Source of the DNA: Candidatus Chlorohelix allophototropha | Lineage (GTDB): Bacteria; Chloroflexota; Chloroflexia; Chloroheliales; Chloroheliaceae | Length of the DNA stretch: 64,000 bases | NCBI RefSeq assembly: GCF_030389965.1 | Contig: NZ_CP128400.1 | Location: 186,001 to 250,000 of the forward strand | Reading direction: 5' to 3' | In this document: positions 1 through 64,000 of the stretch, piece by piece | Numbering within the stretch: the first letter of the stretch is position 1 | Layout of the letters: the number at the start of each line of letters is the position of its first letter | Translations under genes and position numbers: made by a program | Notes under the pieces: model-generated | Seen by the model: the letters and a program-made list of their open reading frames with translations, nothing else | Told to the model about the DNA's origin: nothing | The model's database searches: none

Positions 1-9
1 CGCTCAAGC

Positions 10-435
10 TCAAGCCTCCATTTCGTCGAAATTTACTTTGGTAGCCGCGATTGTTGCCCACTCTGCGGCATCTTTTTCTTGCTGGAGTTGTGACATTAAG
101 GTCAACGTTTCCAGTATATCCGGTGAAAGCGGATGGGATGCTTCCAAAGCAGCGTCACAAATAGCTCCGGCGAGGGCGTGCATCCGGTCGCTGCCGAGAA
201 CTAGCATGTATCCCGTTCCGCCCTGAAGTTGCACCTCCGCTTCCGTTACAAGGGCTTCCCCGAAGTTAAATATTTCACCTTTGGCAGTTTCGCGAGCGCG
301 AATCATCATTATCGCCGGGTGAGGTTGCCGAGTTATTTCTAGTTCAATTCCTGAATCCAGCAAGCGGTCAGCCATCACCACCAGAGGCTCAGATGGGCCG
401 GCTGCCATTATTTCAAAGCGTTTTTCTCTATCCAT
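10..435 (-). CDS. phnG: C-P lyase subunit PhnG (first copy)
   Basis: A 141-residue protein with the PhnG family pattern: a central RARET...FNFGEALVTEAEVQL segment, then GGTGYMLVLGSDRMHALAGAICDAAL. In characterised systems PhnG is part of the PhnGHIJ core that attaches methylphosphonate to ribose triphosphate and cleaves the C-P bond. It is transcribed leftward, divergent from the PhnD-LacI fusion gene, with a palindromic operator in the shared gap. The stop codon is 10 bases from the window edge, so any partner genes (phnH and so on) would lie outside. A second phnG at 7661 heads a complete phn operon; the two proteins are clearly diverged. The family assignment is firm. Whether this copy belongs to a second full C-P lyase operon cannot be seen here. 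Confidence 0.85.
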   Translation of the reverse strand: MDREKRFEIMAAGPSEPLVVMADRLLDSGIELEITRQPHPAIMMIRARETAKGEIFNFGEALVTEAEVQLQGGTGYMLVLGSDRMHALAGAICDAALEASHPLSPDILETLTLMSQLQQEKDAAEWATIAATKVNFDEMEA

Positions 436-467
436 TTTGGCTTACAAACCTTTTTATGTTATTATTT

Positions 468-491
468 AATTGCGTAAAGCTTTACGCAATT
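468..491. promoter_or_regulatory. Perfect 24-bp palindromic operator between divergent promoters
   Basis: The half-site AATTGCGTAAAG is followed immediately by its exact reverse complement. This length and symmetry are typical of a LacI-family operator, although the centre is GC rather than the more usual CG. It lies between the phnG copy and the regulator gene. On the + strand TTGCGT (470-475) and TATAGC (494-499) are 18 bp apart and could be -35 and -10 elements for the regulator. The mirrored TTGCGT on the - strand is followed after 18 bp by ATAATA, facing phnG. Bound repressor would therefore cover both -35 elements. No second full copy was found in the window. Confidence 0.75.
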
Positions 492-535
492 TTTATAGCA
501 TTCAAAAACAGTCCTGTCAATAGCGAATTTTGAAA

Positions 536-2224
536 ATGATAAAATCAGAAGATGGGAAAGAACGGCTGGTTTTGGCTATAAACCCCGTAATAGGACACAA
601 CCTAGTCAGCCAAGCTGATAAAATAAAGACCCTAGAACAATACCTTGAGCAGGTGTTGGAGATCCCTGTACAGGTTGGGTTGTGGGAAAATTACGAAGAA
701 ACCCTAAACGGTATGGAGCGCGGAGAAATTGATGCGGCTCGATTGGGGTTATATGCCTTTGCTCAGGCGCAGGCTCGTTTTGGGGCGCGTGCTCTCGCCA
801 ACGCTATTGAGGTTTCTGCCGGAGACAATGCCCCACCAGTGCCTTACCGGAGCGTTATCTTTACTCGTAAGGATACAGGGATTGTCGGGTTAATCCAATT
901 AAAAGGACAGGAATTTGGTTTTGTTGACCGAAATTCGTCAACAGGCTACCTAGTGCCTTCTCTCATGCTGGATCAGGCAGGCTTAAAGCCTGCTACCGAC
1001 CTAAAACCACATTTCTTACTAGGTCATAATACAGTGGTAGAGGCTGTTTGCCAAGGAAAACTGTTTGCCGGAGCGACGATGCAATCAGCCTACTTGCACC
1101 ATTTACAAGAACACCCCACTTGCAGTTTGCAGTTGCTGGCTACTTCCCCACTTCTATCCAGAGGACCGGTGGCAGTTCGACCGGGGTTGCCCCCCCGGCT
1201 TGAGCATAAATTATTGCAAGCATTGGTACAGCTAGACCAGCGTGTACCGGAAGCAGCCTCATTACTTATTCCTACCAACCAACGCTTTACCCCAGCAGCA
1301 CAACGTGAAATGACCCTGAAAACCGTGGCGGAATTAGCCGGGGTGAGTTATGGGACTGTATCTCGCGCTATAAACGGGCGCGCCCGGATTGCTCCAGACA
1401 CGACTGCTCGCATTTTAAAACTGGTGGAAGAATTGGGTTACCGTCCCAACTCAAATGCTCGCAACTTACACCAGAATCGGGGCGATTTAATTGGGCTGCT
1501 CATACCCACTTTGCAGATTCCCGCACTGGATGAGATCGTAGCCGGAATACAGGCAGTATTCAGTGAAGTAGGTTTGCAATTGGTGGTATGTCCAGCGGTT
1601 TTAAACGGAATGGCGGGGGAGAGCAGAAAAGCTTTTTTTGAACTGCTGTATAACAACCGTCTGGAAGGTATGATAATGACCCAGTATGATGCGGCTACTA
1701 GGGAAGCCGGTGAATTGGCGCGGAGTGGACGACCTTATGCTTTGTTAGAACAGGATTTGTTAGGAGAAGGTCTTATTACTGCCAGAAATTGGATAGAGGT
1801 ACAGGGACACCACCGTATAGCCTTAGTACAAGAACAGGGTTCGTTGCTGGAAGCAGGTTTCATGCGTCAAGTCTTCGCCCGACAAGCTGCTCCAGAACTA
1901 GAATTTACCGAAGAAATCAACACTATTTCTAGCTGGCTAGAAACAATTTTGCAAAAACCGGAGCCGCCTACCCTTATTTTCTGTTCAGGCGACCGAACTG
2001 CGCTGTCAGTGCAAAAAACCCTATTGGCGCAACTTTCAATAGATTTGAGTGTGCTGGGGTTTGGGAATAGCGACTTGGCAAAGTGGGGCGGGTTTCCCAG
2101 CCTAGCTTTTCATGGCGTGGGGCTTGGACGGTTAGTAGCTTTGCGCCTGCTTAAAATGCTAAATATGCCTAGCCTAACCCTCTCAGAGCCCCCCTTACGA
2201 ACTTGGATTGAGGTGCATCACTAA
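536..2224 (+). CDS. PhnD-like binding domain fused to LacI-family regulator
   Basis: A 562-residue protein with an unusual layout. Residues about 8-250 resemble PhnD, the phosphonate-binding protein of the PhnCDE importer: FVDRNSSTGYLVPSLML and GHNTVVEAV...GKLFAGA match conserved PhnD segments. No signal peptide or lipobox is present, so this domain should stay in the cytoplasm. Residues about 259-312 are a LacI helix-turn-helix (VAELAGVSYGTVSRAING, then a hinge with GYRPNSNARNL), which is normally at the N terminus. Residues about 315-540 resemble a degenerate LacI effector domain. The ATG at 536 is preferred to the TTG two codons upstream. The gene is divergent from phnG, with a perfect palindrome between them, and an intact phnC-phnE-phnD importer follows. 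Inferred role: a repressor or activator that reads cytoplasmic phosphonate or a related ligand. The domain calls are strong; the ligand is a guess. Confidence 0.85.
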   Translation: MIKSEDGKERLVLAINPVIGHNLVSQADKIKTLEQYLEQVLEIPVQVGLWENYEETLNGMERGEIDAARLGLYAFAQAQARFGARALANAIEVSAGDNAPPVPYRSVIFTRKDTGIVGLIQLKGQEFGFVDRNSSTGYLVPSLMLDQAGLKPATDLKPHFLLGHNTVVEAVCQGKLFAGATMQSAYLHHLQEHPTCSLQLLATSPLLSRGPVAVRPGLPPRLEHKLLQALVQLDQRVPEAASLLIPTNQRFTPAAQREMTLKTVAELAGVSYGTVSRAINGRARIAPDTTARILKLVEELGYRPNSNARNLHQNRGDLIGLLIPTLQIPALDEIVAGIQAVFSEVGLQLVVCPAVLNGMAGESRKAFFELLYNNRLEGMIMTQYDAATREAGELARSGRPYALLEQDLLGEGLITARNWIEVQGHHRIALVQEQGSLLEAGFMRQVFARQAAPELEFTEEINTISSWLETILQKPEPPTLIFCSGDRTALSVQKTLLAQLSIDLSVLGFGNSDLAKWGGFPSLAFHGVGLGRLVALRLLKMLNMPSLTLSEPPLRTWIEVHH

Positions 2225-2345
2225 CTGTAGATTACCCGTTATTAACTACTTATTAATAAATTAATATAAAAACAAATAAAATGATTTTTGAACCTCTCTG
2301 CTTTCCTACAACTACTCCTCTTTTGTAGTGAATTTTAAACCCCTA

Positions 2346-2373
2346 TTAACATTTAGTTTATAACTCCTTTATA
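2346..2373 (+). promoter_or_regulatory. Putative Pho box (three 11-bp-phased hexamers)
   Basis: TTAACA (2346), TTTATA (2357) and TTTATA (2368) are each separated by exactly 5 bp, giving 11-bp phasing like the TT(A/T/C)ACA repeats bound by Bacillus-type PhoP. A weaker pair, TTAACT (2242) and TTAATA (2253), lies upstream. The array points toward phnC but is now separated from it by an IS element whose left end starts at 2397. Without the IS it would be about 90 bp from the phnC start. Function is inferred from pattern only. Confidence 0.5.
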
Positions 2374-2396
2374 TGCCTGTTCTATGATTTTACTAA

Positions 2397-3278
2397 GAGC
2401 GTTTCTTAAAACTGAGTAAAGAAGAAAGTTGAAATAAAAAAGAATAATGGGTAAGCTCGTATTATGAGTACAAGAAAAGCTTACCCTACCGACCCGAGCG
2501 ATGCCGAGTGGGAAATCATTATGCCATATTTCCCCCCTAACAGTCGAGAAGGTCGTCCCAGAGTACATCCCTATCGTGAAATAGTCTGCGCCATCTTCTA
2601 CTTACTCAAAACTGGTTGCCAATGGGAAATGCTTCCACAAGAGTTTCCTCATTGGAAAACAGTCTATCACTACTACCGTCTGTGGCGCTGGAACGGTCTT
2701 TGGCAACGTATTTACGAGGCACTACACCAAAAAGTGCGAGTTAAGGCAGGACGAAATCCCCAACCCAGCGCTGGTATCATCGATAGCCAGTCAGTAAAAA
2801 CCACCGAAGTTGGAGGAATACGGGGTTACGATGCAGGAAAAAAGGTGAATGGGCGCAAGCGGCACCTGCTGGTGGACACCTTGGGCTTTCCGATCGTGGT
2901 CAAAGTACAAGCTGCGAATATACAAGATCGAGATGGGGCAATAGAAGTGCTGGCCACTGCTGAGAATAAATGCCGTACCCTGAAGTTGGTATGGGCGGAT
3001 GGAGGTTACAGCGGAAAGTTGGTAGAGTGGGTGGCTGGAATGTTCGATTTTGAACTGGAAATAGTCAAACGCACCGACGATATTAAAGGTTTTAAGGTAC
3101 AACCGCGTCGTTGGGTAGTAGAACGGACGCATGCCTGGATCGGGCGGAACCGACGAATGGCGAAAGAGTATGAGCGTTTACCACAGCATTCGGAAGCCAA
3201 TATTTACATTTCTATGATCCGTTTGGCTCTCAAAAGGCTTTCTAAACTTTCGCCTTGATCTAGTTTTAAGAATGGCTC
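2397..3278 (+). mobile_element. IS5-family insertion sequence, apparently intact
   Basis: The element is 882 bp. The left terminal repeat GAGCGTTTCTTAAAACT (2397-2413) matches the reverse complement of 3262-3278 at 15 of 17 positions. It is flanked on both sides by TAA (2394-2396 and 3279-3281), a 3-bp target duplication that fits the TNA target of IS1031-type members of the IS5 family. It carries one transposase gene. It sits between the PhnD-LacI regulator and phnC, and splits phnC from its likely Pho-type promoter. Confidence 0.8.
2464..3258 (+). CDS. IS5-family transposase
   Basis: A 264-residue DDE transposase of the IS5 superfamily. The N-terminal part (SDAEWEIIMPYFPP, then GCQWEMLPQEFPHWKTVYHY) is the usual DUF4096-like segment. 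The catalytic part contains IIDSQSVKTTE (first Asp), VWADGGYSGK (second Asp) and VVERTHAWIGRNRRM (Glu), so all three acidic residues are present. It reads through as a single frame with no frameshift and lies inside matched terminal repeats with a target duplication. The element therefore looks recent and possibly active. It is unrelated in function to the phosphonate genes around it. Confidence 0.9.
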   Translation: MSTRKAYPTDPSDAEWEIIMPYFPPNSREGRPRVHPYREIVCAIFYLLKTGCQWEMLPQEFPHWKTVYHYYRLWRWNGLWQRIYEALHQKVRVKAGRNPQPSAGIIDSQSVKTTEVGGIRGYDAGKKVNGRKRHLLVDTLGFPIVVKVQAANIQDRDGAIEVLATAENKCRTLKLVWADGGYSGKLVEWVAGMFDFELEIVKRTDDIKGFKVQPRRWVVERTHAWIGRNRRMAKEYERLPQHSEANIYISMIRLALKRLSKLSP

Positions 3279-3349
3279 TAAGTTTATGTGTCTTAGCTTT
3301 CCCTTTAACAGGAAATTGCTCTCGCATTTTGAATTAGCGTAAAAAGAAA

Positions 3350-4141
3350 ATGGAAAATTTAAATAACGGTTCTGCTCCCTTGCTTGAAATTGAAAACCTT
3401 CGCAAGGTTTACCCAAACGGTTATGAAGCTCTTTCGAACATCAGCTTCAATATTCGCGGTGGAGAATTTGTGTGTATTATCGGGCGGAGCGGTGCAGGTA
3501 AATCTACCTTGCTACGCTGCATAAACGGGCTTATTCCCATAACCGGCGGAAAACTGAGCGTTCACGGTGAAGACTTGGGCGGTATGTCCGAAAAGGAAAA
3601 GCTGCTCATGCGGCGACGCATTGGCTTTATTTTTCAGGAATTCAACTTAGTTGACCGTCTGAGCGCCCTTCGCAATGTTTTGTTGGGACGAATAGGCTAC
3701 ATGAGCGATTTTAATGCCTTGATCGGTTACTTTAGCCAAGCTGACCGTGAACTGGCGCTGTGGTGTCTGCAAAGAGTAAATATGGTGCATCGCGCCAGAA
3801 ACCGGGCGGATAGTCTTTCCGGCGGCGAAAAACAGCGCGTCGCCATTGCACGCGCGCTTGCTCAAAAACCTCTGCTGCTGCTGGCAGATGAACCAGTCGC
3901 CAGTCTCGACCCAGAACTGGCTTGGGGAGTTATGGACGATTTAAAAACCGTCTCCAGAGAAGAAAACTTGCCCACACTGGTTAATATTCACGATTTGGAA
4001 ATTGCCAAAAAATTTGCTGACCGGATTATCGGGATTGCTAAAGGACGGATTGTTTTTGATGGAGTGGTTGCCGACCTCACAAACGAAATCTTGAGTGAAC
4101 TGTACCGCAGCGATAACCCGAATCTAAAATCCCGTTATTAA
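3350..4141 (+). CDS. phnC: Phosphonate ABC transporter ATPase PhnC
   Basis: A 263-residue ABC ATPase that would power phosphonate uptake with PhnE and PhnD. Seen in the sequence: Walker A GRSGAGKST near residue 45, Q-loop FIFQEFNLVDRLSALRNVLLGR (the phrasing typical of PhnC), signature LSGGEKQR, Walker B LLLLADEP and switch His in NIHDLEIA. It is followed by phnE after 61 bp and then phnD, giving the order C-E-D. The ribosome-binding site is weak. The gene starts about 70 bp after the right end of an IS element, so its original promoter may have been displaced. Confidence is high because of the family pattern and the two partners. Confidence 0.95.
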   Translation: MENLNNGSAPLLEIENLRKVYPNGYEALSNISFNIRGGEFVCIIGRSGAGKSTLLRCINGLIPITGGKLSVHGEDLGGMSEKEKLLMRRRIGFIFQEFNLVDRLSALRNVLLGRIGYMSDFNALIGYFSQADRELALWCLQRVNMVHRARNRADSLSGGEKQRVAIARALAQKPLLLLADEPVASLDPELAWGVMDDLKTVSREENLPTLVNIHDLEIAKKFADRIIGIAKGRIVFDGVVADLTNEILSELYRSDNPNLKSRY

Positions 4142-4202
4142 TCATAAAGCCCTTTGTTGATTGGTTTGGTAAGGTTTAGCGCTTCAGAAGAGGGATATTA
4201 AA

Positions 4203-5504
4203 TTGTCGATTGAAGAAGAAGATATTGAAAAGATGACAGAGGGTAAGCACGCCGAAGTAGTCACTATTGCTAGTATCGGTGGGTTAAGTGGCGAGCGCGT
4301 TTTCATAAATAGTTTTGTGCAAGGACCGAATAAAGCACTAGCTAAGCCCTTCGGAACTATAAATTGGACTTTGTTGATTCCACTAGCAGTTTTCACCGTT
4401 GCCGCTATTTTCTTTTTCGAGCGCGTACTAGATTTTGGCAAGTTCAGCCTAAATTGGACCATCTATTTCGATGTGGATTTGGTGGGGGGTCTGTTGGTCG
4501 TTCTAGGATTGGCACTTTCAATTGGTCCGAAAGCTATAAAAAACCCTCGTCTATTGGCAAAACAAGACACGCGCACTACTCTGGTGCTTCTGGGTTTGGT
4601 AGCCATCTTTTTCTTCTTCAAGATTGTAAACTTCGGTACTTTTAAATATATACTGGATAAAATTGACCTCAACGGTGTTTTAGGGATTATATCTATAGCT
4701 CTAATTTGCGTGATGGCATTACGGGGAAGCAAACTGTCGATAGCGGCGCTGGTGTGCTTTTTCCTTTGGTGGGGGTTTAGTGTCAAGGTTAGCGGGGCTG
4801 GTGCGACTGCCCAGAATTTCGGGTTTTCTACGGTGGTGGATCTCTTTACTAGCGAACGCGGGGGCGCTTTAATCGGCAGGTTTGTACCATCCAAGTGGCA
4901 AAACTTTGTAAATGCTATAGACCCCCTCTTTTTAACCGTACAAACCGCAATTGCTTCTACAGTCATTGGGGCGATTGTTGCCTTACCCGTTAGTATTTTA
5001 GCAGCAAAAAATACAAGTCCGCACCCGGCGATTTACAATATTGTGCGTTTTATCACCAATACCATCCGTTCCATTCCCGCCCTTATTATGGCTCTTTTGT
5101 TTATCCCCTTTGTGGGTTTAGGACCTGCCGCCGGTATCTTGGGATTGGGTATTCACGCGATTTCTGTATTAACCAAGCTATATTCAGAAGCTTTTGAATC
5201 GGTCAAACCGCAACCTATTGAAGCGATGAGCGCGGTGGGAGCTGACGGCTTGAAATCCTTCCGTTGGGGTGTTTTCCCACAAGCTTTCCCATTGGTTGCA
5301 AGTTACTCCATATTTACCTTTGAGTCCAACACCCGCGACTCCACCGTGGTTGCCTTTGTTGGTGGCGGGGGTCTGGGTTTTCTCTTACAACAATCCATAA
5401 ATTTACTGGACTACGGATATGTGTCCATGCTGGTAATTATGCTGATTATAGCTGTAACAATAATGGATCGTTTCAGCGCGTTTATTCGCGGAAAAATTAT
5501 TTAA
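4203..5504 (+). CDS. phnE: Phosphonate ABC transporter permease PhnE
   Basis: A 433-residue inner-membrane permease. The C-terminal half (about residue 210 onward) is a PhnE-type binding-protein-dependent transport domain: TVQTAIASTVIGAIVALPVSILAAKN, RSIPALIMALLFIPFVGLGPAAGILGLGIHA, and the EAA-like loop EAMSAVGADGLKSFRWGVFPQAFP that docks on the ATPase. The N-terminal half has several extra hydrophobic segments, making it longer than the roughly 260-280 residues of E. coli PhnE. I chose the TTG at 4203 because AGAGGG lies at a suitable distance upstream; the next in-frame ATG is 30 bases further in and lacks this. It lies between phnC and phnD in one transcription direction. Confidence 0.93.
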   Translation: MSIEEEDIEKMTEGKHAEVVTIASIGGLSGERVFINSFVQGPNKALAKPFGTINWTLLIPLAVFTVAAIFFFERVLDFGKFSLNWTIYFDVDLVGGLLVVLGLALSIGPKAIKNPRLLAKQDTRTTLVLLGLVAIFFFFKIVNFGTFKYILDKIDLNGVLGIISIALICVMALRGSKLSIAALVCFFLWWGFSVKVSGAGATAQNFGFSTVVDLFTSERGGALIGRFVPSKWQNFVNAIDPLFLTVQTAIASTVIGAIVALPVSILAAKNTSPHPAIYNIVRFITNTIRSIPALIMALLFIPFVGLGPAAGILGLGIHAISVLTKLYSEAFESVKPQPIEAMSAVGADGLKSFRWGVFPQAFPLVASYSIFTFESNTRDSTVVAFVGGGGLGFLLQQSINLLDYGYVSMLVIMLIIAVTIMDRFSAFIRGKII

Positions 5505-5605
5505 TAATTTCGCTTTTATTCTATATAGCGAGCTTTCTAAAGCAAGCTCATTGCAAACAAAGTCTATTGCACTTGCACAATTGTTCAATCTAAGAAGGAG
5601 AGTTT

Positions 5606-6691
5606 ATGAACAAACTGTATCGAGTAATGTCAGGTTTGTTAGTATCATTGGTGCTGGTTGTAGTTTTAGCGGCTTGTGGCGATAACACTGCTACTTCAGT
5701 TCCCACTACGGCTGCGACCACTGCGGCTGCGACCACCGCCGCTGCAACTACTGTGACTGCGACTACTGCGGCTGCGACTACTGCGGCTGCGACTACTGCA
5801 GCTGCAACTACCGCCGCTGCGACTACCGCCGCTGCTACCAAGACTCCGGCTCCTACCCTTATTGCTACCATTGGCGCTTCATCGTCTACCGCCAAAGTTA
5901 GCCTCAAAGCTCTGCGCTTAGGCGCTATTCCGGCTGAAAACGTTCAGAAAGTATTGAGCGACACCACTCCTTTTGCAACGGCGCTTTCTCAGCAGTTGGG
6001 CATCCAAGTCGAGCTTTTTGTAGGTCCTAGCTACACCTCAGTTATCGAAGCGCTGGCTGCCAATAAACTGGACGTAGCTATCTTTGGTCCTTTCAGCTAT
6101 GTTTTGGCAAGCAGCAAATATAATGCTCAAGTTTTTGCCTTGATGTTAGGTACTAAGGGTGAAAAAACTTACAATAGCTTCATTATCACCACTCCCAAGA
6201 CCGGCATTAAAACCCTTGCTGATTTGAAAGGTCATAGCTTCTCGTTTGTTGACGTAGCTTCCGCCAGCGGTAACTTGGTTCCTCGTTACTCCCTGATTAC
6301 CAAAGCCAAATTAGACCCTGATAAGGACGTAAACGGTGTCTTCACCGGTTCCCACGATGCTTCGCTATTAGCGGTGCAGAGCGGTAAGGTTGATGCCGGA
6401 GCAGTCGCCAGCGACATATTCCAGAAGTACATTGACAACGGCACTGTCAAAGCCGAAGAAATCGTTATAGTTGACAAGAGCTTTGACATTCCCAACAGCC
6501 CTGTAGCCTATCGCAATGACCTGAGCGATACCGACAAGGCTGCTATCAAGAACGCCTTCTTGTCTATTAAAGACACGGCTGCTTTGAATTCAATGGGTAA
6601 TGGCGGTTTTATTGAAGCCACCGAATCTTATTGGGACCCGATCCGCGACATTGCAAAAGTATTGAACGTGGATTTGACCAAGCTGAAGTAA
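5606..6691 (+). CDS. phnD: Phosphonate-binding lipoprotein PhnD
   Basis: A 361-residue substrate-binding lipoprotein. It has a signal peptide (residues 1-23) with lipobox LAAC and lipidated Cys24, then a Thr/Ala linker of about 50 residues encoded by a 15-bp tandem repeat. The PhnD fold follows from about residue 98: LRLGAIPAENVQKVLSD, then KLDVAIFGPFSYVLA, FSFVDVASASGNLVPRYSL and GSHDASLLAVQSGKVDAGAVASD. It would capture phosphonates outside the membrane and hand them to PhnE. AAGGAGAG precedes the ATG, and a strong terminator follows the stop. The PhnD-like domain of the fusion regulator at 536 is a diverged relative. It ends the phnCED transport unit. Confidence 0.95.
   Translation: MNKLYRVMSGLLVSLVLVVVLAACGDNTATSVPTTAATTAAATTAAATTVTATTAAATTAAATTAAATTAAATTAAATKTPAPTLIATIGASSSTAKVSLKALRLGAIPAENVQKVLSDTTPFATALSQQLGIQVELFVGPSYTSVIEALAANKLDVAIFGPFSYVLASSKYNAQVFALMLGTKGEKTYNSFIITTPKTGIKTLADLKGHSFSFVDVASASGNLVPRYSLITKAKLDPDKDVNGVFTGSHDASLLAVQSGKVDAGAVASDIFQKYIDNGTVKAEEIVIVDKSFDIPNSPVAYRNDLSDTDKAAIKNAFLSIKDTAALNSMGNGGFIEATESYWDPIRDIAKVLNVDLTKLK
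5714..5833 (+). repeat. 15-bp tandem repeat, 8 units, in the phnD linker
   Basis: Eight consecutive 15-bp units close to GCGACTACTGCGGCT encode the residues Ala-Thr-Thr-Ala-Ala. Variation is mainly at third codon positions, plus one unit with Val and Thr. The repeat forms the flexible tether between the lipid anchor and the binding domain. Its copy number could change by slippage without breaking the frame. Confidence 0.85.
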
Positions 6692-6705
6692 TTTTCCCCT
6701 TTCTT

Positions 6706-6743
6706 AAAAAAGATGGTTGGTACATACCAGCCATCTTTTTTTT
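6706..6743 (+). terminator. Intrinsic terminator after phnD
   Basis: An inverted repeat AAGATGGTTGGT / ACCAGCCATCTT (one G-U pair, 4-nt loop) is followed by a run of T residues. It begins about 15 bp after the phnD stop and would end the phnCED transcript. Confidence 0.85.
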
Positions 6744-6819
6744 ATCAAGTAAACTCGAAAACCCTTACTTCTCTCATCTTTTTCCCACCGGCGTACAGCC
6801 TAAAACGGCTGGGCAAATA

Positions 6820-6836
6820 TTAACAGCCTCTTAACA
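6820..6836 (+). promoter_or_regulatory. Putative Pho box upstream of the PAP2-phn operon
   Basis: Two perfect TTAACA hexamers (6820-6825 and 6831-6836) are separated by GCCTC, giving an 11-bp period as in PhoP-type Pho boxes. They lie about 135 bp upstream of the PAP2-like gene, which is followed by phnGHIJKLM in the same direction with small gaps. A further ATAACA at 6852 is slightly out of phase. Assignment is by pattern and context. Confidence 0.5.
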
Positions 6837-6969
6837 CTTGAAAACGTAAAAATAACATCCTATTAAATTTTCCTTTATATCTTCCGGCTAATATATTTGT
6901 AGCTAAGTTTATAAAACATTTGCTTATTGCTTTATTCAAGGCAAGCATTAGAGGATGAGGTTGCTAATT

Positions 6970-7617
6970 ATGTTAGAGCAATCCGGTTTAAGAAAACCAG
7001 AATTAATTAAGCCTTCCACTTATTTTATTACAAAGCTTGCCAAGTTTATAACAAATATTACCGCTCCTCCTCTTATAGCTATTCCTTGCTTGATTATTCT
7101 GGGTTTGCAGGATGAGCATAATCGGGGAATCCATAATAATCTTTTTATCAGCCTAGCAATTGCTATTATTTTTGGGGCAACCCTTCCAATTATTCTAGTC
7201 GTGACGATGTATCTTTTAAAAAAGATTAACGATATTCATATCGCAACTAGGGAACAACGTTACGTGCCTTTTCTTCTGACCATAATAAGTTTTATTATTG
7301 GGACTTGTTTGCTTTGGCTTATCACTGGGTTTAGTTGGTTAACAGTGGTGATGGCGAGTTATAGTATTAACACTCTGGTTGTAATGTTAATTAACTTTCG
7401 ATGGAAAATTAGCATTCACGCCACCAGCATTGGGGGAATAGTAGCGGCTTTTACAATGCTAGGTGGCTGGATGGCTACGCCACTGATCAGTATAGTTGGG
7501 TTGGTAACTTGGGCTAGAGTATATTTAAAAGCTCATACTACCGGGCAGGTTTTGGTAGGTAGTTTGTTAGGTTTCTTCTTTACCCTCCTTCAGCTTATTA
7601 TTCTCCTTCAGTCATAA
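6970..7617 (+). CDS. PAP2-superfamily-like membrane phosphatase
   Basis: About 215 residues with roughly six hydrophobic segments. Three short blocks resemble the PAP2 active-site motifs: IHIATREQR (motif 1 style, K...R), KISIHATSIGG (motif 2 style, with the conserved His) and WARVYLKAHTTGQVLVG (motif 3 style, R then H, but Gln in place of the usual Asp). The family removes phosphate from lipid phosphates or undecaprenyl pyrophosphate. The ATG at 6970 is preferred over 6955 because GATGAGG lies 9 bases before it, while 6955 abuts its own purine-rich stretch. A Pho-like box lies upstream and phnG begins 43 bp after the stop, so it may be co-transcribed with the C-P lyase genes. The Asp-to-Gln change leaves activity uncertain. 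Confidence 0.65.
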   Translation: MLEQSGLRKPELIKPSTYFITKLAKFITNITAPPLIAIPCLIILGLQDEHNRGIHNNLFISLAIAIIFGATLPIILVVTMYLLKKINDIHIATREQRYVPFLLTIISFIIGTCLLWLITGFSWLTVVMASYSINTLVVMLINFRWKISIHATSIGGIVAAFTMLGGWMATPLISIVGLVTWARVYLKAHTTGQVLVGSLLGFFFTLLQLIILLQS

Positions 7618-7660
7618 AAATAGCTCCGGTAATAATTAATGAAGTCACATCAATATTTTT

Positions 7661-8119
7661 ATGGCAGGATTTGAACAGGTGGAATCTTTGAATCACCCAC
7701 AAATAAATCATTATCAAATACTGGCGAACTGTGAAGAACTGCTGGTCTGTCAATTGGCAGAGAAAGTTTTGATGGAATATCCCACTGGGCAATTGCGTCT
7801 TCTTAGTGGACCACTACAGGGATTGGTAATGCTGCGTATGAGAGAATCGGTAGAAGATCGTCAGTTCAACGCCGGAGAGATTCTAGTTACTGAAGTTAAA
7901 TTGGAATTGGATGGGCAGTTTGGTTATGGAATGGTGCTGGGCAAGAGCGAACGCCGGGCTATGGCAGTGGCGTTGGTGGATGCCGCTCTTCGTAAAGATG
8001 GTCTGTTGGCTGAGTGGCTTAAAACTGAGCTTGAACGAATCAATGAAATTCTTCTCTCCAATAGGGAGCGCCTTTACCAGATTGTAAATACCACTAGAGT
8101 TGAATTTGAAACAATGTAA
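7661..8119 (+). CDS. phnG: C-P lyase subunit PhnG (operon copy)
   Basis: A 152-residue PhnG with MRESVEDRQFNAGEILVTEVKLEL and GYGMVLGKSERRAMAVALVDAAL, matching the conserved core also seen in the copy at 10-435. It is the first C-P lyase gene of a compact phnGHIJKLM run, and phnH follows after 21 bp. No good ribosome-binding site precedes the ATG at 7661. A TTG at 7688, preceded by AGGTGG, is an alternative start that would remove nine residues not needed for the family match. In known systems PhnG forms a hexamer of heterodimers with PhnH, PhnI and PhnJ. Confidence 0.88.
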   Translation: MAGFEQVESLNHPQINHYQILANCEELLVCQLAEKVLMEYPTGQLRLLSGPLQGLVMLRMRESVEDRQFNAGEILVTEVKLELDGQFGYGMVLGKSERRAMAVALVDAALRKDGLLAEWLKTELERINEILLSNRERLYQIVNTTRVEFETM

Positions 8120-8140
8120 TTCTAAAGGAACACCGCTAAG

Positions 8141-8818
8141 ATGCAAACAACACGGCTACAAAAGCCGGAAGATAAAATCTATTTTAATGCCGCGACCTTC
8201 CGCCTTCTGCTAGATTGTATGTCCCGACCGGGAAAAATAATTCAACTGAATAGTCCGGATTTTTTAGATCAAGCTCCCGACCATCCCGATTTCGTGGGCG
8301 TTCCTTTGAATTCTTTTGCGCTAGGGGCGTTTTTGAGCTTACTAGATGGAGAAGTGGGCTTTGCGGTAGGCGTGAGTGAAAACTGGGTTGCGTCGGATGC
8401 TGAAATAGCTCGGTGGCTAACCCTTCGCTGCGGTTCAAAGCTAACAGTACCTAGTGAGGCGGCGCTGGCATTTTTCTGTGAAGGTACAAGCGTCAATTCG
8501 ATTAGAGACTTACATCAGGGCACTTTGCTTGAACCTGAATTGAGCGCAACAGTTTTTTATTGCGTTGAAAAGCTGGCAGAAATAACTGACCAAGAGGATT
8601 CCGCGAAGCAAGGGCTGGAATTGGAGTTAAAAGGACCGGGGATTTTAAATTTCCGCAGGCTTTCGGTAGACGGAATAACAAGGGATGGAATTGCTGAAAT
8701 AACGGCTGCCAGACATTACCCACTGGGTGTGGATGTGTTTCTGGTAGATCGGTCGGGACTTTGCGTTGGGCTTCCCCGCACTACAAAAATAGAAGTAATC
8801 TCTTTGCAGTCGCGCTAA
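8141..8818 (+). CDS. phnH: C-P lyase subunit PhnH
   Basis: A 225-residue PhnH, slightly longer than the roughly 194-residue E. coli protein. Family features: FRLLLDCMSRPGKIIQL near the N terminus, LALFFCEG-like text (AALAFFCEGTSV), LGTLLEPELSATVFY-like text and the C-terminal PLGVDVFLVDRSGLCVGLPRTTKIE. PhnH is a PLP-transferase-fold subunit of the C-P lyase core without known catalysis of its own. AAAGGA precedes the ATG, and the gap to phnI is only 12 bp, so the genes are in one operon. Confident because of both sequence and order. Confidence 0.92.
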   Translation: MQTTRLQKPEDKIYFNAATFRLLLDCMSRPGKIIQLNSPDFLDQAPDHPDFVGVPLNSFALGAFLSLLDGEVGFAVGVSENWVASDAEIARWLTLRCGSKLTVPSEAALAFFCEGTSVNSIRDLHQGTLLEPELSATVFYCVEKLAEITDQEDSAKQGLELELKGPGILNFRRLSVDGITRDGIAEITAARHYPLGVDVFLVDRSGLCVGLPRTTKIEVISLQSR

Positions 8819-8830
8819 ATAAGGAGAAAG

Positions 8831-10039
8831 ATGGGCTACGTAGCAACAAAGGGTGGCACCGAGGCGGTATTAAAAGCCGAGCAATTGGTGGAATACTTTC
8901 GTCTTCGGGGAGAAACCGAACCGATTAAAATTGAGCAAATCAAAAGCCAGTTCAGGCTGGCGGTAGATCGGGCAATGAGCGAAGGCTCGCTTTACGCCCC
9001 CGAACTGGCAGCGTTGGCATTAAAACAAAGTGAAGGTGATGCAGTAGAGGCAAGCTTTCTACTGCGGGCTTACCGTTCCACCTTACCACGGCTGTCTTAT
9101 AGCCTTCCTGCCAACGGAACCCGTATGAGGCTAATACGCCGGATTTCCTCTACTTTCAAGGATATTCCGGGCGGACAATTGCTTGGACCTACCCGTGATT
9201 ATCAACCGCGCTTACTCAACACTTTGCTGACCAGCGAATCAAGTGAGACTATGCGCCGTTTCCTAGCTAATTTTGAAAAACAGGTAGAGAGTAACGAAAC
9301 AGACGGGCAGAGCAGTACTTTCCCGAAAGTTATCGATAGTATGCGTGAGCAGGATTTACTGGCAGAAGCTGCCTCTATCGGCGATGATGACATAGACGAA
9401 CCGTTTGATGTGACCCGCAAAGCTACCAGTTTCCCTGCTCCCCGTAGCGCCCGGCTTCAAATTATGGCGCGTGGGGATGCAGGAAGCTTACTTGCCCTAG
9501 CTTACAGCAGTATTCGCGGTTATGGTGATGTGCATCCAACTTTGGGTGAAATGAGAGTGGGTTATCTGCCTATTGAAGTGGCACATCCACTGACCGGAGA
9601 ATCGGTGGAAATCGGGGAAATAATGATTACCGAATGTGAGATGGTTTCTAGAGTAAAAGCTACCGGAAACGAAGAGATAGAGCTTTCCCCAAAATTCGGG
9701 TTAGGTTACGGCTTCAGCTTTGGTCATGGTGAGGACAAAGCCGTTAGCATGTCTATTCTTGACCGAGCTATAAGCGCCGCCAAATCAGGTAAAGTACACG
9801 GGCAAAGTGGGCCCGCTGCTGATGAGGAATTTGTATTACAGCACATAGACGCTATTGAGGCTAGCGGTTTTACCGCTCACTATAAATTGCCCCATTACGT
9901 CACTTTCCAAGCAGACATCAGTGTGCTAGAACGCGCCAAAGATCATGCTACTGCCAAGAACGCCGCGCAAGCTGAAAAGCAGCTGCGTTTACAGCAGAAG
10001 CTTGCGAAAGACGCACAAGATAATACTTTACTGGATTAG
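8831..10039 (+). CDS. phnI: C-P lyase subunit PhnI
   Basis: A 402-residue PhnI (E. coli 354). It starts MGYVATKGGTEAV and continues with VDRAMSEGSLYAPELAALALKQSEGD and SFLLRAYRSTLPRL, all typical of the family. PhnI acts as a nucleosidase on the purine nucleoside triphosphate and, with PhnG, H and L, forms the ribose-phosphonate triphosphate product. A strong AAGGAG lies before the ATG. The extra length is an acidic central segment (about residues 150-190) and a Lys/Gln/Ala-rich C-terminal helix. phnJ starts 11 bp downstream. Confidence 0.93.
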   Translation: MGYVATKGGTEAVLKAEQLVEYFRLRGETEPIKIEQIKSQFRLAVDRAMSEGSLYAPELAALALKQSEGDAVEASFLLRAYRSTLPRLSYSLPANGTRMRLIRRISSTFKDIPGGQLLGPTRDYQPRLLNTLLTSESSETMRRFLANFEKQVESNETDGQSSTFPKVIDSMREQDLLAEAASIGDDDIDEPFDVTRKATSFPAPRSARLQIMARGDAGSLLALAYSSIRGYGDVHPTLGEMRVGYLPIEVAHPLTGESVEIGEIMITECEMVSRVKATGNEEIELSPKFGLGYGFSFGHGEDKAVSMSILDRAISAAKSGKVHGQSGPAADEEFVLQHIDAIEASGFTAHYKLPHYVTFQADISVLERAKDHATAKNAAQAEKQLRLQQKLAKDAQDNTLLD

Positions 10040-10050
10040 GGAGACATAGA

Positions 10051-11043
10051 ATGGTACAACCAGAACCTCTAGAACCTGATGAAGATTCTGGGTTAGATGC
10101 GCTTCTCGAACAGCTAATAGGTTCTGAGAATGTAGAACCTGACCCTGAACAGGCTCAAATCCGCGAAACGCTTTATAATTTCGGTTTTATAGATGAAGAT
10201 TCCAAGCGCGAGGTACGGCGTAAGACCCTAAAGGCAGTGGCTATTCCCGGTCACCTCGTCCCTTTTGCCAGTCGCGACTTGCCAGTGGCGAAGGGTTGGG
10301 GAACAGGCGGTCTCCAGCTTACTTTTTCTATTATTAAGCCGGATGACCTTTTGAAAGTCATTGACCAAGGTGATGATGACAGCGTGAATGCAGTAAACTT
10401 GCGTCGCCTAATACAACGTACTACGGGAGTACCTATCACAACTGATACCACTCTCGCCAGTATTGTGCAAACCCGACACCGTGTGCCGGAAGAACCAATG
10501 CGCGAAGACCAGATACTGGTTTTGCAAGTTCCGATGGCAGACCCTTTGCGCTGGGTGCAGCCATACATCGAGCGTTCCACCGAGATGCATGCCGAGATGG
10601 ATTATGCCCCTATCTGGGTGTATATGTACGAAAGTGTGGTTCAATCCGGCGATATGGATATATCATCGCAATATCCGGTTATGGTGGAAGGTCGTTATCT
10701 GATGGATACCACGCCTTGCCCACGCTATGACGTACCCCGCTTGCACATGTCGGAAACTCTTTACCTTTACGGGGCAGGTCGTGAGAAAAGAATTTACGCC
10801 ATACCGCCCTATTCCAGAGTAGAACCGCTGGAATTTGAGGACTTTCCCTTCCGCACCGAACACAAACCGGAGCAATTCTGCGAAAAGTGTGGCAGCACTA
10901 ACACTTATCTCACTCGCCACTATATAGAAGAGAAACAGGGCGGAGAGGGTCGCTGGGCTTTCTTTTGTTCGGATACCAGCTACTGCCAAAAACATATATT
11001 AATGAAAACAGGCGAAAAAGCAGAAAAGGTGTCCGGTGAGTGA
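10051..11043 (+). CDS. phnJ: C-P lyase catalytic subunit PhnJ (radical SAM)
   Basis: A 330-residue PhnJ (E. coli 281), the enzyme that breaks the C-P bond by radical SAM chemistry. The Fe-S ligands are in the C-terminal block: CEKC, a 25-residue spacer, then C-SDTSY-C, that is CX2CX25CX5C. E. coli has a 21-residue spacer. The segment AIPGHLVPFASRDLPVAKGWGTGG carries the conserved Gly/Phe region linked to the glycyl/thiyl radical relay. The first 45 or so residues are an acidic extension not needed for the fold. The stop overlaps the phnK start by 8 bp, implying translational coupling. This is the most diagnostic gene of the pathway here. Confidence 0.95.
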   Translation: MVQPEPLEPDEDSGLDALLEQLIGSENVEPDPEQAQIRETLYNFGFIDEDSKREVRRKTLKAVAIPGHLVPFASRDLPVAKGWGTGGLQLTFSIIKPDDLLKVIDQGDDDSVNAVNLRRLIQRTTGVPITTDTTLASIVQTRHRVPEEPMREDQILVLQVPMADPLRWVQPYIERSTEMHAEMDYAPIWVYMYESVVQSGDMDISSQYPVMVEGRYLMDTTPCPRYDVPRLHMSETLYLYGAGREKRIYAIPPYSRVEPLEFEDFPFRTEHKPEQFCEKCGSTNTYLTRHYIEEKQGGEGRWAFFCSDTSYCQKHILMKTGEKAEKVSGE

Positions 11044-11905
11044 TAATAAAATAGTTCAAAACAACAAATGGGTTCTTCGAGCAGACAATCTAACCCGACG
11101 CTACGGGTCGGGCTGTGCTTATTGCTCTACTATTACAGGTCCTGATAATGATACCAACCAATGCCAGATTTGTAACACGGTAATAGCCTGCTCTCGCATA
11201 AGCTTTGAGCTTGGCGAAGGCGAAACGTTGGGTATCGTAGGAGAGAGCGGTAGCGGTAAATCTACCGTGATGCAGCTTGTGAACCTTAGCGTTCCCGCAG
11301 ATGAAGGTGACCTTTGGTATCGCCAATCCAGCGAATACGACAAAGAGCCATTAAACCTACTAGCTTTGGACAAGTTTAAGCGCCGCACCTTCCGCAACCA
11401 ACAACTTGGCATTGTTCACCAACGCCCGGAATTGGGGCTAAACATGAACTTTACGGTGGGCGGCAATGTGGCGGAAAAATTGTTAATGGCAGGCTGGCGT
11501 AATGTAGGAGATATCCGGCAAAGAGCAAGCCAGTTGATGGAGTTAACCGAGTTACCCTCCTCCCGGTTGGATGATGACCCGCATACTTTCAGTGGCGGTA
11601 TGTTACAAAGGGTGCAAATTTCAAAGGCTTTATCCAGCAACCCTTCTGTATTATTGCTGGACGAGGTAACTACCGGACTGGACTTGTCGGTACAGGCGCG
11701 GGTGCTGGACTTAATTAAACGCCTCCAGTGGGAACTGAAAATAGCTATGTTGGTGGTTTCGCACGACTTGGGGGTTATCAAGCAACTAGCAAGCCGGACT
11801 CTGGTGCTGAAAAACGGACAGATTGTAGAACATGGCTTGACCGACCAGATTTTGGAAGACCCGCAGCACCCCTACACCCAGTTACTGGTGTCTTCGACTC
11901 TGTAA
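11036..11905 (+). CDS. phnK: C-P lyase ABC-type ATPase PhnK, with Cys-rich insert
   Basis: A 289-residue ABC ATPase. Walker A GESGSGKST, the PhnK-type Q-loop phrase IVHQRPELGL, signature FSGGMLQRVQ and Walker B VLLLDEVTTGLD are present. The C terminus PQHPYTQLLVSSTL matches PhnK. Between the first strand and Walker A lies a loop with CAYC and CQIC, two CX2C pairs that look like a small zinc ribbon. E. coli PhnK lacks this, but I recall similar inserts in other PhnK proteins. PhnK docks on the PhnGHIJ core and couples ATP hydrolysis to turnover rather than moving a substrate. The GTG start overlaps phnJ. Confidence 0.93.
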   Translation: MSDNKIVQNNKWVLRADNLTRRYGSGCAYCSTITGPDNDTNQCQICNTVIACSRISFELGEGETLGIVGESGSGKSTVMQLVNLSVPADEGDLWYRQSSEYDKEPLNLLALDKFKRRTFRNQQLGIVHQRPELGLNMNFTVGGNVAEKLLMAGWRNVGDIRQRASQLMELTELPSSRLDDDPHTFSGGMLQRVQISKALSSNPSVLLLDEVTTGLDLSVQARVLDLIKRLQWELKIAMLVVSHDLGVIKQLASRTLVLKNGQIVEHGLTDQILEDPQHPYTQLLVSSTL

Positions 11906-11947
11906 AAATGAGCGTAAAAAGAGAGCGATTCAGCTTTGGAAAGTAAA

Positions 11948-12655
11948 ATGCAGAAAACTGACACAGCCCTGCCGATTCTGGAAGTGCAGGGGCTAAATAA
12001 ATATTTCCAACTTCATTTACTGGATGGGCGCATAATTCGCCCGGTTCTTGACGTTTCTTTTACCGCTAGGAGCGGCAGTATTCTCCTGATTAGCGGCAGG
12101 AGCGGCGCAGGTAAGACCACCATTTTGAAATGTATTTACCGCACCTACTTGGCTAATGGCGGGGAGATTTGGTACAACTCCCTGAATCAAGGACGAGTGG
12201 ACATTGCCTCGATAGATGAAGCTGAGGTGCTTCGCTTGCGGGAAATCGAGCTTGGGTATTGCTCGCAGTTTCTGAAGGTTTTGCCGCGTGTATCGGCGCT
12301 GGATGTGGTAGCCGAGCCTTTGGTACGGCGCGGAATGGCATTTGGAGAAGCCCGCAATGTGGCAGGCGGTTGGTTAGCTCGGCTGGGTTTGGAGGAAAGC
12401 CGCTGGCAAGCCTTTCCCATTACTTTTAGCGGAGGAGAACAGCAACGCTTAAACCTTGCCAGAGCCTTCATTGCCTCCCCTAGATTATTGCTGCTAGACG
12501 AGCCAACTGCCAGTTTGGATATTCATTCCAAGTCTATTGTACTGGAAATGATTAATGAGACCAAAGCATCAGGAGTTGCCATTGTGGTGGTTTCCCACGA
12601 CACCTCCGCGCTAGCTTCGCTGGCAGATGAAACTTACTGGTTATCAAACAATTGA
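11948..12655 (+). CDS. phnL: C-P lyase ABC-type protein PhnL
   Basis: About 235 residues, an ABC ATPase with Walker A GRSGAGKTT, signature FSGGEQQRLNLARAF and Walker B LLLLDEPTASLD. The start KLNKYFQLHLLDGRIIRPVLDVSF-like text and LRLREIELGYCSQFLKVLPRVSALDVVAEPL is characteristic of PhnL. It works with PhnGHI in forming the phosphonate-ribose intermediate. I prefer the ATG at 11948, with GGAAAG upstream, to the TTG four codons earlier. The gap after phnK is about 40 bp, and the stop is about 35 bp before phnM. Confidence 0.92.
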   Translation: MQKTDTALPILEVQGLNKYFQLHLLDGRIIRPVLDVSFTARSGSILLISGRSGAGKTTILKCIYRTYLANGGEIWYNSLNQGRVDIASIDEAEVLRLREIELGYCSQFLKVLPRVSALDVVAEPLVRRGMAFGEARNVAGGWLARLGLEESRWQAFPITFSGGEQQRLNLARAFIASPRLLLLDEPTASLDIHSKSIVLEMINETKASGVAIVVVSHDTSALASLADETYWLSNN

Positions 12656-12690
12656 TACCACTTATCTTGGAATTGGAAGGTCGTTCATTA

Positions 12691-13839
12691 ATGAAGAGAA
12701 CGCTTATTAAAAATGCCAACTTGATTTTACCGGATCGCCTGATAGAAGGGGGCTGGTTACTAATAGAAGGAGCTAAAATTGCGGGGTGGGGGGATAGTAG
12801 TAACTGTCCTTCCCGTGAGCTTTTTCAGGTCAATGCCAGTGGGGATTTTCTCATGCCGGGCATGATTGATCTGCATTGCGACTCTATTGAGAAACTAGTT
12901 GAACCTCGCCCTGATGTCCATTTTGAACCGCATTTGGCTTTGATAGAAAATGACCGTCGGATGGCTGGTTGCGGTATTACCACTGAATTTCACGCCATTT
13001 CGCTGGATGACAATGAATTTGGGGTGCGCTCGGTTAATTTTATTCGCGATTTTATTCATGCAATAAAAAGTGAATCTAACACCTTGGTGCGACACGAAAT
13101 TCATGCTCGGTTGGAAGTAACCAGTAAGAACGGTTATGAAATAATCTCTCAGCTAATTAAAGGAAATGAAGTAAGTCTGGTTTCTTTGATGGATCATACG
13201 CCCGGACAAGGACAATACACCAGCGAGGAATCGTACCGGTCTTATATCAGGCGCACTATCCATATTAGTGAGCAGGAAATTGACGCGGTGCTGGAATTAA
13301 AAAAAGGGCAGGAAGCTGAAGTACCAAACCGCATCGAGAATGTAACCCGTTTGGCGCGAAAGGCTGGTATCGCTATTGCCAGTCATGACGACGACTCTCC
13401 GGAGAAAGTTGCGCAATTGAGCGCCTTGGGTGTCACTATCAGCGAATTTCCCACCAGAATGGAAGCGGCAAGGAAAGCGCATGAACTGGGTTTGGCCGTG
13501 TGCCTTGGTGCGCCTAATGTAGTGCGCGGGAAGTCCAGCGGGGGCAACTTACGAGCCATTGAGGCTATAGAGGCAGGCGTATGTGATGTGCTTTGTGCGG
13601 ATTATTACCCTTCGGCAATGCTCACTGCTGTATTTAAACTAGCCAGTCAGCACATAATGAATTTGCCCGAGGCTGTCCGTCTGGTGACAATAAATCCTGC
13701 CAGCGCTGTGGGATTCGGCGCAGCATTGGGTACTTTGGAAGAAGGCAAATTGGCTGATCTTATTTTGGTAAGGGTTGATCGACATCCCAGAGTACGGCGT
13801 CTATTTGTATCCGGTAAGGAACGTCTTGTACATGAGTAA
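12691..13839 (+). CDS. phnM: Ribophosphonate triphosphate diphosphatase PhnM
   Basis: A 382-residue amidohydrolase-superfamily enzyme that releases pyrophosphate from alpha-D-ribose-1-phosphonate-5-triphosphate. Metal-site text is visible: MPGMIDLHCDSIEK, LMDHTPGQGQY, IASHDDDSPEKV, EFPTRMEAA and DVLCADYYPSAML. The start MKRTLIKNANLILPDRLIEGG aligns with the usual PhnM N terminus, and GGAAGG lies 10 bases upstream. The longer frame from TTG 12652 overlaps phnL and is less likely. It closes the operon. No phnN or phnP follows, so the cyclic-phosphate product of PhnJ must be handled by something outside the classical set. Confidence 0.95.
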   Translation: MKRTLIKNANLILPDRLIEGGWLLIEGAKIAGWGDSSNCPSRELFQVNASGDFLMPGMIDLHCDSIEKLVEPRPDVHFEPHLALIENDRRMAGCGITTEFHAISLDDNEFGVRSVNFIRDFIHAIKSESNTLVRHEIHARLEVTSKNGYEIISQLIKGNEVSLVSLMDHTPGQGQYTSEESYRSYIRRTIHISEQEIDAVLELKKGQEAEVPNRIENVTRLARKAGIAIASHDDDSPEKVAQLSALGVTISEFPTRMEAARKAHELGLAVCLGAPNVVRGKSSGGNLRAIEAIEAGVCDVLCADYYPSAMLTAVFKLASQHIMNLPEAVRLVTINPASAVGFGAALGTLEEGKLADLILVRVDRHPRVRRLFVSGKERLVHE

Positions 13840-13912
13840 GTCTAGAAATGGTTTAACCTGCTCGGTGTCATTACCTTCCAGAAACCAGTGTTTTAACCAT
13901 CTCACAGAATAA

Positions 13913-13951
13913 TTAACAACCCTTTAAAACCCTCTTAATCCCTCTTTAAAG
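13913..13951 (+). promoter_or_regulatory. Putative Pho box (four 11-bp-phased hexamers)
   Basis: TTAACA (13913), TTAAAA (13924), TTAATC (13935) and TTAAAG (13946) are each separated by 5 bp, the clearest 11-bp-phased array in the window. It sits between the end of phnM and the metallophosphoesterase gene, about 85 bp upstream of the latter. It matches the form of PhoP-type Pho boxes. Direct phosphate control is inferred. Confidence 0.6.
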
Positions 13952-14035
13952 TGTTAATAGTAGCTTATTAGAGTAGCAAGTATATCAGCTAGGAATATTT
14001 GCCTAGAAAGAATTATTGGAGAAAGGGTGACAACA

Positions 14036-14962
14036 ATGCGTTTTGTTGTGCTGGGTGATTTGCACTATTCAGTTTACAAAACCAATTCACTATGCCAAAT
14101 TCGCGAAGAATTTTATGAGAATTTATTTTCCAGCGTGTTGGAACAAAAACCCGATGCTGTTTTTGCTATCGGCGATACTGTAGATAATGGTTTCCCAGAG
14201 GAGTTTGAAGGTTTACATGCCTGCGCCCGACGAGTAGGGCTGAATTTCTATACCGTGAACGGTAACCATGACCTCCTTGAACTTCCAAGGGAGGAAGTAG
14301 CGCGCTGGACAGGTAACCGCCAGCCCTACTTTACCCTTTCATTTGACCCAGTTACAGGCATTGCCAACCCCGACACTAACCGATTTTCAAATCTTGTTGT
14401 TCTGGATACGGTCAAGGAAAAATCTCCAAAAGATCACGGGGGATTTGTCTGGTCTGAACAGATCGCATGGCTGAAACAGCAAATTGAAGCAAGTGAGAAT
14501 AATCCAATTTTTGTTTTCGGTCATCACCCACTTAAAAGCGAAACTCTGTATTCCAGTTTCAGAATGCTGAAAGTAGATAACAGCCACGAGATAAAACAGG
14601 TATTTTTGAGAAAACAGACCGGGCACGGTTTTTATTTTTGTGGGCATAACCACGCCAATAGCATTAATAGGCGGGGAAATTGGTCTTTTATTCAAACTGC
14701 CGCTCCACTGCGCACCAATGACTTCCGAATCATTGATTACACTCCTAACCAAGTAAGTCTCACTACTGTAGTAGTAAAAAACAGGAATCAGCAAAACTTG
14801 GCAAAGCAATTAACCAAAGCTTTGGGTGATTTTCTCATGCTTCCATCCCGAGGATTTGAGGCAGACCGTCATTTAACCATCCCTCTAGCATCTCAGGAAA
14901 AATCGGGGGCAGAATTGCTGTCAAATGATTATTACAAAAGAGTTAGGGGAAGAGTAGCCTAA
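14036..14962 (+). CDS. Calcineurin-like metallophosphoesterase
   Basis: About 308 residues with the full metallophosphoesterase motif set: GDLHYS, GDTVDNG, GNHD, GHHP and GHNH, so the two-metal site looks intact. No signal peptide, so it is probably cytosolic or membrane-peripheral. The substrate is not evident. Two contextual options exist. It could be a PlcP-like phospholipase C acting on phospholipids under phosphate starvation, since a glycosyltransferase follows 20 bp later. Or it could handle phosphoribosyl cyclic phosphate, as no PhnP is present. GGAGAAAGG precedes both the GTG at 14027 and the ATG at 14036; I give the ATG because MRFVVLGDLH is the usual family start. A four-repeat Pho-like box lies upstream. 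Confidence 0.8.
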   Translation: MRFVVLGDLHYSVYKTNSLCQIREEFYENLFSSVLEQKPDAVFAIGDTVDNGFPEEFEGLHACARRVGLNFYTVNGNHDLLELPREEVARWTGNRQPYFTLSFDPVTGIANPDTNRFSNLVVLDTVKEKSPKDHGGFVWSEQIAWLKQQIEASENNPIFVFGHHPLKSETLYSSFRMLKVDNSHEIKQVFLRKQTGHGFYFCGHNHANSINRRGNWSFIQTAAPLRTNDFRIIDYTPNQVSLTTVVVKNRNQQNLAKQLTKALGDFLMLPSRGFEADRHLTIPLASQEKSGAELLSNDYYKRVRGRVA

Positions 14963-14982
14963 AGCCGAAAAGAGGTTCCTGA

Positions 14983-16197
14983 TTGCAGTCCTTCAATAAT
15001 AAAAAGGTTCTGGTTGTTAGTGAGTCTCTTGGTCCGATAAATGGAGTGACTCGGGCAACTGGATATTTGCTAGATTACCTTCTCCGCCAAGGAATCGAAA
15101 CTGCTGCACTTGCTCCTAACTTATATGGGTTGAACCAAGCAGATACTTGGCAGGGGTGTTTGCCTGTAATTCGTCTCAACGGTTATCCGCTGGTATTTAA
15201 CCCAGAATTAGCGGTAGTCAAGCCTTTTCGAATGAGCAAGGTTTTTAATTCAACCTTTACCCCGGATATAATCTATATGGCAAGCCCTGCCAGTACCGGG
15301 CTTCAGGTTTGGTGGCAGTTAAAGAAAAGCGGCATACCTCTGGTAGCAAATTTCCAGACTGACCTAGCTTATTACGCCCGTTTGATGCTGCCGAAGCCAA
15401 TTGGCAAACTGGCTAGCTGGGGTCTTGAACGGCTTATGACACATGCTTTTCGGCATCCTTCGATAAAAACTGTGCTAGCGCCCTCCCACAACAGCGAAAA
15501 ATACCTGATAGAATTGGGAGTTCCTTCTGAAAAAATCCGGCTGGTGGGAAGAGGGGTTGATGCCACTTTCTTCAACAACTCTAAACGAAACTCGCAGTTG
15601 CGGCAGAAACTGGCACCAAACGGAGAGTTGCTGCTCTTGTGTGTATCGCGCTTAAGCCTAGAGAAAGGCTTTGAGTTTCTGGCAGAGGCATACGAGGAAA
15701 TTTCGCGTCGAGCATTGACTGATCAATCGCTTCCACTCACAAAACTGGTTATTACAGGGGGAAATGCCAATCCAAATATAGAGAGAAATATTAAGAGCTA
15801 TTTCGAGTCGAGACATCTGGATGTGAATTTTACCGGTCCCCTTAGCGGCGAACCATTGGCTGAAATATTTGCTTCGGCTGATCTTTTTTTATTTCCCTCT
15901 TTAACTGAAACTTACGGGCAGGTAATTCAGGAAGCAATGGCAAGTGGTTTGCCAGTAATTGCAAGAGGCGAGGGCGGTCCTGTCGACTTAGTTATTCATG
16001 GTAAAACAGGTTTCTTGGCAGATCCTCACAATAAGGCAGAATTTGTTGAATATGCTCTGAATCTGATAAAAGATCATAACCTCAGGCGCAACTTTGGGAA
16101 TAATGCTCGCAACCTGATCGAAGGTAGAAACTGGGATGCGATTAACTCTCAAATTGTACAAATAATGGAAGAAGCCATAGTCCAAAATGAGGAATAA
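14983..16197 (+). CDS. GT4-family glycosyltransferase
   Basis: A 404-residue GT-B fold enzyme of family GT4. The N-terminal domain has the acceptor-side loop SLGPINGVTRATGYLLDYL. The C-terminal domain has the nucleotide-sugar site: VSRLSLEKGFEFL, VITGG and the EX7E motif in ETYGQVIQEAMASGLPVI. It resembles glycosyltransferases that act on diacylglycerol (SqdX or Agt style) or phosphatidylinositol, but the acceptor cannot be told from sequence alone. The start is TTG with AGAGG upstream. It forms a pair with the metallophosphoesterase 20 bp before it. That pairing, plus the Pho-like box, suggests replacement of phospholipids by glycolipids during phosphate shortage. Confidence 0.8.
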   Translation: MQSFNNKKVLVVSESLGPINGVTRATGYLLDYLLRQGIETAALAPNLYGLNQADTWQGCLPVIRLNGYPLVFNPELAVVKPFRMSKVFNSTFTPDIIYMASPASTGLQVWWQLKKSGIPLVANFQTDLAYYARLMLPKPIGKLASWGLERLMTHAFRHPSIKTVLAPSHNSEKYLIELGVPSEKIRLVGRGVDATFFNNSKRNSQLRQKLAPNGELLLLCVSRLSLEKGFEFLAEAYEEISRRALTDQSLPLTKLVITGGNANPNIERNIKSYFESRHLDVNFTGPLSGEPLAEIFASADLFLFPSLTETYGQVIQEAMASGLPVIARGEGGPVDLVIHGKTGFLADPHNKAEFVEYALNLIKDHNLRRNFGNNARNLIEGRNWDAINSQIVQIMEEAIVQNEE

Positions 16198-16389
16198 AAA
16201 ACATTGCTGTGATGAAGGCTGGTTAAAATAATCGGGAAGAAGTAGAGAGCCCTTCACTGGAAGCCCTTTCTTAAGTGAGGAGCATTATATTATCAGGGTT
16301 GTAACACCTACATTCCATAAAAATCTCCATAAATGCTGCGAAAATCCCACAATGTACCGGGATTATCCCACGTTTGTACAAGATTTGCA

Positions 16390-17384
16390 GAGAGTGTATC
16401 CTAACGTGTGTAAATGGAAAAAGCTGATGGTAAGATAGCCGAAAATAAAACCAACTATTAAGGAGAAAAAACCAGTGGCGGCTAACGAGAAACCAGCTAA
16501 TCCAGCAAAACCCATCAACCTGCCTTCCGTCGAAGTAGTGCAGCAGGAACTGGCTTCGGCTCGTTCGATTGAAGATTTCTTTGGTCGGGAGGGGATCTTC
16601 GCTAAACTGTTCGCTCGCACCCTGGAGGAAATGCTCGAGGCGGAGCTAACGGCCCATCTGGGCTATGAGAAGTACGAGGTCAAAGGTCGAAATAGTGGCA
16701 ATAGCCGTAACGGTAAAGTTACTCGCCAGTTAAACTCCTCGGCCGGTAGTACCACCATCCAGGTGCCGCGCGATCGTAACGGTGAGTTTGAACCGACCCT
16801 ACTCAAAAAATACGGTCATAACACCAACGAACTGGAAGAAAAGATGTGGACGGACTAAACGGTTTCAGTGAAGCGATCCAGGCGGTTTTTCCCTACGCTC
16901 AGGTTCAGCGCTGTGTGATCCATCAAATCCGTACCAGCCTGCGCTATGTGGTGTGAAAGGATCAGAAAGCCTTTATGGCTGACTTGAAAACGGTTTACAA
17001 GGCGGCTACTCGGGAAGAAGCCGAACTGAACCTGCTAAACCTGACCGATAAATGGGGTGGGAAGTATGCGATTGCGGTAAAGCGCTGGGAGAACAATTGG
17101 GCGGAGCTGTCCACCTATTTCGACTATCCACCAGATATCCGGCGGCTGATCTATACTACGAATTCCGTCGAGGGATACCATCGCCAATTGCGTAAAGTGA
17201 TCAAAACCAAGGGCGCTTTTCCCTCCGCTGAGTCTGTTCGGAAGCTATTTTACCTGGCAAATTGTGATATTACCAGCGATTGGACCATGCCGATACCTAA
17301 TTGGGCGTGTATTTTGAACCAGCTTTCGATCTGTTTTAAGGAAAGAGTAACTATTTGAATTCAGCAGCCTATTCCTTTTACACA
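16390..17384 (+). mobile_element. IS256-family element, copy 1, internally deleted
   Basis: The left end is defined by the sequence starting GAGAGTGTATCCTAACG, shared with the second copy near 23716. The right end has only CCTTTTACACA (17374-17384), the inner part of the matching repeat, before it runs into the IS481-family remnant. The transposase inside is broken. Confidence 0.6.
16475..17358 (+). pseudogene. IS256-family transposase, internal deletion and stop
   Basis: The first part (GTG at 16475, AAGGAG upstream) matches the N-terminal mutator-type domain: FFGREGIFAKLFARTLEEMLEAELTAHLGY and VPRDRNGEFEPTLLKKYG. It jumps from ELEEKM straight into a segment reading VDGLNGFSEAIQ. Comparison with the copy at 22730-23633 shows that about 118 codons are missing, including the first catalytic Asp (YLDTIF). 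A TGA then interrupts RYVV-KDQKAF. The rest (LIYTTNSVEGYHRQLRKVIKTKGAFPS) is in frame to 17358. It cannot make an active transposase. Confidence 0.85.
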
Positions 17385-18439
17385 GCACTATTGACATACC
17401 CCGCCTGACTTCTGGTGGCGGTAGTTTCTAACAGTTTATCCAATCTCTTCTGATCTGCCAAGGACTTGCTATCTCGAAAGGTTTGAAGAGGGGTCTTACA
17501 GTAACAGTACCGACCACTGTGCGCGCGCTCCCGATTGTAATACTCCAGCCATTCGTCCAGATCGGCCTGCACCTGTTCCGTCCCCTCATACACTTTCTTG
17601 CGAAAGGCCACCGCATAAAACTCTTCTTGCATCGTTTTGTGCAGCCGCTCCACGATGCCATTAGTCTGCGGCGAGTAAGCTTTCGTTTTGGTGTGATCGA
17701 TATCCTCGATTGCCAGATACAACTCGTATTCGTGGTGAGCCAGATTGCCGCAGTACTCCGTCCCTCGATCAGTTAGCACTCGCAGCACTTCCACCTCCTG
17801 CTGCTCGAACCAGGGCAGCACACGGTCATTGAGCATATCCGCCGCCACCAGGGCATTCTTGCGATCATACAGCTTGGCGAAGGCCACCCGCGTGTAGGTA
17901 TCGATCACCGTCTGCTGATAAATTCTGCCCACTCCCTTGATATAACCAACATAGTAAGGTATCCTGGGCGATCAGATAACCGGGATGCTCAGTTTCGATC
18001 TCACCGTGAGCTTCCTTCTCCTCTTTAGCCTTTTCCAGGGCTTTAAGCTGGGTGATCAGGTTCTCTTTGGCTGATGGGCTTTCGGCCGTTTCTTGAAGGT
18101 TTCCAGGTCGTGACGCTGCCAGATCCCACGCACTCCACCCGGTGAAACGAAGATCCCACGCTTCTTGAGCTCATTACTGACCCGTAACTGACCGAAAGCC
18201 GGTTGGTCAAAGGCGAAACCTACCACCGCTTCTTCGACCTGGGGTTCGACCCGGTTAGGCTTTTTGTGGCTGACATCGAGCAGGGCCAGTTCACCACCGC
18301 TCTCGAACAGTTCGCGGTAGCGGTAGAAAGTATCGCGGGAATAGCCCAGGACTTTGCAGGCCTGGCTGACGTTCCCTAACTCCTGGGCTAATTTGAGCAA
18401 GCCCACGCGGGCTTTAATGATTTTTTGTTCGGCTGACAT
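17378..18439 (-). pseudogene. IS481-family transposase, frameshifted
   Basis: Two fragments of one DDE transposase lie on the minus strand. The upstream fragment (18439-18056) is a helix-turn-helix region: VSQACKVLGYSRDTFYRYRELFESGG. The downstream fragment (17932-17378) is an rve integrase core with VIDTYTRVAFAKLYDRK, LTDRGTEY and SPQTNGIVERLHKTMQEEFY. A frame break and a short unmatched stretch separate them (about 17932-18056). The stop codon of this gene overlaps the right end of the IS256 copy, so one element truncated the other. No clear terminal repeat pair was found. Confidence 0.75.
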
Positions 18440-18539
18440 CGGACACTCCTTCTGCTAGTGTTTGGTTTTAGTTTAGCATATGTGTCCGATCTAGTCCTAA
18501 TCATTACATTTTATTAGTTTTATACTTTTAACCCCAAAG

Positions 18540-20162
18540 CTAACGTTGTCGGAACTTCTGAATGCGGCTGTTTCCAGCATCCGCCACAAGGATATTACCC
18601 TGCCCATCCACAATTATTCCAGAGGGACGGTTGAATTGTCCATCACCACTACCCTGGCTACCCCATTTCGTCAGAAACTTTCCACTACTATCAAACTTCT
18701 GGATGCGATGGTTATAGCTATCCGCTACGTAGATATTACCCTGTTCATCCAAGGCTATTCCTCTTGGAAAGCTAAACTGCCCATCACCACTACCCTGACT
18801 ACCCCACTTGAACAAGAACTTCCCACTACTATCAAACTTCTGAATGCGGTTATTTCCAGCCTCCGCCACAAGAATATTACCCTGCCCATCTATCGCTATT
18901 CCAGAGGGACGGTTGAATTGTCCATCACCACTACCCTGACTACCCCACTTGAACAAGAACTTCCCATTACTATCAAATATCTGGATGCGATGGTTAGAAG
19001 TATCCGCTATGTAGATATTACCTTGTTCACTTACTGTTATTCCCCATGGATTCGCTACCTGCCCGTCACCATTACCCCAACCTCCCCAGTTGAGGATAAA
19101 TCTACCTTGCCCGTCAAATTTCTCGATACGATTGATTCCCGTATTAACCAAATAGACATTACCCTTTCCATCCACTGCTATTCCAAGTACACTGCTAAGC
19201 TGTCCAGCACCCATGCCACTACTGCCCCACTTGAACAAAAACTTGCCGTTCCCGTCAAACTTCTGAATGCGATAATTACGTGTGTCAGCCACAAGGATGT
19301 TACCTTGCCTATCTAATGTTATTGCCTCTGGTTGGTAAAACTGCCCCTCGCCTTTACCCTCGCCACCCCACTTGAGTAGAAACTTCCCACTACTATCGAA
19401 CTTCTGGATGCGATGGTTATAGGTATCCGCCACAAAGACATTACCCTGCTCATCTACCGCTATACCTTCCGGTTGTAAAAACTGTCCATCCTCATTACCC
19501 TGACTACCCCATTTCGCCAGAAATTCCCCATCTCCATCAAACTTCTGAATTCGAGGCTTATAATATTCAACAACATACACATTGCCCATTCCATCCACTG
19601 CTATTCCAGTAGGAGAATTAAACCGTCCATTCTCATTACCCTGACTACCCCACCTGTTCAGGAATTTCCCAGTGCTATCAAACTTTTGAATGCGATGATT
19701 GTCAGTATCAGCCACAAAGATATTACCTTGTTTATCTACTGCAACTCCATTGGGATTATTAAGTCCGTTATAATCCCCTCCAATCTTCCAGACGAACTCA
19801 ACATTTCCAGCCTTGGGGGTTTTTATCTGCTTACCCAAAAGCCCCAGCAACACATCATAGGGGGTGTTGGCATTTTCAGGATGCAACTCCAGCCTATGCC
19901 GCTCGAACCATTGGGTCAGGAATTGTTTGCCCGTTTCAGGGTCGGTCTCCATCTGCGCGTCAGTAATAGGATAGCCATAGGTGGGCAAGCCACCATTGCT
20001 GCGCCAATAGTCCAAAAACTTCCCGCTCACCGTATGCCCGGTTTCCTTGAAATACTGGCTCTCTTCCGCAAACAGCGGGTGCAGCACCGGGTTGAACAAC
20101 GCGCTTAGTAGTAAGGTGGCAAACAATAATCCAATCATCCCCTGACGCTTCCCGCTTCTCAT
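18540..20162 (-). CDS. Secreted NHL-repeat beta-propeller protein
   Basis: About 540 residues. Start at 20162, where GGGAGG lies 7 bases upstream; the longer frame from 20237 overlaps a recombinase remnant. A signal peptide (MRSGKRQGMIGLLFATLLLSAL) is followed by a domain of about 90 residues (ETGHTVSGKFLDYWRSNGG ... YGYPITDA ... TQWFERHRLELHPEN) that I associate with exported Chloroflexota proteins. Then come nine NHL repeats of about 47 residues, each of the form GIAVDxQGNIFVADxxNHRIQKFDSxGKF followed by KWGSQGxGDGQF. That is enough for one propeller and part of another. Repeats 7-9 are nearly identical, also at DNA level, suggesting recent duplication. Function is unknown; binding of protein or glycan outside the cell is likely. 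It is the only host-like gene inside the IS cluster. Confidence 0.8.
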   Translation of the reverse strand: MRSGKRQGMIGLLFATLLLSALFNPVLHPLFAEESQYFKETGHTVSGKFLDYWRSNGGLPTYGYPITDAQMETDPETGKQFLTQWFERHRLELHPENANTPYDVLLGLLGKQIKTPKAGNVEFVWKIGGDYNGLNNPNGVAVDKQGNIFVADTDNHRIQKFDSTGKFLNRWGSQGNENGRFNSPTGIAVDGMGNVYVVEYYKPRIQKFDGDGEFLAKWGSQGNEDGQFLQPEGIAVDEQGNVFVADTYNHRIQKFDSSGKFLLKWGGEGKGEGQFYQPEAITLDRQGNILVADTRNYRIQKFDGNGKFLFKWGSSGMGAGQLSSVLGIAVDGKGNVYLVNTGINRIEKFDGQGRFILNWGGWGNGDGQVANPWGITVSEQGNIYIADTSNHRIQIFDSNGKFLFKWGSQGSGDGQFNRPSGIAIDGQGNILVAEAGNNRIQKFDSSGKFLFKWGSQGSGDGQFSFPRGIALDEQGNIYVADSYNHRIQKFDSSGKFLTKWGSQGSGDGQFNRPSGIIVDGQGNILVADAGNSRIQKFRQR

Positions 20163-20218
20163 TGCAGCTTCCTCCCTTTTGCCCAAGGCTTTCAATAAAC
20201 TTTCGATTCCTTTTCCAC

Positions 20219-21209
20219 CTATTCCAGAATAATACAAAAGGTTATTAATTCTATACTTTTAGCCCCGATTAGCGCCTCCACCCCCTGCCATGACACGTCT
20301 TTTACCGCCTCCAAACTGTTGATGTATATCTGGGTGGTGGCGATGCTGGAATGGTCGAGGAATTGGCTGACCTCTTCTAAGTCTGCCCCGGAGCGCCTTC
20401 TCAACTTGGCAGCGGTATGCCTGAGTGAGTGAACTTTTATATGCTCCAGTCCGGCTAGGCTGGCGGCGCGGTGCACTATTTGATTGATAGTGATGGGGGC
20501 AAGGGGGCGTTCCTCGGCGCTTTGATGCTGGGGGGCGACGAAGAGGGGGCTGTCGGGGCGCATGGTTTCCAATCTGCCGGCCGCTTTGAGGTAGCTCTGT
20601 AAGGCGCTCCACACCGGGGGTGGGATTTCTCGCCAAGAGCTTTTGTGTCCCTTGCCGGTGTAGTGATAGTCCAGTTTGCCCGCTTCGCTGCCCGCTCTTA
20701 GGTCTTGCCAGCACAGTTGGGCTATTTCACTTCTTCTTCTTCCGGTGTAAAGGTAGAAAGCCAATAGGGCGTAATCTCTTAGCCCTTTGACGCTGGCGCG
20801 GTCGCAGGCTTTTAGCAGCGCCTTAGCTTGTTCGGGGGTTAGCCCTTGGGCGTGTTCGTAGGGATGGGCGTTGGACGGCGCTGGCAGGGTTGAAGCTGTG
20901 CAGGTATTGTCCGGGCGTTACCTCATATCTTTGGGCGAATCTATAGAAGCTACTCACGGCGGCGAGTCTAGCTTTGATGGTGGCATTAGCCAGTCCGGCT
21001 TGGTGCATATCACTCGCCCAGCGCTGGCAGTCGGAGCCGGTTATCTGGGCCGGGTGTTTGCTCACCGAAGCCATGAATAGGCGCATGTTTGCCTCGTATT
21101 CGTTTCTGGTGCGTTTGCTGCCCCGGCGTGCTTCCGCTGCTTCCAGCCATCGAATAGCCGCTTCGGTCCATTCGTCTGCCTGGAGTGTTATCAGTAAAGT
21201 ATCCATCAT
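20219..21209 (-). pseudogene. Tyrosine recombinase (XerC/D-like), one frameshift
   Basis: The N-terminal SAM-like DNA-binding domain (21209-about 20870) has RTRNEYEANMRLFMASV and NATIKARLAAVSSFYRFA. In a second frame the catalytic domain runs from about 20870 to 20219: TGRRRSEIAQLCWQDL (Arg), HSLRHTAAKL (H-x-x-R) and SSIATTQIYIN (Tyr). Reading around 20865-20875 shows that the protein would be continuous (QRPS, then NAHPYEHAQGLTPEQAKALLKAC) if one base were changed. So it is a single frameshift, or a sequencing error. It was probably the integrase of a lost mobile element. Confidence 0.8.
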
Positions 21210-21372
21210 TCGCCCCTTCTACCCATCTCTATTTCTTCAGTTTGCGACCAGATTCGGATTGTATAACCTTCGTATTCGACAGCAGTATATTAGACTTTTG
21301 GTTTTCGAGTTATCATATTTCCAATAAAGCAGGTGTTTCGCCACAGGTCGGCCGGGTAATCCAATAAAAGAT

Positions 21373-22589
21373 TTTGCTACCGTACAGATATAAAGGAGAG
21401 GAAAAGGAGGAGAAGGTTGAGGCAGAGTGGTAAACTGTAGTTTTCTTACCGACCAAAGTAGAAAGCAAAAGGATACCAAAATGAGTGACAACCTTCGCCG
21501 ACATCGTGCCATAAAACAGCAATTGTTGCAACTCCACCCACAAGCGCAGGGGCGCGAATTACAATATTTAACAATTCTAGCGATGGTGATCAGTGGGATT
21601 GTAGGTAGTCGGCATAGTGCGTTGCCTAATATCGCCGCCAAAGTGCCAGATAAAACTAAACGGGAAAGCCGCATCATCCGAATGCGCCGATTGCTCAAAA
21701 ATGATAACTTTAACCAAAAAGTGGTGTATGCTCCTTTCGCCAAACAATTGCTGAGTAGCCTGTGTCATTGTCCACTGGTACTGGTGATAGATGGCAGTCA
21801 GGTTGGTGCTGGTGGAATGGGCTTAGTAATCAGTGTAGTATATCAGGGGCGGGCTTTACCTTTGGGTTGGTTGGTGGTTAAGGCTAAAAAGGGACATTTA
21901 GCTCAAGCTTTGCACATCAGATTGTTAAAGCAAGTTCACTCGTTGGTTCCGTCTGGTAGCCAAGTAGTCTTTTTGGGTGATGGTGAATTCGATGGCTGTC
22001 GTTTGTTAAGACGGTTAGATTATTACGGTTGGCAGTATGTCTGTCGTACTGCTAAAAATAGCCAGGTCTGGTTGGATGAACAAGCTCATTATGCCATCAG
22101 TAAGTTAGGGGTTCAGCCTGGTCAGGTAGTGAGTCAGAGCGGCGTAGCATTCAGCAAACACGAGTACGGACCAGTACTGGTCATAGCGGTCTGGCAAAAG
22201 CCTTACCGTGAGCCACTTTATCTGGTGAGTAATTTGGCTCTAGCCCAGGAAGCAATCCGGTACTACAAAAAGAGGTTTAGGATTGAAACCTTCTTTTCCG
22301 ATAGCAAGAGCCGAGGGTTTCGGCTGGACAAGAGCCATTTGGATGACCCTAAACGGCTAGAAAGGTTATTGTTAGCGGCTTGTCTGGCTTATCTTTGGAT
22401 TGTACATCTGGGTACGATAGCTTTAGCTGAAGGCTGGAACCGGGTCATTCATCGCACCGAACGACTGGATTTGAGCCTGTTCAATTTAGGTTTGAACCTG
22501 CTTGAGCATTTTTTGAATGAACATTTACCCTTACCAGTCGCCTTTATCCCTTTTCTTTTAGAGGATTTCTAATTGTGTACGGTAGCAAA
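21373..22589 (+). mobile_element. IS4-like insertion sequence, apparently intact
   Basis: Perfect 14-bp terminal repeats TTTGCTACCGTACA (21373-21386) and the reverse complement at 22576-22589 enclose a single full-length transposase gene. Total 1217 bp. GAT flanks both ends, but this is too short to be a sure target duplication. Confidence 0.8.
21481..22572 (+). CDS. IS4-like DDE transposase
   Basis: About 363 residues from the ATG at 21481 (AGGA upstream). A longer frame begins at 21427 but lacks a site. The DDE core is visible: PLVLVIDGSQVG (Asp), VVFLGDGEFDGCRLL (Asp) and YYKKRFRIETFFSDSKSRGF (Glu with the YREK-like region Y...R...E typical of IS4 members). Uninterrupted frame inside matched terminal repeats, so it may be active. 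Start and stop sit 108 bp and 4 bp from the terminal repeats. Confidence 0.85.
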   Translation: MSDNLRRHRAIKQQLLQLHPQAQGRELQYLTILAMVISGIVGSRHSALPNIAAKVPDKTKRESRIIRMRRLLKNDNFNQKVVYAPFAKQLLSSLCHCPLVLVIDGSQVGAGGMGLVISVVYQGRALPLGWLVVKAKKGHLAQALHIRLLKQVHSLVPSGSQVVFLGDGEFDGCRLLRRLDYYGWQYVCRTAKNSQVWLDEQAHYAISKLGVQPGQVVSQSGVAFSKHEYGPVLVIAVWQKPYREPLYLVSNLALAQEAIRYYKKRFRIETFFSDSKSRGFRLDKSHLDDPKRLERLLLAACLAYLWIVHLGTIALAEGWNRVIHRTERLDLSLFNLGLNLLEHFLNEHLPLPVAFIPFLLEDF

Positions 22590-22729
22590 GATACAATAAG
22601 AAATAAAATGTATCAGATTGTATCTAATTCTTATCAATATGTTACATTCTCTATCAAAAATATGAGTGAATCCCGTTAAAAAACCGCCTAGATTGCTTCT
22701 GGCTACAGCTATATTCTACCGGGGCCGAT

Positions 22730-23633
22730 TTAGCAGGTTGAGTTCGGCTTCTTCCCGAGTAGCCGCCTTGTCAAGTCAGCCATAAAGGCTTTCTGATCCT
22801 TCCAGACCACATAGAGCAGGCTGGTGCGGATTTGATGAATAATGCAGCGCTGAACCTGGGCGTAGGGAAAGACCGCCTGGATCGCCTCACTGAAACCGCT
22901 TAGCCCGTCCACGCAAGCGATAAAAATATCCTCGACCCCACGCCCTTTCAGAGCACTGATCACTCCCAGCCAGAATTTAGCTCCTTCCCCAATGACCCAG
23001 AATATCGCGCCGCCCTTCCAGATCGACCCCCAACACATTGTAAACTGCCATATTCTCGACTTTGCCTTCCCGGCGCATTTTCACAAAGATGGTGTCCAGA
23101 TAGATGATCGGGTAAATAGCTGCCAGTGGCCGGTTCTGCCAGGCTTCTACCATCGGCCAGATCATGGCGCTGATGGTAGCGGGCGAGATTTCCACCCCAT
23201 ACAGATCCTGTAAAGTCTCCTGCAAGTCTCGGGTAGAGAGCCCTTTGCCATACAGACCCAGGATCTTTTCTTCCAGTTCGTTGGTGTTATGACCGTACTT
23301 TTTGAGTAGGGTGGGTTCGAACTCGCCATTGCGATCCCTTGGCACCTGGATGGTGGTGCTACCGGCTGAGGAATTTAGCTGGCGAGTAACTTTGCCGTTT
23401 CGGCTATTACCACTATTACGACCTTTAGCCTCATATTTCTCATAACCCAGATGGTCGGTCAGTTCCGCCTCGAGCATTTGCTCCAGGGTGCGAGCGAACA
23501 GTTTGGCGAAGATCCCTTCCCGACCAAAGAAATCTTCGATGGAGCTAGCCTTGTCCAGTTCTTGCTGGACCACTTCTACTGATGGCAAATTGCTGGGTTT
23601 TGCTGGATTTGCTGGTTTGTTGTTAGCCGCCAC
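22730..23633 (-). pseudogene. IS256-family transposase, frameshifted and truncated
   Basis: Starts with GTG at 23633 and matches copy 1 through the N-terminal domain. It keeps the middle section that copy 1 lost, with the catalytic Asp in YLDTIFVKMRREG. A frameshift near 22985 breaks the reading frame within GRRDILGHW; the next frame continues GAKFWLGVISALKGRGVEDIF and CVDGLSGFSEAIQ. A second small deletion after MADL and a truncation near 22730 remove the C terminus with the catalytic Glu. The two copies are damaged in complementary places. Confidence 0.85.
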
Positions 23634-23716
23634 TGGTTTTCTCCTTAATAGCTGTTTTTATTTTCGGCTATCTTACCATCAGCTTTTTCCTTTTACACAC
23701 GTTAGGATACACTCTC
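22730..23716 (-). mobile_element. IS256-family element, copy 2, truncated
   Basis: The 5' terminus (GAGAGTGTATCCTAACG reading on the minus strand, ending at 23716) matches copy 1. The 3' third is missing: homology to copy 1 stops at about 22730 inside the transposase gene. The flanking sequence beyond 22727 is unrelated. Confidence 0.7.
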
Positions 23717-23727
23717 GCTAATTGTTT

Positions 23728-23764
23728 GACTATTCTCACACTCCACTAAACCGAGGCAAGCTCA
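23728..23764. repeat. Isolated IS3-family terminal repeat
   Basis: This 37-bp stretch matches, with one or two differences, the outer ends of the structure at 24228-27766. It is oriented like the right end (27730-27766). No transposase sequence is attached, so it is a solo end left by deletion or recombination next to the truncated IS256 copy. Confidence 0.7.
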
Positions 23765-23898
23765 AATTCAATTTGCAGCGGATCAATGTCACGGTAGAAC
23801 GGGCTGCCGATCAGCAGCGCTATTGTGCCGCTGGATACCTGGCGCACCTCGTACTGCACAGGTAACCATTCCGCCTGGATAACTACAGGCTCGCTCAT
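23746..23898 (-). CDS. Short ORF of unknown function, 3' end within IS repeat
   Basis: A 50-codon frame with a very good ribosome-binding site (GGAAGGAG, 5 bases before the ATG). Its last dozen or so codons run into the solo IS3-family terminal repeat, so the natural C terminus has probably been lost. The protein (MSEPVVIQAEWLPVQYEVRQ, then SGTIALLIGSPFYRDIDPLQIEFE) is not recognised. The frame is open further upstream to 23991. The remaining DNA from 23900 to 24227 shows no convincing gene. It may be a fragment of host or phage-like DNA caught between IS copies. Confidence 0.3.
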   Translation of the reverse strand: MSEPVVIQAEWLPVQYEVRQVSSGTIALLIGSPFYRDIDPLQIEFELASV

Positions 23899-24227
23899 CT
23901 TGCTCCTTCCATTATATGGATATGTATCTGCGCGGCTTACTACTGGCGGAGCGAGACGGAAAACCACCTGCCTGTCAGCAAAGCCACCCATGTACTTGGT
24001 TACAATTCGCCCCCAAACATTATGGGAGCGCTTAGATACAGTTTATGTGACGTATATAAACTTTTATTTCACAATCTGAGCCTGCGAGTTCTCTTACTTT
24101 GAACAACATCCATTGTCATAAGTAATAATCGCTAGCATATCTGCGCATCAACTAACGTCACTAGCGTAAGACAAACCTGCCAATGCGGGTTTCGAGCGCT
24201 GTACAGAAATTACTGTGAGAGGCTATG

Positions 24228-24682
24228 TGAGCTTGCCCCGGTTTAGTGGAGTGTGAGAATAGTCAGACAGGCAATAGTTCAAATTCTGTAGGTGTCATAA
24301 AACCCAACGCCGAATGTAGCCGCTGCCGATTGTAAAATACTTCCATATATTCGAAAATAACTGTTCTAACCTCTGTCATAGTCTTAAAATTATAACGATC
24401 TGTACATTCCACTTTCAATGTCCCAAAGAAGCTTTCTATGAGAGCATTGTCCCAACAATCACCCTTTCGGCTCATACTGGTTTCGATCCCGTACTGCTCC
24501 AGCAATCCTCGGTAACCCCTACTGGTGTATTGGCTACCTCGATCGGTATGATGTAAAAGACCCTTTCCCGGTTTACGTCGCTCCAATGCCATAACCAAAG
24601 CTCTTTCCACCAACGCTTCATCCCGGTTGGCGCCCATCGACCAACCCACCACTTTTCTCGAATATATATCTACCAGGGCTGC
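24228..24682 (-). repeat. Left 455-bp inverted arm (IS3-family 3' end)
   Basis: Nearly identical to the reverse complement of 27312-27766. Includes the terminal repeat (24228-24264) and the last about 139 codons of an IS3-type integrase reading leftward. Homology between the arms ends exactly after the codons for Ala-Ala in AALVDIYSRKVVGW. Confidence 0.85.
24263..24682 (-). pseudogene. IS3-family OrfB transposase, 3' fragment (left arm)
   Basis: Residues AALVDIYSRKVVGWSMGANRDEALVERAL continue to HHTDRGSQYTS (second Asp of the DDE triad), KGDCWDNALIESFFGTLK (Glu) and HSALGFMTPTEFELLPV before the stop. The 5' half of orfB and all of orfA are absent. The sequence just upstream (GFHL reading into this fragment) could be native orfB, but is interrupted by an in-frame stop. 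It cannot be functional alone. Confidence 0.85.
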
Positions 24683-24739
24683 TAAATGAAATCCACACTA
24701 CGATATCTGTCGAATCTTCTTGGGATCTTGTACCAGATG

Positions 24740-24889
24740 GATCCCTAAATAAGGACTTTGAGAAACAGCCAGTCCCAATCCTTTTTAATTTACAAGGCCT
24801 TCGCCAACTAATAAATTTTCTCGAACCTATTCTTCTTAATAATCCTGGCTTAGTGGAGCATAATATTAATGCAGATCCCTTAAATAAGG
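24740..24889 (+). repeat. Imperfect direct repeat upstream of the recombinase
   Basis: GATCCCTAAATAAGG (24740-24754) recurs as GATCCCTTAAATAAGG (24874-24889), 134 bp apart. The second copy is also a short dyad (CCCTT/AAGGG). Such paired sites close to a serine recombinase could be crossover or binding sites. This is a pattern observation only. Confidence 0.35.
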
Positions 24890-24944
24890 GTTCTGCCAAT
24901 TGTTCTTGTGCTCCAAATAATTCTTTAAGCGGAGGAGACGAAAA

Positions 24945-25136
24945 GTGAATAAGGTAAGCGTTTCTCCAGGGCAAATTTCTCCAACCCAACTTTGGCCAAC
25001 CCTGCGGCCAGAATTACAGCTTAGGCTCATTCAATTATTGGCCCGCCTAGCTTCTAACCTGATCAGCACACAGGTCCAGGTTCAAATTACTAGTTCTAGC
25101 AAGATTGAAACTGAGGAGGTTTGTAATGCTACTTAG
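24945..25136 (+). CDS. Small protein coupled to serine recombinase
   Basis: A 63-residue frame starting at GTG, with GGAGGAG upstream. Its stop overlaps the recombinase start: the last codons (ACT-GAG-GAG-GTT-TGT) themselves form the GAGGAGGT ribosome-binding site for the next gene, so translation is probably coupled. The protein has a helical Leu-rich middle (LWPTLRPELQLRLIQLLARLASNLI). I recall short Leu-rich ORFs in this position next to this recombinase type in other soil bacteria, but know no function. It may be a DNA-binding or directionality partner. Confidence 0.55.
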   Translation: MNKVSVSPGQISPTQLWPTLRPELQLRLIQLLARLASNLISTQVQVQITSSSKIETEEVCNAT

Positions 25137-27264
25137 CCAGCTTACTAGTTCAAAGATTACACCTCAGCACTTCAATCGGCAGGCTTTGATCTATGTCCGC
25201 CAGTCTACCCTGGCCCAAGTCCGTCAAAATACCGGTAGTACTTCTCGCCAATATGATCTTAAGCAACGTGCCCTTAAGTTAGGCTGGCAGCCTGAGTGTA
25301 TCATAATTATTGATGATGACCTGGGGCGCTCCGGTACCTCGGCACTTAATCGGGATGGTTTTCAATGGTTGGTTGCCCAGGTGGGATTAGGTTTGGCTGG
25401 AGCAGTATTGTGTCTGGAAGCCTCTCGTTTAGCTCGCTCTTGTAGTGATTGGTATCGTTTACTCGAGATTTGTGCTTTGACCGATACGCTGGTTATTGAC
25501 GAAGAAGGTGTTTATGATCCTGGTCAGTACAATGACCGTCTGCTTCTAGGTTTTAAGGGTACTATGAGCGAAGCAGAATTACATTGGATCCGTCAGAGAA
25601 TGGACGGTGGTAAACTGGCTAAAGCCCAGAAAGGTGAACTTCAACAGCCTTTGCCAGTTGGTCTTGTTTATGATCCGCTTGGCCGAATTGTGCTAGATCC
25701 GGATGAGCAAATAGCTGGCGCAGTCAGGCTTGTTTTCAATTTGTTTGACCAATACGGTTCGGCCCTGGCGGTAGTCAGGCATTTCAATCAACAAGGCTTA
25801 AAATTTCCCACCCGCCCCCGGCTGGGGTCAAGAGAGAGCCAGCACCAGCAATTTCTATCGCAATCTCAGGCCACTCCGCGTTGGGAACCTTTGAAGCATG
25901 GCAGAGTTAGAAGTATTTTACACAACCCATTTTATGCGGGAGCTTATGTTTATGGCCGGTTGCGTCAAATTAAAACTGTTGAAACTCAAAAGTTAGATAG
26001 CCCTACTAAAACTCGTCTGGTTAGACTTAAACCATCGGAATGGCCAATTGTCTTTTTAGAACATCACCCTGGTTACATTACCTGGCTGCAATTTCTTAAA
26101 AATGAGCAGCAATTAGATCAGAATCGTACTTACCGCTTTGAGGAGCGTGCCGGAGCCATCCGAAAAGGGGCAGCCTTACTACAAGGCTTATTACGCTGTG
26201 GTAAGTGTGGAAGAAGGATGCGGGTAAATTATCTGGGTAATATACAGGGTCCACTCTATGTTTGTAATGAAGAGCGGATCAGATTTGGTGGGAATATGTG
26301 CCAAACTATTCGTGGAGATGGTATAGATGAAGCAGTAGCAAGGTGCTTTTTAGCTGCTCTGCAACTGGCTCAATTAGAGATTTCGCTAGCTGCTATTGCC
26401 CAACTTGAAACACAAGCCCAACAATTCGAGCAGCAGTGGAAATTAAGTCTGGAACGAGCAGAATATGAGGCAAATTTAGCGCAACGCAGGTTTATGGCAG
26501 TAGAACCAGAAAACCGCTTAGTAGCCCGTAGTCTGGAAAAAGACTGGAATGAAAAGTTAGCTAGGCTGGAAAAATTACAGCAGGAATACCTTGCTAAAGC
26601 GAAACTTCAAGCGGAAGTTACATCCTTAAGTGGAGAAGAGCGTGAAAAGATATTGGCTTTAGCCCAAAATGTTCCAGCTGTTTGGTATGCAGCCACCACT
26701 ACGCAAGCGGAACGCAAACAGCTCTTGCGGTTTCTAATTAAGTCAGTTACCCTACTAAAAAGAGAAGAGGAAGGCACAGTAGATCTGGATATTTGCTGGC
26801 AAACCGAGGCTCATACGGTCCTTAAAGTTAAGGCCCCAGTATTATCTTGCAATAAATACCGGACTGACATCAATCTATTGGACAAAGTCCGCCAACTAGC
26901 AGTTGATCATACCGATGGGCAAATTCTGCAAATATTGAACGAACAAGGTTGGAAGAACTCCCATGGTCAGCCTCTCAGCGTCGCACGGGTCAGGGGAATA
27001 CGTCGAGATTTTGGAATTTTCTTAGGCTCACCTGAACGACCGGGGAAACTAGGAATAAGCCAACGCAGTGATGGACGTTATACAGTAGAAGCAGTTGCGA
27101 AAATATTACAGGTAGATCCAAGTACAGTAAATGATTGGTGTGTAGCGGGGCGATTGGACAATGTTCAATTACGAAAAGGTGGAACCCGGTGGATCAAATT
27201 AAGTTCAGAAGAAATAGCCGAGTTAGGTCGGTCAATATTACGTCATAAACATAAAAGGAATTGA
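25126..27264 (+). CDS. Large serine recombinase
   Basis: About 712 residues from the ATG at 25126, which has GAGGAGGT upstream. N-terminal resolvase domain with the catalytic Ser in ALIYVRQSTLAQV and the DDDLGRSG and SRLARSCSDW arginine regions. Then a recombinase domain (LPVGLVYDPLGRIVLDPDEQ ... ILHNPFYAGAYVYGR), a zinc ribbon (LLRCGKCGRRMRVNY ... C ... C near residues 355-400), a long coiled coil (about 430-510), and a C-terminal MerR-like helix-turn-helix (YTVEAVAKILQVDPSTVNDW). The extra C-terminal HTH makes it longer than typical phage integrases. The frame is intact. It sits between inverted IS3 arms and probably drives its own mobility or site-specific inversion. Confidence 0.88.
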   Translation: MLLSQLTSSKITPQHFNRQALIYVRQSTLAQVRQNTGSTSRQYDLKQRALKLGWQPECIIIIDDDLGRSGTSALNRDGFQWLVAQVGLGLAGAVLCLEASRLARSCSDWYRLLEICALTDTLVIDEEGVYDPGQYNDRLLLGFKGTMSEAELHWIRQRMDGGKLAKAQKGELQQPLPVGLVYDPLGRIVLDPDEQIAGAVRLVFNLFDQYGSALAVVRHFNQQGLKFPTRPRLGSRESQHQQFLSQSQATPRWEPLKHGRVRSILHNPFYAGAYVYGRLRQIKTVETQKLDSPTKTRLVRLKPSEWPIVFLEHHPGYITWLQFLKNEQQLDQNRTYRFEERAGAIRKGAALLQGLLRCGKCGRRMRVNYLGNIQGPLYVCNEERIRFGGNMCQTIRGDGIDEAVARCFLAALQLAQLEISLAAIAQLETQAQQFEQQWKLSLERAEYEANLAQRRFMAVEPENRLVARSLEKDWNEKLARLEKLQQEYLAKAKLQAEVTSLSGEEREKILALAQNVPAVWYAATTTQAERKQLLRFLIKSVTLLKREEEGTVDLDICWQTEAHTVLKVKAPVLSCNKYRTDINLLDKVRQLAVDHTDGQILQILNEQGWKNSHGQPLSVARVRGIRRDFGIFLGSPERPGKLGISQRSDGRYTVEAVAKILQVDPSTVNDWCVAGRLDNVQLRKGGTRWIKLSSEEIAELGRSILRHKHKRN

Positions 27265-27311
27265 ACTTAACCCTAGAATGTGCGAGAAGGGGGTATTGTG
27301 AACATTATGAG

Positions 27312-27731
27312 GCAGCCCTGGTAGATATATATTCGAGAAAAGTGGTGGGTTGGTCGATGGGCGCCAACCGGGATGAAGCGTTGGTGGAAAGAGCTTTGGT
27401 TATGGCATTGGAGCGACGTAAACTGGGAAAGGGTCTTTTACATCATACCGATCGAGGTAGCCAATACACCAGTAGGGGTTACCGAGGATTGCTGGAGCAG
27501 TACGGGATCGAAACCAGTATGAGCCGAAAGGGTGATTGTTGGGACAATGCTCTCATAGAAAGCTTCTTTGGGACATTGAAAGTGGAATGTACAGATCGTT
27601 ATAATTTTAAGACTATGACAGAGGTTAGAACAGTTATTTTCGAATATATGGAAGTATTTTACAATCGGCAGCGGCTACATTCGGCGTTGGGTTTTATGAC
27701 ACCTACAGAATTTGAACTATTGCCTGTCTGA
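27312..27731 (+). pseudogene. IS3-family OrfB transposase, 3' fragment (right arm)
   Basis: Same 3' portion of OrfB as in the left arm, with HHTDRGSQYTS and DCWDNALIESFFGTLKVE, ending at 27731. An open frame from 27261 runs into it through the junction, but the residues before AALVDIYSRK are not IS3-like. The first catalytic Asp region is incomplete. It is not expected to be functional. Confidence 0.85.
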
Positions 27732-27766
27732 CTATTCCCACACTCCACTAAACCGGGGCAAGCTCA
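27312..27766 (+). repeat. Right 455-bp inverted arm (IS3-family 3' end)
   Basis: Near-identical inverted copy of 24228-24682, differing visibly at one codon (Leu versus Pro in the RRKxGKGLL stretch) and one base of the terminal repeat. It begins 47 bp after the recombinase stop codon. Confidence 0.85.
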
Positions 27767-28052
27767 CTTCTAATCAGTAATCTTAGCTGTAGCAAACAAA
27801 GTGCCCCTCTGATTATAGTAAGGAACCGAACAATAATGTGCCTGTATTAGCATTTACCTCGAGAGGTGTCAAGAAAGGAACTCCAAGATAAAAGGCAAGG
27901 GATTCGCCAGTTTTTTCAAAGCCTGATAAAATAAACTTATATTTGCCCGATCAAGTTGATTCCCCATTCTTTTAGGCTACAAATTTTCTTAGCATAATAA
28001 TTCCTCTTTGCCGGTAACTACCCGAATTGCGAAAATAAGGAGCAATTGAAAA

Positions 28053-29255
28053 ATGAGCAATGTGGCTAAAATCGGAACACCCCTCAGTGAATTGGGTGAT
28101 AATGAAGCGGTTATCGTTAGTTCAGTGAGAACTCCAGTTGGTCGTGCCAGTAAAGGATCATTAAAAGATATGCGCGCCGATGACCTTGCAGCAATTGCAA
28201 TAAATGGCGCGGTTGAACGTGTACTCGGATTGAACAAAGCCGATATTGAAGATGTGATTTTGGGATGCGCTATGCCTGAAGGCGAACAGGGTTTGAATGT
28301 AGCCCGTTGCGCCGCGATTCTAGCCGGTTTGCCGGATGTAGTACCGGGTGTAACGGTGAATCGCTTTTGTGCCAGCGGCTTGCAAGCAATTACCTTTGCC
28401 GCTCAACAAATTATGCTTGGCATCGGCGATGTGTATGTGGCAGGTGGCGTAGAATGTACCAGCCGTGTACCGATGGGTGGTATGAACCCCAGCTTTAACC
28501 GCAAACTGATCGGTAAAACGCCACCCTTCCCCAATGTCTATATCCCCATGGGTATGACTGCCGAAAACGTGGCGCGTCGTTTTGAAGTGTCCCGTCAGAT
28601 ACAGGATGAATTTGCGCTAGCCAGCCATATGAAAGCAGCGCGGGCGCAAAAAGAAGGCTATTTTGATGCCGAAATTATACCTGTTACTATTCCTAATGGT
28701 TCGGTAGTTACAAAAGATGATGGACCGCGGGCAGATACCACCTTACAAAAGCTGGCTGAATTAAAGCCCGTCTTTATCGAGGGCGGTTCGGTTACAGCCG
28801 GGAATAGCAGCCCTTTGAACGATGGCGCGGCTGCTACGGTCTTAATGAGTATGCGTAAGGCGCGAGAGCTTGGCTTGCAACCGTTAGCAAGAATAGTAAG
28901 TTTTGCCGTATCGGGACTAGAGCCGGAAATTATGGGAATCGGCCCGGTCTCGGCTGTTACAAAACTGCTCAGCCGTGTAGGGTTAAAAATAGAAGATATT
29001 GATATAGTAGAACTAAACGAGGCATTTGCGGTTCAGGCATACGAAGTTTGCCGCCAGTTGAAGATTGATATAGATTTGCAACTCAACCCCAAAGGTGGGG
29101 CGATTGCGCTTGGGCATCCTTTGGGTTGCAGCGGGGCGCGCATCATGGCTACCCTAGTAAATGATTTGCACCAGTTTGACAAGCATATCGGAATCGAAAC
29201 GATGTGCGTTGGTGGCGGGCAAGGCTACGCTACGCTGGTGGAAAGACTGAACTAA
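28053..29255 (+). CDS. fadA: Acetyl-CoA acyltransferase (thiolase)
   Basis: A 400-residue thiolase. Catalytic Cys106 in NRFCASGLQAI, His355 in LGHPLGCSGAR and Cys385 in MCVGGGQGYA are all present, as is the NEAFA motif (VELNEAFAVQAYE). It cleaves 3-ketoacyl-CoA to acetyl-CoA, or condenses in reverse. AAGGAG precedes the ATG. The next gene, 22 bp downstream, encodes the multifunctional dehydrogenase/hydratase, so the pair forms a beta-oxidation operon, as in the Bacillus fadNAE arrangement though in a different order. No acyl-CoA dehydrogenase is present in the window. Confidence 0.92.
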   Translation: MSNVAKIGTPLSELGDNEAVIVSSVRTPVGRASKGSLKDMRADDLAAIAINGAVERVLGLNKADIEDVILGCAMPEGEQGLNVARCAAILAGLPDVVPGVTVNRFCASGLQAITFAAQQIMLGIGDVYVAGGVECTSRVPMGGMNPSFNRKLIGKTPPFPNVYIPMGMTAENVARRFEVSRQIQDEFALASHMKAARAQKEGYFDAEIIPVTIPNGSVVTKDDGPRADTTLQKLAELKPVFIEGGSVTAGNSSPLNDGAAATVLMSMRKARELGLQPLARIVSFAVSGLEPEIMGIGPVSAVTKLLSRVGLKIEDIDIVELNEAFAVQAYEVCRQLKIDIDLQLNPKGGAIALGHPLGCSGARIMATLVNDLHQFDKHIGIETMCVGGGQGYATLVERLN

Positions 29256-29277
29256 CAACTATATCAAGGAGATTAAA

Positions 29278-31704
29278 ATGCCTGAAATAAAGAAAGTGGC
29301 AGTGCTAGGGTCAGGCGTGATGGGCAGCGGAATTGCCGCGCACCTTGCAAACGCCGGTATCCCATCCCTGATGCTGGATATTGTGCCGGATAAATTAACC
29401 CCCGAAGAAGAGAAGCGTGGGTTAAGCCTCAACTCCCCCGCCGTTAGAAATAGGTTTGCCACTCAGGGTTTGCAAACCGCACTAAAAGCAAACCCCGCTG
29501 CCTTTTTTGTATCCAAAGGGGCAGAGTTGGTCACTATCGGCAATTTTGAGGATGATTGGTCAAAACTTGCCGAGTGCGATTGGATAATCGAAGTTGTGGT
29601 TGAACGACTTGATATAAAAAAGCAAGTCTTTAAAAGAGTGGCAGAGATCGCTCACCCTGCTGCCATTATCAGTTCCAATACCAGTGGTATTTCTATCCAA
29701 GCGATGGCAGAGGGCTTGCCCGAAGAATTTCAGAAGCGCTTCATGGTGACACACTTTTTCAATCCGGTGCGCTACATGAAGTTGCTCGAAATAGTGCCGC
29801 ATCCCAATTCCGACCCTTCGCTGATTGAGTTTATGCGCCGATTTGGCGAAGATACGCTCGGTAAGGGCGTAATTATCTGCAAGGATACTCCCAACTTTAT
29901 CGGCAATCGCATTGGTATCTACGGCATGATGTCCACCTTAAAGCGCATGTCGGAAAATAGCCTGCGGGTAGAAGAAGTGGATGCAATATTGGGACGCGCC
30001 AGCGGACGACCTAAAAGCGCGGCTTTTCGTACCAGCGATCTGGTAGGACTCGATACCAGTTTGCATGTAGCCCGTAACGTTTATGACAATGCCCCTGACG
30101 ACCCGGAGCGCGATTTATTTCTGACACCGGATTGGGTTCAGCAGATGGCAGACAAACGTTGGTTGGGCGATAAAACCGGGCAGGGCTTTTACAAGAAGGT
30201 GAAGGATGCAAAGGGCAAATCTACGATTCTGTCGTTGAACCCTCAGACTTTCGAATATGAAGCACAGGTAGAAACTCCCCTCGCTGATACCAAACTAGAA
30301 GAGGCAGCACGGCGCAGTGATGCCCGCAAACGTCTTGAGACGCTTGCCTATTTGGATGATCGCGCCGGTAAGTTCGGATGGACGGTACTGGCAGACACGC
30401 TGCTTTATACTGCTAAAATCGCGCCGCAGATTGCCGATGACATCCAAGCGATTGATCAGGCGATGAAGTGGGGCTATAACTGGGATTTGGGGATTTTCGA
30501 GTCGTGGGATGCAATCGGGCCGCTCAAGAGCGTGCAAAAAATGAGAGCAGAAGGGCGCGAAATCCCTCAGTGGTTGGTCGAATTTATCAATCGCGGGCAA
30601 GATTATTTCTATATTGAGCAAAACGGACGCAAGCGCATGTGGGATTTCAACGAAGGACGTTACGTGGCTATACCGGAACGTACTGACCTGATAAGCCTTG
30701 CGAGTCTGAAGAAGGATAAAGCAAATATTCTGCGCTCAAATGATAGCGCCAGCCTTATTGACCTCGGTGATGGTGTTTTGTGCCTTGAATTCACCAGCAA
30801 GATGAATACCATTGACCCTGAAATGGTTCAACTGGGTATGTGGTCGCTTAATAAGCTCAATACCGATGACAAGTGGAAAGGTATGGTCATCGGCAACGAG
30901 GGCAGCGATTTCTGCGCCGGGGCTAACCTTTTTCTAGCGGTAATGGCGGCTAATAGCGGCGAATTTGGGCAGATTGAGCAAATGGTTAAAGCTACGCAGG
31001 ATTGGTGCATGGCTATCAAGTATTCGCAAAAACCGATAGTAGTTGCGCCTTTTGGCAGAACGCTAGGCGGCGGTTGCGAAATCACGATGGCAGGCACACG
31101 AATACGGGCTTATGCCGAAACCTACATCGGTCAAGTTGAGGTTGGTCCGGGTTTGATTCCCGGTGCGGGCGGTAATAAGGAATTGCTCATTCGCAATATC
31201 GAGCGCATGCGCGGAATGACTGGTCCCTTCCCGCCGGTTCAAAAAACCTTTGAGGCAATCTCTTATGCCAAAGTCAGTACCAGTGCAGAAGAGGCGCGTT
31301 CCATTGGTTTCCTACGCAAAACCGACCGAATTACTCTGAACAAGGCTCGCTTGATTTCAGACGCTAAAGCAGATGTACTGGAACTGGCAAATCAGGAGGG
31401 CGGTTACAAGCCCCCCCAACCGTTTAGTTTCAAGCTACCCGGCGAGGGCGGCTATTTGGCGGGTGAGCAACTGATTGAGGGTTTGGAAATGACCAAAGCT
31501 ATCAGTAAGCACGATGGTGTTATAGCCCGCAAGTTGTTGTTTGTGCTTACCGGAGGGACAGAGGCAAGCCCGGTACGAGAAGTAAGCGAACAGTATCTGC
31601 TCGATTTAGAGCGGGAAGCTTTCGTAGAACTCTGCAAATTGCCAAAAACGCAGGAACGTATGCAATATATCCTTATGCACGGGGGTAAAGCGCTACGCAA
31701 TTGA
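29278..31704 (+). CDS. fadN: 3-hydroxyacyl-CoA dehydrogenase / enoyl-CoA hydratase (FadN type)
   Basis: An 808-residue bifunctional enzyme. N-terminal NAD-binding motif VLGSGVMGSGIAAHLANAG (residues 8-26), then the dehydrogenase core with SSNTSGI and THFFNPVRYMKLLEIV. The crotonase-type hydratase domain is C-terminal (about residues 500-700): GNEGSDFCAGANL and FGRTLGGGCEITMAGTRI. This order (dehydrogenase first) is that of Bacillus FadN/YusL rather than E. coli FadB, which is reversed. Length agrees with FadN (about 790). In the hydratase, GGGCEITMA retains the Glu-containing active-site turn. It would perform two consecutive steps of fatty-acid beta-oxidation with the thiolase upstream. Confidence 0.92.
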   Translation: MPEIKKVAVLGSGVMGSGIAAHLANAGIPSLMLDIVPDKLTPEEEKRGLSLNSPAVRNRFATQGLQTALKANPAAFFVSKGAELVTIGNFEDDWSKLAECDWIIEVVVERLDIKKQVFKRVAEIAHPAAIISSNTSGISIQAMAEGLPEEFQKRFMVTHFFNPVRYMKLLEIVPHPNSDPSLIEFMRRFGEDTLGKGVIICKDTPNFIGNRIGIYGMMSTLKRMSENSLRVEEVDAILGRASGRPKSAAFRTSDLVGLDTSLHVARNVYDNAPDDPERDLFLTPDWVQQMADKRWLGDKTGQGFYKKVKDAKGKSTILSLNPQTFEYEAQVETPLADTKLEEAARRSDARKRLETLAYLDDRAGKFGWTVLADTLLYTAKIAPQIADDIQAIDQAMKWGYNWDLGIFESWDAIGPLKSVQKMRAEGREIPQWLVEFINRGQDYFYIEQNGRKRMWDFNEGRYVAIPERTDLISLASLKKDKANILRSNDSASLIDLGDGVLCLEFTSKMNTIDPEMVQLGMWSLNKLNTDDKWKGMVIGNEGSDFCAGANLFLAVMAANSGEFGQIEQMVKATQDWCMAIKYSQKPIVVAPFGRTLGGGCEITMAGTRIRAYAETYIGQVEVGPGLIPGAGGNKELLIRNIERMRGMTGPFPPVQKTFEAISYAKVSTSAEEARSIGFLRKTDRITLNKARLISDAKADVLELANQEGGYKPPQPFSFKLPGEGGYLAGEQLIEGLEMTKAISKHDGVIARKLLFVLTGGTEASPVREVSEQYLLDLEREAFVELCKLPKTQERMQYILMHGGKALRN

Positions 31705-31738
31705 GCGATAGTTATAAAATGATAAGTTAACAACCATT

Positions 31739-31761
31739 CCCGTCCTTCGTGGCGGGATTTT
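31739..31761 (+). terminator. Weak intrinsic terminator after fadN
   Basis: Stem CCCGTC / GGCGGG (one G-U pair) with loop CTTCGT, followed by ATTTTAT. It lies 35 bp after the fadN stop. The T tract is short. Confidence 0.5.
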
Positions 31762-32333
31762 ATATAGTTAATTTTGGAAATTAGCTTCATTTTGGGTTTT
31801 ACTGAACAGCCACCTTTCAGTAAAATAATTCCCAAGCTTGCTGAAACTCATTTTAGTCAACTATAAATATATTTCCTAAATAATGGGATAAGTCACATCG
31901 GCGCGATTGGGGCAATCGTTTCAAATTCTGTCCATTCCTAACCAAAGTGGTTGGGCTTTCCATAGCCCTCAGTTCGAGTCTAGCAAGACTAAAGCGTTTG
32001 TTAAAAGTATCTAATTGTTACCTAAAGCAAATTCGCTAAAATAGAGAGGGTTTTTATACATTTATTAGGTTATTACTAGTGATTTGGTTTCTTTTTAAGA
32101 GTATAATTTTTATATAAAGGTTTATCTTTTTATATAACTTGTCTTGGTATTATATTCAAATTTCGAGGTGAGGTAGGCTTCTCTGATATAATTTGAACTC
32201 AAAGATAGATTTTTGCCAGATTGCTCACGGATAATTTTGTTACAAGTAAATTGGTTTACTATGCTGGCTTTTTCTCACAGGTGTGATTTTATTCAGAAGC
32301 CTTTTTTGTCTTTATATCTTGAAGGTGAAGACC
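31762..32333. other. AT-rich intergenic region
   Basis: No convincing gene on either strand between the fadN terminator and the giant histidine kinase. A GTTCGAGTC string near 31970 resembles a tRNA T-loop but has no cloverleaf around it. Several TATAAT-like strings occur between 32040 and 32160. The promoter of the kinase is presumably here but cannot be fixed. Confidence 0.6.
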
Positions 32334-35300
32334 ATGCACCAATCAAAGATTGTAGAATCTGAGAAAAATAACATTCTTATTATCGCTGATTCCCTATCCG
32401 CTGCTGAAACCCTAGTTGCACTACTGCGGGATTCTGCAAAAATTGACTTCGAGTATCGCCATAGCAAAACTGCCGGAGAGCTTGAAATAGCCCTGACTGA
32501 GCGCAAGTGGGCTGTAATCTTGTGCGATTTTGTGCTAACCTCGCTAAGCGCCAGCACCGTAATTAAATTGATCAAGCGCTCCCACCCCACCACCCCAATT
32601 ATCCTTGTTTCAGATAGGGCAACGGTGCATGACGCGGTAGATATGATGCGTTTAGGCGCATTCGGGTTCGTTGAAAAATCAGATTACACTCGTCTGATAG
32701 GATTTGTCAGGCAGGCGCTCGAAAACAGGCAATTAATAAAAGAATCGTACTACGAGAGCATTGTCGAATCCCAGACAGAGCTTATCTGTCGTTATGATGC
32801 CAATTTTCGGCTGACCTTTGTTAATCGTGCCTACAGCGAATGGTATGCGCAGCCTAGCGAAGCTCTATTGGGTAGTAATATTCTGGATAAGATTCCAGCA
32901 GAATATCGAGAGCGGGCAATTGCCCATGTCAAAACCTTAACATTTGATAGTCCCGTTGCAAAACTCGCTTATCAAGATAGTATGCCCGGTCAAAATCCTC
33001 GCTGGATTGAATGGACAAACCGGGCTATATTCGATAAAAGTGGTCGCTTTATCGAATGTCAAAGTGTTGGGCGCGATATCACCGCACACAAAATAATCGA
33101 GGAAACGCTTAGAATAAAAGAGAGCGCCCTAGACTCGTCAATAACCCCATATGCAATATCCGATCTTGAAGGTCGCCTAACCTACGTAAACCCTGCCTTT
33201 CTGAAACTATGGAAATTTACCACCGAACAGGAAGTGATTGGGCAAGTGGTGTTAAGTTTTTGGGAGTCTCCCATTGAAGCGCAGAAAATTGTAGAGGCGC
33301 TTGGTGAGCGAGGCTATTTCTTCGGCGAGTTGGTTGCGCGTTTGAATGACGGTACTAACGCCGATATTGAGTTAGTGGCGAGCCTTGTCACCGATACGAG
33401 CGGAAAGCCCGTCTGTATGATGGCTTCATTTATGGATATTACGCAGCGCAAACAGTCTGAACAAGCACTGCGTATCTCAGAGGAGAAATTTTCAAAAATT
33501 TTCTCCGCCAGTCCGGATTCCATCGTCATAACTTCCATCGAGGATGGACTTTATGTGGATGCAAATGAAAGTTTTTTGCGAACTATGGGATACAGCCGCG
33601 AGGAGGTTATTGGGTATTCGGCGCTTGAGCTTAACATCTGGGTAACCCCAGAGGATCGCAATCAGGTGGGGCAAGAGTTGCTGAAACATGGGTTTATACA
33701 CAATATGGAAGCGCAATATCGCTCCAAATCCGGTGAAAATCTAATTGGGCTTTTATCAGCAGAAGTTATCGAGCTGAGTGGAAAACGCTGCTTATTATCG
33801 TTAGTGAGGGATATTACCGAACGAAAAAAGATTGAAGAAAAGCTACGCTACAGTGAAGCACAACAGAAAGCGTTACTTTCCGCAACCCCTGATTTATTAT
33901 TTCGTATAACGCCTGCCGGAATATTTGTAGATTTTCATGGTCACAAAACCGATTTGCTAGTTCCACCGGAAGCTTTTATCGGCAAACATATTCAGGACAT
34001 TTTACCCTCATGGGTTGCGAATCGTGCGCTGGAGGCAATTAAGCAGGTTGACACCACAAGACAACCGATAACTTTCGAATATGAGATGCTCTTTCAAGCA
34101 GATATACATTTCTTTGAAGCGCGTTTTGTACCGCTGGATAATACAGATGAAGTTCTGACGATTATTCGCGATATAACCGCTCGCAAAAAAGCAGAGGAAG
34201 CCTTACGAGGCAGCGAAGAAAAGTATCGCAGCCTGATTGAAAGCTCAGATGCTGCAATTTCGATGGTTGATGCCACCGGGCACTATTTGTATTTGAATAG
34301 AATCGCTGCCGTTCCTTTTGGCGTAGCGCCTGAGCAACTGATAGGCAAAACCGTGCATGAATTATTCCCGCCCTCACAAGCTAACGATATAATTGCTGAT
34401 ATAAATCGTGTTATAACCCTCGAAAAAGGCATAGTCCTTGAACCTGAAGTGACCCTTGCCGGGAAACCAGCTTGGTTTCGTACCAGTATGCAACCGATAC
34501 GGGATAGCACGGGAAAGCCTTATGCCGCGCTGATTTACGCCAGCGAAATTACCGACAAAAAATTGGCTGAAATTGCGTTGAAGGCGAATGAAGAAAAATA
34601 TCGTAGTTTGATCGAAAGTTCTGAAGCTACAATCGCCATGTTTGATGAAAAGGGCAAGCTACTTTATGCGAATGAAATCGCAGCACGCCAATTGCATTTC
34701 ACAGCGGAAACAATAGTCGGCAAGTATATGCAAGAACTTTTCCTTCCCGCTGTGGCAAACTATCAGTTGGCATCCATTCAAGAAGTTATAAAGACCGGCA
34801 AGGGAAAGGTAAATGAAGCCCGGGGAATAGTAGCCGGTGAAGAACACTGGCACCGTACCAATATTCAGCCTGTACGGGATGCTTTCGGTAATATTACGGC
34901 AGGACTTATCAATTCCATCGACATTACCGAGCAAAAAAAAGCCGAAGAAACCCTACGTACTAGCGAAAAACGCTACCGCCAGATGTTCGAGCTTAACGGT
35001 TTGCCAAAGCTGATTGTTGACCCTCAAACCGGAAGAATTATGGATGCCAATCCGGCAGCAGAGAAATTCTATGGCTATGATTTAGCCACTCTCAAAAACC
35101 TCCATATCTTCGATCTAAGTCTTGCACCATCCGAAATAATCAAAGACACTATGTGGCATGCAGCAGTTTCCCAGATATTATCATTTATATCGGTGCATCG
35201 TGGCGCAAATGGTATTCTTCGCGATGTAGAAGTGTACTCGGGACCACTCGAAATCGAGGGTAAACAGTTTCTTTATTCTACAATAATAGACATTACCGAA

Positions 35301-38300
35301 AAACAGCGGGCAAAAGCAGCTTTGCAGGAAGCGCGAGATTTGCTCGAACAGCGCGTGGTCGAACGTACAGCAGAGTTAGAAAAAGTCAAAGATCGGCTTG
35401 AAGCGATTTTCAACCACAGTGGCGATGGCATTCTTCTGCTAGATATTGAACACGGTATTCAGCAGGCTAACTATGCCTTTGATACGCTCTTCGATGTTGC
35501 CGCTACTAGTTATCTAGATATGAAACTGACCGCATTTGTGAACCCAGAAGATGCCTCCAAGCTCGAAGCGATTGTTCAGGAAGTGGCAGCAACACACCGA
35601 ACACGTCATCTAGAGACACAGGCAAAACGGGCTGATGGTGCAAGTTTCGAGGCTGAAATCAGCATTGCCCCGGTAAACCGCTCAGATAAGGCAGTAAGTA
35701 ATTTGGTTTGCATTATTCGCGACATCACCGAGCGAAAACAAGCGGAAGTGGCGCTTCAAAAATATGCGGCGGAAATTTATGACCTGTACAATAATGCCCC
35801 AACGGGCTATCATTCCCTTGATAGCGATGGCTTTTTTGTACAAATCAATGATACCGAATTGCGCTGGTTGGGTTATAGTCGAGAAGAAGTTATCAATAAG
35901 CAGAGGGTTTTGGACTTTCTCACGCCCTCTAGTCAAGCAACCTTCAGGAAGAATTTCCCTATCTTAAAAGAACAAGGCTGGCTCAAGGATATCGAAATTG
36001 AGTTCAAACGCAAAAATGGCACTACTTTTCCAGTAATTGTAAATGCAACAGCCATAAAAAATGAAAAAGGTGAGTTTGTTCTAAGCCGTACTACTATATT
36101 TGATATTACCGAACTCAAAAAGGCGCAGCAGGCAATCGCGGAGGAACGTAATCTACTCAGAACAGTGATTGATGCCGTACCCGATTATATCTACTTCAAA
36201 GATACTAAACATCGCCTTATTTTGAGCAATCTTTCACATATCAAATCTCTCAAATCTATTAATCTAGATGAAGTAGTGGGTAAGACTGATTTTGAGTTGT
36301 TCCCGGCAGATATGGCGGCGAAGTTTCAAGAGGACGAAGAACAGCTTTTTAGAACTGAAACTCGCATCCTAAACCTTGAAGAACGTTCTATTGGACAGGA
36401 TGGAACTGAAATCTGGGCATTGACCACAAAAGTACCGTTTCGAAATCTAAAAGGTGAGCTAGTTGGACTTGTGGGAATCACGCGGGATATCACCCACATA
36501 AAAGCCAACGAAGTTGCCTTGCTAGAAAGCGAACAGCGTTATCGTACAACTATCGCCGCTATGTCTGAAGGTATCGTGTTGCAGAGGGGAGATGGGGCTA
36601 TTCAACTTTGTAATAGCGCTGCCGAACGTCTGCTAGGTTTGACAACTGACAAAATACTAGGGCGAACTTCTACTGACCCTACATGGCGATGTGTTCACGA
36701 AGACGGCTCGCCTTTTCCCGGCGAGACCCACCCTGCTATGATTGCCCTTCATACTGGGAAACCACAATCAAACGTGCAAATGGGTATTCATAAACCCGAT
36801 AACACCGTGAGTTGGCTTTTAGTTAATTCCCAACCACTTATTGATACCAGCCAAGAACAACCTTATGCCGTTGTTACAACTTTTGCTGACATCACCGAGC
36901 GTAAAGAGGCTGAAGCGGAGCTAGAAAGCAAGCGGCAAGCAGAACTTCAGATGCAAGTATATCTTAAAACGCTTCACGATATTACCATTCGTCTCAATCG
37001 CACCGACACACTGGATGAGTTCTACCGCTGTGTCGTGGAACAAGGGCTGGAACATTTTGGTTTTGAACGTATAGGGTTGTTATTGTATAATTCCAAAACG
37101 GCAGTTGCCAGCGGCACTTATGGAACCGACATATACGGCAACCTCGTAACTGAGCAGCACCTTCAATTGGATGTCAATAGCCTGACAGGTATTCTTACAA
37201 GAACGCTAGATCGCAACGAACGCTTTGCCTTCGATGAAAAAGCCGAACTGTTTGATAATCTCAAACCAATTGGAATAGGTCAGAATGCAGCAGCCGCTTT
37301 GTGGAATGGCGAAGCGCTGGGCTGGTTGACAGTGGATAATGGGGTTTATCATAAACCAATTACACAAGCCCAACTTGATATTTTGGTGCTTTATGCGCTT
37401 ACGGTAGGCTCCCTGATGGCACGCAAACACGCCGAATTTGCCTTGCGGGAGAGCGAAGAGAAATTCAGGATGTTTATTGAATCGGCGCCAATCTCAACCA
37501 TTGTAGTTAATACAAATGGAAAGATTGTGCTTGTCAACAAAGAGGTTGAAAAACTCTTCGGTTATAAGCGTGCTGAATTGGTAGGGCAGAGTGTTGAAGT
37601 GCTTGTGCCAGAAAATTCCAGAAATAGTGATCAGAGGCGACGCTCCGCTTTTATGACAATACCAACGAATCGCTCTACTGATATACAGGAGCATTATGCA
37701 CGCCGCAAAGACGGTAGCATTTTTCCGGTTGATTTCAAATTGAGCTACATTGATACTCAACCTGCCCCCTTGGTGATGACTTTCGTAATCGATATTACCC
37801 AAAGAAAACTGGCGGAACAGTCTTTGAAACAGTCGCTGGCACAAGAGAAAGAACTGGTTGAACTCAAATCGCGCTTTGTTTCGATGGCATCACATGAATT
37901 CCGCACTCCACTGGCAGCAATTCTGGCTACCACTGAAACCCTCTCTACTTATCGAGAAAAAATGGATGGGACACAAATCGATGCTAGATTGGACAAAATT
38001 CGTCAACAAGTAATGCATATGAAAGATATTATGGAAGATGTCCTACATCTGGCACGTTTTCAGGCAGGGCGTATTGAATTCAAACCCACGCGGTCTGATC
38101 TGGATAGGCTGTGCCAGGAAATTATCGAAGAATATGAAAGTCAGGAGCACTATAATCAAGGGCGCATTGCTTATGAGTCTTCTAATTCGCCTCTAATGGT
38201 TGATTATGATGAACGTTTAATGCGTCAGGTTATCGGTAATCTTGTTTCTAACGCGCTGAAATATTCGCCTAAAGAAAAATCTATCGGGGTTAGCCTGACT

Positions 38301-38552
38301 TACAATAATGGGCAAATAGTAATGAAGGTACAGGACGACGGTATTGGTATCCCTTCCGATGATTTAAAACGCCTGTTTGAGCCGTTTCATCGCGCTACGA
38401 ATGTCGGCACTATCTCCGGCACCGGTCTGGGATTAAGTATTGCCAAACAGGCAGTTGAACTGCACAGTGGTACTATTACCTTCGAAAGTCAGGTAGGAAA
38501 AGGCACTACATTTATTGTAATCTTTCCGGTGAAGGATGCTATCCATGGTTAA
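32334..38552 (+). CDS. Giant multi-PAS sensor histidine kinase
   Basis: About 2072 residues from the ATG at 32334 (AAGGTGA upstream); the longer frame from 32283 adds an unlikely hydrophobic leader. Order: receiver-like domain (about 10-125, with Asp in VILCDFVLT and Lys in FVEKSDY), eleven PAS domains of about 125 residues, each closing with a DIT(E/A)RK-type PAC motif, a GAF-like domain (about 1543-1715), a twelfth PAS, HisKA (ASHEFRTPLAA, near 1850) and HATPase (GNLVSNALKYS, DDGIGIPSD, GTGLGLSIAKQ). No transmembrane segment is obvious, so it is soluble. Some PAS units (5 and 6) share EEKYRSLIESS openings, indicating duplication. The next gene overlaps it and encodes a receiver-kinase, its likely partner. 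Signals are unknown. Confidence 0.9.
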   Translation: MHQSKIVESEKNNILIIADSLSAAETLVALLRDSAKIDFEYRHSKTAGELEIALTERKWAVILCDFVLTSLSASTVIKLIKRSHPTTPIILVSDRATVHDAVDMMRLGAFGFVEKSDYTRLIGFVRQALENRQLIKESYYESIVESQTELICRYDANFRLTFVNRAYSEWYAQPSEALLGSNILDKIPAEYRERAIAHVKTLTFDSPVAKLAYQDSMPGQNPRWIEWTNRAIFDKSGRFIECQSVGRDITAHKIIEETLRIKESALDSSITPYAISDLEGRLTYVNPAFLKLWKFTTEQEVIGQVVLSFWESPIEAQKIVEALGERGYFFGELVARLNDGTNADIELVASLVTDTSGKPVCMMASFMDITQRKQSEQALRISEEKFSKIFSASPDSIVITSIEDGLYVDANESFLRTMGYSREEVIGYSALELNIWVTPEDRNQVGQELLKHGFIHNMEAQYRSKSGENLIGLLSAEVIELSGKRCLLSLVRDITERKKIEEKLRYSEAQQKALLSATPDLLFRITPAGIFVDFHGHKTDLLVPPEAFIGKHIQDILPSWVANRALEAIKQVDTTRQPITFEYEMLFQADIHFFEARFVPLDNTDEVLTIIRDITARKKAEEALRGSEEKYRSLIESSDAAISMVDATGHYLYLNRIAAVPFGVAPEQLIGKTVHELFPPSQANDIIADINRVITLEKGIVLEPEVTLAGKPAWFRTSMQPIRDSTGKPYAALIYASEITDKKLAEIALKANEEKYRSLIESSEATIAMFDEKGKLLYANEIAARQLHFTAETIVGKYMQELFLPAVANYQLASIQEVIKTGKGKVNEARGIVAGEEHWHRTNIQPVRDAFGNITAGLINSIDITEQKKAEETLRTSEKRYRQMFELNGLPKLIVDPQTGRIMDANPAAEKFYGYDLATLKNLHIFDLSLAPSEIIKDTMWHAAVSQILSFISVHRGANGILRDVEVYSGPLEIEGKQFLYSTIIDITEKQRAKAALQEARDLLEQRVVERTAELEKVKDRLEAIFNHSGDGILLLDIEHGIQQANYAFDTLFDVAATSYLDMKLTAFVNPEDASKLEAIVQEVAATHRTRHLETQAKRADGASFEAEISIAPVNRSDKAVSNLVCIIRDITERKQAEVALQKYAAEIYDLYNNAPTGYHSLDSDGFFVQINDTELRWLGYSREEVINKQRVLDFLTPSSQATFRKNFPILKEQGWLKDIEIEFKRKNGTTFPVIVNATAIKNEKGEFVLSRTTIFDITELKKAQQAIAEERNLLRTVIDAVPDYIYFKDTKHRLILSNLSHIKSLKSINLDEVVGKTDFELFPADMAAKFQEDEEQLFRTETRILNLEERSIGQDGTEIWALTTKVPFRNLKGELVGLVGITRDITHIKANEVALLESEQRYRTTIAAMSEGIVLQRGDGAIQLCNSAAERLLGLTTDKILGRTSTDPTWRCVHEDGSPFPGETHPAMIALHTGKPQSNVQMGIHKPDNTVSWLLVNSQPLIDTSQEQPYAVVTTFADITERKEAEAELESKRQAELQMQVYLKTLHDITIRLNRTDTLDEFYRCVVEQGLEHFGFERIGLLLYNSKTAVASGTYGTDIYGNLVTEQHLQLDVNSLTGILTRTLDRNERFAFDEKAELFDNLKPIGIGQNAAAALWNGEALGWLTVDNGVYHKPITQAQLDILVLYALTVGSLMARKHAEFALRESEEKFRMFIESAPISTIVVNTNGKIVLVNKEVEKLFGYKRAELVGQSVEVLVPENSRNSDQRRRSAFMTIPTNRSTDIQEHYARRKDGSIFPVDFKLSYIDTQPAPLVMTFVIDITQRKLAEQSLKQSLAQEKELVELKSRFVSMASHEFRTPLAAILATTETLSTYREKMDGTQIDARLDKIRQQVMHMKDIMEDVLHLARFQAGRIEFKPTRSDLDRLCQEIIEEYESQEHYNQGRIAYESSNSPLMVDYDERLMRQVIGNLVSNALKYSPKEKSIGVSLTYNNGQIVMKVQDDGIGIPSDDLKRLFEPFHRATNVGTISGTGLGLSIAKQAVELHSGTITFESQVGKGTTFIVIFPVKDAIHG

Positions 38553-39663
38553 AATATTGGTAATTGAAGATGAAGAGCAAATTCGTGAGGAGGTAATGGA
38601 CTGGCTTCAATTTGAGGGGTACGAAGTAAGTGGCGCAGCAAATGGACGACTTGGACTAGAAGCCATTCAAAGAGAAGTCCCCGACCTCATTATATGCGAT
38701 ATTGCTATGCCAGAACTGGACGGGCATGATGTTCTGATTGAAGTGCGTTCCAATTCGACTCTCAATCATATTCCTTTTGTTTTCCTGACTGCCGCTGCCG
38801 ATCACGATGCTGTACGTAAGGGTATGACTCTAGGCGCGGATGATTATCTGACTAAACCGTTCACCCATGCCGAAGTGCTAAATACCATTCGAACGAGGTT
38901 GGAAAAGAGAGCAGCGCAAGAAAAGCAGATGCAGAGTCAGATTGAAATACTCAATACCGCTTTGAGCGAAGAACGCGAGAAACGTTTGCTAAACTCACGG
39001 CTGGTAGCCATGTTTTCTCATGATTTTCGCAATCCCCTGACTTGTATTCTCTCATCCTCAGATATACTTCGAAACTATGAAACTCGCTTATCCACAGAGC
39101 AAAAGGCACAACAATTTGATCTCATTAATGGATCAGTGTATTTGCTGCTCCAAATGCTTGAGGACATGCTTATGGTAGCAGAGATGGAAAGGAATCATCT
39201 GGAATACGCTCCCCGACAACTGGATCTAAAGGCTTTTGTCAAAGACCTTATTGATGAATTTCGATTGATTGATCAGGATAGCCACATCTTGACCTTTCAC
39301 AGCGGTTTACAAGGTTCGGTAGAAGCGGATTCAAAGCTCATACGCCAGATACTCACTAATTTGATTTCAAATGCGATCAAGTATTCTACCGTCAGGTCTG
39401 AAGTCATAGTAACGCTGTCTGAAAAGTACAACAAAATTAATCTTGTAGTAGAAGATCAGGGTATTGGTATCCCCGAAGAGGGCTTGGCAAATCTGTTTGA
39501 GCCGTTTTATCGAGCGACAAATGCCAAAAATGTGAAAGGGACGGGGTTAGGTTTAAGCATTGTCAAAGAGTGTGTAGAATGTCATAGCGGAAGTATCAGG
39601 GTAGAAAGCCAGCTTGGTAAAGGAACGATTTTCGCCGTAGAGTTGCCGCTCGTGCGAGGCTAG
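38545..39663 (+). CDS. Receiver-histidine kinase hybrid
   Basis: About 372 residues from the ATG at 38545, which overlaps the stop of the giant kinase by 8 bp; GAAGGA lies upstream inside that gene. Receiver domain (1-120): EDEEQ acidic pocket, phospho-acceptor Asp in LIICDIAMPELDG, and Lys in DDYLTKPF. A coiled linker follows, then HisKA (FSHDFRNPLTCILSS) and HATPase (LISNAIKYS, EDQGIGIPEEG, GTGLGLSIVKE). This order (REC then kinase) suggests that phosphorelay from the upstream kinase controls its activity. No DNA-binding output domain is present, so the final output gene is elsewhere. The pair is co-transcribed and translationally coupled. Confidence 0.9.
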   Translation: MVKILVIEDEEQIREEVMDWLQFEGYEVSGAANGRLGLEAIQREVPDLIICDIAMPELDGHDVLIEVRSNSTLNHIPFVFLTAAADHDAVRKGMTLGADDYLTKPFTHAEVLNTIRTRLEKRAAQEKQMQSQIEILNTALSEEREKRLLNSRLVAMFSHDFRNPLTCILSSSDILRNYETRLSTEQKAQQFDLINGSVYLLLQMLEDMLMVAEMERNHLEYAPRQLDLKAFVKDLIDEFRLIDQDSHILTFHSGLQGSVEADSKLIRQILTNLISNAIKYSTVRSEVIVTLSEKYNKINLVVEDQGIGIPEEGLANLFEPFYRATNAKNVKGTGLGLSIVKECVECHSGSIRVESQLGKGTIFAVELPLVRG

Positions 39664-39792
39664 AAAATCATCTAATCTCTTGGCTATCCCCACGATTGGC
39701 AACTTGCGCGATTACCATAATCTTTAACTTAGCTTATGCTTGTTGCTTGCAATCCGCCGCATCCGAGAATTAAATCACGCTTCAATGATTTT

Positions 39793-42700
39793 TCAGGCTA
39801 GTTGTCGTGAAGCCAAATCTTTGAAAAGACCATCTCGGCTCATTAGCTCTTGAAAAGTTCCAAATTCAGCAATATTCCCGCCTTGTAACACATAAATACA
39901 ATCGGCATTGATTATAGTGCTAAGGCGGTGGGCAATCACAATCCGGGTTGCCTGCAAATTTTCAAGGCTGCGGCTAACAATCGCTTGAGTCTGGTTATCC
40001 AACGCGCTGGTCGCCTCATCAAACAGCAGGATACGGGGCTTACCGATAATTGAGCGGGCTATCATTAGTCGTTGGCGTTGACCACCTGATAGGGTCGAAC
40101 CTCCTTCAGAGATTAAAGTGAACATGCCCATCGGCATTTGCTTAATATCGTCCTCAAGCCCTGCCATTCTGGCGGCTTCCCATGCTTCTTCAACGGTAAA
40201 CGGGCTTGAACCGATGATATTACTCAGAATATCGCCCGGCATTAATTTACCGTTTTGCATTACTACCCCGGTACGTCTGCGCACAGCCGATAGGTCAAGT
40301 TCGGATAAATCCTGATTATCAAACAGAATCGAGCCAGATTCAGGTTTTTCAAAGCCTAGCAACAAGCGGAAGATAGTAGATTTACCAGAACCGGAAGGTC
40401 CCACAATCGCAATAAATTGCCCGGCGCGAATATGCAAAGATACATCATTCAGGATATAGGGAGTCTCAGGACTATAGCGGAAAGAGACATGATTCAACTC
40501 GATGTCGCCGTTAAGCTCACCGGGATTAATTTTGCCGGATTGCACCTCCGGCTCGGCATCCAGTATTACGCGAATTCGTTCATACAAGGGTATTGCTTGT
40601 AAAACTGAAGTGAAGGCTGCTACCATTGTAATCATAGCCGCTTGGAATTGACCGAATGCCGCCACAAATGCAAGGAATGAGCCGGTGGTAAGCGTACCCT
40701 GTTTCTTAAAACTATCTACTGCTGCAAAGATAACCGCGCTGGTTATTATAGGCAGTATCGAGTTAAATACTTGCTGGTAATTGCTGACAGTCCGCGCTTT
40801 ATAAGCAATCCGGCGTTGCTTGGTAAATTCACGCGCCCATACTCCAAAAGCGCGAGTTTCTGCGCCTGCTACCCGCAACTTTGCAATTCCGGTGATAAGT
40901 TGCAACACCAGACCAGAAACCTTGCCCTGCAATTCGGTAAGGGTGCGCTGAAAACGCAATTCCCACAAGCTAAAAATAATAACCGCCAGCAGGGTTAGAG
41001 CAATCAAGCCAAGCGCTACAAAAGCTAAGCCGGCATCGTAGGCAAATAGCTGGAAAAAGCTGAAAATTGAAAACACGCTGCCTAACACGGCAGTTATTAC
41101 ATTTCCGCCCACCAATTGCAGAATTACATCCAGACCCATCGCCCTTACCGCCAAATCACCGACAGTATATTTGCGGAAGAAAGAGGTGGGTAATTCGAGC
41201 AATTTATCCCAGAGCGCGGCTTGGGTGGATAATTCAAGCCTTGTCTCAAACCTTAATATTGCAATCCCACGGGTAAACTGAAAAGCTACCGAGGCTAGAG
41301 TTACCACTATCAGCCCAACCACTACTTGGAATAATAGGGAGCGATTCCCTGTAGGTGTTACGGTATCAAACAGGAATCCGGTTATTGCCGGTATAAAAAG
41401 CGCCAGCAACCCAACTCCGATACTCAACAAAAGCAGGTTGACCAAATCACCGCTTGAACCGCGTGTACCGAAGCGTATCAATTCCCATGCTTTAAATATT
41501 CTCAGCGGGAAGGGGCGATAAAAAACATAAGCAGTATTGGAAATCTGGGCGGCTATTTCGCGAGTGATCACCGTTCTACTATTATCGGCAGGGTCAACTA
41601 CCTCATAGCGTTTGCTGGAAAGGGGCAATAACGCCAAGGGGCTACCCGCTTCTTTTCCTGCCACCCCCTCATTCCAATAGCCTAATAAAGCTCCGATATC
41701 CTGCTTCCACCAATCCGGTTCAAGGGTTACTTCCCGTATGCGAATACGCGAAGCCCTGGCAATATCGTCAAGGGGATTGCTTCGACCGGAAGCATCGAAT
41801 TGTTCACGGGCAGTTTGGATTAAAATTCCCCGCGCTTCCCCGATCATGCGGCAAGCATTTAGCAACAGATTGCGGGTAGCCCGATAAGCCGGTTCTTCGC
41901 CTGCTTTGCGGTCTTCAAATATAGAAGAAAGATTACCTAAAGCCGTTTGAGCAACCGCTGTATCATATTCGGCTTTTCTTCTCAAGCGGTTAATTTCTTC
42001 AAAAGTCATCAAGCGAATATTGGTGACTTTTATCCGAAAGAAGATTTCATGGAACTGATCCAGCCCCTCCCAAAGACGCGGGTCTGTCAATATTTCTTGA
42101 GAGGGGATTGGTTTCAAACGACATTTGGAGGGCACTAAAAGCCAGCTATTGCCGAAAACCGGGAAAACCGTTTCGCCTGTATCAGAGCCAAGCTCTTCTT
42201 CCCCGAAATATAGCGCGCTTCCTTCCAGCAACTTTACCCATAATCCGCTCTTTTTCAAACCAACTCGTTGTTGGGCAATCAATTCCAATTCAGCGCCGAC
42301 TTCCAAGGCTGCTTCAATAGGTGAGGTGCTACTTTCTCCGCTAATACTGCGCGAAAGGTGATCTATCCAGTCCTCCAGCATTTGCGACAAATTTCCGGTC
42401 AGTTGCGGCTCTTTAACCATATAGCGCAAATGGTAGGCAGGTACTTTAAGCAAATGGGTGTCTGGTACCGCTACTCCCAACAACCCAAGCCCACCACCAT
42501 ATCTGGCAGAGTCCAACCCGATTAAAGCCTGACCGGGAACTACAGAGCAAATATGGTGGCGCGCATTTACTGGCTTGCCTTCGCTTAACTGCACCGCAAA
42601 CACTTCTACTTTACCCTTTTTGACAAGCCAGAAGCTGTCTGGGTCATCTAATAGAAATGGCTCGTTGCCGCCCTTATTAACAATAGTACCGAGCTTTTCA

Positions 42701-43962
42701 CAAATTTCTTCAAAGGTACCCTTATAATCAGCCGGAGGGGGGAGCGGCTTAGGCACAACTGAAATAAATCCGGTAACTCTGGGAGCGGGAGCAACCCGAA
42801 CTGCGCCTTGCTCCAACGCCAATTGCATCGTAACCGGCGCGCCGAGCGGCACAGGTTGAGAACCGGGTTGGGAAGAGTCTTCCACTACAAATTCAAATTC
42901 GCCGATTTGCAAATGGTCGCCGAGCTTGAGCTGGGTAGGTTGTAGCACCAGTTCTCGGTTTACAAATGTACCGTTGGCAGAACCCAAGTCGTCAACCATT
43001 AATTGCCCGTTCTGATAAAAAAGTCGGGCGTGACGGCGTGAGATCGAGACATCCATCAAACGCAACAAACCATCTTTGTCACGCCCGATGATAATCTCTT
43101 GAAGTTGCGGCAACCCTAATCGTTCAGGTCCCAGATAGAGCGGAAGGCGCGAAGCATGCCTTAAAACCACCATCCGACTATCTGTTTTAGCGGCTGAAGG
43201 CTTTTCTTTTCCGCCAAAAGGCTTGCGCGGGGCACGAAAGCGCAAAGTGGTTGAAGCGATAACAATAGTATCGCCCTCTTTTAGCAGCATTGAGCCGACT
43301 AAAGGATTGCCATTTACCAGCGAAGGGTTGGTTGCGCCGGGGTCATAGATTAAGTAACCTTGCTCTGACCAGCGTATTTCAGCTTGCTTGCGACTGACCA
43401 TGCGCTGTGCATCGCCCTGCTCGATTAATCGCATGTCGTTACTTTGATTTCGCCCAATTACGAAAGAGCGGGTTGGCGTAAGACGGCAGAAAGAGCCGGG
43501 TGGTAGGTTTGGTATATTACTGGCGACCACTTCCAAGCGTGCCATACCGGGGCTATTATCTTCAACCTGATAACGGGCAGGTTTGGGGGGTGGCGCACCG
43601 ACCGGACCGGGTAAAAGGAAAACCAGTTCCACATCGGCGCAACTTATCCAATCTCCGGGGAAAAGCGGAATATTACCCGCTACCCTGTCGCCGTTTACGA
43701 AAGTGCCATTGGTTGAGCCGGGGTCTGAGATTATCAGCAAGCCATCCTCAGCCCTATAGCTAATTATAGCGTGGCGCGAAGAAACAAGATTTTGAGGGCT
43801 TTGCAGCACTACATCGGCATTTGTGGTGGAACGTCCCAAAACCAACGGTTTGAGCTTTAAACTTTCAAAGTCAAGTGGGATGAATACTCCGCGCTGGTTT
43901 CCGTTCAGCACTAAAAGGCGAGGCATATTGGTGGTAGGTTGTGCTTGTGCAGGTATTGACAT
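39793..43962 (-). CDS. NHLM-type ABC exporter ATPase with three FHA domains
   Basis: About 1389 residues (ATG at 43962; a TTG at 43980 is also in frame). Three FHA domains: about 14-112 (GRSTTNADV, SSRHA, STNGTFVNG), about 150-240 (GRNQSND, VSRKQA) and about 285-365 (GRDKDG, ISRRHARL, SANGTFVN). A long linker with a cyclic-nucleotide-binding-like fold follows, then an ABC membrane domain (about 830-1120) and ATPase with Walker A GPSGSGKST (near 1187), LSGGQRQR and ILLFDEATSALD. The C-terminal two thirds resemble the second (non-peptidase) transporter of NHLM bacteriocin systems. FHA domains bind phosphothreonine, so export may be gated by Ser/Thr phosphorylation. The peptidase transporter gene precedes it by a few bases. 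Confidence 0.85.
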   Translation of the reverse strand: MSIPAQAQPTTNMPRLLVLNGNQRGVFIPLDFESLKLKPLVLGRSTTNADVVLQSPQNLVSSRHAIISYRAEDGLLIISDPGSTNGTFVNGDRVAGNIPLFPGDWISCADVELVFLLPGPVGAPPPKPARYQVEDNSPGMARLEVVASNIPNLPPGSFCRLTPTRSFVIGRNQSNDMRLIEQGDAQRMVSRKQAEIRWSEQGYLIYDPGATNPSLVNGNPLVGSMLLKEGDTIVIASTTLRFRAPRKPFGGKEKPSAAKTDSRMVVLRHASRLPLYLGPERLGLPQLQEIIIGRDKDGLLRLMDVSISRRHARLFYQNGQLMVDDLGSANGTFVNRELVLQPTQLKLGDHLQIGEFEFVVEDSSQPGSQPVPLGAPVTMQLALEQGAVRVAPAPRVTGFISVVPKPLPPPADYKGTFEEICEKLGTIVNKGGNEPFLLDDPDSFWLVKKGKVEVFAVQLSEGKPVNARHHICSVVPGQALIGLDSARYGGGLGLLGVAVPDTHLLKVPAYHLRYMVKEPQLTGNLSQMLEDWIDHLSRSISGESSTSPIEAALEVGAELELIAQQRVGLKKSGLWVKLLEGSALYFGEEELGSDTGETVFPVFGNSWLLVPSKCRLKPIPSQEILTDPRLWEGLDQFHEIFFRIKVTNIRLMTFEEINRLRRKAEYDTAVAQTALGNLSSIFEDRKAGEEPAYRATRNLLLNACRMIGEARGILIQTAREQFDASGRSNPLDDIARASRIRIREVTLEPDWWKQDIGALLGYWNEGVAGKEAGSPLALLPLSSKRYEVVDPADNSRTVITREIAAQISNTAYVFYRPFPLRIFKAWELIRFGTRGSSGDLVNLLLLSIGVGLLALFIPAITGFLFDTVTPTGNRSLLFQVVVGLIVVTLASVAFQFTRGIAILRFETRLELSTQAALWDKLLELPTSFFRKYTVGDLAVRAMGLDVILQLVGGNVITAVLGSVFSIFSFFQLFAYDAGLAFVALGLIALTLLAVIIFSLWELRFQRTLTELQGKVSGLVLQLITGIAKLRVAGAETRAFGVWAREFTKQRRIAYKARTVSNYQQVFNSILPIITSAVIFAAVDSFKKQGTLTTGSFLAFVAAFGQFQAAMITMVAAFTSVLQAIPLYERIRVILDAEPEVQSGKINPGELNGDIELNHVSFRYSPETPYILNDVSLHIRAGQFIAIVGPSGSGKSTIFRLLLGFEKPESGSILFDNQDLSELDLSAVRRRTGVVMQNGKLMPGDILSNIIGSSPFTVEEAWEAARMAGLEDDIKQMPMGMFTLISEGGSTLSGGQRQRLMIARSIIGKPRILLFDEATSALDNQTQAIVSRSLENLQATRIVIAHRLSTIINADCIYVLQGGNIAEFGTFQELMSRDGLFKDLASRQLA

Positions 43963-43966
43963 AACT

Positions 43967-46114
43967 CTATTCCGTCGCAATCAGGCGTGAATAAGGACCT
44001 TTAACATTCTTCATCTGTTCGTGAGTGCCACGTTGTACGATTTTACCTCTCTCCAATACGATAATCTCATCACAATCTCGAATTGTGCTGAGTCGGTGAG
44101 CGATAATCAGGCAGGTACAGCCGCGACGACGCAGGTTTTGATCTATCAAGCTTTCTGTTACCGGGTCTAGCGCGCTAGTAGCTTCATCCAGTATCAATAC
44201 TGCCGGATTTCCCGCTAAAGCGCGGGCTATTTCAAGGCGTTGGCGTTGACCACCGCTAAAATTTACGCCTTCTTCGGCTACATTTGAGGCATACCCTCCG
44301 GGGCGAGCAGCAATTTCATTGTGTATTCCCGCATCTTTGGAAGCCTGAATCACTTGTTGATCAGGTATAGTAGGATCCCACATTGTTAGATTGTCGCGTA
44401 CCGAGCCTTCAAACAGGAATATGTCCTGATCTACAACTGCCAATGAGTTTGTAATTACGCTGCGGGGTATGTCGGTACGGGGCTTGCCGTCAAACAATAT
44501 CTCGCCTTCCCACGATTGGTAAAGACCCGAAACCAGTTTTGCAACGGTAGATTTACCGCTCCCACTGCCCCCCACCAACGCTACCCGGCTGCCGGGTTGA
44601 AGCGTCAGGTTAAAGTTTTCTATTAGAGGCGACTCCAGACGACTGTAACCGAATTTCAAATTCTTTAATTCCAGATATCCGGTCAGCCTAGGTTGTCGCT
44701 TGGATTGGTCACTCCAATCTTCCTTTGCATCCAATGCGGTATCCGCTTTATTGCCAAGCACGTCATCCAACCGCTTTAGTCCGCCCTGTACATCTTGCAA
44801 AGTGCTACCCAAGTCCACTAATTTGTTTACCGGCGCAAGAAAAGCGTACATCAAGCTTTGGAAGGCTATCAGCATGCCGATACTCAATTGACCTTCTATT
44901 ACTTTCATACTACCCAAGGTTAGAATGGCAGTAGTATTCAAGGCAGTCAGCAAGGGTGGCACTATGGATAGATATTGGGTGTAAACCGCCATTTCCTGAC
45001 GCGCTCTTGCCAGTTTTGCCTGATAGCCTGCCCATCGGGAGAAGAAATCCGACTCGCGTCCGATCGCTTTAAGGGTTTCGATAGTGTACAAACCCGACAT
45101 CGCTACGCCGGTCATTTTCCCGGATTCCTGTAATACTCTCTGGTTAAGGTCAACTCTCTTTCGCGCTACATAGCGCAAGGCTACTATATTCAAAAAGGCG
45201 AAAAATATACCCACCAGAGTCAGGAGTGGATCGTAGATAAACATCAGAATAGCGTAGAAAAAAATTGCGATAATATCAAGGAAGGTGGATGCCAATCTGC
45301 CAGATAACAGATATGCCACCTGATCATTTATCGAAACACGCCCACCGATTTCACCGGCATAGCGTTGCAAGTAATACTCCATCGGCAAACGTAAAACATG
45401 CCAGAGAAATTTACCCGACATGCTGGCAGCAAGTTTGGTTTCCAGCCTCAAAAGATAATACTCGCGTACCCATGTTAAAGCGGCAGTGAGCAATAATGTA
45501 GCCACCATTCCCAGCAAAAGAGGTACTAGCCAGGAATTTAATTCTCGAACGAGGTAGTAATCCACAAAGATGCGGGTAAAAGATGGTACTATCAAACCCG
45601 GAATAACTAAGCTTAACCCTGCCAAAATCACAAAAAGCAAGGCAGAACCAGAACCAATAAGGCGACTACGCAAAGCTGCCACTACATCGAATTTCTTTCC
45701 ACCTTTGTGAAATTCGGCGGTTGGCTCAAATGTCAGCACTACCCCGGTAAACGACTCGTCAAACTCTTCTGACGTAACCGCATAGGGACCACTGGCAGGG
45801 TCATTCAGAAATACTTTGCCGTTGCTAAAACCTTCCACCACTAGAAAATGGTTAAATTTCCAGTGGACTATAACTGGCATCTGCATTTCAGGCAGGCTTT
45901 GTGGCTCTTTTCGAAAGCCCTTTGCGGTTAGCCCATAGGTACGTGCCGCTTTAACCACGTTGCTTGCCTTGCTGCCATCGCGCGAAACGCCACAAGCAAC
46001 TCTTAATTCTTCCAGAGGAACCCATCGTCCTAAATATGCCAAGATAATGGCAAGCGCGGCTGCACCGCATTCCACGGCTTCCATTTGCAGCACAGTGGGG
46101 GTTTTGACCCGCAT
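43967..46114 (-). CDS. NHLM-type peptidase-containing ABC exporter
   Basis: A 715-residue transporter with an N-terminal C39 peptidase: Cys16 in MEAVECGAAALAIIL, His in VHWKFNHFLVVEG and Asp in LNDPASGPY. It would cut leader peptides at a double-Gly-type site during export. The membrane domain (about 150-430) is followed by an ATPase with GGSGSGKST, FSGGQRQRLEIARAL and VLILDEATSALD. This matches the peptidase member of NHLM/microcin-type export systems. The start ATG overlaps the stop of the HlyD-like gene by one base (TGATG), with GGAGGG just upstream. All three genes run as one operon. No precursor peptide with a double-Gly leader is seen nearby. Confidence 0.9.
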   Translation of the reverse strand: MRVKTPTVLQMEAVECGAAALAIILAYLGRWVPLEELRVACGVSRDGSKASNVVKAARTYGLTAKGFRKEPQSLPEMQMPVIVHWKFNHFLVVEGFSNGKVFLNDPASGPYAVTSEEFDESFTGVVLTFEPTAEFHKGGKKFDVVAALRSRLIGSGSALLFVILAGLSLVIPGLIVPSFTRIFVDYYLVRELNSWLVPLLLGMVATLLLTAALTWVREYYLLRLETKLAASMSGKFLWHVLRLPMEYYLQRYAGEIGGRVSINDQVAYLLSGRLASTFLDIIAIFFYAILMFIYDPLLTLVGIFFAFLNIVALRYVARKRVDLNQRVLQESGKMTGVAMSGLYTIETLKAIGRESDFFSRWAGYQAKLARARQEMAVYTQYLSIVPPLLTALNTTAILTLGSMKVIEGQLSIGMLIAFQSLMYAFLAPVNKLVDLGSTLQDVQGGLKRLDDVLGNKADTALDAKEDWSDQSKRQPRLTGYLELKNLKFGYSRLESPLIENFNLTLQPGSRVALVGGSGSGKSTVAKLVSGLYQSWEGEILFDGKPRTDIPRSVITNSLAVVDQDIFLFEGSVRDNLTMWDPTIPDQQVIQASKDAGIHNEIAARPGGYASNVAEEGVNFSGGQRQRLEIARALAGNPAVLILDEATSALDPVTESLIDQNLRRRGCTCLIIAHRLSTIRDCDEIIVLERGKIVQRGTHEQMKNVKGPYSRLIATE

Positions 46115-46938
46115 CAGTTACCCTCCTGCTGGAATACAGGCAATATCAGGGTAATCGGACGTTGCTCGCCAAGCACCAGATTCGCGCTTGCAAGCGTTCC
46201 GCCGGTAAGTTTAAGATGCGGACCACTTCCGGTTGTCCATTTAAATTCGCTAAAAGTAGAATCTTTTTCGAGCGCTACGTCAACCCTGATTAATGGTGCG
46301 CCGGAAGCCAGCGCCTCAACCAGTTCGCGGCTTTTAAGCTGAACCAATAGGCTTTGCGCCGAAACCGGAAATTGTGAGACTAAGCTTACTGTACCCAAAA
46401 GGAAACCAGATTCTTCTGCGCGAACCGAGGAAGGGGAAAGCTGCACCTTCATGCCGGGTTTTATCCGTTTGCCATCGCCTAGCGATACGAAAACTACCCC
46501 TTGTAAAGGTTTGCCGCTCAATTCAATATTCACTACCGAAGCTAACGCCTGAAGGGGAGAGCCTTTTTCCACCAGCACATCCAGCACAGTTCCATCGCCC
46601 GGACTGCGTAGCTCAACGTCTGCGCCCGATTGGTTCTTGATTTTGGCAATAACCTGCCCATCTTTTACCGTATCCCCGGAACGCACGCTGATATCAGTTA
46701 CAAATCCGGCATCGGGTGTGGTGACTTCTTTTATCGCATCTGGGCTGTAAAGAAGTCCAGTACCTCGCAATACGGTAGGAATACTGCCAAAAATTGCCCA
46801 GACAAGTGCGATTACCAAAACTAATGCCAACCCGGCAAGGGCTATCCAACCGCGCCTTTCTGTAACCCTGATTGTTTTATCTAGGTCTTCAGGTGTAGAG
46901 AGCTTATTAAGCGCGTTCTGACGGAAAATATTAGACAT
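46114..46938 (-). CDS. HlyD-like NHLM secretion adaptor
   Basis: A 274-residue membrane-fusion protein, first gene of the export operon. One transmembrane helix near residues 33-53 (WIALAGLALVLVIALVWAIFG), then GTGLLYSPDAIKEVTTPDAGFVTDISVRSGDTVKDGQVIAKI, which is the biotinyl-lipoyl-like half typical of HlyD proteins. PGDGTVLDVLVEKGSPLQ gives the second half. It lacks the long coiled hairpin of gram-negative HlyD, as expected for NHLM-type adaptors. It would sit outside the membrane and work with the two ABC proteins encoded downstream. Confidence 0.85.
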   Translation of the reverse strand: MSNIFRQNALNKLSTPEDLDKTIRVTERRGWIALAGLALVLVIALVWAIFGSIPTVLRGTGLLYSPDAIKEVTTPDAGFVTDISVRSGDTVKDGQVIAKIKNQSGADVELRSPGDGTVLDVLVEKGSPLQALASVVNIELSGKPLQGVVFVSLGDGKRIKPGMKVQLSPSSVRAEESGFLLGTVSLVSQFPVSAQSLLVQLKSRELVEALASGAPLIRVDVALEKDSTFSEFKWTTGSGPHLKLTGGTLASANLVLGEQRPITLILPVFQQEGN

Positions 46939-47201
46939 ATAATAACTCTCGGCTTGATTTTAATTTTTGAACTTTAGCTAATTGTTGAAGAGGTATAGTG
47001 TGCTATCACTCGATATGTCTAGCATACACTTTATCTTATCAGGCTGCGGCAAAGTGTCAACCCCTTTATCATCTTATTTTAATTATTGATCAGAAATTTT
47101 TGAATCTTGTGTATAAACTAAGTTGCACGAATAGGGTTTAAGCCTTATCATTTAGAAGGTCTTATCAATTACCGTACAAATGATGAGCCAGAAGGTAAAG
47201 G

Positions 47202-47915
47202 ATGTTTGAAGGTATTATTTATGAGCTTGATGGCTTGATGGTTGATACCGAATTGACCCACATTCGTGCATGGAGCGAATGTGTGCAAAAATTCAATGTT
47301 GAGCTAAGCGAAAATTTATTATTGGATTTATTGGGCAAACGTACTTTTGATATTGCCGATTATATACGCCATCGTTATAATCTGCCGGTAAGCCCCATCG
47401 AGCTTCATGAAAGTTGGCGTGAAATATTCATGCAACTGGTAGAAGAAAAGCTTGAACCAAAACCGGGCTTGATAGAATCCCTTCAAATGTTCAAGGATTA
47501 TGAGTTTAAGTTGGCGATAATCTGCACCGGACCACGCGACTATTTATACTATGTATTAGAAAACTTGGGGCTTGATGAAGCGTTCGATGTGATTGTAGCC
47601 GGTGATATGGTTCAACAAGGTTATCCTGATCCAACTTTTCATATAGCTTGTGGTGAAACTTTTGCGCTGCACCCTTCTTCTGTACTATCGTTAACCTGTC
47701 GTAGAGATGGCGTGGAAGCGGCAGCCAACGCCGGAATGAAATCTATTTGCATTCCCGGCTACCATACCCCACGCTGGCGGGCAATGGGCGCAAGCCTTGT
47801 ATTATCCAGTCTAGGAGAACTGAATCTTTCAATCATCCGTTCACTCTGGACAGAACCTAACTCAGATTTTGGTCCACGTCCACAGCCACAGCTTTTCCCA
47901 CATCGCAACCGTTAA
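47202..47915 (+). CDS. HAD-superfamily protein lacking catalytic residues
   Basis: A 237-residue protein with the overall fold of beta-phosphoglucomutase/phosphoglycolate-phosphatase-type HADs: cap domain after residue 15, VIVAGDMVQQGYPDPTFH and GVEAAANAGMKSICIPGY. The key residues are altered. Motif I reads YELDG where FDLDG is normal, so the nucleophile Asp is Glu8. The motif III Lys of GKPxPDxF is Tyr in QGYPDPTF. The motif IV acidic pair (EDS) is replaced by TCR in LSLTCRRDG. Motif II (ICTGPRD) is kept. It is therefore predicted to be a pseudoenzyme, perhaps regulatory or binding. The frame is intact and the gene stands alone. Confidence 0.75.
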   Translation: MFEGIIYELDGLMVDTELTHIRAWSECVQKFNVELSENLLLDLLGKRTFDIADYIRHRYNLPVSPIELHESWREIFMQLVEEKLEPKPGLIESLQMFKDYEFKLAIICTGPRDYLYYVLENLGLDEAFDVIVAGDMVQQGYPDPTFHIACGETFALHPSSVLSLTCRRDGVEAAANAGMKSICIPGYHTPRWRAMGASLVLSSLGELNLSIIRSLWTEPNSDFGPRPQPQLFPHRNR

Positions 47916-48023
47916 GTCTTACAACTTAAGATTAGGCGATGCTAAAGCGTAGGGCATTCATCCCACATTCCAGTGGAACTAAATTCCAAAATTTACACGA
48001 AGATTAAAAGCTTGCCTTTGCGC

Positions 48024-50243
48024 TTAATAGAAATAGTAGGTGATACGTTCCAACCAGAAAGACAGCGTATCCACCAGTTGAAAGAGGAACAACGCCCCTA
48101 CCAGCACTACCCCTGCCTTGCCACTGCGCCAAATTCTGCCGAGGAAAGCGCCCGCCGCCAGCGCCACCAACGGCAAAAGATAAAGCTGATAGCGAGTTTC
48201 TAAATTTTGCACCCGTTCCATTGCGGCAAACGCGACAGAGGTTAAAGCAAGCGCCAGCAATATCACTTCTGCCGGGTTGAGTCCGCGCTCCCATTTTTCC
48301 TGTTGCGCCCGCCGTACAAAGTAACTTATCGTCCAAAGAGCCATTCCACCAAAAGCTGCTAGCAGCACAGGCAACCCGAAGAAAAGCCGCATATCACTAT
48401 AAGTTCTTTGCAAGGCAGAGAAAATTTCAAAGGGTTGGCGCGGCTTGGCAGTTGGCACAGGTGTACTGCCGAGCATCCCTCCAAAGAAATTGCCGATCAG
48501 GTTAAAGTAATTGTAATAATACAATAGTAGCGCCAGCAGAAAGCTCACCACAAAGACCCCTGCTAGGTATAGCGCGTTGCGCCTACCAAGTTGCCCTCCA
48601 AATAACGTCAGCAACCCTATCAGACATACCATAAAGACATTGGTAAACAGGAATGTGCCATAGTGGCTCAGATAGGTGATGGTAAGCGCCAGCACCGGCA
48701 CAATATAAACCCCTGCCCGTACCAAATAGGGTGAAAAGCGCGTCAGCCGCAAACGCAACCGATCCCCCCAACGCTTCAATACACGGTTTAACGCTGGTAA
48801 TTCGGAAGTATCTTCAAGGCTATGGGGCTTTCGGCGGCTTATAGGGAAATTGGGGATTCGGAAGTAATAAAGCGCACCACAGATTACACAGAGCAGCACT
48901 AAAAACATCCACTCTCCGAAAAGATTAGTGTGGTTTCCTTGCGAAAAAATCAGATACGGATATTTATTGATAGCGTAAAATCCTGCCGCTACTATCCCTA
49001 CCCAGTTTGTACCTACTTCAAACTCTTGCTCGGATTTCTCACTGATAGGGTTTTCTTTATTGCCCAATTGGTTAGGAACGCTTCGTATCAGGCTAGCTAG
49101 GTAATAGACCATATACACCCCGCTGGCTTGCAAAAGGCTTCCCGCAAACTTGAAAAGCATCTCAAAAGACTCGCGCCGCGAATCAAGCAGCGCGGTGAAA
49201 GGCAGTAATCCGATGTAATAGGCGGGAGGGTAGGGTGCAGGTTGCCCGTTCGGTAGCTCTGGTGAGAAAATCAGCGAACCACGCATAACACGCGCTTGCA
49301 AGTTGTTGACATTTAAGCCGATGTCGCTAGAAGTAAACTGCGGATGAAGTTGTCCGCCAAACAACAAGACAAATGAGAGCAAGAAAAATAAAGCAAGCCA
49401 GCCCGATTCTCGGCTAGAAACTACCACTCCCAACCCGCGATATAGCAAAGGGGCAAAACGCGCCAGCACCCACACCATTACCAAAGCAAATAGAGCAAAC
49501 CGCAAAACATCCAACGGTATGAAAGTGGTCAAGCTTAGGCGATCGGTTATAATCCAAAATCCCAAACCGCCGACCATTCCTGCCCCTCCCAACAACGCAA
49601 ATAGGGTTGGCAAACCCGTAGCCAGCAAGGTTAGTACACCTAGCACGGTTAGGATAATCAAGGGAATAAAAGTATCATCGGGCGGACGCACACCGGGATT
49701 AAGAAAAGCGGGTTGGCTTGGCTGTATCTTAACCCAATCCAGCAGCAACCCCAATTTGCGAGGATCGCCCTTTGGATCCCAAGTGCTACTTTCAAGGCGG
49801 ATGTGTAAATTGCCATCCTTGAAGTAATCTGCCGGAACAGGAAAAACGATTTCTTTCCACTCGCGGGGGGGCGGGGGTTGGGTTAATTCCGGAGATATTT
49901 GCTTATCGCCCACGAAAATTTGAAATTGAGGGTCGGGATTTTCCGAGCTGAAGATTCGCATGGTGATGGTGAGAGGTTGCGAACCGATACCGGGCAAATC
50001 TATCAAGCTGCGAGATTTGGTATAACGGTAATCAAGGTCGCCGGGTTTACGGGCGCTTTCGGGGGGTTCGCGGGTAAAAAAAGAGGATTCTACCAGAAAA
50101 GGTCTATCGAGGCGAGAACCTACCTGAATAAAATAATCAGGTTTGGTCTGGTAGGCAAGACCGTAAGCGATCATCGCCAGAAAAAAAACCGCCACGAGTG
50201 TGGCGCATCCTAAACCTGCACTTACCCTACGCTGTTCGTCCAA
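48024..50243 (-). CDS. Large polytopic membrane protein, possible GT-C type
   Basis: A 739-residue protein starting at TTG. An N-terminal helix is followed by an extracytoplasmic beta-rich domain (about 40-175, with YTKSRSLIDLPGIGSQPLTITMRIFSSENPDPQF) and then 10 or more hydrophobic segments. The loop PQFTSSDIGLNVNNLQARVMRGSLIFSPELPNG and PYPPAYYIGLLPF resemble the acidic first loop and Pro-rich region of membrane glycosyltransferases of the PMT/ArnT type. I do not recognise a named family. It runs in the same direction as the 152-residue membrane protein upstream, with a gap of about 65 bp. Confidence 0.6.
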   Translation of the reverse strand: MDEQRRVSAGLGCATLVAVFFLAMIAYGLAYQTKPDYFIQVGSRLDRPFLVESSFFTREPPESARKPGDLDYRYTKSRSLIDLPGIGSQPLTITMRIFSSENPDPQFQIFVGDKQISPELTQPPPPREWKEIVFPVPADYFKDGNLHIRLESSTWDPKGDPRKLGLLLDWVKIQPSQPAFLNPGVRPPDDTFIPLIILTVLGVLTLLATGLPTLFALLGGAGMVGGLGFWIITDRLSLTTFIPLDVLRFALFALVMVWVLARFAPLLYRGLGVVVSSRESGWLALFFLLSFVLLFGGQLHPQFTSSDIGLNVNNLQARVMRGSLIFSPELPNGQPAPYPPAYYIGLLPFTALLDSRRESFEMLFKFAGSLLQASGVYMVYYLASLIRSVPNQLGNKENPISEKSEQEFEVGTNWVGIVAAGFYAINKYPYLIFSQGNHTNLFGEWMFLVLLCVICGALYYFRIPNFPISRRKPHSLEDTSELPALNRVLKRWGDRLRLRLTRFSPYLVRAGVYIVPVLALTITYLSHYGTFLFTNVFMVCLIGLLTLFGGQLGRRNALYLAGVFVVSFLLALLLYYYNYFNLIGNFFGGMLGSTPVPTAKPRQPFEIFSALQRTYSDMRLFFGLPVLLAAFGGMALWTISYFVRRAQQEKWERGLNPAEVILLALALTSVAFAAMERVQNLETRYQLYLLPLVALAAGAFLGRIWRSGKAGVVLVGALFLFQLVDTLSFWLERITYYFY

Positions 50244-50307
50244 CCCAAATCCCGCTAGATTTAATACGTTTTTGCCGTCAAAAAGCCTCGGAAATCACCG
50301 CATTATA

Positions 50308-50766
50308 CTACAATTTTGCGCGTCCCATCAGGTAAATACGCACCGCAAAGGCTTCTAACCCGCCTATCATCAGGTTAAACAACAGTATAAAACCAAGTTC
50401 CACTCCTTTAGCAAGAGTTAGATTGGAAAATGGCAGCGGGCGCACCGGCAAGATTGCAACCATCACCAGCCCGAAAAAAACCATCACCAGCGACAACCCC
50501 AGTAACGTTGCCCCCAATCCAAAATTTAGCTGGCGGTTTACTACCGCATCTGCCACCAGTTCCGGGTCGCCCGATTCTATCACTTTGGCATGTCGCGGGT
50601 TGGCTAGACCACGCAGCAGCATTACACCCAGTGCGCTACCAAGCCAAATAGAAAGCGAGGCTTGGGTCGGGTATAGCCCTTTGATAATACCAACGAGAAT
50701 ATCAACCGGCAGCAAAGCCAGTAGAGCGGCAGGCAGGAAATGGTCAAGAAAGCGCGGAATATTCAC
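50308..50766 (-). CDS. Small membrane protein of unknown function
   Basis: A 152-residue protein with four or five hydrophobic helices (PAALLALLPVDILVGIIKGL, LSIWLGSALGVMLLRGL, LGATLLGLSLVMVFFGLVMVAIL and LGFILLFNLMIGGLEAFAVRIYLMG). No family recognised. It starts 21 bp after the KGG-repeat gene ends, in the same direction, so the two may share a transcript with the large membrane protein downstream. Confidence 0.6.
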   Translation of the reverse strand: MNIPRFLDHFLPAALLALLPVDILVGIIKGLYPTQASLSIWLGSALGVMLLRGLANPRHAKVIESGDPELVADAVVNRQLNFGLGATLLGLSLVMVFFGLVMVAILPVRPLPFSNLTLAKGVELGFILLFNLMIGGLEAFAVRIYLMGRAKL

Positions 50767-50787
50767 AAAAATCCCTCGACAAGTCTG

Positions 50788-51348
50788 TCAGGCTTTATGG
50801 CGCGACATCACGGTATAGGTATTGGCAAGAGAAAGTTGTTTACCCGATTGTGAAACAAAGAGATAATCGTTATCGGTAGCCGGTTTCTCTTTGAGGTAAT
50901 CAGCTAGAGGGCCGCTTTCAAGGTGCTTCTTCAAGCGAATATCGCTCTCAAGGTCGCGGGTAGTAAGTTTGATAATGGTAGGTATTTTGAAACCTTCAGC
51001 TAGCAGAACTTTAATAGCTTCATTGCGAAGTAAGGTGTTTTCTTGCTTGGAACGTGCCGCTTTGGCGGCTATCTCATGATAATATTCATCGCCGTAGCGT
51101 TCGCGGGTAGTTTCGCCACCTTTCTTGCGCCGTTCCCGGTATTCTTCGGAGTGGCGAGACATGGTTACAGAACCGCCCTTTGAACCGATTTCTCGATAAA
51201 ACTCGCTATCCTGAAAGCGACGTTTAGTGGATTGCCCACCTTTACGCCCTGCTCTTACATGATAATTATCATTATTGGTTAGGCTTGTTTCTGGATTAAT
51301 ATCATTTGGGTCATTTATATTTTTGATTTTTTCATTGGTTTTTGCCAT
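50788..51348 (-). CDS. KGG-repeat protein with recombinase-like tail
   Basis: A 186-residue protein. Residues about 30-90 carry KGG-type repeats: AGRKGGQSTKRRF, GSKGGSVTMSRH and KKGGETTRERYG, each followed by an aromatic helix (YREIG, YHEIAAK). These short repeats occur in stress-induced and nucleic-acid-associated bacterial proteins. The C-terminal part (about 105-186), with SGPLADYLKEKPATDNDYLFVSQSGKQLS, resembles the middle of a tyrosine recombinase catalytic domain, but the catalytic Arg, His and Tyr are not visible. It may have arisen by fusion with a recombinase fragment. GGGAAG lies before the ATG. Function unknown. Confidence 0.6.
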   Translation of the reverse strand: MAKTNEKIKNINDPNDINPETSLTNNDNYHVRAGRKGGQSTKRRFQDSEFYREIGSKGGSVTMSRHSEEYRERRKKGGETTRERYGDEYYHEIAAKAARSKQENTLLRNEAIKVLLAEGFKIPTIIKLTTRDLESDIRLKKHLESGPLADYLKEKPATDNDYLFVSQSGKQLSLANTYTVMSRHKA

Positions 51349-51517
51349 TTTTACGCTTCCCTCATAGTTCTAAATCCAATTTTACATTTTATAGTTTGAT
51401 TTGCTGGTTGATTAGCTGTATATAGGATAATTTATAATTGCTTCCGGGTCAAGCAGGAACGGTTCGTTTGTACTCGGATTGGGATACGAACCGCCCCCAC
51501 TTATTGTTCCAAGTTGA

Positions 51518-54500
51518 TCAGTTCTTGACCAAACCAAGCTTGAGACTTGCCCCATCTATATCAAGTAGCTGAGTAAACGCACCTTCGGGTGCATCACCCA
51601 CCTGTAGGGCGCTAGATAGAGTTTCGCTCATTATATAGCGCGCGCTTTCAGGGTCGGCAAGGGTTTCGATCAAATCCGCCAGAGTACCATCACTATCTTC
51701 TACCACCGCATAGTAAGTGGAGATGGTATCGCTGATATTAAATCCGGCATCCTTGCGCGCCTGCTGAATGAAACGCACCATGTCGCGCATAGTACCTTCA
51801 CGCTTCAGTTCCGCGCTGATGGTCTTGTTGAGGGCAACCAAATAGCCGCCATCCTCAATAACCGCATAGCCCTCTTTTTGTTTGGCTTCGACCAACAATT
51901 CGTCCGGTGTTAACTCAATCGTTTCGCCATCCGCCAACACTACGCTGATATTCTGCCCCGCTTTGACCTTAGCCGCTACCTCGCTACCGTCCACCGTTGC
52001 TAACGCTTTTTGCACCTCCGGCAATTTCTTGCCGAGCTTTGGACCTAACAGCTTGAAGTTGGCTTTGATGACGAAGTTCATTATTTCGCTGCCCGCTTCT
52101 ACCAGCTTCATCTCCTTGACGTTTAACTCTTCTAGCACCTGCTGCTTGAAGCGTTCCAGACCAACCTGCTCTCCGGGGTTGCGCGGTTTAACCAGCACTT
52201 CCAGCAAGGGCTGCCGTACTTTGAGCTTTGAGACGCTGCGCGCAGCACGACCGAGACTTACCACCTTTATGACGCTAGCGGTATCCTTCAAAAGTTGCTC
52301 ATCTATCAGGTTCTCATCCGCCACCGGATAATCGGTAAGATGTACGCTTTCCGGCGCGTTCGGGTCAAGCGATAACACTAGATTGCGATAGAGCGCCTCG
52401 CTAACAAAAGGCGTGAAGGGTGCGCTCAGTTTCGCAACCGTCACCAGCGCAGTATAAAGCGTTTGGTAAGCTGCCAATTTATCGGCATCGCCCTCGCTTT
52501 TCCAGAAGCGGCGGCGGTTGCGGCGCACGTACCAGTTGCTCAGGTCGTCCACGAAGTTTTCGATGGCGCGGGCAGCCCCCGTAACATCGTAATCATCCAT
52601 CATTGCCGTTACATCGCGTATAAGCGCATTCAAACGCGCCAAGCACCAGCGGTCTATTAATGGAAGTTCGCTCACCGGGATTTGTTCCGCTTGCAGGTCA
52701 GGCTGATCCAGATTCGAGTAAGTCACAAAGAAGCTGTAGGTATTCCACAACGTCAAGAAATAACGCCGGATACTTTCACTCACCAAATCTTGGCTAAAAC
52801 GGCGCGGTTGTCCCGGCGGAGTGGCGGTATAGAGATACCAGCGCAAAGCATCGGCACCCTGCGTATTCACCACATCCCAAGGGCTGACCACATTTCCCTT
52901 GCTCTTGCTCATCTTCTGACCTTCGCCATCAAGGATATGCCCCAAACAGATGACATTCTTAAAAACGTTCTGCTCGAATAGCACCACCCCTAGCGCGTGC
53001 AAGCTGTAGAACCAGCCGCGGGTTTGGTCAACTGCCTCACAGATGTAATCCGCCGGAAAATCTTTGGCAAACTCTTCCTGATTCTCGAAAGGATAGTGTA
53101 GTTGCGCATATGGCATCGCGCCCGACTCGAACCACACGTCCACCACTTCAGTAAGGCGGCGCATTGTGCCACCTTCCGCGAAAGGCGAGGGATATGTTAC
53201 TTCATCCACATAGGGACGGTGCAAGTCAAGTTGGCTCAAATCGCGTCCAGTTTTTTGGCTCAGTTCCGCCACGCCACCGATACACTCGTATTGTCCGGTT
53301 TTGTCGCAACGCCATATCGGCATCGGGCAACCCCAATAGCGTTCGCGGCTGAGCGCCCAATCCACATTATTTTCAAGCCAATTCCCGAAACGCCCTTCCC
53401 TTATGTGGTCGGGATACCAGTTTATCTGGCGGTTGGTACCAACCAGCGTTTCCTTGAATTGAGTCGTGCGGATATACCAGCTTGACTTGGCGTAGTAAAG
53501 CAAGGGCGTATCGCAACGCCAGCAGAAAGGATAATTGTGTTTCACCCGTCCGCTTTTCCACAGCAAGTCGCGTTCTTTCAGGTCGCGGGTGATGTCGGGG
53601 TCGGCTTTCTTGTAGAATTTGCCCTCAAATTGCGGGAAAGCGTTTATCACATTGCCGGATAAATTAACCGAGAACAGGGTGGGCAATCCTGCCTTGCGTC
53701 CCACATCCAAGTCACCATAGGCAGGCGCGATATGCACCAGACCAGTACCATCATGGTCAGAGGGGTTTATCTCTACGATTTCATCGTTGAGGGTGTAGTA
53801 AGCATGGCTAAGGTCGATTGCCTTGCCGCCATCACCCACGCCACTATAGAGCGGTTGGTATTTGAAGCCTACCAACGCTGAGCCTTTGGCAGAACCTCGC
53901 ACCGTCCAACGCGCCTCGCCATTTTCATCTTTCTGCGCCCCAAAGAGATTACCTGCCAGCGCGTCCGCCACTATCAGGCATTCCTCGCCCAAATCAGCCA
54001 GCACATAATTCCCGTCCGCTTTTAGGGCAACGGCAGCGTTGGCAGGCAACGTCCAAGGGGTAGTAGTCCATATCATGAAGGAAACGGGTTTGCCGCCCGC
54101 ATCGAAAGGCAGCCGTTTAGCTTCTTCTTCGCTCAGGCGCATGCGCACATACACCGAAGGGTCGTCCACATCGTCCTTGAAACCCTGCGAAACTTCGTGG
54201 TCGGCGAGGCTGGTATTGCAGCGCGGACAGTGCATCGTCACTTTATAGTCTTGGAATAGTAGATTTTTATCCCACAGGGTTTTCATTATCCACCAGCAGG
54301 ACTCGATGTAGTTATTTTCGTAGGTGACATAGGCTTTATCCAAATCCACCCAAAAACCGATGCGCTCGGTCAGTCGCGCCCATTCCTGTACATATTCCCA
54401 CACAGATTGTTTGCATAGTTTGTTAAATTCGGCGATGCCGTATTTTTCGATGTCTTGTTTTCCGGTAAAACCGAGCTTCTTTTCCACTTCCAGTTCTACG

Positions 54501-54781
54501 GGTAAGCCGTGTGTATCCCAACCACCCCGGCGAGGCACATAATAACCCTTCATGGTTTTATAGCGCGGGAAAAGGTCTTTGAAAACACGCGCCAGCACAT
54601 GATGAATACCGGGGCGACCGTTTGCAGTTGGCGGTCCCTCATAAAAGACGTAGCGCGTTCCATTTTTTCGAGCTTCCAGTGATTTTTTGAAGATGTCAGA
54701 TTGTTGCCAGAAATCTAATACTTCTTCTTCCAGTACCGGAAAACTGGCTTTTGTATCCACTTCTTTAAATATTTTTGCCAT
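51518..54781 (-). CDS. ileS: Isoleucyl-tRNA synthetase
   Basis: A 1087-residue class I synthetase that charges tRNA-Ile. The HIGH-type motif is in PPTANGRPGIHHVLARVFKD and KMSKS in GEGQKMSKSKGNVVSP. The tryptophan-rich segment DTHGLPVELEVEKKLGF and the editing-domain text WTTTPWTLPANAAVAL are present. The length and C-terminal extension fit the eukaryote-like (type 2) IleS found in many non-proteobacteria. GAGAAGGAT lies upstream. It follows a LysE-family exporter by 33 bp, and both lie downstream of a T-box leader with an AUC specifier, so expression should rise when uncharged tRNA-Ile accumulates. Confidence 0.97.
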   Translation of the reverse strand: MAKIFKEVDTKASFPVLEEEVLDFWQQSDIFKKSLEARKNGTRYVFYEGPPTANGRPGIHHVLARVFKDLFPRYKTMKGYYVPRRGGWDTHGLPVELEVEKKLGFTGKQDIEKYGIAEFNKLCKQSVWEYVQEWARLTERIGFWVDLDKAYVTYENNYIESCWWIMKTLWDKNLLFQDYKVTMHCPRCNTSLADHEVSQGFKDDVDDPSVYVRMRLSEEEAKRLPFDAGGKPVSFMIWTTTPWTLPANAAVALKADGNYVLADLGEECLIVADALAGNLFGAQKDENGEARWTVRGSAKGSALVGFKYQPLYSGVGDGGKAIDLSHAYYTLNDEIVEINPSDHDGTGLVHIAPAYGDLDVGRKAGLPTLFSVNLSGNVINAFPQFEGKFYKKADPDITRDLKERDLLWKSGRVKHNYPFCWRCDTPLLYYAKSSWYIRTTQFKETLVGTNRQINWYPDHIREGRFGNWLENNVDWALSRERYWGCPMPIWRCDKTGQYECIGGVAELSQKTGRDLSQLDLHRPYVDEVTYPSPFAEGGTMRRLTEVVDVWFESGAMPYAQLHYPFENQEEFAKDFPADYICEAVDQTRGWFYSLHALGVVLFEQNVFKNVICLGHILDGEGQKMSKSKGNVVSPWDVVNTQGADALRWYLYTATPPGQPRRFSQDLVSESIRRYFLTLWNTYSFFVTYSNLDQPDLQAEQIPVSELPLIDRWCLARLNALIRDVTAMMDDYDVTGAARAIENFVDDLSNWYVRRNRRRFWKSEGDADKLAAYQTLYTALVTVAKLSAPFTPFVSEALYRNLVLSLDPNAPESVHLTDYPVADENLIDEQLLKDTASVIKVVSLGRAARSVSKLKVRQPLLEVLVKPRNPGEQVGLERFKQQVLEELNVKEMKLVEAGSEIMNFVIKANFKLLGPKLGKKLPEVQKALATVDGSEVAAKVKAGQNISVVLADGETIELTPDELLVEAKQKEGYAVIEDGGYLVALNKTISAELKREGTMRDMVRFIQQARKDAGFNISDTISTYYAVVEDSDGTLADLIETLADPESARYIMSETLSSALQVGDAPEGAFTQLLDIDGASLKLGLVKN

Positions 54782-54814
54782 TTGGTATCCTTCTCAATTC
54801 AAGTTTAGTATTTT

Positions 54815-55450
54815 TTATTTATGTTCGGCAAAAAACAATTGTGCGCCAAAAGCGATAAAAACGCTGCCAAATACCCAGTTTTGCACCTTAACCACATTGC
54901 GGTTTCTCTTTAATAGCGCGGCGGCATAACTGGCAGCCAACGCAATTCCCAACCCAACGAGTGTTACCACCAGCGTAAAGATGATGCCCAGAAACAATAT
55001 CTGCCCGGTGACTTCGCCACGCTCTGGTCTGACGAACTGCGGTAGAAAAGCCATAAAGAAAAGCGCCACTTTGGGGTTTAGCACTGCCGCCGTCAACCCC
55101 TGATAGATGAGTGATTTGGAACTGGCATCAACGCGGTTCTCGTCCTCTACATCCAGCAAGGCGGCTTTGCTAAGAATAGTTTGCAAGCCCAGATAAATCA
55201 GGTACAACGCCCCTGCTATTTTGATAATATCAAAGGCAACCGGCACAGCCAGCAACAAAGCCGACAAACCAAACGCCACCGCCACCGCATGTAAATACAA
55301 GCCCAAACCGGAACTTATGGCAGTTACCAACCCCGCTTTGAAATTCTGGGAGACGGTGCTGGAAATAATCAGAATCATAGCCGGTCCGGGCGTAATCGCC
55401 AGCACAAAAGAGGCGAAAGAAAAAGCCAGTAAAGTTGTAAATTCAGGCAT
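54815..55450 (-). CDS. LysE/RhtB-family amino-acid exporter
   Basis: A 211-residue membrane protein with about six hydrophobic segments. The family signature is present: FVLAITPGPAMILIIS near the N terminus, GALYLIYLGLQTI, and GLTAAVLNPKVALFFMAFLPQFV. Members export amino acids such as lysine, threonine, homoserine or branched-chain compounds. The gene lies directly after a T-box leader whose specifier is an isoleucine codon and 33 bp before ileS, so it is in the ileS transcript. An exporter switched on by isoleucine shortage is unexpected. It may move a competing amino acid or an analogue, or work in the import direction. Confidence 0.88.
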   Translation of the reverse strand: MPEFTTLLAFSFASFVLAITPGPAMILIISSTVSQNFKAGLVTAISSGLGLYLHAVAVAFGLSALLLAVPVAFDIIKIAGALYLIYLGLQTILSKAALLDVEDENRVDASSKSLIYQGLTAAVLNPKVALFFMAFLPQFVRPERGEVTGQILFLGIIFTLVVTLVGLGIALAASYAAALLKRNRNVVKVQNWVFGSVFIAFGAQLFFAEHK

Positions 55451-55488
55451 AATGATTAATCCTGTAGCGTTAAAATATCATTTAAACT

Positions 55489-55765
55489 AAAAAAGCCCGC
55501 CCCTTGATATTAGGGACGAGATTCTGCATAAACCCCGCGTTACCACCCTGCTTGGTTTGCCTGTACATGTTACGGCAAGCCCGCTCTGCCGGATGCGTGT
55601 TCACACCCGCGCCACTGGTAACGGGTGGCGTACCCGGTTTAGCCTAAACCCCCGTTAGGATTCAGCAAACGGCTCAGGAGTGATTTTCAGTCGGGCTTCC
55701 GCGTCCCTTCTCACCATTGGGGACTCGCTGTTAGCTTCCGCAAGCGACTTACTCTTTCCGTCACA
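55489..55765 (-). ncRNA. T-box leader, isoleucine specifier
   Basis: On the minus strand: an AGTA loop motif (GAAAGAGTAAGTC, about 55748-55757), stem I with AGCGAGTC, then the specifier loop CTGAAAATCACTCCTGAG with AUC at 55684-55682 directly before ACTCC. The T-box sequence AGGGTGGTAACGCG (55549-55536) follows; its UGGU would pair with ACCA of a tRNA with A73, as tRNA-Ile has. A 9-bp terminator stem (CTCGTCCCT / AGGGGCGGG) with a run of T ends at 55489. The leader precedes the LysE-type gene and ileS. T-box RNAs let transcription through when the cognate tRNA is uncharged. Confidence 0.9.
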
Positions 55766-55844
55766 GCCTTTTATGCTTATATACTTGGTTGTATTTTACG
55801 CTTACCAAATTATTTTGTCAACTTGAAATACAAACTTTTCCGCT

Positions 55845-57101
55845 TCAATGATTTTTCTCAAAGCGATAATCGCGTAACTGACGCGCATAGTACGAAATAG
55901 ATAGCACCACCAGCATACATGCTATGCCTCCGCTCACCACCGAGAAAGGCGCACCCGCCGCCTTTGCCACAATTCCCGCTTCCATTTCGCCCAGTTGCGG
56001 TCCGCCCATAAAGAAAATCATGTTGATGGATTGCATCCGACCGCGCAACTCATCCGGCGTGACCAGTTGGGCGATAGTCTGGCGCAATACCATGCTCACG
56101 GTGTCCGCTGCGCCTGAAAGAGCCAAAAAAAGCATAGATAGCGGAAACCAGTTAGAGAAACCAAACAGGATAATAGAAAGGCTGTAGATAAATACCGCCA
56201 CCAGCAGCACTATGCCCGGTTTCTTCAAATTCTGTACATTCACCCAGCCCATTACCAAACTACAAAGTAGCCCCCCAATAAACTCGGAAGCCGACAGCAA
56301 GCCAAACCCGACTTCATTGCTGTGCAGCACTTCAGTGGTTATGACCGGAAGCAATAACCGGGAAGTGCCAAAGAAAGTAGCAAAAAAATCCAGCAGCATG
56401 ATAGACACCAGAATTTTTTGTTTCCAGACAAAGTGAATGCCCTCGAAGGCTGCTTTCACGCTCACCCTGTTTCCGCTTTTTACTATCGGGCGATGCTTAA
56501 TCAGTAGCAGGGCGAGGGTAACTGCTAGATAAGAAACCGCATCAATTATATAAGCCCCTTGCAAACCAAAAATTGCGATTATTGTTCCGCCAAGCCCAGA
56601 ACCCAAAATAATACTAATCTGGAAATTGACCGTATTGAGGCTCATGGCGTTACCCAGTTGCGTACGTGGCACCAGCGAAGGAATAAGCGCGGAATAGGCA
56701 GGGCGTTCAAAAGCATTGGCTATCGAAGTCATTATGGTGATACCGTATATCCACCATACCGTTACCACCCCGGTTACTGTAACCAACGCCAATACAGCCG
56801 AAAAAAACAACAGAATTGTTTCGGTTACAAGCAATAAGCGGCGGCGATCCTTAGCATCGGCGGCGGGGCCACCGATGAAAGAGAAGAATATCAACGGCAC
56901 TATTCGGCAGATTCCGATCAGACCTAGTTGTAACGGGTCATGGGTCAGAACGTAGATTTGCCAGCCTATTGCCGCCAAACGCATCTGAGTGCCGATTTGA
57001 GAAACAAGCTGACCAAACCACAACAAACGATAATCACGATTTGCCAGAACTTTATAGGGTGAAGTTTTACGAGCAGGCGCATTTGTTGGTGAGAGCGACA
57101 T
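55845..57101 (-). CDS. MFS transporter, EntS-like
   Basis: A 418-residue major facilitator with about 12 hydrophobic segments. N-terminal YRLLWFGQLVSQIGTQMRLAAIGWQIYVLTHDPLQLGLIG and the loop GGPAADAKDRRRLLLVTE (motif A style) are typical of the drug/enterobactin exporter branch (EntS, MefA-like). The central MSLNTVNFQISIILGSGLGG and the loop LVTPDELRGRMQSIN also fit. Substrate unknown. It lies upstream of the T-box leader in the same direction, but has no terminator that I can distinguish from the leader itself. Confidence 0.85.
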   Translation of the reverse strand: MSLSPTNAPARKTSPYKVLANRDYRLLWFGQLVSQIGTQMRLAAIGWQIYVLTHDPLQLGLIGICRIVPLIFFSFIGGPAADAKDRRRLLLVTETILLFFSAVLALVTVTGVVTVWWIYGITIMTSIANAFERPAYSALIPSLVPRTQLGNAMSLNTVNFQISIILGSGLGGTIIAIFGLQGAYIIDAVSYLAVTLALLLIKHRPIVKSGNRVSVKAAFEGIHFVWKQKILVSIMLLDFFATFFGTSRLLLPVITTEVLHSNEVGFGLLSASEFIGGLLCSLVMGWVNVQNLKKPGIVLLVAVFIYSLSIILFGFSNWFPLSMLFLALSGAADTVSMVLRQTIAQLVTPDELRGRMQSINMIFFMGGPQLGEMEAGIVAKAAGAPFSVVSGGIACMLVVLSISYYARQLRDYRFEKNH

Positions 57102-57249
57102 TATTTTTTTCTAGTACGAGCATTATTAGATACGATTAATAAAAGCTTACCATATATTTAGTAAAATTGGTATTTCAATACGAGAAAAGCCATAGACCAA
57201 AGCACACAGGCGGTTGCAAGAAAGGAACTGCCCCTATAAAACGTTTCTC

Positions 57250-57405
57250 AAGGGGGTGTGGGTAAGGGCGGGACTGGATGGGCTTTTTGTAGCGATTGGA
57301 CACAGACCTAACACTGCTATCTTCAAGAATTGGCTGGAGATGGACGAGCGAGGCTCTCTGAAAGTCAGCAATGAAAGACCCGGCAATAGCGCTGTCATAA
57401 GTTGA
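57250..57405 (+). pseudogene. Thioredoxin reductase C-terminal remnant
   Basis: The short frame reads DGLFVAIGHRPNTAIFKNWLEMDERGSLKV, matching the FVAIGH-PNT-...-L-LDE-G-IKV stretch of TrxB. The following FAAGD motif, the CxxC centre and the FAD and NADPH domains are absent. It sits alone between two oppositely directed genes and is followed by a terminator hairpin. It is best read as a decayed fragment. Confidence 0.6.
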
Positions 57406-57411
57406 TAACGC

Positions 57412-57440
57412 AAAGGGCGGTTTATGACCGCCTTTATTTT
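57412..57440 (+). terminator. Hairpin with T-tract after the TrxB remnant
   Basis: GGCGGT / ACCGCC stem with AAAG/CTTT extension and one bulged G, followed by TTTATTTT. It probably once ended the thioredoxin reductase transcript. Confidence 0.65.
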
Positions 57441-57453
57441 ATGTAAAGTAAAA

Positions 57454-57478
57454 GACAAGGGGTATTAAGCCCCTTGTC
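57454..57478 (-). terminator. Terminator of the SDR gene
   Basis: Perfect 9-bp stem GACAAGGGG / CCCCTTGTC with a 7-nt loop. On the minus strand it is followed by TTTTACTTTAC and lies 33 bp after the SDR stop codon. Confidence 0.75.
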
Positions 57479-57511
57479 TAGTTACAATCTTTCTTGAAGC
57501 GGGTAAAATAA

Positions 57512-58249
57512 TCAGGAAGCCAACAGTTCCTTAACAATCTTCTCGCGCTTATTCGGCTTTACCGAAGAGTAGTCAAGCAAATCGTAAATGTGGCTTTGCA
57601 TCTGAGAAGTCCAAAGGCTGCGCACCATCGTTAGAGCCACATCCTCACGATGTACTCTACCGAGAATATTAAAGCCATCATCGCCGCTTAAACGGCTTTC
57701 CGCCAATACCGGACGACGCTTTGCGCCCGAAGGCAATTTCAACTCCTCATCTGAATCTACCAGACCACCGGGGCGAATGATCGTATATGGTAACCCACTT
57801 TTAACCAAATACTCTTCAGCTTGCCATTTTGGGTAGAACGGGATACTGAAAGGATGCAAGAGGCTGCGATCCTGATGTACTCCCATAGTGGAATTGAGTA
57901 TATAGTGCTTAACCCCTTCGGCTCTGGCAGCATCAATCAGGCGTTTGTTGCCAAAATAATCTACTTGCTTTAACCCGTTCGAATTGCTGAACATCTGGCG
58001 CGTACCAAGCGCACTAATAATCGCCGTAACGCCTTTAACCGCTTTGGCAAAGGTTTCAGCGGTTGTTTGGGGATTTGCTACATCTATTATAAAAACCTCA
58101 ACCCCTAGCTTTGCCAGAATTTCGCCCTTTTTGTTATCACGCACCAAAACGCGGGTTTTGATACCTTCATTGACCAGCGCTCTTACCACCCGCCTGCCGA
58201 CTCCTCCGGTTGCCCCTGCCACCAGAACTAGACCATCATAGTTTGCCAT
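57512..58249 (-). CDS. NmrA/Ycf39-like atypical SDR
   Basis: A 245-residue NAD(P)-binding protein. The Rossmann motif GATGGVGRRVVRAL starts at about residue 12, the first strand ends VLVRDNKK (suggesting NADP preference), and TAIISALG, FGNKRLIDAARAEGVKHYILNS and LPYTIIRPGGLVD follow. It lacks the Tyr-x-x-x-Lys catalytic pair in the usual place, which fits the atypical SDR groups (NmrA, Ycf39, HCF173, isoflavone-reductase-like). Such proteins act as redox sensors, reductases or pigment-protein assembly factors. The PuhE-fusion gene lies divergently 271 bp away, so a photosynthetic role is possible but unproven. Confidence 0.75.
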   Translation of the reverse strand: MANYDGLVLVAGATGGVGRRVVRALVNEGIKTRVLVRDNKKGEILAKLGVEVFIIDVANPQTTAETFAKAVKGVTAIISALGTRQMFSNSNGLKQVDYFGNKRLIDAARAEGVKHYILNSTMGVHQDRSLLHPFSIPFYPKWQAEEYLVKSGLPYTIIRPGGLVDSDEELKLPSGAKRRPVLAESRLSGDDGFNILGRVHREDVALTMVRSLWTSQMQSHIYDLLDYSSVKPNKREKIVKELLAS

Positions 58250-58520
58250 TGCAACTTCCTTTTATGTATTATGCATCTGCATGCTAATTATTTATACAAA
58301 TCATTGACAATTCTTTTATAAATTAAATATGTCTACTATAGAGTATTACCTAAGAGAGTTTAAAACAAGTGATAACAAGGATACACTAGGTTAAAAAAGA
58401 GTAAATTAGGGCTATGCTATGGTATGATTTCTGTAGTCCAAGCCACTTACCCTTGGGCAAGGTAACTCTATAATTTACCCATACATAAAAGATTTATCTT
58501 TCTGGAGGAGCTAAACTGTC
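58250..58520. other. Divergent promoter region between SDR and PuhE-fusion genes
   Basis: AT-rich, with TTGACA at about 58302 and AT-rich hexamers (ATATGT, TATAGA) 17-25 bp on. GGAGGAG at 58504-58510 is the ribosome-binding site of the downstream GTG start. No ORF is seen here. Confidence 0.45.
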
Positions 58521-60239
58521 GTGAATTTCTGGATAGATGTTTTACCCTCGGTAGTTGCCGCTATCTTCATCTGGTGGGGTGCAACCGGAATTATTATATA
58601 TTTGTGCGGGCGACGAACTTGGCGACCATGGGTATTCGGCGTGGTTACGCTGGCACAGCCCTTCGCATTCTGGCAAGTGATGGCTACGCGAGACAGCCAT
58701 GATGTTGGCGGGGTATTTGCTCAATTCTTTTGGGCAATTATCATTTGGAGTTGGATAGAAACCAGCTACTACAGCGGTTTTATCGTGGGTCGCAAAAATA
58801 TACCGGAAATTGAACCCGGCACTTCCACGGGTTTGCGTTTTCGCCGTGCCATTGCCGCCAATCTATATCACGAACTGATGATAATCGGCTTGAGTATCGC
58901 GGTTGTTATTGTAGGTTGGGGCGGCAGCAACGAAACCGGCTTGTGGACTTTCATGATTTTGCACTGGACTCACCAATCGGCAAAAATCAACATTTTTCTA
59001 GGTATCAACAACCTCACGACCGAATATCTGCCCGATAACCTGAAATATATGGCACAGTATTTTAGCCAGAAGCCGCTTAACTCTTTCTTTCCTTTTTCTG
59101 CCACAATCTCTACCATCATCGCCACCGCCCTATTTATATCGGCAGCACAGTCTAATACCGCCGGGGAACAAGCCGGACAAGCTTTGCTGTTTGTGTTGAT
59201 GGTTGCCGCCGTCATTGAACATTGGTGGTTGGTTACGCCTGTGCCATCCAAAGCTTGGGATTGGGCGCTGAAAAGCCGCAAAGCCGACCAGCAACAGTTG
59301 CCCACTATTCAGGTAGTCTGTGGCTACTTGGGCAGCGGTAAGACCACCCTTATTCGCCACCTGCTACCGCAATTTGACGAGCGGGTAGCGGTACTGGTCA
59401 ATGACTTTGGCGCAGTAGGGATAGATGCCGAGCTTATCAGGGGCGATAATGCCGCCGGAATGGTGGTTGAGTTGCCGGGCGGATGTGTGTGTTGCACACT
59501 CCAAAAGAATCTGAGCGGACAAATAATCAATTTGCTGGAAACCTTCAAACCTGAAAGGGTAATTATAGAGCCGAGCGGGGTAGCGGGAATCGAAGAAATC
59601 GTCAAAGCGCTTGCCAGCCCACGTTTAGTAAAACGAGTCGCAAATGTGGAAGTAGTGGCGGTTATCGAAGCGCCGCGTTTGCTGGCAGCAGGCGGCTTAC
59701 CTGAGTTTGTGGTGACACAGATAAAGGCAGCTGGGGCAATCGTAATCAGCAAAACCGATTTGGTGCAACCCGGCGAGGTTGGGCGGGTGGCAAAAGTAGT
59801 AAGCGCGTTGAACCACAAAGCGCGAGTTATCACCGCTATAAACGGACAGGTTGCGCTGACTGAATTATTCGCAGTAGCGCCAGAACTTCCCGCAGAGGAA
59901 GAACACGAAGCCCATCAGCATGACGAAGAGAACGGTGGTTTAATCTCTTTCGGGGAAGAATACACCGGAGAATTTGACCCTCAAGCCCTACGCGACCTTT
60001 TTGTCGATCTGCGGGATGGTCATTATGGACCTGTTATACGCGCCAAAGGGATTTTTCATGCACGGGGTGGGCGATTGGCGTGGGATTTAGCCAGCGGTAA
60101 TATCACCGAGCGAATATTAACGCCACCACTACCGGATGAATTACCCGGCGGGCGTTTTATGGCAATCGCCGAAGACCTTACCACCGAACAATTACAAGAA
60201 CGCTTGCAAGGTTGCATTATCCCGGCAGTCAGCCTTTAG
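58521..60239 (+). CDS. PuhE (DUF3623) fused to COG0523 metallochaperone GTPase
   Basis: A 572-residue fusion, GTG start with GGAGGAG 10 bases upstream. Residues 1-250: several membrane helices with the PuhE pattern: FIWWGATGIIIYLCGRR, NLYHELMIIGLSIAV, GLWTFMILHWTHQSAKINIFLG, NLTTEYLPDNLKYM and VIEHWWLVTPVP. PuhE is known from photosynthesis gene clusters as a reaction-centre/photosynthetic complex assembly protein. Residues 260-572: a G3E/COG0523 GTPase with Walker A GYLGSGKTTL (about 268), the CxCC metal motif GGCVCCTL (about 320), SKTD, and a His-rich stretch EEHEAHQHDEE (about 457). COG0523 proteins deliver metals (Zn, Co) or assist cobalamin enzymes (CobW). The fusion suggests a membrane-tethered GTPase supplying metal or cofactor during pigment-protein assembly. 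Domains are clear; the role is inferred. Confidence 0.85.
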   Translation: MNFWIDVLPSVVAAIFIWWGATGIIIYLCGRRTWRPWVFGVVTLAQPFAFWQVMATRDSHDVGGVFAQFFWAIIIWSWIETSYYSGFIVGRKNIPEIEPGTSTGLRFRRAIAANLYHELMIIGLSIAVVIVGWGGSNETGLWTFMILHWTHQSAKINIFLGINNLTTEYLPDNLKYMAQYFSQKPLNSFFPFSATISTIIATALFISAAQSNTAGEQAGQALLFVLMVAAVIEHWWLVTPVPSKAWDWALKSRKADQQQLPTIQVVCGYLGSGKTTLIRHLLPQFDERVAVLVNDFGAVGIDAELIRGDNAAGMVVELPGGCVCCTLQKNLSGQIINLLETFKPERVIIEPSGVAGIEEIVKALASPRLVKRVANVEVVAVIEAPRLLAAGGLPEFVVTQIKAAGAIVISKTDLVQPGEVGRVAKVVSALNHKARVITAINGQVALTELFAVAPELPAEEEHEAHQHDEENGGLISFGEEYTGEFDPQALRDLFVDLRDGHYGPVIRAKGIFHARGGRLAWDLASGNITERILTPPLPDELPGGRFMAIAEDLTTEQLQERLQGCIIPAVSL

Positions 60240-60658
60240 AACAGGGTGCTCTGGCGATATTCTTCAGGTTGGGGCGGTTCTCCGGTTGGAATAGCATAAC
60301 GCGCCAGCAAATCCATATAGCGCAAGCCCCATTCTTCGAGGCTGATTTCAGGCTCGGCATAGGTTTCTTCTCTGGTACGAGCAATCCTGAAATTCTGACG
60401 AATGAGGTGACGCGCTGCCGCTATTGCATCCCGCATGTTAGTTACCATGAGTCTGCCACCCGCCACCTCTTCGGTAGTATGTTCGTGACGCGCCAACCAC
60501 CAGAATGTTTTTAACTGGTTTTCTGCCACGCCAAAGAGCAATCGAATTACCACCAGTTCCACTTCCGGTTTCGGACGATAACCACCGCTACGCAACTTAT
60601 AGGCGGTTCCCTCTTTCGATACTACTCCATCCAGAGGTAGCGGTGGTTGTTCGGGCAT
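60236..60658 (-). CDS. Hypothetical protein
   Basis: A 140-residue soluble protein (KPEVELVVIRLLFGVAENQLKTFWWLARHEHTTEEVAGG). No family recognised. It overlaps the end of the PuhE fusion by 4 bp tail-to-tail and starts directly after the EVE-domain gene. The ORF has a sensible Met start and no internal stops, so it is likely real. The mix of helix and charged C terminus gives no functional clue. Confidence 0.55.
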   Translation of the reverse strand: MPEQPPLPLDGVVSKEGTAYKLRSGGYRPKPEVELVVIRLLFGVAENQLKTFWWLARHEHTTEEVAGGRLMVTNMRDAIAAARHLIRQNFRIARTREETYAEPEISLEEWGLRYMDLLARYAIPTGEPPQPEEYRQSTLF

Positions 60659-60659
60659 A

Positions 60660-61064
60660 CTACTTTAAAGCCCTTCTTTGGCTGAGCCAATCTATAAAGT
60701 TTTCAGGCACTCGCATAGTCGAGAGGCGGCTGTGCCGCACCAAACTCCAGTCAGCGAATAACCCGCTAGCTTTTATTTCGCTAAGCATTATCGGCGATTC
60801 AAATTTGTGGTCAAATTCGAGGTCAATGACCCAACTTCGAGCATCGTCTGGGTCGGGGCGTGCTTCGGAAATGACCTTTGCTAGCCCCACCACTGCCGAT
60901 TGACCACCACTGTGATAAATCAGTACATTATCGCCCGGTTTCATTTGCCGAATAGCTTGAAGCGCTTGCGGGTTGCGAACCCCATCCCACACGGTTTTCT
61001 TCTCAAGCTCAAGGCTATCAATCGAGTAGGTTTCAGGATCGGTTTTAGCCAAAAAATAAGCCAT
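60660..61064 (-). CDS. EVE-domain protein
   Basis: A 134-residue single-domain protein: MAYFLAKTDPETYSIDSL, VWDGVRNPQALQAIRQMKPGDNVLIYHSG and AVVGLAKVISEARPDP are the EVE hallmarks (also known from human THYN1). The EVE fold is related to PUA and YTH domains and is thought to bind modified bases in DNA or RNA. Length is normal for the family. Its stop lies just before the hypothetical gene, and it starts 4 bases after the FKBP lipoprotein stop, so all appear to be in one minus-strand unit. Confidence 0.9.
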   Translation of the reverse strand: MAYFLAKTDPETYSIDSLELEKKTVWDGVRNPQALQAIRQMKPGDNVLIYHSGGQSAVVGLAKVISEARPDPDDARSWVIDLEFDHKFESPIMLSEIKASGLFADWSLVRHSRLSTMRVPENFIDWLSQRRALK

Positions 61065-61067
61065 AGG

Positions 61068-61538
61068 TCATTGCACCGCTAAAAGTTCCACATCAAAAAT
61101 GAGTTCGGCATTGGGTGGAATCGGTCCTGAGCCGCTGGGACCGTAGCCTAACTGGGGCGGTATTATCAAACGGCGTTTGCCGCCCACCTTCATAGTTGCA
61201 ACGCCTTCATCCCAACCCTGGATAACCTGACCTACCCCCAACACAAATTTGAAGGGTTGACCGCGATCCACCGAGCTATCGAACTTAGTACCGTTGGTAA
61301 GGTAGCCGGAGTAATGTACTGAAACGGTTTGACCGACTTTAGGCTGAGTTCCCTTTCCTACAACTGTATCATAATATTTCAAGCCGGTGGCGCTTTTGGT
61401 CAATTCCGGCGTAGCCGTACCGGCAGGCGCAGTAGCAGCAGATGGAACGGCAGTATTATCTCCGCAAGCCGCCAGAAGCGCAGACACCAGTAATACCAGA
61501 ATAAAGACGGAGATCAGTCTCGGTTTATTGTTCATCAT
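61068..61538 (-). CDS. FKBP-type peptidyl-prolyl isomerase lipoprotein
   Basis: About 156 residues from the ATG at 61538 (AAGGATTG upstream). Signal peptide with lipobox SALLAAC followed by GDNTAV, then an Ala/Thr-rich linker. The FKBP domain is complete: [78 protein letters not shown] and [14 protein letters not shown]. The lipid anchor places it outside the membrane, where it would help fold exported proteins. A cytosolic relative follows upstream at 61678. Confidence 0.93.
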
Positions 61539-61677
61539 CAATCCTTGAAAAACTAAGAAAATAGCGCTATTGGTAAATTTTTCGTAGTACAGCAAGTGGC
61601 AACTTTGAATAGCAGAAGCGCAATGTGCAAACCGGGCAGGGTGTTTCCTCCCTGCCCCAAAGCCCTAAGATTAGGGC

Positions 61678-62055
61678 TTATTTAACTCCAAGCAGTTCCA
61701 CATCAAAGAGCAATTCGGCGTTCGGCGGAATAATCCCACCTGCGCCGCGTGCGCCATAGCCAAGGTTCGGCGGGATAATTAGGCGGCGTTTACCGCCAAC
61801 CTTCATGGAAGCCAAGCCTTCGTCCCAACCCTTAATCACTTGCCCTGCCCCTAATTTGAACTCGAAAGGGCGATTGCGATCAAGCGAGCTATCAAACTTA
61901 GTACCATTGGTAAGATAGCCTGTATAGTGTACTACCACTGTCTGACCGGGCTGCGGTTGTGCTCCGCTTCCTATTACATTATCAATATACTTCAAACCGC
62001 TGGAAGTAGTTACTTCGTTGTTATTAGTACCACCGGGGTTTATTGCTTCGCTCAT
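61678..62055 (-). CDS. FKBP-type peptidyl-prolyl isomerase (cytosolic)
   Basis: A 125-residue FKBP without a signal peptide. The domain ([30 protein letters not shown], then [29 protein letters not shown] and [14 protein letters not shown]) is close to that of the lipoprotein version downstream, so the two probably arose by duplication. It starts 8 bp after the hybrid sensor kinase stop and may be on the same transcript. Confidence 0.93.
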
Positions 62056-62063
62056 ATAATCTC

Positions 62064-64000
62064 CTATCTGGTAGTTGTCAATTTTTGGGCTTCGAGACTC
62101 TCGCGCACCGCTTCGCGAATACGCTGCGGAGTTTGCTCACCTTTGGTAAGGAAACGCGCCAACCCTTTATGAATAAAGGCGCGTTCGTCATTTGACACTT
62201 CTTTAGCGCTAACCACGATAACCGGAATGTTGATGGTGTGGCGATCGGCACGCAGACGCGATAAAACCTGAAAGCCATCCATTTTTGGCATCATTAAGTC
62301 CAGAACAATCAGGTCAGGTGGGTTTTGAATAGCCAGTTTCAAACCCTGATCGCCACTTGCGGCAGTTGCCACAACAAAATCCAACTCACTCAGGCTTTCC
62401 TTAAGCATACGGCGTAAACTGGCATCATCATCTATTACCAGAATATTGCGTTGAGGAGCTAATGCAGTAAGGCGATTAATCATTTCTTCCAGTTTGCGCA
62501 GTTCAATCGGTTTTGGTAAAAATTCGGCTGCCCCTATATTAGCGCCCATAAATTTGGTATCTAGCACCGTACAGATAATGACTGGCACATCAGTTAATTG
62601 CGGATTCTCATTCAATTTGATGAGCAAATCCCAACCATCCATACGCCCTGCTAGCGTAATATCCAGCACCATTGCAATCGGCGTAATTTGCTCTACCAAA
62701 CGCAAAGCCTGCTCTGCGCTACTGGCAATCTGGCAAGCATAACCGTCCTCTTCCAAATAAGTACCGATTAACTGCGCTAGGCTATTGTTATCTTCAACTA
62801 TTAGGATAGTATTTTCAGCCACCTCCACTGTCAAAGGAGTAGTAATTGTTTCAAGCAATTCAGGCGGGCTATCCAATACCGCAGGAAGGGTAAAATGGAA
62901 TACGCTACCTTTACTAAGTGCGCTATCCACCCAGATTTTGCCGCCATGTGCTTCTACGATTTCGCGGCTGATGGCAAGCCCTAGCCCTGTCCCACCGATT
63001 TCTCGGCGGTCACTATTATCTACTCGGAAGAATTTATTGAATAGCTGGCTTTGCGCTTCTTTGGGAATACCAAGCCCATTATCTGCTACCGAAGTTTCCA
63101 CCATCTGATTTTCATTCAGGTGCGCTCTCAAAATGATGTCCCCACCGTTGGGAGAATATTTTATAGCGTTACCGATTAGATTCGTCATGGTTTGGACAAT
63201 GCGGTCGGGGTCGGCGCGTACAAAGGGCAAGTCAACCGGAAATTCGACTTTGATGCGCTCACGTTCAACGGAGAACAAATCGAGAATAGGACGCACCAAG
63301 AAATTCAGACTCACCTCGGTGAAATTATAAACCTGCCGCCCTGCTTCCATACGTTGGATGTCTAGGAAGTCGCTGATTAAGTTGCTGAGCCGTTGGGCTT
63401 CCTTGTGGATGGTTTCTACATAAAGACGTGACTTTTCCGGGCTTACTTGACGAGTTAGCATCAGTTCTGAGAAGCCTAGCACACTTGCCATGGGGGTACG
63501 CAATTCGTGCGAAACAAGGCTCACAAATTCATCCTTGAGACGATTGACCTCTTGCTCACGGGTAACGTCACGGAAAACGCCTACTACACCAGTGACTCTG
63601 CCACTTTCAATAATCGGTGCGGCAACCAGCGAAATCATGCGGCGTTCCCCATCGGGATGGTTGATTGAGAAAATACGCGGATCGGTGGAAGTGGCGTTTT
63701 GAATAGCTTGTAGACAGGGTGAGGCTTCTAGCGGTAAGGTATGTCCTTTGCTATCCTGCATACCAAGCGCTTCCCAGTAATAGCGCTCTACCAAATCCTC
63801 TGCGGTTAACCCGGAGATTTGCTCTGCGCCGGGATTTACTGTGACTATCCGCTGTTTCAGATCGGTTGTAAATACGGCATCGGCAATAGAGTTCAAAATA
63901 AGTTGGGTGCGATTGCGCTCATCGCGAATTGTATCGAATAAGCGAGCATTTTCGATAGCTACCGCCGCTTGATTGGCAATCAGCGCCAGTACATCCTGAT
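62064..64000 (-). CDS. Hybrid sensor kinase (GAF-PAS-kinase-REC-REC), 5' end outside window
   Basis: The frame is open to the right edge. The TTG at 63896 is internal, because the residues before it read [32 protein letters not shown], the end of a GAF domain. Then PAS ([23 protein letters not shown]), HisKA ([19 protein letters not shown]), HATPase ([29 protein letters not shown]), and two receivers: the first with Asp in [16 protein letters not shown], the second with [14 protein letters not shown]. Two C-terminal receivers suggest phosphorelay with no DNA-binding output. No transmembrane segment in the visible part. Signal unknown. Confidence 0.9.

Follow-up and report, generated by a model that had tools for sequence, protein, structure and literature searches.

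The genome of Candidatus Chlorohelix allophototropha encodes, in a single open reading frame, a PuhE protein that carries on its predicted cytoplasmic C-terminus a COG0523 GTPase with all of its motifs intact. The fusion is widespread in phototrophs, being found in hosts of four phyla, and is independent of the class of reaction centre. The gene lies in a 64,000-nucleotide stretch of DNA (the window; C2:186001-250000 of a genome of 6,086,194 bases in five contigs) and has the following features, in window coordinates.

58521..60239, plus strand: puhE-COG0523 fusion gene of 572 amino acids, with a GTG start and no internal stop
58504..58508, plus strand: GGAGG, Shine-Dalgarno-like by its sequence, 12 bases 5' of the GTG start
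58548..59285, plus strand: PuhE/DUF3623 membrane domain, residues 10-255 (Pfam 231 bits; AlphaFold2 pLDDT 89.7)
59310..59831, plus strand: COG0523/CobW-type GTPase domain, residues 264-437 (Pfam PF02492 cobW, 134 bits)
59322..59348, plus strand: Walker A motif GYLGSGKTT, residues 268-276 (G268, L270, G271, G273, K274 and T275 identical in 45 of 45 fused proteins)
59484..59495, plus strand: CxCC metal motif (CVCC), residues 322-325 (kept in 44 of 45 fused proteins)
59880..59933, plus strand: acidic/His-rich loop PELPAEEEHEAHQHDEEN, residues 454-471, read from the sequence; a low-confidence stretch of the model
59964..60215, plus strand: CobW_C domain, residues 482-565 (Pfam PF07683, 34 bits)

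Both halves had been named in a preliminary description of this DNA, and profile searches bear out both assignments. The N-terminal half far exceeds the DUF3623 cut-off (27 bits) and also passes the NCBIfam equivalog for PuhE (TIGR03055, 210 bits at residues 12-250; cut-off 164). The C-terminal half is a complete COG0523 GTPase, above the cut-offs for cobW (20.7 bits) and CobW_C (22 bits), in which the Walker A and CxCC motifs and the CobW_C domain are joined by SKTD, an NKxD-type motif with S for N. It scores far below the equivalog cut-offs of both CobW (TIGR02475, 106 bits versus 332) and the zinc chaperone ZigA (NF038288, 105 bits versus 600). The His-rich loop that had been described is indeed present, but it is small. 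A convergent 140-residue frame on the minus strand (window 60236-60658) has a four-base overlap with the fusion stop and no Pfam match.

The AlphaFold2 model of the PuhE half has seven membrane helices (residues 2-29, 36-55, 62-85, 103-132, 139-159, 189-209 and 214-238), and the alternate loops, those on the side of the C-terminus, are richer in positive charge. The number of helices and the charge pattern thus place the C-terminus, as predicted, in the cytoplasm, where GTP is. The full-length model (pTM 0.60) has no reliable domain interface and gives the GTPase no definite position. Structure comparisons of the PuhE half gave no convincing match, the lowest Foldseek E value being 0.98 and the best VIA Z score 6.0, and no relative of known structure was found for PuhE. 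The TmAT clan was considered for DUF3623 and rejected, the TmAT fold having ten helices versus seven in the PuhE model; membership of DUF3623 in this acyltransferase clan has been judged unsupported and removed (PMC12423673).

The motifs of the GTPase are conserved across fused proteins. EPSG and the lysine and aspartate of NKxD are kept, as CxCC is, in 44 of the 45 aligned proteins. The odd one out is most likely L106 from Jiella pelagia (5971-8119), in which the PuhE half and the GTPase half are encoded in separate but overlapping frames, as though a frameshift had broken the fusion. In a separate 35-member alignment without this locus, Walker A, CxCC, EPSG and the two NKxD residues show no variation; by Pfam, all 35 proteins have DUF3623 and cobW domains and 27 have CobW_C. 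The PuhE halves of the same 35 proteins share invariant W76, W78, E80, Y84, H117, E118, N137, W149, H151, K155, N157, N164, P171, N187, E233, H234, W235 and P240, and some of these residues vary in unfused PuhE. The His-rich loop differs widely in length, being very long in Aurantimonadaceae and with almost no His in Chloracidobacterium, and is thus not essential. The profile built from the fused proteins aligns with E. coli YjiA (1nij) across the whole GTPase part, at 119 bits. Indeed, the fused form shares Walker A, CxCC, EPSG, the NKxD-type motif and CobW_C with the G3E GTPases of COG0523 (YjiA, CobW, ZigA and Nha3), but differs in its predicted membrane anchor and in forming a clade apart from the stand-alone proteins compared below. 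Genes for Nha3-type activators stand beside nitrile hydratase genes; plasmid p3 of Azospirillum brasilense (L146, 1660-2634) has a stand-alone COG0523 gene directly upstream of nitrile hydratase genes.

An assembly artefact is excluded by an independent genome: L227-5C (Chloroheliaceae; G403, locus L062) has the same fusion, 64% identical to that of Chlorohelix, so that the presence of both domains in one open frame, as first proposed, holds beyond one assembly. Identity between the two proteins is 73% in the PuhE half, 64% in the GTPase domain, 49% in the His loop and 43% in CobW_C, and in each half the substitutions fall mainly at third codon positions, which shows that both are under selection. 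The only families common to the flanks of the two genes are response-regulator-type proteins; the fused gene has thus been kept without its surroundings. L227-5C is the other type I phototroph among the five genomes of the order that were examined, and a search for the fusion protein in the three genomes without a reaction-centre match gave no match. That the host would be a phototroph had been anticipated, and a search of the Chlorohelix genome found a type I reaction-centre gene, BchE and AcsF, and none of the type II reaction-centre genes sought. The fusion gene (C2:244521-246236) is far from acsF (C2:2285332-2286321) and outside any photosynthesis cluster, without the usual acsF or puh neighbours. 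A plasmid search with the whole fusion protein gave no copy covering 80% of the query.

A scan of 84,980 species genomes with an alignment of the PuhE domain gave 332 relatives, and we retained the 80 best. A profile for the GTPase half marks 46 of those 80 as fused (44 of them near-complete proteins), in a sample that leans to the window sequence, itself fused. L064 and L095 were tallied as fused, since they are cut by a contig end yet include the start of the GTPase; L108 and L135, first tallied as unfused, meet a contig edge right after the PuhE part, which leaves their fusion state indeterminable. Fused hosts include Acidiphilium, Acidocella and Lichenicoccus (Acetobacteraceae/Acidocellaceae), Jiella, Aurantimonas and Fulvimarina (Aurantimonadaceae), Lichenibacterium, Pararhizobium, Ferrovum MAGs, Chloracidobacterium, a Blastocatellia MAG, a Gemmatimonadaceae MAG, Kouleothrix and a Herpetosiphonaceae MAG. 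The proposal that the fusion is peculiar to Chlorohelix is thereby ruled out, and the suggested survey of phototrophic Chloroflexota recovers it in L227-5C, Kouleothrix and the Herpetosiphonaceae MAG. Among 400 Chloroflexota genomes, 31 had DUF3623, in frames of at most 354 residues outside Chlorohelix; the uniqueness to which this sample hinted is explained by its other families, whose PuhE is unfused. Of 385 genomes sampled evenly from the class of Acidiphilium, 27 had DUF3623 over the cut-off and 5 of these (a count that takes in the centre genome) had frames of at least 480 residues, two of which were checked directly for the fusion; the fusion is thus a minority but sizeable form. When the whole genomes of 14 fused loci were searched, the fused gene was the sole DUF3623 match in ten and a second match was present in four (among them a near copy and a fragment). 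In a literature search that covered mainly papers outside subscription journals, we found no description of a PuhE-GTPase fusion, and papers naming both CobW and the photosynthesis gene cluster were, by title and abstract, on other topics. The combination may well appear in Pfam/InterPro domain-architecture listings.

Both types of reaction centre are represented among hosts of the fusion. Five fused genomes have type I and no type II genes (G000, G403, G407, G409 and G411), and three (G404, G414 and G419) have type II genes with no type I match, the type I search having covered groups other than Pseudomonadota. Thus, the fusion follows bacteriochlorophyll synthesis and not the reaction centre. 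The preliminary description had tied pigment-protein assembly to metal handling: PuhE is indeed linked to a metal-handling family, but a direct part in reaction-centre pigment-protein assembly is doubtful, because the fusion accompanies both types.

Just upstream of puhE, 35 of 46 fused loci and 29 of the 34 others have an acsF-cluster gene, mostly within 100 bases (up to 455 in Aurantimonadaceae), and hemA lies 3' of puhE in many loci. This adjacency is common to unfused puhE and is therefore a property of puhE, not of the GTPase. In Pseudomonadota the order is bchL-bchM-lhaA-puhABC-acsF-[puhE]-hemA, with fused puhE 3' of acsF; profile searches confirmed the AcsF and the 5-aminolevulinate synthase of Acidiphilium rubrum, and a PRCH domain confirmed puhA. 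Purple-bacterial PuhE (TIGR03055/PF12291), fused and unfused, occupies this same place after acsF, and the N-terminal 255 residues of the Chlorohelix protein pass both curated models; the Chlorohelix protein differs in its added C-terminal COG0523 GTPase, its type I rather than type II host and its position outside a photosynthesis cluster. The Kouleothrix cluster reads pufM, a predicted cytochrome gene, a pucC-like gene, bchG, bchP and fused puhE, and in Chloracidobacterium bchN and bchB are about 2-5 kb upstream of the fusion. Most hosts other than Chlorohelix have the fusion in association with bacteriochlorophyll gene clusters.

Two further arrangements were seen in Roseiflexaceae. Three loci (L055, L056 and L061) have a second DUF3623 gene in a bch cluster; it resembles the Kouleothrix fusion in its DUF3623 domain (81 bits) and its position beside bchP, but is unfused and very divergent. 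At a fourth locus (L051, 8860-13777), the main unfused DUF3623 gene lies between genes of the PUCC family and of the response-regulator/helix-turn-helix type.

Trees of both halves fit a single fusion event, which is probably how the fused form arose. In a tree of the PuhE domain (90 rows), the fused label requires 5 changes, compared to 30 in shuffles, and with four long rows removed, holding all fused rows together was not rejected and gave a slightly better fit (p-AU 0.506). The GTPase tree places all of its 44 fused rows in a single clade, separate from a small set of seven stand-alone proteins (99% SH-aLRT). L072, inside the fused part of the PuhE tree, seems to have lost the GTPase, so that at least one lineage would have dropped it. 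Both trees unite Chlorohelix with Chloracidobacterium, likewise a type I phototroph (98-99% and 93%), on long branches for which the program warns of false joins. A tree that puts Chlorohelix beside the remaining fused Chloroflexota is likewise not rejected (p-AU 0.345), so that more than one route of transfer would fit. According to the paper that describes Chlorohelix, exchange of genes between the type I and type II groups had not been reported (PMC10972752).

What might the fused protein do? Our literature search found no biochemical role for PuhE, and R. capsulatus puhE is tied to bacteriochlorophyll production by the title of a 2005 paper, as cited in PMC11762602. Other COG0523 proteins act in metal supply or homeostasis: Nha3 serves Fe-type nitrile hydratase, ZigA, YeiR and YjiA act in Zn homeostasis, and CobW in Co supply; CxCC is needed by the proteins of this family (PMC7689651). 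Given these two ties, the simplest model is an anchored metallochaperone, and we tentatively favor a membrane-anchored metallochaperone for bacteriochlorophyll synthesis, with AcsF as its likeliest putative client. The seven helices would hold the GTPase on the inner membrane, close to the bacteriochlorophyll enzymes, the GTP-bound form would take a metal ion on its CxCC site, and hydrolysis of GTP would release the metal to a client in the pathway, most likely Fe to the diiron cyclase AcsF. What the sequences show is how the fusion is built, where it occurs and that its members seem to share one origin; the metal that the GTPase would move, and the enzyme that would receive it, we infer. Several observations count against AcsF as the client: L227-5C has the fusion and BchE over the cut-off, but AcsF was not detected there; the Chlorohelix fusion is distant from acsF; and unfused puhE has the same acsF neighbour. 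The missing AcsF may be a gap in the L227-5C draft (94% complete, 560 contigs). In Chloracidobacterium aggregatum, acsF is missing in most strains (PMC12816986). It also counts against the model that many PuhE proteins work without a GTPase.

The main alternative, also doubtful but nearly as likely, is that the GTPase half reports the state of Zn or Fe and of GTP to PuhE, which would then turn bacteriochlorophyll synthesis up or down. An added control would be expected to be missing from PuhE in most lineages, as the GTPase is, and the apparent loss in L072 agrees with this, but COG0523 proteins of known role act mostly in metal supply (PMC7689651). It is improbable that the halves are joined for co-expression only, the GTPase acting independently as a general zinc chaperone. 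The Chlorohelix genome does have two other COG0523 genes, both unfused, so that such genes are common and occur in many contexts, but four phyla have retained the fusion, and its GTPases form their own clade with respect to the seven stand-alone proteins.

The preliminary description had offered a cobalamin-dependent step at BchE, and this has lost ground; we consider supply of cobalt or cobalamin to that cyclase very unlikely. Both fused genomes of the Chlorohelix family have BchE over the cut-off, in L227-5C without a detected AcsF, but of the 16 fused genomes outside this family (several of them drafts, and two, G518 and G702, marked as fused solely by the length of the frame) all 16 have AcsF over the cut-off and five have a strong BchE match (three over the cut-off and two strong partial matches). 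These frequencies argue against a BchE-specific role, as does the GTPase score relative to the CobW equivalog cut-off. Least probable of all, the GTPase would guard or perform the choice of metal in the pigment, such as Zn in the zinc-bacteriochlorophyll for which Acidiphilium rubrum, a fusion host (L076), is known, or protection of Mg insertion; the fusion is also present in Aurantimonadaceae, Kouleothrix, Chloracidobacterium and Chlorohelix, in which, to our knowledge, no zinc pigment is known.

To return to the anchored metallochaperone, a natural fusion of PuhE to a GTPase of this family is a direct clue that PuhE may belong to a metal-dependent step of bacteriochlorophyll synthesis, and its presence with both reaction-centre types argues against a role for PuhE bound to type II. 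A broader reading, which as a whole we regard as rather unlikely, is that the fused clade would be a dedicated anchored bacteriochlorophyll metallochaperone, most likely loading AcsF, and that PuhE as a whole would serve pigment synthesis in phototrophs of both reaction-centre types instead of the assembly of type II centres. If this were true, the single fusion would mark a photosynthesis gene that is common to the two reaction-centre classes by transfer or by shared ancestry. A fusion of probable single origin that is common to type I and type II lineages may thus serve as a marker of the movement of photosynthesis genes.
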